IMG/VR virus record: IMGVR_UViG_3300031977_002878
Location: 1 to 29,673 of that record
Length of the DNA: 29,673 nt
Origin: a virus
Strand: one strand, 5' to 3'
Shown: one piece after another, positions 1 through 29,673 of the stretch
How positions within the stretch are numbered: position 1 is the stretch's first letter
Layout: each line of letters opens with the position of its first letter
The notes under the pieces: model-generated
Told to the model about the DNA's origin: nothing
The model's input: the letters and a program-made list of their open reading frames with translations, nothing else
Databases searched by the model: none
Position numbers and translations under genes: made by a program

Positions 1-8
1 ACCCTCAT
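1..8 (-). CDS. Start of a leftward gene cut by the window edge
   Basis: An ATG on the minus strand at 8-6 overlaps the TGA of the gene to its right in the ATGA arrangement used throughout this operon. Only two codons are visible, so nothing can be said about its product. It shows only that the leftward early operon continues beyond the window. Confidence 0.35.
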
Positions 9-235
9 GCGGCTCTCCTGTCTGTCTGTGTGATGGCCTCGGCTACCGGCAGAAAACTGGCGCGGCTCATCTGGGCTTGAGCAATGGCGTCAAGGGCGGC
101 GTACAGCGCTTCCTCGGCGGCTCGGGCGTGGCGTTCAGCCTCGGCCCTGTCGCGGGTGTAGCAACCGGCCAGGGTGACGGCGTGAGCGGCTGCGTGGCAA
201 AGGTCACGAGCGCGGGAAAGGTGGGAGGCGATCAT
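5..235 (-). CDS. Small hypothetical protein of leftward early operon
   Basis: This encodes 76 residues, rich in Ala, Arg and His, probably mostly helical. I recognise no family. The middle (about residues 28-55) has a regular Ala/Glu pattern suggesting a long amphipathic helix. The ATG at 235-233 overlaps the end of the upstream gene by 4 bases, so translation is probably coupled. It belongs to the operon driven from PL near 1372-1400. In lambda-like phages this position holds recombination, host-takeover or excision functions, but nothing in the protein points to one of these. Confidence 0.65.
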   Translation of the reverse strand: MIASHLSRARDLCHAAAHAVTLAGCYTRDRAEAERHARAAEEALYAALDAIAQAQMSRASFLPVAEAITQTDRRAA

Positions 236-477
236 GACGGGGCTCCCGTGGCCTTGATGAGGTCGCGAACTTGCTCCCCGAGCGGGGTCAGAACCGCGAA
301 GCCGTACCGACCGTTTGGGCTTGCTGGTGGGACGTGGAACACGCCCTTCCGCAGCAGCGAGCGAACCGTAACCATCGTGAAGTCGCCGCTGATGCAGCCG
401 CGCTCAACGAACCGGCGCTGCGGCAAAGTCAGGCGCTTGTAGGTGGCCCGAACGGCGGCCTCTGGGTGTCCGCTCAT
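232..477 (-). CDS. Small hypothetical protein, possibly winged-helix-like
   Basis: This encodes 81 residues. The pattern of helix, helix (TLPQRRFVERG, VRSLLRKGVF) and then a short turn with a C-terminal helix (LTPLGEQVRDLI) looks like a small winged helix-turn-helix, but the similarity is only general. Its C terminus, KATGAPS, nearly matches that of the gene at 584-880. The DNA encoding it includes GGGAG, which can serve as the ribosome site of the next gene. Its start overlaps the 37-residue gene upstream by 4 bases. Confidence 0.7.
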   Translation of the reverse strand: MSGHPEAAVRATYKRLTLPQRRFVERGCISGDFTMVTVRSLLRKGVFHVPPASPNGRYGFAVLTPLGEQVRDLIKATGAPS

Positions 478-587
478 GCCGCGTCCTCCGCATAGTCAGG
501 GTTAAACCCCCACCCGTCTGCATTGGCCTTAGCCGCTGCAATGTCCTCTTCGTCGGGGGTGAAGTCGTGGTCAGGGGCTTCGGTCAT
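474..587 (-). CDS. 37-residue highly acidic peptide
   Basis: This is a short reading frame that fills the only gap in the leftward operon. ATG at 587-585 overlaps the TGA of the upstream gene, and its own TGA at 476-474 overlaps the ATG of the downstream gene. About a third of the residues are Asp or Glu and there are no Cys, so the product is a small, strongly negative peptide. The precise 4-base overlaps on both sides are the main evidence that it is real. No family is recognised. Confidence 0.65.
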   Translation of the reverse strand: MTEAPDHDFTPDEEDIAAAKANADGWGFNPDYAEDAA

Positions 588-880
588 GTCGGGGCTCCCG
601 TGGCCTTGGAAATGGCTCGCTCTGCTTGCCCGATGGTGTCCCAAAGCGCCGATCCGATCAGGCTCGCGTCCTCGGTGACTGCTAGATGGTGCCGGGCCAC
701 AATGGCGTTGCCTAGAAGCTGTCGCAGCGCCTCCAGTAGTTCCGGTGCAGCTGCTATAAGGCGCTCGTTCTCAGCAATGTTGCTGTCCAGCGCCTCGTCG
801 CCGTTGTGGCACAGGCCGTAATATCCGTCGGCTCCGTACTCACAGAACCACGGCCCCGGCGTATGCGTTGCCCCGGTCAT
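584..880 (-). CDS. Phage conserved hypothetical (NERLIAAAPELLEAL family)
   Basis: This encodes 98 residues. It begins THTPGPW and carries NERLIAAAPELLEALRQLL at about residues 38-56, followed by a helix ending AISKATG. This arrangement is a familiar small protein of many proteobacterial phages, with no assigned biochemical role. The family is normally found among early genes, as here. The protein ends KATGAPT, and that DNA also carries a GGGAG ribosome site for the next gene. Start ATG 880-878 overlaps the upstream TGA by 4 bases. Confidence 0.8.
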   Translation of the reverse strand: MTGATHTPGPWFCEYGADGYYGLCHNGDEALDSNIAENERLIAAAPELLEALRQLLGNAIVARHHLAVTEDASLIGSALWDTIGQAERAISKATGAPT

Positions 881-1155
881 GCCGCTACCCCTTCACGGGT
901 AGCGGCTTCGCGGGTCAGCTCGGCGCATCTGGCGTAGGCCGCTACCGCGATCAGGTAGCGAGCGCTCGGCTCGTAGGTTTTCACCACGGACTCAATCAGG
1001 AATTCGCTGTCATCGGCGGCAAACGCCCGTTCGCCGAGCGCGAGTCCGTCGTCGCGATACTCGTTGGCGTTCAACCACGCCTGCGCCGACCCATCGCTTT
1101 CGTCTGCGTAGGACTGGCGGGCGTTTTCGATCCGGTCTTCTTCGGCGCGGGTCAT
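877..1155 (-). CDS. Small hypothetical protein
   Basis: This encodes 92 residues with an acidic N-terminal half and an Ala-rich C-terminal helix (residues about 55-85). I recognise no family, signal peptide or membrane segment. It is the second gene of the PL operon and overlaps its neighbours by 4 bases on both sides, so it is probably co-translated with them. A function cannot be inferred. Confidence 0.7.
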   Translation of the reverse strand: MTRAEEDRIENARQSYADESDGSAQAWLNANEYRDDGLALGERAFAADDSEFLIESVVKTYEPSARYLIAVAAYARCAELTREAATREGVAA

Positions 1156-1346
1156 GTCGGCACCTCAACGACGCGCCGCAACATGCAGGTTGCGTTGGCA
1201 TGTCTCTCGCGAGCCGCCACGTCCTCAATGTCGGCATTGGCGGCATATGCGGACTTAAAGCGGCTGCCCCCCACGATCCATCCACCGTACTTAGCGCCGA
1301 CATAAACTGCGACGGCGTAGGGGGTGCTTGTGTTCTTGCGTGCCAT
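1152..1346 (-). CDS. First gene of leftward early operon, hypothetical
   Basis: This encodes 64 residues from the ATG at 1346-1344. That start was chosen because a GGGAG ribosome site lies about 9 bases upstream. The longer open frame to 1412 would start inside the PL promoter and operator. The N-terminal half is probably beta-rich (AVAVYVGAKYGGWIVGG) and the rest helical. It is the promoter-proximal gene of the PL operon, about 20 bases from the predicted transcription start. No family is recognised. Confidence 0.7.
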   Translation of the reverse strand: MARKNTSTPYAVAVYVGAKYGGWIVGGSRFKSAYAANADIEDVAARERHANATCMLRRVVEVPT

Positions 1347-1371
1347 GTCGGCGCTCCCTGTTGATGAGAGC

Positions 1372-1400
1372 AAGTTACGCGCGGTAACGGATAGACGCAA
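1372..1400 (-). promoter_or_regulatory. PL: leftward early promoter
   Basis: On the minus strand, -35 TTGCGT (1400-1395), a 17-base spacer and -10 TAACTT (1377-1372) precede the leftward operon. Predicted transcription starts near 1365, leaving a short leader with a GGGAG ribosome site before the ATG at 1346. The perfect operator 1374-1388 covers the spacer and -10, so a bound repressor would block polymerase. Confidence 0.6.
1374..1388. promoter_or_regulatory. Operator OL1 (GTTAC-N5-GTAAC, perfect)
   Basis: The 15-bp inverted repeat GTTACGCGCGGTAAC overlaps the PL -10. The same arms and 5-base spacer recur at 1910-1924 over the PR -10, which marks it as a binding site for the repressor, the Cro-like protein or both. 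Confidence 0.65.
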
Positions 1401-1407
1401 GCAGAAA

Positions 1408-1422
1408 ATCACTCACGGTAAC
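1408..1422. promoter_or_regulatory. Operator OL2 (degenerate left arm)
   Basis: ATCAC-TCACG-GTAAC has one perfect arm and one arm with two mismatches. It lies 34 bp centre-to-centre from OL1, the same distance as between the two OR sites. It sits upstream of the PL -35. Confidence 0.4.
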
Positions 1423-1464
1423 GCAATCGGCCATTATTTCAGGCGGCGTCCGCTTCTGGCGTGG

Positions 1465-1851
1465 CTATCCGGCAATCTTTAAAAGCTGCTCAATCGCATC
1501 GGCCACTGCGGTGCGCCGGGCCTCCGGGGCCTCTCGATAGGCGTTGATTATGCGGCGCTCGTTCGGGGTCAGCTCGGGCTCTGCGGTAAGGGGCTGGCCT
1601 TCGCCTGTCAGGAGCCAGGTCCAGTTGACCCCGAACTTCTTGGCGAAGCGTGCGGCTGTCTGGTGGTCTAGGGCAATGTGCTTTGACGAGTCCGGGCGGC
1701 GCTCATAGGCGCGGTATGTCCCCGGCTTGAGGCCGATGCTTTCGGCGGCGGCTTCGGCGTTCGGTGACAGGCCGTTCTCTTCCTGCCAGCGCATCCGAGA
1801 CCAGCGCAGCCGGTCCCAAGTGCCTTCGGTGTCCTGCCATCGCGTTTTCAT
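1465..1851 (-). CDS. CI-like repressor with helix-turn-helix
   Basis: This encodes 128 residues from the ATG at 1851-1849, which fits the adjacent promoter; an in-frame extension to 1941 would run through the operators. Residues about 25-82 form an XRE-type helix-turn-helix domain: PNAEAAAESIGLKPGTYRAYE followed by AARFAKKFGVNWTWLLTGEG, the typical end of phage repressor DNA-binding domains. The C terminus (90-128) is a short helical tail, probably for oligomerisation. There is no S24/LexA-type self-cleaving domain, so induction must work differently from lambda CI. It is divergent from the Cro-like gene, with two operators between them. It is the likely keeper of lysogeny. Confidence 0.85.
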   Translation of the reverse strand: MKTRWQDTEGTWDRLRWSRMRWQEENGLSPNAEAAAESIGLKPGTYRAYERRPDSSKHIALDHQTAARFAKKFGVNWTWLLTGEGQPLTAEPELTPNERRIINAYREAPEARRTAVADAIEQLLKIAG

Positions 1852-1887
1852 GCGCCAGATATTACGGGCGGGAACGGCACTACGGGT
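1852..1887 (-). promoter_or_regulatory. PRM-like promoter for the repressor
   Basis: The minus-strand -10 TAATAT (1864-1859) is near consensus, but the -35 position holds only ACCCGT, a poor match. The degenerate operator 1876-1890 overlaps this weak -35, which suits activation by bound repressor. The predicted start, near 1852, coincides with the repressor ATG, so the message may be leaderless. Confidence 0.5.
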
Positions 1888-1890
1888 AAC
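1876..1890. promoter_or_regulatory. Operator OR2 (degenerate left arm)
   Basis: GGCAC-TACGG-GTAAC has one perfect and one two-mismatch arm. It lies 34 bp from OR1, matching the OL pair, and overlaps the -35 region of the repressor promoter. Confidence 0.45.
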
Positions 1891-1897
1891 TTTGCGC

Positions 1898-1926
1898 TTG
1901 ATTGGTCCGGTTACTGCGAGTAACGT
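1898..1926 (+). promoter_or_regulatory. PR: rightward early promoter
   Basis: -35 TTGATT (1898-1903), a 17-base spacer and -10 TAACGT (1921-1926). The layout is the same as PL. Predicted initiation falls at about 1933, the first base of the Cro-like ATG. Confidence 0.6.
1910..1924. promoter_or_regulatory. Operator OR1 (GTTAC-N5-GTAAC, perfect)
   Basis: GTTACTGCGAGTAAC has the same arms and spacing as OL1. It covers the PR spacer and the first four bases of the -10. Confidence 0.65.
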
Positions 1927-1932
1927 GGCCAC

Positions 1933-2118
1933 ATGACGCACTCCGAAATCGTAGGCACCCTTGGCGCAAAAGCTATCGCGGACCGCATCGGCGTTCCCGC
2001 TGGTCGCGTCCGGGTTTGGAAGGCCCGCAAGGTCATTCCCCGGTCCGCATGGGCCGAGCTGATCGACGCCTTCCCGACCGTCACGCTTGAGCTGTTGAAG
2101 GCTGGCGAGGCCGGATGA
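1933..2118 (+). CDS. Cro-like helix-turn-helix regulator
   Basis: This encodes 61 residues: a short N-terminal helix, then a helix-turn-helix (GAKAIADRIGVPAGRVRVWKARK, about residues 11-33) and a C-terminal helix with PRSAWAELIDAF. The size and position, divergent from the repressor and first after PR, are those of Cro-family repressors that drive the lytic choice. No ribosome site is visible and the PR start falls on or next to the ATG, so translation may be leaderless. The assignment rests on fold pattern and position rather than a specific family signature. Confidence 0.8.
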   Translation: MTHSEIVGTLGAKAIADRIGVPAGRVRVWKARKVIPRSAWAELIDAFPTVTLELLKAGEAG

Positions 2119-2119
2119 T

Positions 2120-2383
2120 CTACCCGATCCCCAATATCGCCGCGACCCTTTCCAGCCGGGCCAATGCCTCGGGTGCGCGGGCTGGCGTCACATGGGGTGA
2201 GCGTAGTTTCACGACCCTTTGCATGGCCGACCGCTGTTCCAGAAACCGCCGCATCTTGAGGATGGTTCGCCGCATCTTCCGGGTGCTGCCCCGTGATTGC
2301 GCGAACACCATTGCCGCGACCATTTCGGCTGCGGACTCGTCTGAGATTGTCAGGTCTGGAAGTCGGTTGGGCTCCGGCGGCAC
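2120..2383 (-). CDS. Leftward small basic hypothetical protein
   Basis: This encodes 87 residues from GTG 2383-2381. The start was chosen for its AAGGAG ribosome site 7 bases upstream; an in-frame GTG at 2410 has no such site. The middle (residues about 33-65) is a basic helical segment rich in Arg and Met. No family is recognised. It faces the Cro-like gene tail-to-tail, with one base between the stop codons. Its orientation, against PR, is unusual for this position. The plus-strand reading of the region has a Ser/Arg/Cys-rich composition and is probably not coding. Confidence 0.55.
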   Translation of the reverse strand: MPPEPNRLPDLTISDESAAEMVAAMVFAQSRGSTRKMRRTILKMRRFLEQRSAMQRVVKLRSPHVTPARAPEALARLERVAAILGIG

Positions 2384-2513
2384 CGTAGAACTCCTTATGT
2401 GGAATCCCACGGTTGCGCCGTACGGCTCCGCTTACAACCCACCCGCCCGCACAGTTTCGTGTGTGAGGGGAATCTCGGTTTCTACGGTTGCGGTTGACTT
2501 TCACCAGACCATG

Positions 2514-2541
2514 AAAAAAGCGGCCCCACTACAGGACCGCT
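2514..2541 (-). terminator. Intrinsic terminator of the gene at 2529-2762
   Basis: On the minus strand an 8-bp stem (AGCGGTCC with GGGCCGCT, one G-T pair) encloses a 7-base loop and is followed by six T. The TAG stop of the gene lies within the hairpin. Confidence 0.75.
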
Positions 2542-2762
2542 CCCTCTGCTGCCTTCAAGTATTTGGCCGCGCACCGTTCAAGGGTGCGGGCAATCTCGTC
2601 CGGTTGCCGGAGGGCTTCGGCGCTGCAACGCCTAGCCGCCTCCGCAAACCTGTCGCTTCCCCAGTCGATCACCTTCCTTGCCGGGAAATCCACGGTGATG
2701 ATCTGGGCCACGTCGTCGTCTCCAAGTCCGCCAGACCAGTGCGGCCCGTGTCGGTCATTCAT
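2529..2762 (-). CDS. Leftward small hypothetical protein
   Basis: This encodes 77 residues from ATG 2762-2760. The C-terminal half is helical (RFAEAARRCSAEALRQ, then EIARTLERCAAKYLKAAEG). No family is recognised. Its stop codon sits in a strong minus-strand terminator, good evidence that it is a real, independently transcribed gene. Its start lies in a 7+7 bp inverted repeat (2753-2770) facing the rightward replication operon, so the repeat may control both directions. The ribosome site is weak. Confidence 0.6.
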   Translation of the reverse strand: MNDRHGPHWSGGLGDDDVAQIITVDFPARKVIDWGSDRFAEAARRCSAEALRQPDEIARTLERCAAKYLKAAEGAVL

Positions 2763-2770
2763 CAATGACC
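2753..2770. promoter_or_regulatory. Inverted repeat at divergent gene starts
   Basis: GGTCATT-CATC-AATGACC has perfect 7-base arms. It overlaps the ATG of the leftward gene and lies 19 bases before the start chosen for the rightward HTH gene. It is a possible operator, unlike the GTTAC sites. Confidence 0.35.
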
Positions 2771-2788
2771 CAGACAGGAACAGACTTC

Positions 2789-3157
2789 ATGCCCGCCCCT
2801 CGGCAACTTTTCGACCCGCGTATGGCGGAGGCGCTTGCCGCCCTGCTGAACCAGAAACACACGACCGCGAAGCAGATCGCCCGCGCGTACCAGATCGACC
2901 CGTCAACCGCTGAGAACCTCCGCAAGGGGCACCTGTCCGTGCCGACCTTGGAGAAGGTGGTCAAGGCGGAAGGCTGGGGTCTCTGGGCTGCGCTGGGGCG
3001 TGAGCTGACGGGCCTGTCCTACGAACAACACCTTCAATCCGTCATAGAGCAAGAGGCCCATGAACAAGCCCAAAGAGAAGCCGCGCGGGATCACGTTCGC
3101 CGTCTGGAAGAACGCGCCGCTGAGTTGGTCGCTGTATCTGGTCGGACTGCGGCTTAA
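2789..3157 (+). CDS. Helix-turn-helix protein with C-terminal coiled coil
   Basis: This encodes 122 residues from ATG 2789, chosen over an in-frame ATG at 2765 because AGGAACAG lies just upstream, whereas the earlier ATG has no ribosome site and lies in the inverted repeat. Residues about 18-60 form a helix-turn-helix (TTAKQIARAYQIDPSTAENLRKG). Residues about 80-115 form a charged coiled coil (EQEAHEQAQREAARDHVRRL). It is first in the rightward replication operon and is probably a transcriptional regulator. Lambda CII holds a similar place, but no homology to CII is visible. Confidence 0.7.
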   Translation: MPAPRQLFDPRMAEALAALLNQKHTTAKQIARAYQIDPSTAENLRKGHLSVPTLEKVVKAEGWGLWAALGRELTGLSYEQHLQSVIEQEAHEQAQREAARDHVRRLEERAAELVAVSGRTAA

Positions 3158-3242
3158 CCGCACCGGGTGGGTTGCCGAGCGTATCGGCGGGCGGGTCATG
3201 GCCTATGCCATCGAGCGCATGGTCAATCGGGTGTCGGCATGA
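3060..3242 (+). CDS. Small hypothetical protein overlapping upstream gene
   Basis: This encodes 60 residues, basic at the N terminus (NKPKEKPRG), with a hydrophobic stretch (about 18-30, PLSWSLYLVGLRL) too short for a confident membrane segment. It overlaps the preceding gene by 98 bases in another frame. AGAGG precedes the start. The next gene overlaps its end by 4 bases. No family is recognised. Confidence 0.55.
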   Translation: MNKPKEKPRGITFAVWKNAPLSWSLYLVGLRLNRTGWVAERIGGRVMAYAIERMVNRVSA

Positions 3243-3394
3243 TGGCCTCGGTCGGGCGGGTTTTCGTCATGACCCTCGGTCTTCTGGCAATCCGATACGG
3301 CGCTGGCCCTGACGTTCCCTTTGTTTTGGACGCCGCCTTCTGCATCGCCGGGATTGTTCTGATCTCCCTCGCCGACCGGAGGCGCGGACAATGA
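3239..3394 (+). CDS. Small two-helix membrane protein
   Basis: This encodes 51 residues from ATG 3239, overlapping the preceding stop. Two hydrophobic stretches (residues about 8-19 and 26-43) separated by GAGPDVP suggest a small inner-membrane hairpin, ending in a basic tail (DRRRGQ). Function is unknown. Such membrane peptides in phage early operons sometimes act in superinfection exclusion, but nothing specific shows that here. Confidence 0.6.
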   Translation: MMASVGRVFVMTLGLLAIRYGAGPDVPFVLDAAFCIAGIVLISLADRRRGQ

Positions 3395-3633
3395 ACCCGA
3401 ACGCCACCCCTCACCTTACCGCCGCCCTGTCATCGGCCCGCGCCTTCCTTATGGAACTGGACGCCGCCGGTAAGCAGTTGGACACGTCGGAAGCCTTTGG
3501 GGCGCGACTGACGATTAAGCGCCTGACAGCCGCTGCACAAGGCGAGATTGCCGCACTGGATGCCGCTATCGCCCTCGCCTCCGCCCCGGTGACAATCAAG
3601 CCGTATGATCCGCGATGGGGAGTGCCGTCATGA
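3391..3633 (+). CDS. Small helical hypothetical protein
   Basis: This encodes 80 residues, Ala-rich, with two predicted long helices (about 8-30 and 35-65) and a C-terminal segment IKPYDPRWGVPS. It overlaps both neighbours by 4 bases and is co-translated with them in the replication operon. No family is recognised. Confidence 0.65.
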   Translation: MNPNATPHLTAALSSARAFLMELDAAGKQLDTSEAFGARLTIKRLTAAAQGEIAALDAAIALASAPVTIKPYDPRWGVPS

Positions 3634-3791
3634 TCGCCCGCATCCTCTCCCTGTTCCGCCCCCGCCCTGCCTATCCCGTTGCCAAGGCCCGTTACGACGA
3701 CGCCAAGAGCCGGGGAGACACCCGCGCCATGAGCGAGGCATGGGGAGCGATGTTTCGGGCTCGCAATGCTGATCTGAGGGCTGGACGATGA
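3630..3791 (+). CDS. 53-residue basic hypothetical protein
   Basis: ATG 3630 overlaps the preceding stop, and TGA 3789-3791 overlaps the next ATG. The product starts MIARILSLFRPRPAYPVAKARYDDAKSR cut here to its first part for length: a short hydrophobic lead, then a basic helical segment with an Ala/Met/Arg-rich end. No family is recognised. Support comes from exact overlaps and codon use like its neighbours. Confidence 0.55.
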   Translation: MIARILSLFRPRPAYPVAKARYDDAKSRGDTRAMSEAWGAMFRARNADLRAGR

Positions 3792-3967
3792 ATGGTTCAT
3801 TCCGGCCTTCGGCCTCCATACCCACCGCGTGCGTGGTTGAAGAGTGCGTTCAACGGCAAGACGAGCTGTATTTTCTCAAGCTGGATCGCGCCCCCGGATG
3901 GGCTGTCTCTGCCGACCCCATCCCCGTTGGAACGTCAATCACGGTCAAGGACGGGAGGGTCGTATGA
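3788..3967 (+). CDS. 59-residue hypothetical protein before RusA
   Basis: ATG 3788 to TGA 3967, overlapping genes on both sides by 4 bases. The protein looks beta-rich (ELYFLKLDRAPGWAVSADP, then GTSITVKDGRVV) with two Cys at about 15 and 20. No family is recognised. It fills the space between the 53-residue gene and the resolvase. Confidence 0.6.
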   Translation: MNGSFRPSASIPTACVVEECVQRQDELYFLKLDRAPGWAVSADPIPVGTSITVKDGRVV

Positions 3968-4320
3968 CCGCCGCCTTCACCCTGCCCTTCCCCCCATCGA
4001 TCAATGGCCTGTTTGCTGGCAAGGGGCGTCGGTATTGCTCGCGCACCTACAAGGCGTGGAAGGCTTCCGCTGCGCCGTTCGTTCCGGCTGGATTGATCGC
4101 CGGACCCTACACGCTTGACCTCCTGTTTGATCGCCCAGATCGCCGCTCCCGTGACCTCGGGAACCTCGAGAAGGCCGTGTCGGATTTGCTCGTAGAGCGC
4201 GGGCTGGTCATCGACGATTCCTGCTGCGAGCGCATCACCCTTGCGTGGTCTGACGCGGCTCCGAAGCGCGAGTCCGTCGTCCACGTCACCGTCACCCCTT
4301 ACGCGAGGATTGCAGCATGA
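3964..4320 (+). CDS. rusA: RusA-family Holliday junction resolvase
   Basis: This encodes 118 residues, the usual length for RusA. It should cut Holliday junctions or branched DNA formed during phage replication and recombination as a dimer. The N terminus LPFPPSINGLF matches the family start. The core at residues 60-90 (RRSRDLGNLEKAVSDLL, then VIDDS) aligns with the metal-binding segment of E. coli RusA. There the motif is DLDN and the Asp residues D70, D72 and D91 are essential. Here D64 and D84/D85 are kept, but the D72 position is Gly66; Lys70 corresponds to K76. The family call is firm. Activity depends on whether DLGN is a tolerated variant. Confidence 0.9.
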   Translation: MTAAFTLPFPPSINGLFAGKGRRYCSRTYKAWKASAAPFVPAGLIAGPYTLDLLFDRPDRRSRDLGNLEKAVSDLLVERGLVIDDSCCERITLAWSDAAPKRESVVHVTVTPYARIAA

Positions 4321-4901
4321 GCGCCGGGGACTTCGCAACGGCCCGTCGCGGTGGCGTTACCATCCACGACCTTGGCTATGCCCGCGCCGCCATGCTGGCC
4401 GGTCACGGGTTCCAAGCCGCCGCCGCCATGATCGGCTGTTCAGAAATCACCCTTCGCGAGCGCCTTCCCGATCCGCGCAAGCCTCGCCCGCCCCTGCCGT
4501 TCAGGGTCAGCCCGGTGGTCTATGCCGTGATTGATGCCCCGCCGCCGCCAGTCGTTCGCGACGTGATCCGTCTGGGCACAACCAGCCCGATCCTGGCCCG
4601 CGACATCATCACCATCGTCAGTGAGCATTACGACATCCCGCTTGAGGCGATGACCGGCCCGCACCGGTTCCGTTCGATAGCCCGCCCCCGGCAACGCGCG
4701 TGCTTCCTGATCCGCGAATATCGCCCCAACGTCAGCTATCCCGAGATTGGCAGGTTGATGGGTGGCCGCGACCATACGACGGTCATGCACGCCGTCCGCA
4801 AGGTTGAGGAGCTGATTGCCGCCTCGCCCGAGGAGGCGGCGGAACTGGACACCCTGCGAACCGTCATTGATGCCCGTATCGCGGACCGGGGGGTGGTGTG
4901 A
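4317..4901 (+). CDS. DnaA domain-IV protein (no ATPase domain)
   Basis: This encodes 194 residues. The C-terminal part (about 92-168) is a DnaA DNA-binding domain: DIITIVSEHYDI, RQRACFLIREY, then the signature YPEIGRLMGGRDHTTVMHA at 141-159. The AAA+ ATPase of full DnaA (about 450 residues) is absent. Residues about 18-50 look like a second helix-turn-helix (HGFQAAAAMIGCSEITLRERL). It probably binds DnaA-box-like DNA to recruit or block host replication factors, or acts as a regulator. It lies next to the initiator gene with its iterons, which supports a role in origin function. Confidence 0.85.
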   Translation: MSAGDFATARRGGVTIHDLGYARAAMLAGHGFQAAAAMIGCSEITLRERLPDPRKPRPPLPFRVSPVVYAVIDAPPPPVVRDVIRLGTTSPILARDIITIVSEHYDIPLEAMTGPHRFRSIARPRQRACFLIREYRPNVSYPEIGRLMGGRDHTTVMHAVRKVEELIAASPEEAAELDTLRTVIDARIADRGVV

Positions 4902-5575
4902 GCATTGCCGCTCTTGTCCGAAGCATGGCGACTGCCGGTGCCCCCCCGGAAGCGATAGCCCTTGCCGTCGAGGCCGTCGAGGCTGCCGAGGCCAAGGTTG
5001 AGGCCGGTCGCGCTGCTGCGAGGGAGCGCAAGAGGCGTCAAAGGGCCGGGACAGTCACGGGACAGTCACGTGACGAGGTCGGGACAGTCACGGACGCCCC
5101 GCCCCCCCTTTCCTTCCCCCCCCAGACCCCCCCTAACCATACCCCCCCACCCGGAGATATAACTACACGGGCGCGAGGGGCGGCGGTTGGACCGACGAAA
5201 ACCGAGATAGCGCGGGGCTTCCTCGCCTTTTGGTCAGCCTATCCCAAGCGGGTCGGCAAGGACGCGGCGGCCAAATCGTTCGCCAAGGCGATGGCTCGGG
5301 TGACGGATGCCGACCCGCTGGCGGTGATCTTGGCCGGATTGGAGCGCGCCCTGCCCGGCTGGGACGATCCGCAGTTCATCCCGAACCCGACGACATGGCT
5401 CAATCAGGGCCGCTGGGACGACGACGCCCCCCAACCCCGAACCGGAACCCAAAATGCAAACCGCCCTCCCCGCCAAGCCGACCGATCCGAAAGCCGATCT
5501 GTCTGGGCTGATATCATTGCCGAACGCGACGGCGCGGACGTTGGCCCGGTCCAACCCCTGCGGCTTGCGGGATGA
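4898..5575 (+). CDS. Phage replication initiator, O-like, with internal iterons
   Basis: This encodes 225 residues from GTG 4898, which overlaps the previous TGA. The N terminus is an Ala/Glu-rich helix leading to a basic patch (ARERKRRQR, about 41-49). A proline-rich linker (67-86) follows. The C-terminal domain (about 107-176) has FWSAYPKRVGKDAAAKSF and PNPTTWLNQGRWDD, seen in phage replication proteins of lambda-O/primosome type. The linker DNA holds 11-bp repeats and C-runs, like the lambda origin inside gene O. I infer that it binds its own gene and loads the replisome. Confidence 0.7.
   Translation: MSIAALVRSMATAGAPPEAIALAVEAVEAAEAKVEAGRAAARERKRRQRAGTVTGQSRDEVGTVTDAPPPLSFPPQTPPNHTPPPGDITTRARGAAVGPTKTEIARGFLAFWSAYPKRVGKDAAAKSFAKAMARVTDADPLAVILAGLERALPGWDDPQFIPNPTTWLNQGRWDDDAPQPRTGTQNANRPPRQADRSESRSVWADIIAERDGADVGPVQPLRLAG
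5048..5092 (+). repeat. Iterons: three 12-bp copies on an 11-bp period; likely origin
   Basis: GGGACAGTCACG occurs at 5048-5059, 5059-5070 and 5081-5092, at offsets of 11 and 22 bp. The skipped position, 5070-5081, holds a degenerate copy (GTGACGAGGTCG). A palindrome, GTCACGTGAC, sits at 5065-5074. Because 11 is not a multiple of 3, the repeat is conserved as DNA and not as protein. Confidence 0.65.
5102..5148 (+). other. Pyrimidine-rich tract with four C-runs
   Basis: Four runs of seven or eight C (5102-5108, 5116-5123, 5127-5133, 5142-5148) immediately follow the iterons and encode the proline-rich linker. The strong strand asymmetry may aid strand separation or single-strand binding at the origin. 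The runs could also slip. Confidence 0.5.
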
Positions 5576-5933
5576 ATGCGCCCTGGCCCTTCGCATGGTC
5601 GAGCCGGTTCATCCTGCGGTGTTCGCAGTCGAGTTTGAACGGATGGCCCTGCACTATTGGGAGGGTCGGTTGAGCCCTGCCGAGGAAAAGGTCGTCAAGA
5701 CCGATTGGCTGCGCCTGATGGGCCACCTTCCGGGCGATCTGATGCGGGAGGCGGTTGACCGGTATTTGCTGTCCCCGAAGCGGTTTCGGCCCACGCCGGG
5801 GCAGTTGCTGGAAATGGTCGCTGACGACCTTCGGTATCGGCAGGCCATCGCCAAGCGGGCGAGCGAGACATTGGCGCTGCTGGGCGCGGAAAACGGGGTT
5901 TACGCCCCTATTGGACAGGAGATTGAAGGATGA
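5454..5933 (+). CDS. Replication-associated protein, possibly helicase-loader-like
   Basis: This encodes up to 159 residues. The start is uncertain: ATG 5454 overlaps the initiator gene by 122 bases, and in-frame TTG 5517 or ATG 5595 would reduce the overlap. The conserved-looking core (about 58-125) is helical: FERMALHYWEG, DWLRLMGHLPGDLMREAVDRYL, then RFRPTPGQLLEMVAD. This arrangement recalls small phage helicase loaders or inhibitors of the G39P type, with a helical bundle and 'F.P..GE/QLL' segment, but the likeness is weak. Its place directly after an O-like initiator, where loaders such as lambda P occur, supports the idea. No helicase gene is visible, so the host enzyme would be recruited. 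Confidence 0.6.
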   Translation: MQTALPAKPTDPKADLSGLISLPNATARTLARSNPCGLRDECALALRMVEPVHPAVFAVEFERMALHYWEGRLSPAEEKVVKTDWLRLMGHLPGDLMREAVDRYLLSPKRFRPTPGQLLEMVADDLRYRQAIAKRASETLALLGAENGVYAPIGQEIEG

Positions 5934-6190
5934 AGATGTTGGAACGGGTTGGAGAGGCGATCCGGGGGCCGATTTGCGAACACCCTGCTGTAGCGAACTG
6001 CGTCCATCAAGTGCGCGCCGTGGAAGCAGCCCGCGCTGCTCTTGAGGCCATGCGGGAGTTTGATGATGACGGCGCGTTCTTCAAATTGTTGGAGCGGGCC
6101 GCGTTAGAGCAGCGCCGAGAGTGTCCGGCACAGGTTGGGACAGCGGTGTGGGCGTCTGCGATCTCGGCAATCCTTACAGGTGAAGCATGA
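5930..6190 (+). CDS. Small helical hypothetical protein
   Basis: This encodes 86 residues, predicted helical, with four Cys scattered through it and no clear metal-binding spacing. It overlaps both neighbours by 4 bases. No family is recognised. It belongs to the distal part of the replication operon. Confidence 0.65.
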   Translation: MKMLERVGEAIRGPICEHPAVANCVHQVRAVEAARAALEAMREFDDDGAFFKLLERAALEQRRECPAQVGTAVWASAISAILTGEA

Positions 6191-6639
6191 CCGACGAAAT
6201 CAGGGGAGACTACGGCCTTGCGGCCTCCGTACCCACCGAGGGGCCGCTGGATGATTTGATCGCCCGGCTGGAAGCGGCGAGTGAGGGTTCTGGCGCTCTT
6301 GATGATCTCGTTGGCCGGGCGATCGGGTGCATCCTTACGGGCATCACGGACGGCGTGTGGGGCGTGAAGCCCGGCGGCTGGACGCAATCCCTAGACGCCG
6401 CGTTTGCTCTGGCAGAACGGGTGCTGCCTGAGCACGGGCCGATTGACCTGACGATCATGGGTTCGGCGAAGGTGACGATCTGGAGCAATGATCCGTGCGG
6501 TCGCGACCTGTCTGATGCGTTCGGCCATACCCCCGCTCTTGCTCTGTGCATCGCAGTTCTTAAAGCGGTCTCGGTGGGTACGGAGCGAAGCGAAGTCTCC
6601 TCAAACACCCCCACCACACACAAGGGAGAAGACCAATGA
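6187..6639 (+). CDS. Phage ABA-sandwich domain protein
   Basis: This encodes 150 residues. The segment SLDAAFALAERVLPE (about 67-81), followed by a beta-rich part (GSAKVTIWSND) and HTPALALCIAVLKA (about 114-127), matches the pattern of the small phage 'ABA sandwich' proteins common in early regions. Their role is unknown. The N terminus is acidic and helical. The C-terminal tail (about 130-150) looks disordered. The preceding and following genes overlap by 4 bases. Confidence 0.75.
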   Translation: MTDEIRGDYGLAASVPTEGPLDDLIARLEAASEGSGALDDLVGRAIGCILTGITDGVWGVKPGGWTQSLDAAFALAERVLPEHGPIDLTIMGSAKVTIWSNDPCGRDLSDAFGHTPALALCIAVLKAVSVGTERSEVSSNTPTTHKGEDQ

Positions 6640-6998
6640 CGGCTCAAGCACATACGGCTCCGACGCCATGGAGGTGCGCGGGCTGTGGCTCCGAGAGCGC
6701 GGCCTGCGAGCGGACCTGTGAATGCCCGACAGATAGCCTCTATCGACGCGTTGACGGGCGGACCCTTAGCGCGCGGAAGGGCGAGAAGGTCGGCCCATGG
6801 CGCATCTGGTGCGAGCCGCCGCCTATTCCGGTCAGGTCGTTCGACTGGCACTATCAACACGAGGACACCGACCTCGGCTGCCCGCCTTGGATGAATGGCT
6901 CGTGCGCCAGCCGTGAGGACTGCATCGCCGAAATCATCGCAAGCTACGAGGACCGTCTCTCGCCCGCCATTGCAAAGGCTACTGGAGCCCAATCATGA
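6636..6998 (+). CDS. Cys-rich hypothetical protein, possible zinc binding
   Basis: This encodes 120 residues. The N-terminal part has CAGC, CERTC and a further Cys in ECP (within about residues 14-30), spacing that could hold a zinc ion, and two more Cys lie later (GCPPW, GSCAS). The C terminus ends SPAIAKATGAQS, much like the ends of the leftward gene at 584-880, and this DNA provides GGAG before the next start. No family is recognised. It is co-translated with the next gene. Confidence 0.65.
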   Translation: MTAQAHTAPTPWRCAGCGSESAACERTCECPTDSLYRRVDGRTLSARKGEKVGPWRIWCEPPPIPVRSFDWHYQHEDTDLGCPPWMNGSCASREDCIAEIIASYEDRLSPAIAKATGAQS

Positions 6999-7270
6999 CC
7001 GAGTGGCAAGACATCAACCTAAACGACAAGGTCAGGGTCCGGCTGACCGATCGTGGCCGGGCGCATCATGCAAAAAGGTACGAGGAACTTTTCGCACGCC
7101 ATGCCGACCGCTACCCATACTCGCCGCCCGCCGTTGATGCCGAGGGCTGGTCGGAGTTCCAGTTTTGGGAGCTGTTCCAAGTGTTCGGAGCCGTGGTCGG
7201 TATGGGGATGGCCGTTCCGTTCGAGACGACCGTTCGCGTCGCCCCTCCCCCACAGGAGCCCGCTAAATGA
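6995..7270 (+). CDS. Small conserved-looking phage hypothetical protein
   Basis: This encodes 91 residues beginning TEWQDINLNDKVRVRLTDRG, followed by HHAKRYEELFARH. The beta-strand start and helical middle resemble short proteins seen in alphaproteobacterial phages, without known function. GGAG lies about 9 bases before the start. The end overlaps the next gene by 4 bases. Confidence 0.7.
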   Translation: MTEWQDINLNDKVRVRLTDRGRAHHAKRYEELFARHADRYPYSPPAVDAEGWSEFQFWELFQVFGAVVGMGMAVPFETTVRVAPPPQEPAK

Positions 7271-7854
7271 CCCGTCGCAAGCCCACCCCTCCCCGTGATG
7301 TAGCAGGAGCGTCCGAAAGCGCCGCTGAACTGCTACGGGCCAGCCGTGAGGAAGCGGCCCGGATCAAGGCATATGGCGGCACGGTCAACATCGACCCGCG
7401 CACCGGCCTTATGGTTGGCGCTCGCCGGATGGATTGCTTCACCGCCCTGCTGACGGACCTTCCCGCCGAAGCCTCTGCCGTGAAGTGGTTTGAGGACATC
7501 ATGCGGACGGCCTCGGGTGAGAATACGCAGGAGCGCCGCCCTGACTTCATCCGGGCATCATGCGAGGGAGCCCCAGGCCAGAACGTGTCGGACGCCATGA
7601 TTGAGGCCAGCCGGTACTGCGAGGTCATCACCGACGCCTTGCGCCCGTGGGAGGCGAAGATGCTCCTCAAGCTGCTGGATGCCGATGCCTCGCTGCTGAC
7701 CCGCTGGCGGTTCGTGGTTTTGGAGGTGACTGGCAACCGTAACCCGGTGGCACAGGGTCAGGCCCTCAAGTCGGCCTGTTCCTCGCTGGTGTGGGTGCGG
7801 GACAACATCGAGCGGCTGATGCGTGAGCGGCGGGACCGGAGGGCGGCGGCCTAA
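7267..7854 (+). CDS. Last gene of early operon, hypothetical
   Basis: This encodes 195 residues, mostly helical, with a basic C-terminal end (RLMRERRDRRAAA). It sits last in the early operon, immediately before the non-coding stretch that precedes the packaging genes, where many phages keep a late-gene activator or antiterminator. I see no motif proving that role. TNIDPRTGLMVGARRMDCF-like sequence in the first third is the most distinctive segment, read here as VNIDPRTGLMVGARRMDCF. It overlaps the previous gene by 4 bases. Confidence 0.7.
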   Translation: MTRRKPTPPRDVAGASESAAELLRASREEAARIKAYGGTVNIDPRTGLMVGARRMDCFTALLTDLPAEASAVKWFEDIMRTASGENTQERRPDFIRASCEGAPGQNVSDAMIEASRYCEVITDALRPWEAKMLLKLLDADASLLTRWRFVVLEVTGNRNPVAQGQALKSACSSLVWVRDNIERLMRERRDRRAAA

Positions 7855-8348
7855 ATGTGGGGGGCACAAAAAAAGAACGGCACAAGGGGTTGCGTCCGCT
7901 TAATCCCCGTGGTAGGCAATTCCTAAGGTCGCGAAACGCGCCTAGAGCATCAGTTTTCCCCACGGTGATAGACCCGCTGTGAGGATGGGGCCGGTCCTAG
8001 TGATCGGTCCCGACCAATCTGCGAGCGGCCAGACTGCCGACCATTGGGGACGGGAAGTGCCGGTAGCGTGGGCTTCCCCATTGCACGCCCGGCCTCGCAG
8101 ACGCCTTGTCCCCCACATAGGGGCCTTAAGTCCTCTTCGGAGGCCGCCGGACCTGATCCCCCGGCGCTGACATTCCCGGCCAATAGGCTGGACACCAGAC
8201 CCGCGCCCCTACCGAACAACCGCACATACAGCTTCGAGCTTTACGCAAAAGAGCGGTCAGGCGGCGCGGACACCATTCGTCAGGTGGTTCCTGACAAGAG
8301 CGCAGATTGCCGCTGATACGGACGGGCGCTCGATCGCCGGAGGACAGC
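7855..8348. other. Non-coding region before packaging genes
   Basis: About 490 bases without a convincing gene. It contains stable hairpins CCCC-ACATA-GGGG (8111-8123) and CCTC-TTCG-GAGG (8132-8143), the latter a C(UUCG)G tetraloop. GGGAAG at 8052-8057 can pair with CTTCCC near 8073. No clear promoter or T-run terminator was found. Its place upstream of the terminase genes suits a late promoter, antitermination site or cos/pac site; which one cannot be told from sequence alone. Confidence 0.45.
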
Positions 8349-8444
8349 ATGAAGGCTCTACGCCTCGCTATCCTCACGTTTGCCATATGGTCGGGAGCCG
8401 TGCCGCTGGGACTGATTTGGCTCGGGTGGTTGTGGTTCCAATAG
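8349..8444 (+). CDS. 31-residue single-pass membrane peptide
   Basis: ATG 8349 follows a GGAGGA ribosome site by 5-6 bases. The peptide starts MKALRLAI and is one hydrophobic segment almost throughout (LTFAIWSGAVPLGLIWLGWLW). Its TAG is part of the TAGGAGG ribosome site of the following peptide. It is the first late gene. Function is unknown; small membrane peptides before terminases may be host-modifying or holin-like. Confidence 0.6.
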   Translation: MKALRLAILTFAIWSGAVPLGLIWLGWLWFQ

Positions 8445-8453
8445 GAGGCCGGG

Positions 8454-8522
8454 ATGAAGATCTTCTATCGCGCAATCATCCGCACCGCTGACGCCTTGTA
8501 TCGGCTGGCGGGTGTTAAGTGA
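8454..8522 (+). CDS. 22-residue peptide, translational link
   Basis: ATG 8454 is preceded by AGGAGG at suitable distance. The product MKIFYRAIIRTADALYRLAG... is a short amphipathic basic helix. The stop TGA overlaps the GTG start of the next gene. It may exist mainly to couple translation of the following gene, which has no strong ribosome site of its own. Confidence 0.45.
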   Translation: MKIFYRAIIRTADALYRLAGVK

Positions 8523-8830
8523 AAATCCAGTACCTCGCGCGTGGCGGCCTTGCGGTTTACGCGGGTAGCTATGACCCCAGGCGCCGGGTGGCGATTGCGA
8601 GCGACGACCAGCAACAAACGGTGGTCATCACCTACCCGGCCACGATCACGGCGGTTGCCCTGACCGAGAACGGCATAGACGCCGGGACGGCAGCGGTAAG
8701 CGGAAGCCAAGCGACATTCACAATCTCGGGGTCCGGCTCCCTGAGCATCATCGCCACAATGGGCGATGAGCGACCCAAGGTGGTCATTGAAGCCGAGAGC
8801 AGCGGGACAGATGGATATGGGGAGACCTAG
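8519..8830 (+). CDS. Beta-rich hypothetical protein upstream of terminase
   Basis: This encodes 103 residues from GTG 8519, overlapping the preceding stop. The predicted structure is nearly all beta strands (VVITYPATITAVALTENG, then ATFTISGSGSLSIIATMGD), suggesting an Ig-like or jelly-roll domain. Such domains occur in head decoration proteins, but its place before the terminase does not prove that role. No family is recognised. The terminase small subunit gene begins within its last codons. Confidence 0.65.
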   Translation: MKIQYLARGGLAVYAGSYDPRRRVAIASDDQQQTVVITYPATITAVALTENGIDAGTAAVSGSQATFTISGSGSLSIIATMGDERPKVVIEAESSGTDGYGET

Positions 8831-9227
8831 CGACTTCACGCTCGAGGTTGCCAACGACCTTTGCGAGCGTCTGTCCAAGGGCGAGAGCCTGCGGACCATT
8901 TGCGAAGAGGCCGACAAGCCCAGTCGTTCAACCGTTCAGCGTTGGCTGGCGTCGAATGAAACATTTCGCATCCAATACGCACACGCGAGAGAGCAGCAGG
9001 CTGAATGGTACGCTGAGCGCATTGTGGACGATGCGATGACGGCGACGGATGCTGCGATTGGTCGGTTGCGAATGGATGCGCTCAAGTGGGCTGCGTCCAA
9101 GCTGGCCCCGAAGAAGTACGGGGACAAGGTGGCCCATGTCGGGGGTGGTCCGGATGATGCGCCGATCCAGACCCAGGGCACGGTCGAGGTTCGGTTCTTT
9201 CGTCCCGGCGACGCGCTGCCCGAGTGA
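8811..9227 (+). CDS. Terminase small subunit
   Basis: This encodes 138 residues from ATG 8811, with AGCGGGA upstream; ATG 8817 (MGRPSDF) is equally possible, while an in-frame start at 8766 has no support. Residues about 9-46 form the helix-turn-helix of phage terminase small subunits (ANDLCERLSKGESLRTICEE, then RSTVQRWLASNE). The middle (50-100) is helical, for ring assembly. It should recognise the packaging site and recruit the large subunit, whose gene overlaps its end by 4 bases. Confidence 0.85.
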   Translation: MDMGRPSDFTLEVANDLCERLSKGESLRTICEEADKPSRSTVQRWLASNETFRIQYAHAREQQAEWYAERIVDDAMTATDAAIGRLRMDALKWAASKLAPKKYGDKVAHVGGGPDDAPIQTQGTVEVRFFRPGDALPE

Positions 9228-10504
9228 AGATCAGCGCGGACCTTCCGGCGTGTCTGGAATACCCGCTGTTCTCCAAGGTTGCGGATGACGGCTTGCCGGT
9301 TCGCCATCGCGCACTGCATGGCGGGCGTGGTTCGGCCAAGTCTCACGGGTTTGGCCGTGCCTTGCTGGTCCGGGGGTTCGCTGGCCGGGAGCGCATCCTT
9401 TGTGCCCGTGAGATTCAGAAGAGCATTGAGGGGTCAGTAAAGGCGCTGCTTGACGACCTGATCCCGCAAATGGGTTTCGGCCCGACGAATGGCGACGGCT
9501 TCTTTCATAGCCTTCAGTACGAGATCAGGGGGCGCAACGGCACGGAGTTCAGCTTTGCTGGCCTTCGGACGAACGTGGACAGTGTGAAGTCCACCGAGGG
9601 CATAACGATTGCCTATGTGAACGAGGCGCGGACGGTCAGTCAGAACAGCATCAAGGTTCTCACTCCGACCATCCGCGCAACTGGTTCTGAGATATGGTGG
9701 GACTGGAACCCGGAAAACGACACCGATCCGGTTGATGCGATGTTCCGGGGTGGGGAGCCCCCGCCGGGGTCCATTGTTCGCGAGGTCAACTACACGGAAA
9801 ACCCGTGGTTCGGCGAGCCGATGCTTTCGGAGATGCTTTGGGACAAGGCCCGCGACCCTGAGAAATACGCCCATGTGTGGCTTGGTCAGTACAGCCGCAA
9901 CAGCGAGGCTCGGGTCTTTCGTAACTGGAAGGTCGAGGCGTTCGACACGCCGGACGATGCGGTGTTCAGGTTTGGGGCGGATTGGGGTTTCTCGGTTGAC
10001 CCGACCGTTCTGGTTCGGTGCTGGCTCGATGGTCGCACGCTGTACGTCGATCAAGAGGCGTGGGAGGTCGGTTGCGAGATCGACAAGACCCCGGCGCTGT
10101 TCGATGCGGTCGAGGGGTCGCGCAAGTGGACGGTCACGGCGGATTCCGCCAGGCCGGAAACGGTTAGCTACATGCGTCGTCAAGGGTTCAGGATTGTCCC
10201 TGCCATCAAGGGGCCGGGGTCGATTGAGGATGGGATTGAGTTCCTGAAGTCGTTTGACATCGTGGTTCACCCGCGATGCACGCACGTCGCGGACGAACTG
10301 ACCCGCTACAGCTTCAAGACGGACAACCTGACCGGCGAAGTCCTCCCCGTGTTGGAGGATAAGGACAATCACACAATCGACGCGCTGAGATACGCGCTTG
10401 AGGCGCTGCGGCGGACTTGGAAGAAGACGGTTCCGCCGCCGCCCAAGCCGATTGACCGCTGGGATAGAGTTCGGGAGGCGTCGCCATCGTGGAAAACAGC
10501 ATGA
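9224..10504 (+). CDS. terL: Terminase large subunit (PBSX type)
   Basis: This encodes 426 residues from GTG 9224. The N-terminal ATPase has Walker A GGRGSAKSH (33-41) and a Walker-B-like segment ITIAYVNEA (127-135) with Glu134. The C-terminal RuvC-like nuclease has the expected acidic residues: Asp253 (GADWGFSVDPT), Asp307 (TADSAR) and Asp386 (NHTIDALRYA). The length and motif order match the PBSX-type large subunit. It pumps DNA into the prohead and cuts concatemers. It is translationally coupled to the small subunit gene. Confidence 0.95.
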   Translation: MKISADLPACLEYPLFSKVADDGLPVRHRALHGGRGSAKSHGFGRALLVRGFAGRERILCAREIQKSIEGSVKALLDDLIPQMGFGPTNGDGFFHSLQYEIRGRNGTEFSFAGLRTNVDSVKSTEGITIAYVNEARTVSQNSIKVLTPTIRATGSEIWWDWNPENDTDPVDAMFRGGEPPPGSIVREVNYTENPWFGEPMLSEMLWDKARDPEKYAHVWLGQYSRNSEARVFRNWKVEAFDTPDDAVFRFGADWGFSVDPTVLVRCWLDGRTLYVDQEAWEVGCEIDKTPALFDAVEGSRKWTVTADSARPETVSYMRRQGFRIVPAIKGPGSIEDGIEFLKSFDIVVHPRCTHVADELTRYSFKTDNLTGEVLPVLEDKDNHTIDALRYALEALRRTWKKTVPPPPKPIDRWDRVREASPSWKTA

Positions 10505-10659
10505 CGATCCAGCGCCGAGTTTCTCACCCGCGCCGTCCGCTTTTGGGCGTTCGGGCCTCGGTTGGGCCTCGGGGTTATTGGGTGGGCTGCTGTGCCGAGG
10601 ACTACGCCGGACGCGAGCGCGAGCTTGAGCGCATTGCTATTGCAAGGGTGGCCCGATGA
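10501..10659 (+). CDS. 52-residue hypothetical protein between terL and portal
   Basis: ATG 10501 overlaps the terminase stop and TGA 10657-10659 overlaps the portal ATG. The peptide is basic, begins TIQRRVSHPRRPLLG, carries two adjacent Cys and ends with a charged helix (YAGRERELERIAIARVAR). The exact overlaps on both sides are the evidence. No family is recognised. Confidence 0.6.
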   Translation: MTIQRRVSHPRRPLLGVRASVGPRGYWVGCCAEDYAGRERELERIAIARVAR

Positions 10660-12401
10660 TTGAGGCGCAGAACGAGGACCGCCACCGCAAGCTGATCGGC
10701 TATTTCGAGGAGTCGGAAGAGGCCACGTCTCCCGCCCGCACGAAGGCGGAGCGAGACCGCGACTATTACGACGGCAAACAGTGGACGGCTGACGAAGCCG
10801 CCAAGCTGGAGGCGCGAGGCCAGCCGGTCATTGCGTTCAACGTGATCAAGTCGCGTGTTGAGTTCCTGCTGGGTGTCGAAAAGCAGCAACGCCGCGATCC
10901 GAAGGCGTACTATCGCAACCAGCCGGACGAGCCCGCTGCGGACGCCTTCACCTCGGGCCTTCGCTTTGCTGCGGATTCGGCTGACTTCCCGGCCAAGCGC
11001 TCGCGGGCATGGAAGAACATCGTGGTTGAGGGCTACGGCGGCGTTGAGCTGTACGCCGAGCCGGACGGCATCGACTATGCCCTGAAAATGAACGTGATCC
11101 CGTGGGACCGGATTGTGTTCGACCCCTATTCATCGTCGGAGGATTTCTCTGATGCGCGGTTCGTCGGCCAGGTCCTTTGGATGGACTACGACGAGGCGCT
11201 GGAAAAGTACGGCGAGGAAGCCAAGGCGGTCATTGACGCGACGCTGGACAAGCGATCGGCCAGTGACACCTTCGAGGACAAGCCAAAGGACACGGCGTGG
11301 GCGGATCGCCGCCGCGAGCGGGTTCGGGTCGTGTCCATGTGGCACAAGCAGGCCGGGCGCTGGTTCCTGTGTGACTTCACGCAGGGCGGCGAGCTTTCGT
11401 ACACCGAAAGCCCCTACCAGACGATGCACGGCGAGAGCCTGTGCCCGCTCATTCTGGAGTCGGCGCACGTTGACCGGGACAACAATCGGTATGGCGAGGT
11501 TCGCCACCTGATCGACCCGCAAGACGAGGTGAATAAGCGCCGCTCCAAGGCCCTTCACCAGTCGGTGAGTCGGGGTGTGATTGCCGATCATGGTGCGGTC
11601 GAGGACGTGGGCAAGACCCGTCGCGAACTGGCCCGCCCTGACTTCTACGCCGAGGTCATGCCCGGAGCGCGGTTCGAGGTTGTGGACGGCATTCAGTTGG
11701 CCGCTGGTCAGGCCGCGCTGCTGAATGACGCCATGGGCTATATCGCGCAGGCAGGGCCGAACAAGGCGCTTCTGGGCAAGGGGACGGAAGATCAGTCGGG
11801 CCGCGCGATTGAGGCGCAACAGGCTGGCGGCATGGTCGAGATGGGGGATTTGCTGGATGCGCTGCGCCGGTTTGACCAGCGGGTGTTCCAGTTCCTCGCC
11901 AACATGATGCAGCAGTTCTGGACTGCGGAAAGGTGGGTTCGTGTCACTGATGATGAGCTATCGCCGCAGGCTGTTGGCCTCAACGTCACGCAGGTCGATG
12001 AGTACGGCTATCCGGTCGGGCAACAGAATGCCGTTGCAGAAATGGACGTGGACATCATCATAGCGGACTCCGAAAACGTCATCGCCATGCAGGGCGAGAT
12101 GTATCAGGCGTTCGTGAACGCGTTGCCGATGCTGGCGCAGATGCCGCCGCAGTTTGCCCAGATCGCGATCAAGGTGAACCCGTCGCTGCGGGCGTCGCAG
12201 AAGCGTGAGATTTTGGAGGTGCTGGAACAGATGGCCCAGCCGAATCCGCAGGCGCAACAGGCCGCCGAAATGGAGATGGCGCACAAGGCCGCTGAGACCG
12301 AAAAGGTCCGGGCTGAGGCGTTCAAGAACATGGCGCAGGGTGAGGACTATGCCTCCCGCGCTCAACAGATGCCCGACATGGGCCAGTACATCGCCGCATA
12401 A
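10656..12401 (+). CDS. Portal protein (P22 type)
   Basis: This encodes 581 residues. The opening segment, DRDYYDGKQWTADEAAKLEARG (about 30-51) and then PVIAFNVIKSRVEFLLGVEKQQRRD, is characteristic of P22-type portals. The portal is a dodecameric ring at one capsid vertex through which DNA enters and leaves. The protein is shorter than P22 gp1 (725 residues), mostly at its C terminus, which is Gln/Ala/Met-rich and helical like the portal barrel. It lies between terminase and scaffold, as in P22. Confidence 0.9.
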   Translation: MIEAQNEDRHRKLIGYFEESEEATSPARTKAERDRDYYDGKQWTADEAAKLEARGQPVIAFNVIKSRVEFLLGVEKQQRRDPKAYYRNQPDEPAADAFTSGLRFAADSADFPAKRSRAWKNIVVEGYGGVELYAEPDGIDYALKMNVIPWDRIVFDPYSSSEDFSDARFVGQVLWMDYDEALEKYGEEAKAVIDATLDKRSASDTFEDKPKDTAWADRRRERVRVVSMWHKQAGRWFLCDFTQGGELSYTESPYQTMHGESLCPLILESAHVDRDNNRYGEVRHLIDPQDEVNKRRSKALHQSVSRGVIADHGAVEDVGKTRRELARPDFYAEVMPGARFEVVDGIQLAAGQAALLNDAMGYIAQAGPNKALLGKGTEDQSGRAIEAQQAGGMVEMGDLLDALRRFDQRVFQFLANMMQQFWTAERWVRVTDDELSPQAVGLNVTQVDEYGYPVGQQNAVAEMDVDIIIADSENVIAMQGEMYQAFVNALPMLAQMPPQFAQIAIKVNPSLRASQKREILEVLEQMAQPNPQAQQAAEMEMAHKAAETEKVRAEAFKNMAQGEDYASRAQQMPDMGQYIAA

Positions 12402-12402
12402 G

Positions 12403-12452
12403 CGGACGATCCGTCCGGCCCGGTAAGGCCGAGAGGTAGCGTCGAGAGACGC
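12403..12452 (+). other. Two small hairpins between portal and scaffold genes
   Basis: CGGACG-ATC-CGTCCG (12403-12417) and GCGTC-GAGA-GACGC (12439-12452) are perfect inverted repeats in the 62-base gap. Neither has a T-run. They may affect mRNA stability or scaffold translation, whose start has no clear ribosome site. Confidence 0.4.
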
Positions 12453-12463
12453 CACATATCCCT

Positions 12464-13168
12464 ATGATGGAAGATAAAGCCCCGGTCGCTGAGGCCGAGA
12501 CGGAGACGGCGGGTATTGCCGACATTCTGGCGGATTCGCCGTCTCCTGTGGCCGAAAAGGTCGCGCCCGAGCCTGAAGGGGCCGCGCTCGCTGCGCAAGC
12601 GGAGGTCAAGCCGGAAGCGAAGCCCGAGGCTGAACAGCCGTTCTGGTATCGCAAACAGCTTGAGAAAGAAAGGAAGGCCCGGCAGGCCGCCGAACGCGAG
12701 GCCGAGCAGCTTCGCCAGCAGCGCCCCGAGCCGCAACTGCCGGACCCCCGGCAAGACCCGATGTCGTATTTTGAAGCGCGTCGGCTTGAAGACAAGGTTG
12801 AGCGGTCTGAGGACCGTTTCGTGGACAAGCACGGAGAACAGGAGTTCGAGGCCGTCAAAGAATGGCTTGCCACGCGTCCCGACATCGAGGCGTGGGCAGT
12901 CCAGCAGCGGCACCCCTGGGGCTCGGCCTTCCAGCAGTACCAGCGCGAAAAGCTGAGCGCCGAGATTGGCGAAGACCCGAATGCGTGGCGAGAGAAAGAG
13001 CGCGAACGCATTCGAGCCGAAGTGCAGGCGGAGTTCCAGTCGGCCCCGCCGATGGGGCGACCCGCGCCTACCATTCCCGCGCCCGCATCGGGCCAGCGTT
13101 CAGCCGCCCCGAGGGGTGGTGCTGGCTTTGCCGGGCCAACGCCGCTTGGGGACATCCTCCAGCGGTAA
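12464..13168 (+). CDS. Capsid scaffolding protein
   Basis: This encodes 234 residues (or 233 from the second ATG). The protein is acidic at the N terminus, with a long charged coiled coil (about 62-90, RKQLEKERKARQAAEREAEQ) and a helical middle. It ends in a Pro/Gly/Ala-rich tail. This composition and its place between portal and coat genes are typical of scaffolding proteins, which guide prohead assembly and then leave. Sequence similarity within the class is low, so the call rests on composition and order. Confidence 0.75.
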   Translation: MMEDKAPVAEAETETAGIADILADSPSPVAEKVAPEPEGAALAAQAEVKPEAKPEAEQPFWYRKQLEKERKARQAAEREAEQLRQQRPEPQLPDPRQDPMSYFEARRLEDKVERSEDRFVDKHGEQEFEAVKEWLATRPDIEAWAVQQRHPWGSAFQQYQREKLSAEIGEDPNAWREKERERIRAEVQAEFQSAPPMGRPAPTIPAPASGQRSAAPRGGAGFAGPTPLGDILQR

Positions 13169-13218
13169 GCCAACCACGCAGCGTCGGATGACGCCGCTAT
13201 CTCACAGAAAGAAACACA

Positions 13219-14322
13219 ATGGCCGACACCACCCCCGCGACCGGATTGGTCGTTCAGCAGTGGGAAGACAAGTTCTTCTCTGAGTATCTGCAAGACCTTC
13301 AGATCAAGTCCATGATGGGCACCGACGAAAACTCGGTGATTCAGGTGAAGGAAGACCTGTCCAAAAAGGATGGCGACTCCATCACCATCGCGCTGGTCAA
13401 TCGTCTGACCAATGCCGCCGTGACCGGCACCGCGACCCTTGAGGGCAACGAGGAAGCCCAAAAGTCGCGCTCCATGCGCATCTATGTCGACAAGCGCCGT
13501 AATGCGGTGCGCGTCGCTGAGATGAGCGAGCAGAAGTCCGCTATCGACCTCCGGCAGGCCGCCCGTGCGACCCTGAAGGATTGGGCGATGGAGGACACCC
13601 GCGATCTGGTCATCTCGGCCCTCGGTTCGATCAACGGCGTCTCGTTCACCGCCGCGACCGAGGCCCAGCGGGATGCCTGGCTGGTGGACAACGCCGACCG
13701 CGTTCTGTTCGGGGCGGCTTCGGCTGGCCTGACCGACGCCTCGGCTGACTTCGCCCTGCTGGACACCACGGCCGACCTGTTCAACGCCACCGCGCTTGAC
13801 GCGATGCTGCTGAAGGCCAAGACCGCCAGCCCGAAAATCCGCCCTGTGCGCGATCCGGGCAATGGCCGTCGTTACTACGTTGCCCTTGCCCATCCGGCTG
13901 CGTTCAAGAACCTGCGTGACAGCCTTGACACTGAGGTTCTGGCGCAAACGTCGGTTCAGGCCGAGGCGTCCAAGCTGTTCGAGGGTGGCGACATCCTGTG
14001 GAACGGCTGCATCGTCAAGGAGCAGGACAACATCCCGGTGTACCTGAACCTCGGCGCGTCGGCGACCACGGAGGTGACCCCGGTTTACCTGCTGGGGGCG
14101 CAGGCCGTGGCCGTTGCGTATGCCAAGCGCTGGCGTTCGCGCACGGAAGAGTTCGACTATGGCGACAAGCATGGCGTTGCCATTGACGGCATCTATGGCG
14201 TCCGCAAAATCCTGTTCGGGACGGGTTCGGGCGACACGGACGACCTGAAGGACCACGGCGTTGTGACTGGCTACTTCGCCACCACGGCTGCCGGAACCCA
14301 CACCGGCATCGCCGCTTCGTAA
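13219..14322 (+). CDS. Major capsid protein (DUF4043 / N4-gp56 type)
   Basis: This encodes 367 residues. It has KKDGDSITIALVNRLTNAAV and GTATLEGNEEAQKSRSMRIYVDKRRNAVRV, followed by a helix with IDLRQAARATLKDWAMEDTRD. This order (low-complexity start, 'LeGnEE', 'R.aV', 'dlR..Ar..L..W') is typical of the DUF4043/N4-gp56 major capsid family, an HK97-fold coat. GAAAGAAA lies before the ATG. A strong hairpin follows the gene (14329-14364), consistent with an abundant product. Confidence 0.85.
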   Translation: MADTTPATGLVVQQWEDKFFSEYLQDLQIKSMMGTDENSVIQVKEDLSKKDGDSITIALVNRLTNAAVTGTATLEGNEEAQKSRSMRIYVDKRRNAVRVAEMSEQKSAIDLRQAARATLKDWAMEDTRDLVISALGSINGVSFTAATEAQRDAWLVDNADRVLFGAASAGLTDASADFALLDTTADLFNATALDAMLLKAKTASPKIRPVRDPGNGRRYYVALAHPAAFKNLRDSLDTEVLAQTSVQAEASKLFEGGDILWNGCIVKEQDNIPVYLNLGASATTEVTPVYLLGAQAVAVAYAKRWRSRTEEFDYGDKHGVAIDGIYGVRKILFGTGSGDTDDLKDHGVVTGYFATTAAGTHTGIAAS

Positions 14323-14328
14323 GACTGG

Positions 14329-14364
14329 CGGGGCGGTCTCTAACGGGGCCGCCCCGATCCTTTT
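14329..14364 (+). terminator. Terminator-like hairpin after the coat gene
   Basis: CGGGGCGG (14329-14336) pairs with CCGCCCCG (14349-14356) and is followed by ATCCTTTT. The T-run is short, so it may be a partial terminator or protect the 3' end of the coat message. Confidence 0.6.
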
Positions 14365-14389
14365 CCCCTGACACGAAAGGAGCGCGCTG

Positions 14390-14860
14390 ATGGCGGCTCA
14401 GACCTTTACTGCGGATCGGGCCGCGACCACGCTCCCGGTGTTCAAGAACCTCGGCGCTGGCAACGTCTCGGTTGCTTACGGCAGCTATACGCTGGCGGAG
14501 GTTCCCGAGGTGGGCGACATCTGGCAACTGTGCCGCATCCCGTCCGGCGCGGTTGTTCTCGGTGGCTATTTCGCCGCCTCTGACATCGACTCTGGCGTTG
14601 AAACGCTGGACATCGACCTCGGCTGGGCCGCGAACGGCGGCGAGGCTGCGGACCCGGACGGCTTCGCCAACATGGGTGTGATTTCCGGCGACACCGTTGT
14701 GGATGTCGCCAACGGCGTGGTTGCCAATATGCGCCACCTCGCTTTCACGACCCCGCCGACCTTCACCAAGGAAACGACGGTTCAAGCGCAATGCGTGGCG
14801 GTCGCCAACGCGGGCGGCACCGGCACGATTTCCTGCGCCATCTACTACGTCAACCCCTGA
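14390..14860 (+). CDS. Probable head decoration or minor structural protein
   Basis: This encodes 156 residues, almost all predicted beta strand, rich in Gly, Ala, Val and Thr, with no charged clusters. AAGGAG lies 8 bases before ATG 14390. It follows the coat gene directly and is bracketed by two strong hairpins, so it is probably expressed separately and in quantity, as decoration proteins are. No family motif is recognised. Other head or neck roles are possible. Confidence 0.65.
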   Translation: MAAQTFTADRAATTLPVFKNLGAGNVSVAYGSYTLAEVPEVGDIWQLCRIPSGAVVLGGYFAASDIDSGVETLDIDLGWAANGGEAADPDGFANMGVISGDTVVDVANGVVANMRHLAFTTPPTFTKETTVQAQCVAVANAGGTGTISCAIYYVNP

Positions 14861-14866
14861 CCGGAT

Positions 14867-14898
14867 GGGGCGGGTTTCGGCCCGCCCTGTTTGTCTTC
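14867..14898 (+). terminator. Intrinsic terminator after the 14390 gene
   Basis: GGGCGGG (14868-14874) pairs perfectly with CCCGCCC (14881-14887) around TTTCGG, followed by TGTTTGTCTT. The stem and moderate T-tract fit a rho-independent terminator of partial efficiency, since the next genes probably need read-through. Confidence 0.65.
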
Positions 14899-14917
14899 CC
14901 AACCTTCGAGGTGACCG

Positions 14918-15235
14918 ATGACACGCACGGAAGCCATCCGGCAGGTGCTGGAGAATCTGCGGGTTATCGACGCTCAGGCCAATCCCGCCGCCGAGGACGC
15001 GAACGTGGTGGGCAAGCGACTGGATCAGGCCCGCGCCTTCCTGACCGAGCGCGGTCTGTGCTGGTGGACGGCGGACGCCATCCCGGACGCTGTTTCGTCG
15101 GCCTTTTGCGCCTTCGTGGCCGAGCGGACGGGTGACGTGTTCAACAAGCCCTATACCGCCCCTGGAGCCATCAAGGACATCGCATCGGTCAAGTCCGGCG
15201 AGGACCGCGAGGCTGTCCGGGCTGAGTATTTCTAA
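14918..15235 (+). CDS. Head-tail connector, gp4-like by position
   Basis: This encodes 105 residues, mainly helical: a long helix with EAIRQVLENLRVIDAQANPAAED and a second with LDQARAFLTERG, ending in a basic/acidic tail. The helical plan and place between coat and gp10-like genes match P22 gp4-type tail accessory proteins, which plug onto the portal. P22 gp4 is longer (166 residues) and sequence similarity is not obvious. GAGGTGA lies just upstream of the start. Confidence 0.6.
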   Translation: MTRTEAIRQVLENLRVIDAQANPAAEDANVVGKRLDQARAFLTERGLCWWTADAIPDAVSSAFCAFVAERTGDVFNKPYTAPGAIKDIASVKSGEDREAVRAEYF

Positions 15236-16573
15236 GTGAGGCGCTTGCTTCAGCTTGGGGTTCAGTCGGGTGAGGCGTCATCGCCCCCGGTTAGCTCCGA
15301 ACGGCTGATCAACGGCTACCTTGAGAGCGTTCCGAACGGGCGTTCGCCGGTTGCCATATACGGCACGCCGGGCCTTATCGAGTTCGCGGCCACAACGGCC
15401 ATCAGGGGGTTGTTGGAGAGCAAAGAGCGGCTGTACGCGGTCACGGCGACCCAACTGGTCGAGATTGGCTCCAACGGCACGCCAACGGCGCTGGGCACCA
15501 TTCCGGCGGGTGCCGTTGATATGGCGTCTGACGGCACGAATGTCGTGGTTGTCGTGGGCGGCGCAATCTATGTCTGGAACGGATCGACCTTGGCCGAGGT
15601 GACGGACCCGGATGCCCCGGACGCATCGTCGGTCGAGTGGCTGAACGGCTTTTTCATCTTCACCGAAACCGACACGCAGCAGTTCTTCATTTCACCGATG
15701 AATGCTCCCGGCGGGGATTATGACGCGCTGGATTTCGACTCTTCGGACGTGATGCCGGACGATCTGGTCGCCATTCGGCGCAATGGCCGGACGCTGTTGA
15801 TGTTCGGGCGGCAGTCGGTCGAGTTCTGGTACTATTCCGGCGACCCGGTGTTTCCGATCCAGCGCTTTCAGGATGACCCGTTGGAGGTGGGGCTGGCTGG
15901 TGTTCGGGCGGCGTCGTCAACCAATGAGGCGGTGTTCTGGCTGGCGTCTGACAAGACGGTTCGTCGGCTGGATGGCCGGACGGCGGCGCGGGTCAGCACG
16001 TTTGCTATCGAAAAGGAGATTGCGGGCTGGTCTGACGTATCGCTCACGGTTGCGTCGTCGCACGTTTACGAGGGGCACCTGTTCGTCGTGTTCCGCAACC
16101 CGGACGGCTGCGTGGTTTGGGATCAGGCTACAAGCCTGTGGCACGAGCGCCAGTCCTATGGGGCCGGGACGTGGCAGGTCGGGCCTTACGCCTATGCGTT
16201 CGGCAAGCACCTGTTCGGCGGCGCGGGGGTGTTCGAGCTCGGCGGCTATGATGAGGACGGCCAGCCCCTGCCGTTCGAGATGATCACCCCTTGGCTGGAT
16301 AATCAGGGCGAGCGGTTCTCGCTCAATGAGGTTGAGTTGCGCATGGAGGCGGGCGCTGGCGGGCCTGTGCTCGATCCGAAGGTGACCCTCTCGCGCACCG
16401 AGGACGGCGAGGAGTGGACCACCCCGGTAATCCGCTCGTTCGGCAAACAGGGTGAGCGGTTCCGCCGCGTGACGTTCTCCCGGCAGGGCATGAGCCGTGG
16501 GTGCGCCTTGAGGGTGCGGATTACGGATGCGGTGAAGCGGGTGATTTACGCCGCCTATGCGGACGTTGATTGA
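15236..16573 (+). CDS. Tail hub / DNA stabilisation protein, P22 gp10-like
   Basis: This encodes 445 residues from GTG 15236, directly after the preceding TAA. The N terminus (SSERLINGYLESVPNGRSPVAIYGTPGL cut to: ERLINGYLE, then AIYGTPGL) and the repeated beta-propeller-like blades match P22 gp10-type 'phage stabilisation' proteins. These form the hub below the portal that closes the DNA channel. Length is near that of P22 gp10 (472). The gene order portal, scaffold, coat, connector, hub matches P22. Confidence 0.85.
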   Translation: MRRLLQLGVQSGEASSPPVSSERLINGYLESVPNGRSPVAIYGTPGLIEFAATTAIRGLLESKERLYAVTATQLVEIGSNGTPTALGTIPAGAVDMASDGTNVVVVVGGAIYVWNGSTLAEVTDPDAPDASSVEWLNGFFIFTETDTQQFFISPMNAPGGDYDALDFDSSDVMPDDLVAIRRNGRTLLMFGRQSVEFWYYSGDPVFPIQRFQDDPLEVGLAGVRAASSTNEAVFWLASDKTVRRLDGRTAARVSTFAIEKEIAGWSDVSLTVASSHVYEGHLFVVFRNPDGCVVWDQATSLWHERQSYGAGTWQVGPYAYAFGKHLFGGAGVFELGGYDEDGQPLPFEMITPWLDNQGERFSLNEVELRMEAGAGGPVLDPKVTLSRTEDGEEWTTPVIRSFGKQGERFRRVTFSRQGMSRGCALRVRITDAVKRVIYAAYADVD

Positions 16574-17394
16574 TGGCGATTCCGAAGCTTTCAGCCCGCA
16601 ACCCGATTGCCACGCCGGGCGGCGCTCCGACCAGTCAGTTCTTGCAATTCATGGAGTCGGTCAGGGTTGATCAAACCGCCACGGACGCCCGGCAGGACGC
16701 GGTTGATATTGAACTGGCGGCGATCAATGCGGCACAGGACGTTATCATTTCTGACCTCGCCGACGTGGTGGCCGCTCAGGCGGTGATCGTGTCCGATCTG
16801 GCGGTTGAGGTTGACCGGCTGACCAACGTGCTGAACGGCACGACCAGCTTCACCGGCCTGAACGTCGGCGGGACGAATGTGAAGCCGTTTCTGGACAAGA
16901 CGGACGGGTCGAAGATCACGAGTTCGACGGCGCTGGATTCCTCGACGGTGGTGACGGCGACGGTTGCCCAGGGCGACATTGTGAACTCGACCACGGCGTT
17001 CACGGCGGGCAATGTGACGTGGAGCGAGGAAGCTGACAGCGCCAAGACGGCGCAGACGGTTTCCGGTGTGGTGGTTGAGCGCGGGTCGGTGCTGATTTCG
17101 TTCGACCTGTTCACGCAGTTCACCAACTGCCCATCCTCGAACAACAGCACGTTGAGGCTTTATCGCGGCGGGACGGAACTGACCAACGCGCAGCAGATTC
17201 AGGCGGCCATTTCGCACGGGTCCGGGGTCCACAGGATTGTGCAGCGATGGTCGATTGTGAACTTCCCCGACAGTCCGGGGGCCGGGACTCATGAGTATTC
17301 CGTGACGTTCCAGCCGGGCTATGCGGCGACGACATTTAATGGTGGGGGGAGCATGTCGGGCCGCTCCCTGACCGTCATTGTGGTTGAGGCATAG
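16573..17394 (+). CDS. Tail protein with coiled coil and beta domain
   Basis: This encodes 273 residues from ATG 16573, which shares a base with the previous stop (TGATG). Residues about 30-90 form a heptad-like coiled coil (VDIELAAINAAQDVIISDLADVV), suggesting a trimer. The C-terminal two-thirds is beta-rich with Thr/Ser/Val-rich strands, like a jelly roll or fibre tip. In P22 the needle (gp26) lies near this place, and this could be a needle or fibre. No family signature is recognised. Confidence 0.6.
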   Translation: MAIPKLSARNPIATPGGAPTSQFLQFMESVRVDQTATDARQDAVDIELAAINAAQDVIISDLADVVAAQAVIVSDLAVEVDRLTNVLNGTTSFTGLNVGGTNVKPFLDKTDGSKITSSTALDSSTVVTATVAQGDIVNSTTAFTAGNVTWSEEADSAKTAQTVSGVVVERGSVLISFDLFTQFTNCPSSNNSTLRLYRGGTELTNAQQIQAAISHGSGVHRIVQRWSIVNFPDSPGAGTHEYSVTFQPGYAATTFNGGGSMSGRSLTVIVVEA

Positions 17395-17402
17395 GAGTGG
17401 TC

Positions 17403-17606
17403 ATGCAGTACGCGGTTCACGCCCCGGACGGCCAGATTTTGCGGATCGTTCGGATGACGTTCCGGGCTGACGTTGAGTATGCGGCGCGGATGGAGCGGGC
17501 GTCGGTGCAGGCCGGTGACGGCGAAGCGGTGGTGGAGTTGCCGGAGGACTTTCAGGGCAACGACCTGACGCACCGGATAGAAAACGGTGCGGCGGTGGCG
17601 ATATGA
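17403..17606 (+). CDS. Small hypothetical protein after tail gene
   Basis: This encodes 67 residues from ATG 17403, with AGGAG 5 bases upstream; GTG 17397 in the same frame overlaps the ribosome site and is less likely. It starts with strands (QYAVHAPDGQILRIVRM) and has a central acidic segment. Such short proteins sit near fibre genes in many phages, with unknown roles. Its TGA overlaps the tiny frame at 17603. Confidence 0.65.
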   Translation: MQYAVHAPDGQILRIVRMTFRADVEYAARMERASVQAGDGEAVVELPEDFQGNDLTHRIENGAAVAI

Positions 17607-17650
17607 TCAAACAGGCAGATCAGTCCGACATCGCGGCAGTGGCGGTGTGA
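17603..17650 (+). CDS. 15-residue coupling ORF
   Basis: ATG 17603 overlaps the preceding TGA (ATGA) and its own TGA 17648-17650 overlaps the next GTG (GTGA). The peptide MIKQADQSDIAAVAV resembles the opening of an acetyltransferase, then stops. It may be only a bridge for reinitiation, or a remnant of the next gene's start. Confidence 0.3.
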   Translation: MIKQADQSDIAAVAV

Positions 17651-18102
17651 TTAGCCGCGACGTAGATTTCTGGGATCGAGTTGCCACGCATCCGCTGGTC
17701 TCGCCGCATATTTTTATGGGTAAGGCCCCGCAAACTCTGGCCCCGCTGGTCACAAACCCGAAGGCCCGACCCTACGCCTCGGAGAATGGCGGGGTCATCT
17801 TTCTGCCGGTGGATGCGCTCGGCTTTGTAGTCGAGATGCACACGCTTTACGCGCCCGAGGGCTGGGGCCGGGAGGTCGCGCTGAACGGCAAACGCTTTGT
17901 TGATGACGTGCTGAAAACGGCATCGCTGATCATCACCCACGAACAAGAGAGCCATTGGCGCTCACGTCCGCCCCGGTCCCACGGTTGGGCTTCGGCGGGC
18001 GACTTCATCGACGCAGGACTGTCAGCCCGCTTGCGGCTCTGGACCCTGACCCGAGAGGCTTGGGTTGCCTCGCCAGTAGGACGGAAAATGCAATGCCAAT
18101 AG
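17647..18102 (+). CDS. GNAT-like / DUF2824-like phage protein
   Basis: This encodes 151 residues from GTG 17647. The segment DVDFWDRVATHPLVSPHI at the start, VVEMHTLYAPEGWGREVALNG (about 60-80) and a later SHGWASAGDF with a strand RLRLWTLTREAW resemble GNAT-fold proteins annotated in phages as DUF2824 or head/tail assembly. The usual acetyl-CoA loop is only loosely kept, so it may be structural. It lies between tail and ejection genes. No ribosome site is visible; translation depends on the overlap upstream. Confidence 0.6.
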   Translation: MISRDVDFWDRVATHPLVSPHIFMGKAPQTLAPLVTNPKARPYASENGGVIFLPVDALGFVVEMHTLYAPEGWGREVALNGKRFVDDVLKTASLIITHEQESHWRSRPPRSHGWASAGDFIDAGLSARLRLWTLTREAWVASPVGRKMQCQ

Positions 18103-18956
18103 CCATCCCCCTTGCCATCGCGGGCGGCACCATCGCCGCCGGGGCTATGTCGGCCAGCGCCTCGCGTTCGGCGGCCAGCACTCAGGCGCAAGCGTCAGAC
18201 CGTGCCGCCGATCTTCAGAACCAGCAGTTCCAGCAGCTTCTTGCCTTGCAGATGCCGGGCTATGGCCGGGCCGAAAGCGCATCGAACCTGTACATGCAGG
18301 CGTTGGGCATTCCGAATACGGGCGCGCAGGCACCGCAGCCCGGGACGCCAAGCCAACCCCAGACCCCAAATCTCAGCTATGGCGGCACGGGTGGTATATT
18401 CCCCATGACGGGCGGTCAGGCCGGCGGCGGGCAGGCGCAATATTCGATGATGCAGGCGGATAGCGCGGGTTCCCCGCAATACGCCGTCAACGAGGGCGGG
18501 CCGCAGGTTCTGCCGGGCGTTCCCGGCCAGCCCACCGCCCCGACCGGAACTGGTATCGCAGGGGGCCAGCAGGGCGTTTACGACATGGTGTCGCAGACCC
18601 CCGGCTATCAGGCGCAGCTTGATCAGGGGTTGAAGGCCATTGACCGCGCCTCACCAATGACCGGCGGGATGTATTCGGGGCGGCGCATGAAGGCGCTGAA
18701 CGACTACGGGCAAAACACCTTCGGCAGCTACTATGACAACTGGCTGAACCGGGTCGGTGGCATGGCGGGCCAGTCAACCCAGATCGCCAACAACATCGGC
18801 CAGGCCGGGATGCAGAACGCCAACAACGTCGGCAACCTGATGATGACCGGGGCCAACGCTCGGGCTCAGGGCCAGACCAATAGCGCCAATGCATGGACAA
18901 GCGCCATCGGAACGGGCGTCGGGATGTATGGCGGCTCTCAGGGGTGGTTCGGATGA
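18093..18956 (+). CDS. Ejection (DNA transfer) protein, gp7-like
   Basis: This encodes 287 residues from ATG 18093; a longer frame to 17955 overlaps the previous gene and reads poorly. The start PIAIPLAIAGGTIAAGAMSA is hydrophobic, then a Gln/Ala-rich helix (ASDRAADLQNQQFQQLLALQ), a Gly/Pro/Gln-rich middle and an Asn/Gly-rich end. This layout is common to P22-type virion proteins that leave the capsid with DNA. In P22 the three ejection genes (7, 20, 16) stand in this order before the tailspike. Confidence 0.65.
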   Translation: MPIAIPLAIAGGTIAAGAMSASASRSAASTQAQASDRAADLQNQQFQQLLALQMPGYGRAESASNLYMQALGIPNTGAQAPQPGTPSQPQTPNLSYGGTGGIFPMTGGQAGGGQAQYSMMQADSAGSPQYAVNEGGPQVLPGVPGQPTAPTGTGIAGGQQGVYDMVSQTPGYQAQLDQGLKAIDRASPMTGGMYSGRRMKALNDYGQNTFGSYYDNWLNRVGGMAGQSTQIANNIGQAGMQNANNVGNLMMTGANARAQGQTNSANAWTSAIGTGVGMYGGSQGWFG

Positions 18957-19942
18957 GTTCGCCGTTTGACGGGTTCCAGAACGGATTGATGACCGGCGCT
19001 CAACTCGGGCGCGGGGCCTATCAGGCGGGCCAACGCCGGGCCGTGGGCGGGCTTATGGCGTCCGGTGACTACGCGGGTGCGCGAGACGCGGCCTATGGTC
19101 AGGGTGACATCTCGACGGGTGCCGCCATAGACGGGCGCGTTCAGCAGCAGGCCGCACAAGCCCGCAATGTCGAGATGGGCGGAATGATCCAGTCTGGTGA
19201 TTACGAGGGCGCTCAGGGAGTCGCGGCTGGCGCTGGCGACCTGCAAGGCATGGCGCAGGTTCAGGCGTGGGCATCGCGGGCCAGTGAGCAGGAAAAGGAG
19301 GCTACAGCCGAGGCCCTTGGCCGCTTGGCGTCTGTCGCGCAATCCCTTCAGTCCCTTCCCCCGGAACAGCGGTTCGCGCGGGCGCAGGAGTTGGCCCCGC
19401 AGTTCGGCATTGACCCGGCCCAGATCACCCCGGAGAGCCTGTCAGACGAAGGGATTCAGGGTCTGGTGGCGCAGGCCATCGGACTGAAGGACTTCCTGTC
19501 GTATCAGCAGCGCGAACGGGATGCGACGCGCCCGATCATGACGCCATACGGGATCATGCTTCCCCCCGGTGCCCCCGCCCCGAATATGGGGCCACAATCG
19601 TTCGACGCCCTGCCGCAGGGCTGGACCCCTACCCCGCGCCCTGATCAGCCCGCTCGGGGCCAGCCTGAGCGGGCACAACAATCCTCGGTTTCGTTCGGCT
19701 CGACGGACGAGGCGCGACGGGCCATCGCCCAGATCGTCCCCGGTGTGACCTTCACCAGTGGTGAGCGGAGCGCGGCGGAGAACCGTCGCGTTGGCGGTGT
19801 TCCGACATCAAACCACCTTCGCGCTCGGGCGTGGGATTTGGTCCCACCCCAAGGCATGAGCATGGCGCAGCTTCATCAGACGATGCGAGCCCAAGGCTTC
19901 CGCGCCCTCAATGAGGGCGACCACATTCACGTTTCATGGTGA
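18953..19942 (+). CDS. Ejection protein with C-terminal M15-type peptidase domain
   Basis: This encodes 329 residues from ATG 18953, overlapping the previous stop by 4 bases. The N-terminal part has two repeats with GDYAGA (38-43) and GDYEGA (82-87) in Ala/Gly/Gln-rich helical sequence. The C-terminal 80 residues resemble an M15 D-Ala-D-Ala/L-Ala-D-Glu peptidase: SNHLRARAWDLV (286-297) with His288 and Asp295, and HIH (324-326) with His326 as the third zinc ligand. It probably loosens peptidoglycan during DNA entry. The domain call rests on motif spacing. Confidence 0.75.
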   Translation: MSSPFDGFQNGLMTGAQLGRGAYQAGQRRAVGGLMASGDYAGARDAAYGQGDISTGAAIDGRVQQQAAQARNVEMGGMIQSGDYEGAQGVAAGAGDLQGMAQVQAWASRASEQEKEATAEALGRLASVAQSLQSLPPEQRFARAQELAPQFGIDPAQITPESLSDEGIQGLVAQAIGLKDFLSYQQRERDATRPIMTPYGIMLPPGAPAPNMGPQSFDALPQGWTPTPRPDQPARGQPERAQQSSVSFGSTDEARRAIAQIVPGVTFTSGERSAAENRRVGGVPTSNHLRARAWDLVPPQGMSMAQLHQTMRAQGFRALNEGDHIHVSW

Positions 19943-19946
19943 CCTG

Positions 19947-22451
19947 ATGCAAAACCCGCAGCGAGGCGACACCGCGCAAGGCCCGAACGGCGAAACCGCG
20001 ACCTTTGACGGGCAGCGGTGGGTTGTTCAGTCTGCCCCGCAGGCGGGCGGGGATTGGTCGATCCAGCCCATGCAGACACCCGCCGACCAACGCGCGGCGG
20101 CGAGTGCGGCGCGGGCAGATGCCGCCGCCTCCCGGTCGGAGGTGCGCGACCAAACGACCATGAACCGGCAGGGCATCCAAAGCGAAACCGATCTGCGCAA
20201 AGAGTTTCTGGCGCAGCCGGACGCCAAGGAGTTCCCGACCATCGCGTCCTCGTATCAGAACGTGCTGGAGACCGCGCGTAATGAGTCTGCGGCTGGCGAC
20301 CTTTCGCTGATCTTCGCCTTTATGAAGATCCTCGATCCCAACTCGGTTGTGCGGGAACAGGAGTTCGCGAACGCACAGAACGCGGCGGGCGTCCCCGATC
20401 AAATCCGCAACACCTTCAACCGCGCCCTTGAGGGCCAGCGGCTGAACCCGAAACAGCGTGCGGACTTCGTGGCGCAAGCGCAGTCGGTCTATGCGAACCG
20501 GGCTGAGCGCTACAACGCCCTCGCCTCGCGCTATCGTGGCCTGGCCGAAAGCTATGGGTTCGCCCCGGATAATGTGGCGTTGCCGGAAGAGGTGGTTGCG
20601 GCGCAGGCGTCCGCCCAAGCCGCGCCGCAGGAGCAGGGATCGACAGCTTCCCCGACCGAAACCCCCTATCTCCCGACCAATCCTGACGGCTCGGTGACGT
20701 GGGACGATCTGACTGACCAGCAGCGCATGAGCATCGGCGCGGGCCAAGTCGTCGTTACGCCGAGCGGGGAAAGGGTCACCGCACGCGGCAGGCCGTTTGT
20801 TGACCCCAACCCCCGTTCGACCGATCGCACTGGCGGTGGCGGCCTGAACCTTCGCGAGCCGAACGCGCGCGACACGGGCGCGGCTTTCGTTACGGCGGCG
20901 AATGAGCAAATCCCGTTCGGAGATGAGCTTTCTGCGGCGACGGTCGGGGCCATGACGGGCCGAGGGTATTCCGAAACCCGCGACATCCAGCAAAACAATG
21001 TCTCGATGCTGAACGAGACGAACCGTACGGCCCGTAACGCGGGTGGGGTTGCGGGTGTTGGCGCAATGATGATCGCTCCCGGCGCGGCGACGGCTGGCCG
21101 GTTTGTTACTCAGGCCCCCAAGGGCATGGCGGTGGCGCGGGGCATGATGGCCGGTGGTGCCTCCGGTGCCGTCTATGGGGCCGGTGCGGCTGACGGCGGC
21201 GTGGCCGAGCGCTTGTCCGCAGCGCGTGACGGGGCTGTGGTTGGGGCAATGACCGGCGGTGCCCTGTCTGGCGGGGCTCGGGCCGTGGGTGAGCGTCTGT
21301 CGCGCCCGGTGGCCGAGGGAAGCCGCGCGGCCCATGTCCAAACCCTTCGGAACAACGGGGTCAGCATGACGCCGGGGCAAAGCATGGGCGGGGTTGCCAA
21401 GAGCGCGGAGGACCTTGCCCAGCGCGCGCCCATTCTCGGCCCGGCCATTCGGGCGGCCAGAGGGCGCAATGTCGAGACCCTGAACCGGGCCGTTGGAAAC
21501 CGGGCGCTGGATGCTATTGGCGAGGGCGTTCCGGCCAATGTGAACGTCGGTGGGGATATGGTGTCCCACGTTCGGGGGCGTCTCGGGTCAGAGTTTGATC
21601 GGGCCTATGCGATGGTCCCCGACTTCAACCCGAATGACCCCGAACTGGTACAGGGGCTGACCCGCATCGGCCAGCGCAAGGCTGATCTGCCGACCCAGAT
21701 GCAAGAGCAGTTCGACAACATCGTGGCCCAGCGCGTACAGCGCCTGAACGGGCAGACAACCGGCCAGAACGTTGGGGCCGTGCGGAGCGAACTGAACCAG
21801 ATCGCGTCGGGCTATCTCAAGTCGCAAGACCCGGCCCAGCAGCAGCTTGGCGGGATGCTGGCCGAGCTTGGCGACGAACTGGATGGGGCAATCAGCCGCG
21901 CCAATCCGGAAGCCGGGCAGATTCTGTCGCGAGCCCGCGATGGGTATGCCGACTATATCCGGCTGGAACGGGCCTCGACCAATGCGGGGGGTGAGGCGTT
22001 CGCGCCGGGTCATCTGGCATCGGCCGTCAAGGCCACGGACGGCACGGTGCGCCACGGGGCGGTCGGGCGGGGCGATGCCCGTCTACAAGACCTGTCTCGC
22101 GCCGCAAGGGCCGTCATGCCGGACGCCTTCGGAAACCCCGGCACGGCGGATGCAGTCGGCCTCGGGGGTCTTGCCGTAGGTGCCGTGAACGCTCCAATCA
22201 CAACGGGGGCCATTGCCGCCGGGCTTGGCGCAGCCGCGACCCCCTATCTGATGATGGGGCGGCAGGTTCTGGAACGCCTGCCCGCCAATGCATCACGCCA
22301 GCAACTTCAGCAGGCGGCGGACGAACTCGGCAAACTGGCGACGAAGGACTCTAACGTCATCTCGTTTGTTGACGAAGTGAACAAGCGGCTGGTGGCCTCA
22401 TCCGGCGTCGCCGCGACCGTTGCCCAACCGCGTCCGATGACCGGGCGCTAG
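19947..22451 (+). CDS. Large ejection / internal virion protein
   Basis: This encodes 834 residues from ATG 19947, chosen for GGTGA upstream; ATG 19911 would overlap the previous gene by 32 bases. The region about residues 75-160 (SLIFAFMKILDPNSVVREQEFANAQNAAG, given here as its first part SLIFAFMKILDP) is a helical domain common in phage ejection or internal virion proteins. A Gly/Ala-rich stretch (about 370-430) could be membrane-active. The rest is helical. It follows the M15 ejection protein and is probably the third member of the set. Confidence 0.75.
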   Translation: MQNPQRGDTAQGPNGETATFDGQRWVVQSAPQAGGDWSIQPMQTPADQRAAASAARADAAASRSEVRDQTTMNRQGIQSETDLRKEFLAQPDAKEFPTIASSYQNVLETARNESAAGDLSLIFAFMKILDPNSVVREQEFANAQNAAGVPDQIRNTFNRALEGQRLNPKQRADFVAQAQSVYANRAERYNALASRYRGLAESYGFAPDNVALPEEVVAAQASAQAAPQEQGSTASPTETPYLPTNPDGSVTWDDLTDQQRMSIGAGQVVVTPSGERVTARGRPFVDPNPRSTDRTGGGGLNLREPNARDTGAAFVTAANEQIPFGDELSAATVGAMTGRGYSETRDIQQNNVSMLNETNRTARNAGGVAGVGAMMIAPGAATAGRFVTQAPKGMAVARGMMAGGASGAVYGAGAADGGVAERLSAARDGAVVGAMTGGALSGGARAVGERLSRPVAEGSRAAHVQTLRNNGVSMTPGQSMGGVAKSAEDLAQRAPILGPAIRAARGRNVETLNRAVGNRALDAIGEGVPANVNVGGDMVSHVRGRLGSEFDRAYAMVPDFNPNDPELVQGLTRIGQRKADLPTQMQEQFDNIVAQRVQRLNGQTTGQNVGAVRSELNQIASGYLKSQDPAQQQLGGMLAELGDELDGAISRANPEAGQILSRARDGYADYIRLERASTNAGGEAFAPGHLASAVKATDGTVRHGAVGRGDARLQDLSRAARAVMPDAFGNPGTADAVGLGGLAVGAVNAPITTGAIAAGLGAAATPYLMMGRQVLERLPANASRQQLQQAADELGKLATKDSNVISFVDEVNKRLVASSGVAATVAQPRPMTGR

Positions 22452-22591
22452 GGCAACCACGCAAGAAGGTCGGCCAGTAGCTTGGCTGCAAACAGAACAG
22501 CGGCGGCGAACGGAACGTAAATCGCCCACGCCAACAGGTGGCGGCGGCGGCTCCATTTGGACGTGTCCACGCCCCAGATCGGATGATTCAT
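22448..22591 (-). CDS. Small leftward membrane protein
   Basis: This encodes 47 residues from ATG 22591-22589, with GGGGG upstream. A basic segment (SKWSRRRHLL) precedes one or two hydrophobic helices (LAWAIYVPFAAAVLFAAKLLADLLAWL). Its TAG and the TAG of the ejection gene share CTAG on opposite strands. No plus-strand gene fills this gap. Function is unknown; a superinfection-exclusion or host-membrane role is possible. Confidence 0.5.
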   Translation of the reverse strand: MNHPIWGVDTSKWSRRRHLLAWAIYVPFAAAVLFAAKLLADLLAWLP

Positions 22592-22653
22592 CCGGCCCCC
22601 ATAGCACATTCGCAGCGTCGTGACGACGCCGCATCCCATGACGGAGTTACCCG

Positions 22654-24729
22654 ATGGCGGCAGGTCGCATCATCGTCCCCAACATCATGCCCGCGCTGGA
22701 CATCAACGCGGACCCGGTGCCGGGGGCGAAGCTCTATTTCTACCTCAACGAAACCACGACGCTGACGACGGTTTACACGACCTCGGCCCTGTCTGTGGCC
22801 CACGCCAATCCGGTGGTTGCCGACGCCTCGGGCGTGTTCCCGTCGATCTTCGCTGACACGGCGCTGGCGTTCTCCATCGCCCTGACGGACGCGGACGGCG
22901 CTCCCATTGTCGGCCTGCGCAACCGCGATAACGTCACGGCGACCACCTTTTATGGTGACGACGTGGTGGCCGAGTGTGAGGCCGCAGCTACCGCCGCCGC
23001 AGCCTCTGCCGCCGACGCTGCCGCCACCCTGGCTGGGGCCGTGCTTCGGTATAATGCCAAATCAGAGATTGCCGCCGCAACAATCTCTGGAAACGTGCGG
23101 GTAGCGCAAACGCGGTTTTACGCCCCCAACTACGCCGCTCCCGCCACGATGGTCGGCGGTGCAACATATGTCAGAACGTCCTACGCGACGATCACGGCGG
23201 GCAGTTATCCTGCGGCGTCCTATGTTCGTTCGGTGGACCGCTTGATGCCAGACGGATCGACGGACGCGACCAATGGCGGCTACTGGCTGCTGCAAGACGA
23301 GGTTGTGACACCACAAAAGTTCGGCGCGGTTGGAAACGCCTCCGCTGACGACTATGCCGCCATCGTTGCGGCAGAGGCGTACTGTGCGATTGGTGGGCAG
23401 CCGCTGACGTGGCCTCCGGGTGTCTATCGGTGTGACACTGGCATCACAAAGGCCGGAAACGTGGACTGGCTCGGAAGTGGTCGCCTCACAACCACGATTG
23501 ATTATCGGGGGAGCGGGGTTTGCATTAACGCGCTGGGGACCGACCCGGCCCGCATCGTCTGCACAATCGCCAAGATTGGACTCGACGGAACCAACGCGGC
23601 TGCGGACGCTATCGGCGTGCTGGCTGGCTGGAATATGCGCTCCACGCTACTGGACAACGTTCGCATCTACAAGATGGGCAAGTACGGTATCCAGTTCGAC
23701 GACCAAAACTGGATCGTTACCCTGCGAGATGTTCTGATCGACTCGTGCGGCTGGCTGACGACCAACGGCTCGGGAATGTACAAGGCCGGAGACAGCACCG
23801 CCGCTGGTGAGTGGAACGACATGACGTTTATCGGCGTCAACATCGAGAACTGCGGGCGGTCTGGCGACAGCACGGCGGGCGGGATGTTGATCCTGTCGGA
23901 CTCCGCCAACCGGGGGCTCAAGATGATTGCCTGCGACATCGAGGGCAACCGGGGAACGTCTCAAGTTTACATCACCAATATGGCTGATGTGCTGTTTGAT
24001 GGCATCTACATGGAGACGACGGCGGGCGTCGGCGAGAGTGCGGTCCGCGCCATCACGCTCGGCGGGTGCCACGCCACGTTCGACGGGGGCTATATCCGGG
24101 GGGCCGATTCCGGCGTTAACCTGTTTGGTGTCCACATCAGCACGGGTGCTGGCAGCTTCCCGTGTCGCGCGGCCTTTAACAACACGGTAATCAGCGGGTA
24201 CGGAACCACTATTGCGGCCTCGTCCGGAGCTACGGTTTACACCTCGCAGCTTGGGCAAGATCGCATTTTCGCCAACCTCGACGCAACCCCGGCGCAATGG
24301 TTCGGGGATTATTCTCCGCGCATTTCCGCCCGCAAGAGCACGGCCCAGACCGTGCCTACCGGCGTCTTTACGAAAGTCGTCTTTGACGTTGAGCGTTACG
24401 ACCTCACCGGGGCGCTGGCGAGCAGCACCTTCACGCCCGGAACCGTTGGCACATACGACATCAAGGCATATGTGACGTGGGCGGCGGCGGTTGCGTCTGA
24501 CGGGCTTATCATCGCCATATACCTGAATGGCAGCGCGTATCGGCAGAGAACGGTTCCGGCGATAGGAACGGGCGCACAAAGCATCCCGCTTACGGCGGAC
24601 GTTGACATTAGCGCAGCGACCGACACCATCGAGGTATATGTCCGCCAAACCAGCGGCGTTGATCAGGACATTTCTGCATCGCCAGAGCAGACGTTCTTTT
24701 CTGCATCCCTGATTGGCAGGAAGTCCTAA
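22654..24729 (+). CDS. Tailspike with beta-helix, probable polysaccharide depolymerase
   Basis: This encodes 691 residues. The N terminus (about 1-110, with INADPVPGAKLYFYLNETTT) looks like a particle-binding domain. An Ala-rich helix (about 105-130) follows. From about residue 220, QKFGAVGNASADD... and PPGVYRCDTGI mark a pectate-lyase-3-like right-handed beta-helix, the fold of tailspikes that bind and cut surface polysaccharide. The C terminus is a beta-sandwich-like domain for trimerisation or binding. It is the last virion gene. The neighbouring acyltransferase may modify the same surface sugar. Confidence 0.85.
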   Translation: MAAGRIIVPNIMPALDINADPVPGAKLYFYLNETTTLTTVYTTSALSVAHANPVVADASGVFPSIFADTALAFSIALTDADGAPIVGLRNRDNVTATTFYGDDVVAECEAAATAAAASAADAAATLAGAVLRYNAKSEIAAATISGNVRVAQTRFYAPNYAAPATMVGGATYVRTSYATITAGSYPAASYVRSVDRLMPDGSTDATNGGYWLLQDEVVTPQKFGAVGNASADDYAAIVAAEAYCAIGGQPLTWPPGVYRCDTGITKAGNVDWLGSGRLTTTIDYRGSGVCINALGTDPARIVCTIAKIGLDGTNAAADAIGVLAGWNMRSTLLDNVRIYKMGKYGIQFDDQNWIVTLRDVLIDSCGWLTTNGSGMYKAGDSTAAGEWNDMTFIGVNIENCGRSGDSTAGGMLILSDSANRGLKMIACDIEGNRGTSQVYITNMADVLFDGIYMETTAGVGESAVRAITLGGCHATFDGGYIRGADSGVNLFGVHISTGAGSFPCRAAFNNTVISGYGTTIAASSGATVYTSQLGQDRIFANLDATPAQWFGDYSPRISARKSTAQTVPTGVFTKVVFDVERYDLTGALASSTFTPGTVGTYDIKAYVTWAAAVASDGLIIAIYLNGSAYRQRTVPAIGTGAQSIPLTADVDISAATDTIEVYVRQTSGVDQDISASPEQTFFSASLIGRKS

Positions 24730-25355
24730 GCCTTCTGCCGGGCGGGATTCCCCACCATCACCGCGCCCGGCGGAACGTCTTTGGTGACAACGGCCCCCAT
24801 GCCGATCACCGCCCCCTTGCCGACCACGAGGGGTTTGCCCGGAAGGCCCTGCCTGAACACGGCCCCGGTTCCGATATAGGCCCCGTCCTCAACGACGATA
24901 TTGCCATTCACGCTGGCCCTTGGCGCGAGGGTCACGAAGTCCCCGATTACGCAGTCATGGGCAACGTAGGAATATATGTTGGCGTGAAAGTGCCGCCCGA
25001 TCCTGGCCGATGCGGTGATCGTGGAAAAGTCACACAGGACAGCCCCCTCACCGAGGGTGACGCCGGGGCCGACAACACAGGTCGGGGCGCGGATTTGACC
25101 GAACGACAGCCCGGCGGCGAGAACCTTGTCGGCCATGCGACGGCGGGTGTCCGCACCAGCAACGGCTATGACAACCCCGTGGGACCATCCAGTGTCGGCC
25201 AGTTCGGCCAGCGAGACGACGCGGACGCCCTCAACCACTGTGCCAATCTCGTTCGGATCGTCTGAAACGAATACGACGCCCTCCGCCGAGCGGGCCGCGT
25301 TTGCCTGAATGAGCTCCCGTCCAAAGCCGCCGGGGCCGTAGATTGCTATGGTCAT
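24726..25355 (-). CDS. Sugar O-/N-acyltransferase (NeuD/PglD-like), moron
   Basis: This encodes 209 residues from ATG 25355-25353; an earlier in-frame start at 25394 has no better site. The N-terminal Rossmann-like part has GPGGFGRE (7-14). Residues about 92-208 form a left-handed beta-helix of hexapeptide repeats (VGPGVTLGEGAVL to VTKDVPPGAVMVGNP) with the probable catalytic His133 in SYVAHDCVIGD. The family transfers acetyl or similar groups to sugars. In a prophage next to the tailspike it probably alters O-antigen or capsule. It is tail-to-tail with the tailspike, the stops overlapping (CTAA). Confidence 0.85.
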   Translation of the reverse strand: MTIAIYGPGGFGRELIQANAARSAEGVVFVSDDPNEIGTVVEGVRVVSLAELADTGWSHGVVIAVAGADTRRRMADKVLAAGLSFGQIRAPTCVVGPGVTLGEGAVLCDFSTITASARIGRHFHANIYSYVAHDCVIGDFVTLAPRASVNGNIVVEDGAYIGTGAVFRQGLPGKPLVVGKGAVIGMGAVVTKDVPPGAVMVGNPARQKA

Positions 25356-25404
25356 GCCGAACAAGAACCACGGATATGGAACATTCGTCAACAACCCAGA
25401 GTCA

Positions 25405-25434
25405 GCCGGGGGGCTGCGCGAACAACCCCCCGGC
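25405..25434. other. Strong hairpin between acyltransferase and lysis genes
   Basis: GCCGGGGGG (25405-25413) pairs perfectly with CCCCCCGGC (25426-25434) around 12 bases, with AGTC/GACT able to extend it. There is no T-run on either strand. It may insulate the two transcription units. Confidence 0.5.
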
Positions 25435-25506
25435 TCCGACTGTGACTAGCCGGGTCGCGCGACGACCTGACCTGACAATGTAATGATTAACAGCGAGTGA
25501 CCGCTA

Positions 25507-25746
25507 ATGACCCTGCACTCCGACGCCCGCAAACTAAACTGGTCAATGATCGGCGTGATTATCGCGCTGGTTATGCAGGCCGTTGCCCTTGTGTTTTGGG
25601 GTGGCGGGTTGAACCAGCGGGTAGGCGCACTAGAGCGAACGGTCGCCCCGCTCAGTGACGGAACCATTGCCAGAATGGACGAACGGACCTTGGCAATGAA
25701 GGACCAGCTCGACAGGATCGAGCGAGGTCGTAGGGCAAGCGAATGA
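25507..25746 (+). CDS. Lysis-cassette TM/coiled-coil protein
   Basis: This encodes 79 residues. One membrane helix (about 13-33, SMIGVIIALVMQAVALVFWGG) is followed by a charged coiled coil (about 38-78). This layout is common next to holin genes in alphaproteobacterial phages; such proteins may be antiholins or holin partners. It is not a spanin, as the spanin pair lies further on. The end overlaps the next gene by 4 bases. Confidence 0.65.
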   Translation: MTLHSDARKLNWSMIGVIIALVMQAVALVFWGGGLNQRVGALERTVAPLSDGTIARMDERTLAMKDQLDRIERGRRASE

Positions 25747-26051
25747 TCCGCGCGCTGTTCATCCGGCTCTTCGGCCATCTGCCGTTGAGCCGTGAAGAGG
25801 CCCGCGATTGGTCTGCGATCCTCTACACCCCATTCCTATCGCTATTTCTGGCGGCTCAGGTCGTTAGCTTCACTTGGGGGCCATGGCCTGCCGAGAGTGC
25901 GGACCTGCGCCTAAAGGCCCTCGCCTGCGTCATGATCATCAACGCCCTGCTGATCGGTCTGGGGACGCTGTTCCTGCAAAGGCGAACGGCCAACATCAAG
26001 GTTGAGACGCCAGCCGGGTCATTCGAGATTGACGACGTTACGCAGGGCTAG
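25743..26051 (+). CDS. Probable holin, two membrane helices
   Basis: This encodes 102 residues with membrane helices at about 27-44 (LYTPFLSLFLAAQVVSF) and 58-78 (KALACVMIINALLIGLGTLFL), a charged N terminus and a short C-terminal domain (KVETPAGSFEIDDV). Length, topology and place before the endolysin fit a class II holin. Its TAG shares CTAG with the leftward gene downstream. The exact holin family is not recognised. Confidence 0.65.
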   Translation: MIRALFIRLFGHLPLSREEARDWSAILYTPFLSLFLAAQVVSFTWGPWPAESADLRLKALACVMIINALLIGLGTLFLQRRTANIKVETPAGSFEIDDVTQG

Positions 26052-26224
26052 GCGTGCCGAACCCTTGCGGTGGCCGGACCCCAAGGCGTTCCAACCTCAA
26101 ATCGGGGCTCTGGCGACAAGGTAAGTACGACCTCGCCCGGCACCTTTCCCGGCTCGACATTCTTGAGGATGCAGCCGTTGGCGCGAGCGAGCGACACGAG
26201 TGCGTCGAGGTCAGCTTTTTCCAT
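26048..26224 (-). CDS. Small leftward hypothetical protein inside lysis cassette
   Basis: This encodes 58 residues from ATG 26224-26222 with GGTGGGGG upstream; a GTG at 26239 is an alternative. It opens with a helix (EKADLDALVSLARANGC), then strands (GEVVLTLSPEP). Composition is protein-like, while the plus strand here is not. It lies in the gap between holin and endolysin genes, with its stop overlapping the holin stop in CTAG. No family is recognised. Confidence 0.5.
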   Translation of the reverse strand: MEKADLDALVSLARANGCILKNVEPGKVPGEVVLTLSPEPRFEVGTPWGPATARVRHA

Positions 26225-26258
26225 CCCCCACCCTACCACAAAACACCGGAGTCAGCCA

Positions 26259-26687
26259 ATGGCTTACAGCCTCGGGGCGCGTTCGCGCGCCAACCTTGAA
26301 GGTGTCGATCCTGACATGATCCGCGTGGTCGAAAGGGCCATTGCAAACAGCCCGCAGGACTTCATGGTTCTGGAGGGCGTTCGCACCCCGGCTCGGCAGA
26401 AAGAGCTGTATGCCCAAGGCCGAACGAAGCCCGGCAAAAAGGTGACGTGGACGCTGAACAGCAACCACTTCATCAACCCGAAAACCGGCTACGGCCAAGC
26501 GGTCGATTTGGTCCCGTTCCCCGTGGACTGGAGCGATCTGAAAAAGTTCGACGTAATGGCCCGCGCCATGCTCAAGGCGGCGACCGATCTGGGCATCCCG
26601 ATCCGGTGGGGTGCCAATTGGGACGGCGACGGCAACTGGCGCGAAAAGGGCGAGACCGACAGCCCACATTTTGAGCTGGTGAAATGA
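26259..26687 (+). CDS. Endolysin, M15 family peptidase
   Basis: This encodes 142 residues from ATG 26259 with GGAG just upstream; an open extension to 26070 overlaps the leftward gene. FMVLEGVRTPARQKELYAQG (35-54) and SNHFINPKTGYGQAVDLVP (68-86) match M15 L-alanyl-D-glutamate-type peptidases, with zinc ligands His70, Asp83 and His137 (SPHFEL). It cuts peptidoglycan peptides at the end of infection. No signal peptide is present, so export depends on the holin. It is followed by spanin genes. Confidence 0.9.
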   Translation: MAYSLGARSRANLEGVDPDMIRVVERAIANSPQDFMVLEGVRTPARQKELYAQGRTKPGKKVTWTLNSNHFINPKTGYGQAVDLVPFPVDWSDLKKFDVMARAMLKAATDLGIPIRWGANWDGDGNWREKGETDSPHFELVK

Positions 26688-26782
26688 CCTTCCTCGCCGG
26701 GTTCATCATTGGCTTTTGCGCCTGCGGTGTCGCCATCGCCATCGGGACCGTCTGGGTTGCCCTGCGGATGGTGAAGGGATGA
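26684..26782 (+). CDS. 32-residue membrane peptide
   Basis: ATG 26684 overlaps the endolysin stop, and TGA 26780-26782 overlaps the i-spanin start. The peptide is one membrane helix (TFLAGFIIGFCACGVAIAIG and on to VWVALR). It may be a small lysis regulator or an additional holin-like peptide. Nothing further can be said. Confidence 0.55.
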   Translation: MTFLAGFIIGFCACGVAIAIGTVWVALRMVKG

Positions 26783-27108
26783 CCCGCTACATCCTCGCCG
26801 CGCTGGCCCTCGCGCTGGCCCTGTCAGGTGTCCAGACGTGGCGGCTGGATAGGGTCAAGGCCGATCTGGTCAAGGCTCAAATCGACATCGCCACCCTGAC
26901 CGAGTTCAAGGCCCTGGCTCTGGATGACGCCCAGACCCAGGCCGATCTTTGCCAAGCGCGGGTAGAGGCCGCCCGCGCATCCGCACGACGCATTCAAACC
27001 CTAGTGGAGAGACCCCATGCGGTTGACCCTTCCGGCTGCCCTGTTCGCGACGTTCTCGATGCTGACAGCCTGCGCGACGCACTCCAACCCAGCGCCCCTT
27101 CCCCCTAG
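26779..27108 (+). CDS. Inner-membrane spanin (Rz-like)
   Basis: This encodes 109 residues from ATG 26779. An N-terminal membrane helix (about 4-20, YILAALALALALSGVQ) is followed by a periplasmic coiled coil (about 22-80) with Cys, the plan of Rz-type i-spanins. It works with the outer-membrane lipoprotein encoded in another frame within its 3' end to fuse the membranes at lysis. The position after the endolysin is typical. Confidence 0.85.
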   Translation: MTRYILAALALALALSGVQTWRLDRVKADLVKAQIDIATLTEFKALALDDAQTQADLCQARVEAARASARRIQTLVERPHAVDPSGCPVRDVLDADSLRDALQPSAPSP

Positions 27109-27283
27109 CGTCTGCGTCGAGCCCGAGCCGGAGCCGGTGCTGCCCAAGGAGGCCAGCATTGTCCAGCCGGTGACGGACGAGGAACGGGCGGGGACCGGCG
27201 CGACCCTCAACTGGATGGCCGAAGTCCTCGATTGGGGACGGCGCGGCTGGTCTGTCGCTGAAACAGCCCGGAAGGCTTGCTAG
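27017..27283 (+). CDS. Outer-membrane spanin lipoprotein (Rz1-like)
   Basis: This encodes 88 residues from ATG 27017, with GGAGAG upstream. The N terminus is a lipoprotein signal with lipobox LTAC (16-19), so the mature protein starts at Cys19. A Pro-rich segment (APLPPSVCVEPEPEPVLP) follows, as in Rz1 proteins. It overlaps the i-spanin gene by 92 bases in another frame, a classical embedded arrangement, and extends beyond it. It is longer than lambda Rz1. Confidence 0.85.
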   Translation: MRLTLPAALFATFSMLTACATHSNPAPLPPSVCVEPEPEPVLPKEASIVQPVTDEERAGTGATLNWMAEVLDWGRRGWSVAETARKAC

Positions 27284-28390
27284 ATGCCCGCAGCCGCAAT
27301 GAAGCGGGAAACCGCCCTAGAGGCCGTCGCCCGCGTCGAGACCGCCCTTCGCGAAGGCTACCGGCCCTCTGGTCACAACGGCCACGGCCCCGCCGCCATC
27401 GCCCGCGCTGCGGAGGTTGCGGTGCGGGAGGGGTGGTGTGGAACCGCCAAGGGCTTCATCTCCCGCGTGTCGAATGCCAAGCTGTCGCATGGGTTGGAGC
27501 CGGACGAGACCCTGTACCGCTCTCAGCGCTATCAGCAGCCCGTTCCCCGCGCCGTGGTGTCAGATGCCCCGCCGCCCCCTCAAGCCCTCTCCCTGCCCTC
27601 TGGGCGGCCCGTGCGTGTCCTCGCCATCGGCGACCTTCATCAAGACCCCCGCCACCCCGACCGGCTGGAGATTTTGACCTGGCTGGCCCGCTACGCCTCG
27701 CGCGAGCGGTTCGATCACATCGTCCAGATCGGCGACTGGTCAACGTGGGATAGCGTCAACCAGCATGACCGGAACGACACCCTTGGGGCGCGGTCCAAGC
27801 CGTCAATCGTGCAGGATATGGACAACTTGAAGGCCAGCCTGTCCGCGTGGCGGCGCGGGATTGATCCCGACTACAAGCCCCGGCAATCCATCGTCCTCGG
27901 CAACCATGAAAACAGGCTTGAGCGCTTCGAGAACGCCAACCCGGAAAGCGCCGGGGCCTTCACCCATCAACGCGACGAGCTGTTCCTTCAGTTCGGCTGG
28001 CGCACCCGTCCCTATGGCGAGGTGTTCTATATCGAGGGCGTCGGCTTCACCCATCACCCGATCAACGGCGCGGGCCGGGCCTTCGGTGGCGAGACCGGGC
28101 CACAACGGGCGGCGAACAAATCAACCATCCCCATCGTATCCGGCCACACCCACAAGCGCCAGCTTCACGACAGCGCCAAGATCGGCCCGGTTGATGTAAT
28201 CAGCATGGTCGAGATTGGCTGCGCCCTGCCGTGGGGAACCGTCGAGTCATACGCAAAGCATGGTATGACCGGCTGGTGGTACGGGTGCTGCCCGATGACC
28301 GTTCAGGGCGGCGTGATAACCGACGTGGCGTTCAAGTCGATGATTTCGATTGAACAGGAGTTCGGAGGCCGCCTTGCCCAAGCCGCCTAG
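27284..28390 (+). CDS. Metallophosphoesterase with N-terminal HTH-like domain
   Basis: This encodes 368 residues from ATG 27284; ATG 27299 is an alternative start. Residues about 6-68 are helical with EVAVREGWCGTAKGFISRVSNA, like a helix-turn-helix. The calcineurin-like phosphoesterase domain has GDLHQD (116-121), GDW (150-152), GNHE (206-209) and GHTH (287-290), the standard set of metal-binding motifs. The substrate is unknown; it may be nucleic acid or a nucleotide. Its last codons (GGRLAQAA) fall in a 27-bp sequence repeated 65 bases on, so the C terminus may be the product of a rearrangement. Confidence 0.85.
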   Translation: MPAAAMKRETALEAVARVETALREGYRPSGHNGHGPAAIARAAEVAVREGWCGTAKGFISRVSNAKLSHGLEPDETLYRSQRYQQPVPRAVVSDAPPPPQALSLPSGRPVRVLAIGDLHQDPRHPDRLEILTWLARYASRERFDHIVQIGDWSTWDSVNQHDRNDTLGARSKPSIVQDMDNLKASLSAWRRGIDPDYKPRQSIVLGNHENRLERFENANPESAGAFTHQRDELFLQFGWRTRPYGEVFYIEGVGFTHHPINGAGRAFGGETGPQRAANKSTIPIVSGHTHKRQLHDSAKIGPVDVISMVEIGCALPWGTVESYAKHGMTGWWYGCCPMTVQGGVITDVAFKSMISIEQEFGGRLAQAA

Positions 28391-28455
28391 CGACTTCCTT
28401 GCACTTTTTGCAAAGAACTAAATCACCCGGAGGTCGCCTTGCCCAAGCCGCCTAA
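28364..28455 (+). repeat. Direct repeat of 27 bp, 65 bases apart
   Basis: 28364-28390 and 28429-28455 match at 25 of 27 positions, each starting GGAGG and containing TTGCCCAAGCCGCC. The second copy is the ribosome site and start of the next gene; the first is the end of the metallophosphoesterase gene. Confidence 0.85.
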
Positions 28456-28621
28456 GCCCGGAAGCCCCGCCTTCTCGGCATGGCTGGACATGAACCGCCA
28501 AAAGCAACGCGCATACTCCCGTCGCCGCGCCATATGGAACCGCAAGATAGGCCGACCATTCTCGTGCGAGCTGGACATAGAGCCAGGGTCAATCGATGGC
28601 GGGTTCGACGGGGACGGCTAG
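28439..28621 (+). CDS. Small basic hypothetical protein
   Basis: This encodes 60 residues from TTG 28439, with GGAGG 5 bases upstream. The N-terminal part is basic (PKPPKPGSPAFSAWLDMNRQ, then AYSRRRAIWNRK); the C-terminal part is acidic and Gly-rich. The start lies in the second copy of the 27-bp repeat. Its TAG shares CTAG with the leftward gene that follows. No family is recognised. Confidence 0.55.
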   Translation: MPKPPKPGSPAFSAWLDMNRQKQRAYSRRRAIWNRKIGRPFSCELDIEPGSIDGGFDGDG

Positions 28622-28905
28622 GCGAGCATTGCAGCGGCGCGCTTGCCCGCGTCGGTCAAGGTGAAGGTCGTAACCGTTCCCCACTGGATAGGGGACAGGC
28701 GCTTGTATTCGTCGCGCTTGGTCATCAGGCCGTCCATTTCGAGGGCGTAGAGCGCGTAGCCCGGCGTCCCCGGCGCTACGTTGCTGTAGTCCATAAGGCA
28801 GCCGCCGCCGTTAAGCAGCGCCGCCTCCTTCATGGCCCCCTCACGAACGGCTGGCGACTCCTTAGCCTCCGGGGCCGGTTTGGCTCGCTTGAACATTCGC
28901 AGCAT
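28618..28905 (-). CDS. Leftward hypothetical, third gene of right-end operon
   Basis: This encodes 95 residues from ATG 28905-28903, sharing a base with the previous stop (TGATG); GTG 28908 is also possible. A basic N terminus (MFKRAKPAPEAKE) is followed by helices and a C-terminal segment ALEMDGLMTKRDEYKRLS...FTLTDAGKRAAAML that looks like a winged helix. It may be a small DNA-binding protein. GGAAGGA lies upstream. Confidence 0.65.
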   Translation of the reverse strand: MLRMFKRAKPAPEAKESPAVREGAMKEAALLNGGGCLMDYSNVAPGTPGYALYALEMDGLMTKRDEYKRLSPIQWGTVTTFTLTDAGKRAAAMLA

Positions 28906-29159
28906 CACCCATCCTTCCGTTTAGCGTTATCCGGTCCTGCCGGTTCCAGTGTCTTGCCCTTTAGGGGCTTGGCGAGGGCGTGTTTTCGGAGCGCGGGCGT
29001 CAGGCCCAAAACCGTCACGATTGCCCGCTGCGCCGGTCCCGGTGGCCCGTCCTTGGCGTAGTTCTTGCCGGTCTTTTCAGACACCCCTAGCCACCGGCCT
29101 GCCGCATTGATCGACAGGCCGAGGGCTTCAAGGGCGGCGCGGTATTCGTCAGCGGTCAT
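28905..29159 (-). CDS. Leftward helix-turn-helix protein
   Basis: This encodes 84 residues from ATG 29159-29157 with GGAG upstream; an in-frame start at 29171 is less likely. Residues about 6-48 have LEALGLSINAAGRWLGVSEKTGKNYAKDG, here shown as LSINAAGRWLGVSEKT, a compact helix-turn-helix. The C terminus is basic (KPLKGKTLEP, then AKRKDG). It is probably a regulator, in an operon with its own promoter. Confidence 0.75.
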   Translation of the reverse strand: MTADEYRAALEALGLSINAAGRWLGVSEKTGKNYAKDGPPGPAQRAIVTVLGLTPALRKHALAKPLKGKTLEPAGPDNAKRKDG

Positions 29160-29383
29160 GCGGCTCCGCACATTGCAGCGGAGGCGCGCACCGCAGGCGC
29201 GTCATCCGAGTAGGTCCGCATCCAAAGCTGGAGGACGGCGGAGGCTCGGCGGCGGTCGTAGTCGAAGGCCCGCTCAAGGTAAGCACCAGCGCCGAACATA
29301 TTGGTCTCCCCGCTTTCGCGAAGGCCGTCCAGATAGTCGAAGGCGGTTTCCAGTTCTTCGGCGGTGTAAGTGGCCTCGGTCAT
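29156..29383 (-). CDS. Leftward hypothetical, first gene of right-end operon
   Basis: This encodes 75 residues from ATG 29383-29381 with GGGAGAA upstream; a longer frame to 29461 would include the promoter. The protein is acidic and helical (AEELETAFDYLDGLRESGE, then YLERAFDYDRRRASAVLQLW). No family is recognised. It overlaps the HTH gene by 4 bases. Confidence 0.65.
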   Translation of the reverse strand: MTEATYTAEELETAFDYLDGLRESGETNMFGAGAYLERAFDYDRRRASAVLQLWMRTYSDDAPAVRASAAMCGAA

Positions 29384-29432
29384 CTGTCTGTTCTCCCGGC
29401 CCGGTGCCTGATTGCCCCTTGGCCATGAACAG

Positions 29433-29461
29433 AGACTAGGGCAGATATTACACCGGGTCAA
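29433..29461 (-). promoter_or_regulatory. Promoter of right-end leftward operon
   Basis: On the minus strand -35 TTGACC (29461-29456), a 17-base spacer and -10 TAGTCT (29438-29433) precede the three leftward genes. No GTTAC-type operator overlaps it, so it may be active in the lysogen. Confidence 0.5.
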
Positions 29462-29593
29462 GCGGAAAAGGGTTTACAGTCTGCCCCCCGGCGGAACGCC
29501 TCGTGAACGTATTGTGGTGGAAATTGTGGGGGGCACGGTCCCGCGACCATCCCGACGTTCCCCGCCCGTTCCGGTTTTGGCTAAACTCTCGGC

Positions 29594-29622
29594 TTGCTCT
29601 TTCAAGGCTCAAACCCTTATGT
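29594..29622 (+). promoter_or_regulatory. Promoter of tRNA-Leu
   Basis: TTGCTC (29594-29599), a 17-base spacer and TTATGT (29617-29622) lie just before the tRNA. Initiation would be a few bases ahead of position 29632. The 130 bases between 29462 and 29593 hold no gene that I can support. Confidence 0.45.
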
Positions 29623-29631
29623 GGCCTAGTT

Positions 29632-29673
29632 GCGGATGTGGCGGAACTGGTAGACGCACTGGATTTAGGTTCC
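29632..29673 (+). tRNA. tRNA-Leu(UAG), 5' part, cut by window end
   Basis: Acceptor GCGGATG, then TG, a D-arm with GGTAGACGC and an anticodon loop TTTAGGT give anticodon UAG. The sequence resembles bacterial tRNA-Leu(UAG) closely up to the window end. The 5' side faces the phage genes and the variable arm onward is missing. It may be a host gene flanking the prophage or a phage-borne tRNA. Confidence 0.85.

Follow-up and report, generated by a model that had tools for sequence, protein, structure and literature searches.

A conserved variant of the lambdoid switch, with three right and two left predicted operators, in phages apparently of Caulobacteraceae

The DNA analysed here (the window) is a 29,673-base virus record from IMG/VR that contains P22-type portal, terminase, major head, head-closure, and DNA-ejection genes, together with a replication initiator and an endolysin. 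Positions 1372-1926 and their neighbours very probably form the immunity region of a short-tailed, temperate phage; this judgement belongs with the whole reading developed below. Two divergent genes lie around a shared operator: one for a CI-like repressor (1465-1851, minus strand; 128 residues), the other for a Cro-like helix-turn-helix (HTH) protein (1933-2118, plus strand; 61 residues). A preliminary description of the region had proposed a compact lambda-like switch, and the gene pair bears this out. The first leftward gene after the PL promoter (1152-1346, minus strand; 64 residues from its ATG) received no functional assignment, and is not conserved among relatives. No integrase was found in the window record, perhaps because the record is a fragment; integrases are present in relatives.

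Family searches and an AF2 model place the repressor HTH at about residues 8-85, followed by two carboxyl-terminal helices (96-127). The model (pLDDT 87.5) displays a lambda-repressor-like HTH domain, then the two helices, and no peptidase. Family matches are likewise to HTH domains only, in agreement with the earlier statement that the protein has no S24 cleavage domain. Fold matches to its amino-terminal domain include ImmR (Z 9.8), P22 c2 (Z 9.0), and 434 Cro (Z 8.7); a PDB sequence search gave weak matches only. All 18 aligned repressor members match a PHROG transcriptional repressor family.

The Cro-like protein carries an HTH apparently of the carph-isopro type (NF046037), a term not found in the literature searched. 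This family is matched by 13 of 13 aligned Cro-like proteins (best E 4e-12), the window protein itself scoring E 4.8e-6 and 26.7 bits, under the curated cut-off of 38 bits. Its AF2 model (pLDDT 94.5) is closest among solved structures to Xfaso 1 Cro (Z 7.4, rmsd 2.2, 58 residues); P22 Cro (Z 6.2) and N15 Cro rank lower, among many HTH proteins.

Flanking the repressor gene are 15-bp dyads of the form GTTAC-N5-GTAAC. The two perfect copies, OR1 (GTTACTGCGAGTAAC, 1910-1924) and OL1 (GTTACGCGCGGTAAC, 1374-1388), are the sole exact ones in the 29,673-base record, and contain the first four bases of the predicted -10 elements of PR and PL, respectively. Each has, upstream in the sense of its promoter, a degenerate partner with two mismatches that starts exactly 34 bp from it: OR2 (GGCACTACGGGTAAC, 1876-1890) and OL2 (ATCACTCACGGTAAC, 1408-1422). 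These four sites and their spacing had been reported from first inspection, and stand as reported. A symmetrised matrix made from 33 sites of seven other phages, with the window left out, ranks them first to fourth among about 29,660 window positions (scores 19.7, 18.4, 13.4, and 13.1; next best, 8.2). The best scores in Markov shuffles averaged 9.9, the largest being 13.4. Across ten whole phage records, 32 of the 34 matches to GTWAC-N5-GTWAC with at most one mismatch are right or left operator sites (each palindrome counted once); the backwards control pattern gave 19 matches.

The right side contains a further predicted site that is absent from the preliminary description. With up to two mismatches, GTTAC-N5-GTAAC has eight matches in the window (shuffle mean, 3.99), five of which fall within the 551 bp from 1374 to 1924. 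The fifth, OR3 (ATTACGGGCGGGAAC, 1861-1875), abuts OR2 at a distance of 15 bp and ends 9 bp short of the repressor start codon. Read on the repressor strand (GTTCCCGCCCGTAAT), it overlaps TAATAT, the likely -10 element of the repressor promoter PRM. By matrix alone OR3 ranks only ninth in the window, with p=0.0009 at that single position when the matrix holds no OR3 sites, and only its location and the evidence of relatives make it a convincing candidate operator.

The promoters themselves were predicted by inspection and from aligned loci. PR (1898-1926, plus strand) reads TTGATT-N17-TAACGT, with its -35 at 1898-1903 and its -10 at 1921-1926; PL (1372-1400, minus strand) reads TTGCGT-N17-TAACTT, with its -35 at 1395-1400 and its -10 at 1372-1377. 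The likeness claimed for the two holds: both spacers are 17 bp, and both -10 elements contain TAAC. Because a generic sigma-70 scan of the window listed neither, these predictions rest on comparison with relatives. In 13 aligned loci, the window included, the PR -35 (mostly CTTGC-like) sits between OR1 and OR2, the PR -10 shares a TAAC or TAAT with OR1, and 6-8 nt separate this -10 from the cro ATG.

For PRM, the predicted -10 (TAATAT, 1859-1864, minus strand) lies 7 nt before the repressor ATG, and TAAYRT-like motifs are found 7-8 nt before that codon in nearly all 13 loci. PRM has no recognisable -35; the corresponding position falls inside OR2. In almost all aligned loci OR2 begins 39-40 bp ahead of the repressor ATG and so lies over the PRM -35. 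In the window only 6 nt lie between the end of the PR -10 and the cro ATG, and the PRM -10 is similarly close to the repressor ATG; both mRNAs, cro and cI, are therefore predicted to be leaderless. The PL leader of the window has an AGGGAG ribosome site, and most PL genes of the aligned loci have ordinary leaders with ribosome sites.

Searches of viral contigs returned nine relatives at 58-81% identity, and distant relatives mostly at 40-52%. Named phages gave no DNA matches, and named phages and plasmids gave no protein matches. A first scan of genome contigs found no homologue; a second led to a Brevundimonas MAG, and homologues are present also in eight other genomes of its family (299 searched), two of these being weak. 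The phages that carry the switch apparently have hosts in the Caulobacteraceae. Thirteen loci, counting the window, were aligned in detail. Across the mosaic flanks of the relatives, only the repressor and cro genes are conserved.

Relatives that keep the repressor while losing the sites would speak against the proposal; every close relative keeps the sites, and the mirrored pairs at PR and PL recur in the related loci. Over about 20 such loci, OR1 and OR2 are 33-35 bp apart, or 44-45 bp (one helical turn more), and OL1 and OL2 are 32-35 bp apart. The window and most of group 1 have an OR1-OR2 distance of 34 bp, group 2 has 33 or 35 bp, and L027 and L013 have 44-45 bp. These spacings fall in one helical phase (vector strength 0.93), a value that is indicative only, because it was judged against uniform spacings and the loci are relatives of one another.

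All eight loci of group 1, the window among them, display OR1, OR2, OR3, OL2, and OL1, with OR3 15 bp after OR2. This position scores high in L003, L004, L005, L013, L016, and L027, and weakly in L006. The four loci of group 2 all keep OR1, OR2, OL2, and OL1; in two of them (L007 and L014) OR3 lies at OR2+25, one helical turn further. OR3 was not found in L015 and L029. No conserved position for a third left operator was found within 150 bp of OL2 in 12 loci. Because OR3 is conserved and no third left site is, the predicted layout is three right sites and two left, and the "two-site, not three-site" arrangement of the preliminary description is wrong for the right side. A separate observation concerns L014, in which the cro-like gene holds an extra site (GTAACCTCGGGGAAC, 3768-3782; one mismatch) at 233 bp upstream of where the repressor starts.

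The half-sites drift jointly. L025 has a CTTAC half-site at all five positions (one with two mismatches) at spacings of 34, 15, and 33 bp; L026 also has CTTAC half-sites, at a spacing of 35 bp, its degenerate third site being read by eye; and L021 has ATTAC half-sites at spacings of 35 and 15 bp. Among loci from Caulobacteraceae-family genomes, L039 has ATTAC (OR1 to OR3, 49 bp; OL, 35 bp), L040 has GTTAC (34 and 34 bp), and the left dyads of L042 are 34 bp apart. Half-sites that change as a set under a constant layout would be expected of operators tracking a co-evolving repressor.

This evidence bears on a quite different assignment, in which the repressor acts elsewhere and the GTTAC sites serve mainly the Cro-like protein or a regulator of the host. 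Conservation beside the sites is as good for the Cro-like gene as for the repressor gene, so that the sites could follow either protein. However, sites flank both sides of the repressor gene, as in other lambdoid switches, and joint drift in phages whose hosts are related speaks against a host protein; such an assignment is very improbable.

Sites, spacing, conservation, and joint drift, together with the gene pair and the predicted folds, point with high confidence to a five-operator, lambda-like switch run by a non-cleavable, CI-like repressor of 128 residues. This protein, transcribed leftward from PRM, would bind all five dyads. PR (for the cro operon) and PL (for the left operon) would be the divergent early promoters; OR1 and OL1 would occupy their -10 elements, and OR2 and OL2 would lie 34 bp upstream, just past the -35, such that each strong-weak pair brackets a -35 element. 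The repressor most likely occupies its sites in pairs (OR1 with OR2, OL1 with OL2), blocking PR and PL. The regular spacing of 33-35 bp, or one turn more, is suggestive of cooperative binding between paired dimers that would together exclude RNA polymerase.

OR2 and OR3 would cover the -35 and -10 of PRM, allowing repressor at high level, or the Cro-like protein, to turn this promoter down. A higher repressor level would thus fill OR3 and limit further repressor synthesis. Since OR2 lies over the predicted -35 of PRM, activation of this promoter from OR2 in the manner of lambda looks unlikely. The Cro-like protein would probably bind these operators in competition with the repressor, and thereby favour lytic growth.

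The layout could be fixed partly by promoter spacing instead of cooperative binding. In the strict form of this alternative, the five operators are independent, there is no dimer-dimer contact, each is filled by its own affinity, and 34 bp is where sites fit around the -10 and -35. Phage 933W provides a parallel, being proposed to fill its operators by individual affinity, with a repressor reported as non-cooperative and with OL3 missing (PMC3317979). In the present loci, too, OR1 and OL1 are strong, OR2 and OL2 are weak, and each pair has the -35 between its two sites. But the OR1-OR2 distance jumps by one helical turn in L013 and L027 (44-45 bp) rather than varying freely, and OL2, which covers no promoter of its own, is nevertheless kept at 32-35 bp. 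Fully independent filling is on these grounds rather unlikely, and cooperative pairs are preferred.

A second alternative, raised in the preliminary description, is a mirrored switch with two sites on each side that acts through DNA looping between OL and OR across about 530 bp. The PR and PL pairs are equal in layout, and OR1 and OL1 are 536 bp apart in the window and 537 bp apart in L004, L005, and L006. Across loci, however, this distance varies between 485 and 1,498 bp, and the values do not share a strong helical phase (0.24 at 10.5 bp per turn; at most 0.46, at 11.0). Other evidence also tells against such a mechanism: the third right site is conserved; five loci carry extra DNA between repressor and OL; and the repressor does not have the lambda-type carboxyl-terminal domain used in octamer formation. 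A two-site looping switch is accordingly improbable, and looping across about 530 bp is not supported as a conserved feature. The variation weakens the case for a fixed 530-bp loop and leaves room for looping as such; lambda loops over a longer distance than that seen here.

In L003, L007, L014, L015, and L027, about 0.3-1 kb of additional DNA separates the repressor gene from the left operator. Lambda keeps rexAB in this position, and the additional DNA is a candidate for lysogen-expressed cargo genes.

The lambda switch is a textbook gene circuit, known mostly from enterobacterial phages. The five-operator switch preferred here resembles those of lambda, P22, and 434 in its gene order (PL-cI-PRM/PR-cro), in its operators on early promoters, and in the HTH fold of the repressor amino-terminal domain and Cro. 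As in lambdoid phages, three right operators (at 1861, 1876, and 1910; conserved in group 1) lie over PR and PRM; the left operators number two rather than three, and the repressor has 128 residues with HTH matches only, in place of an S24 repressor. Lambda has three left sites, a centre spacing of about 24 bp, a cleavable repressor, and an OR2 centred near -42 of PRM, whereas the centre of OR2 here lies near -32 relative to the predicted PRM start.

Among non-cleaved HTH repressors, phage 186 CI gives a weak amino-terminal match in sequence and fold (2fjr, E 0.25), but has a larger carboxyl-terminal oligomerisation domain (189-residue chain) and another operator layout. The 933W repressor is a full-length lambdoid CI; by comparison, the present system has a 128-residue repressor without S24, 15-bp sites, 34-bp pairs, and a carph-isopro Cro. 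Phage 933W likewise has three right and two left operators, no OL3, and divergent cI and cro (PMC3317979, PMC10742460). Gifsy GfoR/GtgR, likened by description, are short repressors without a cleavage motif (136 residues there, 128 here; PMC3121763). For the combination of 15-bp sites, 34-bp pairs, a short repressor, and a carph-isopro Cro, no description was found in the literature searched. On the sequence comparisons made here, the case that this is a genuine and well-conserved variant, new among lambdoid switches, is well supported.

The lambda-switch idea recurs here, with a minimal repressor, in phages apparently of Caulobacteraceae. More tentatively, these loci may represent a Caulobacteraceae-type class of switch, with a fixed grammar of three plus two operators, a non-cleavable repressor that only represses, leaderless cI and cro mRNAs, and a trans-acting inducer. 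Such a class would have no lambda-type self-activation, because OR2 and OR3 cover the PRM -35 and -10. Natural variants (drifted half-sites, one-turn insertions, and OR-OL distances of 0.5 to 1.5 kb) allow a comparative test of which parts of the layout matter.

Because the repressor is without an S24 domain, induction cannot be by S24 cleavage, and what induces a prophage whose repressor cannot be cleaved becomes a testable question. Precedents for non-cleavable repressors are the Gifsy and 186 antirepressors under LexA control (PMC3121763). In contrast to Gifsy, no antirepressor is recognised here: the window ORFs scanned contained no match to an antirepressor family. LexA-type boxes were considered and set aside as evidence. 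GTTC-N7-GTTC occurs four times in the window, and other spacings are equally frequent in relatives; its counts there are 9 versus 1 by orientation, with similar numbers for other spacings (N8, 15; N11, 14), and several matches lie inside coding or ribosome-site sequence. CtrA sites had no match in the window or in the loci scanned.

Near the right end of the window, two opposed GTTC-N7-GTTC motifs (29494-29508 and 29557-29571) lie 63 bp apart; they are possible LexA boxes, and by the controls are not above chance. An HTH-like gene family (MSV.VIKAITR.IR...) is found downstream of cro on the minus strand in L015 (2821-3225), L025 (2544-2945), and L026 (2966-3382), and its members start within a few bases of GTTC-N7-GTTC.

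Downstream of cro in the window, a third small HTH protein of 130 residues (2765-3157, plus strand), with weak HTH_37/HTH_26 matches only, is a possible CII-like regulator. Finally, the extreme right end (29634-29673; GCGGATGTGGCGGAACTGGTAGACGCACTGGATTTAGGTTCC) resembles the 5' portion of a tRNA-Leu gene that is truncated where the record stops, and the last few hundred bases of the window may be host DNA or adjoin an attachment site.
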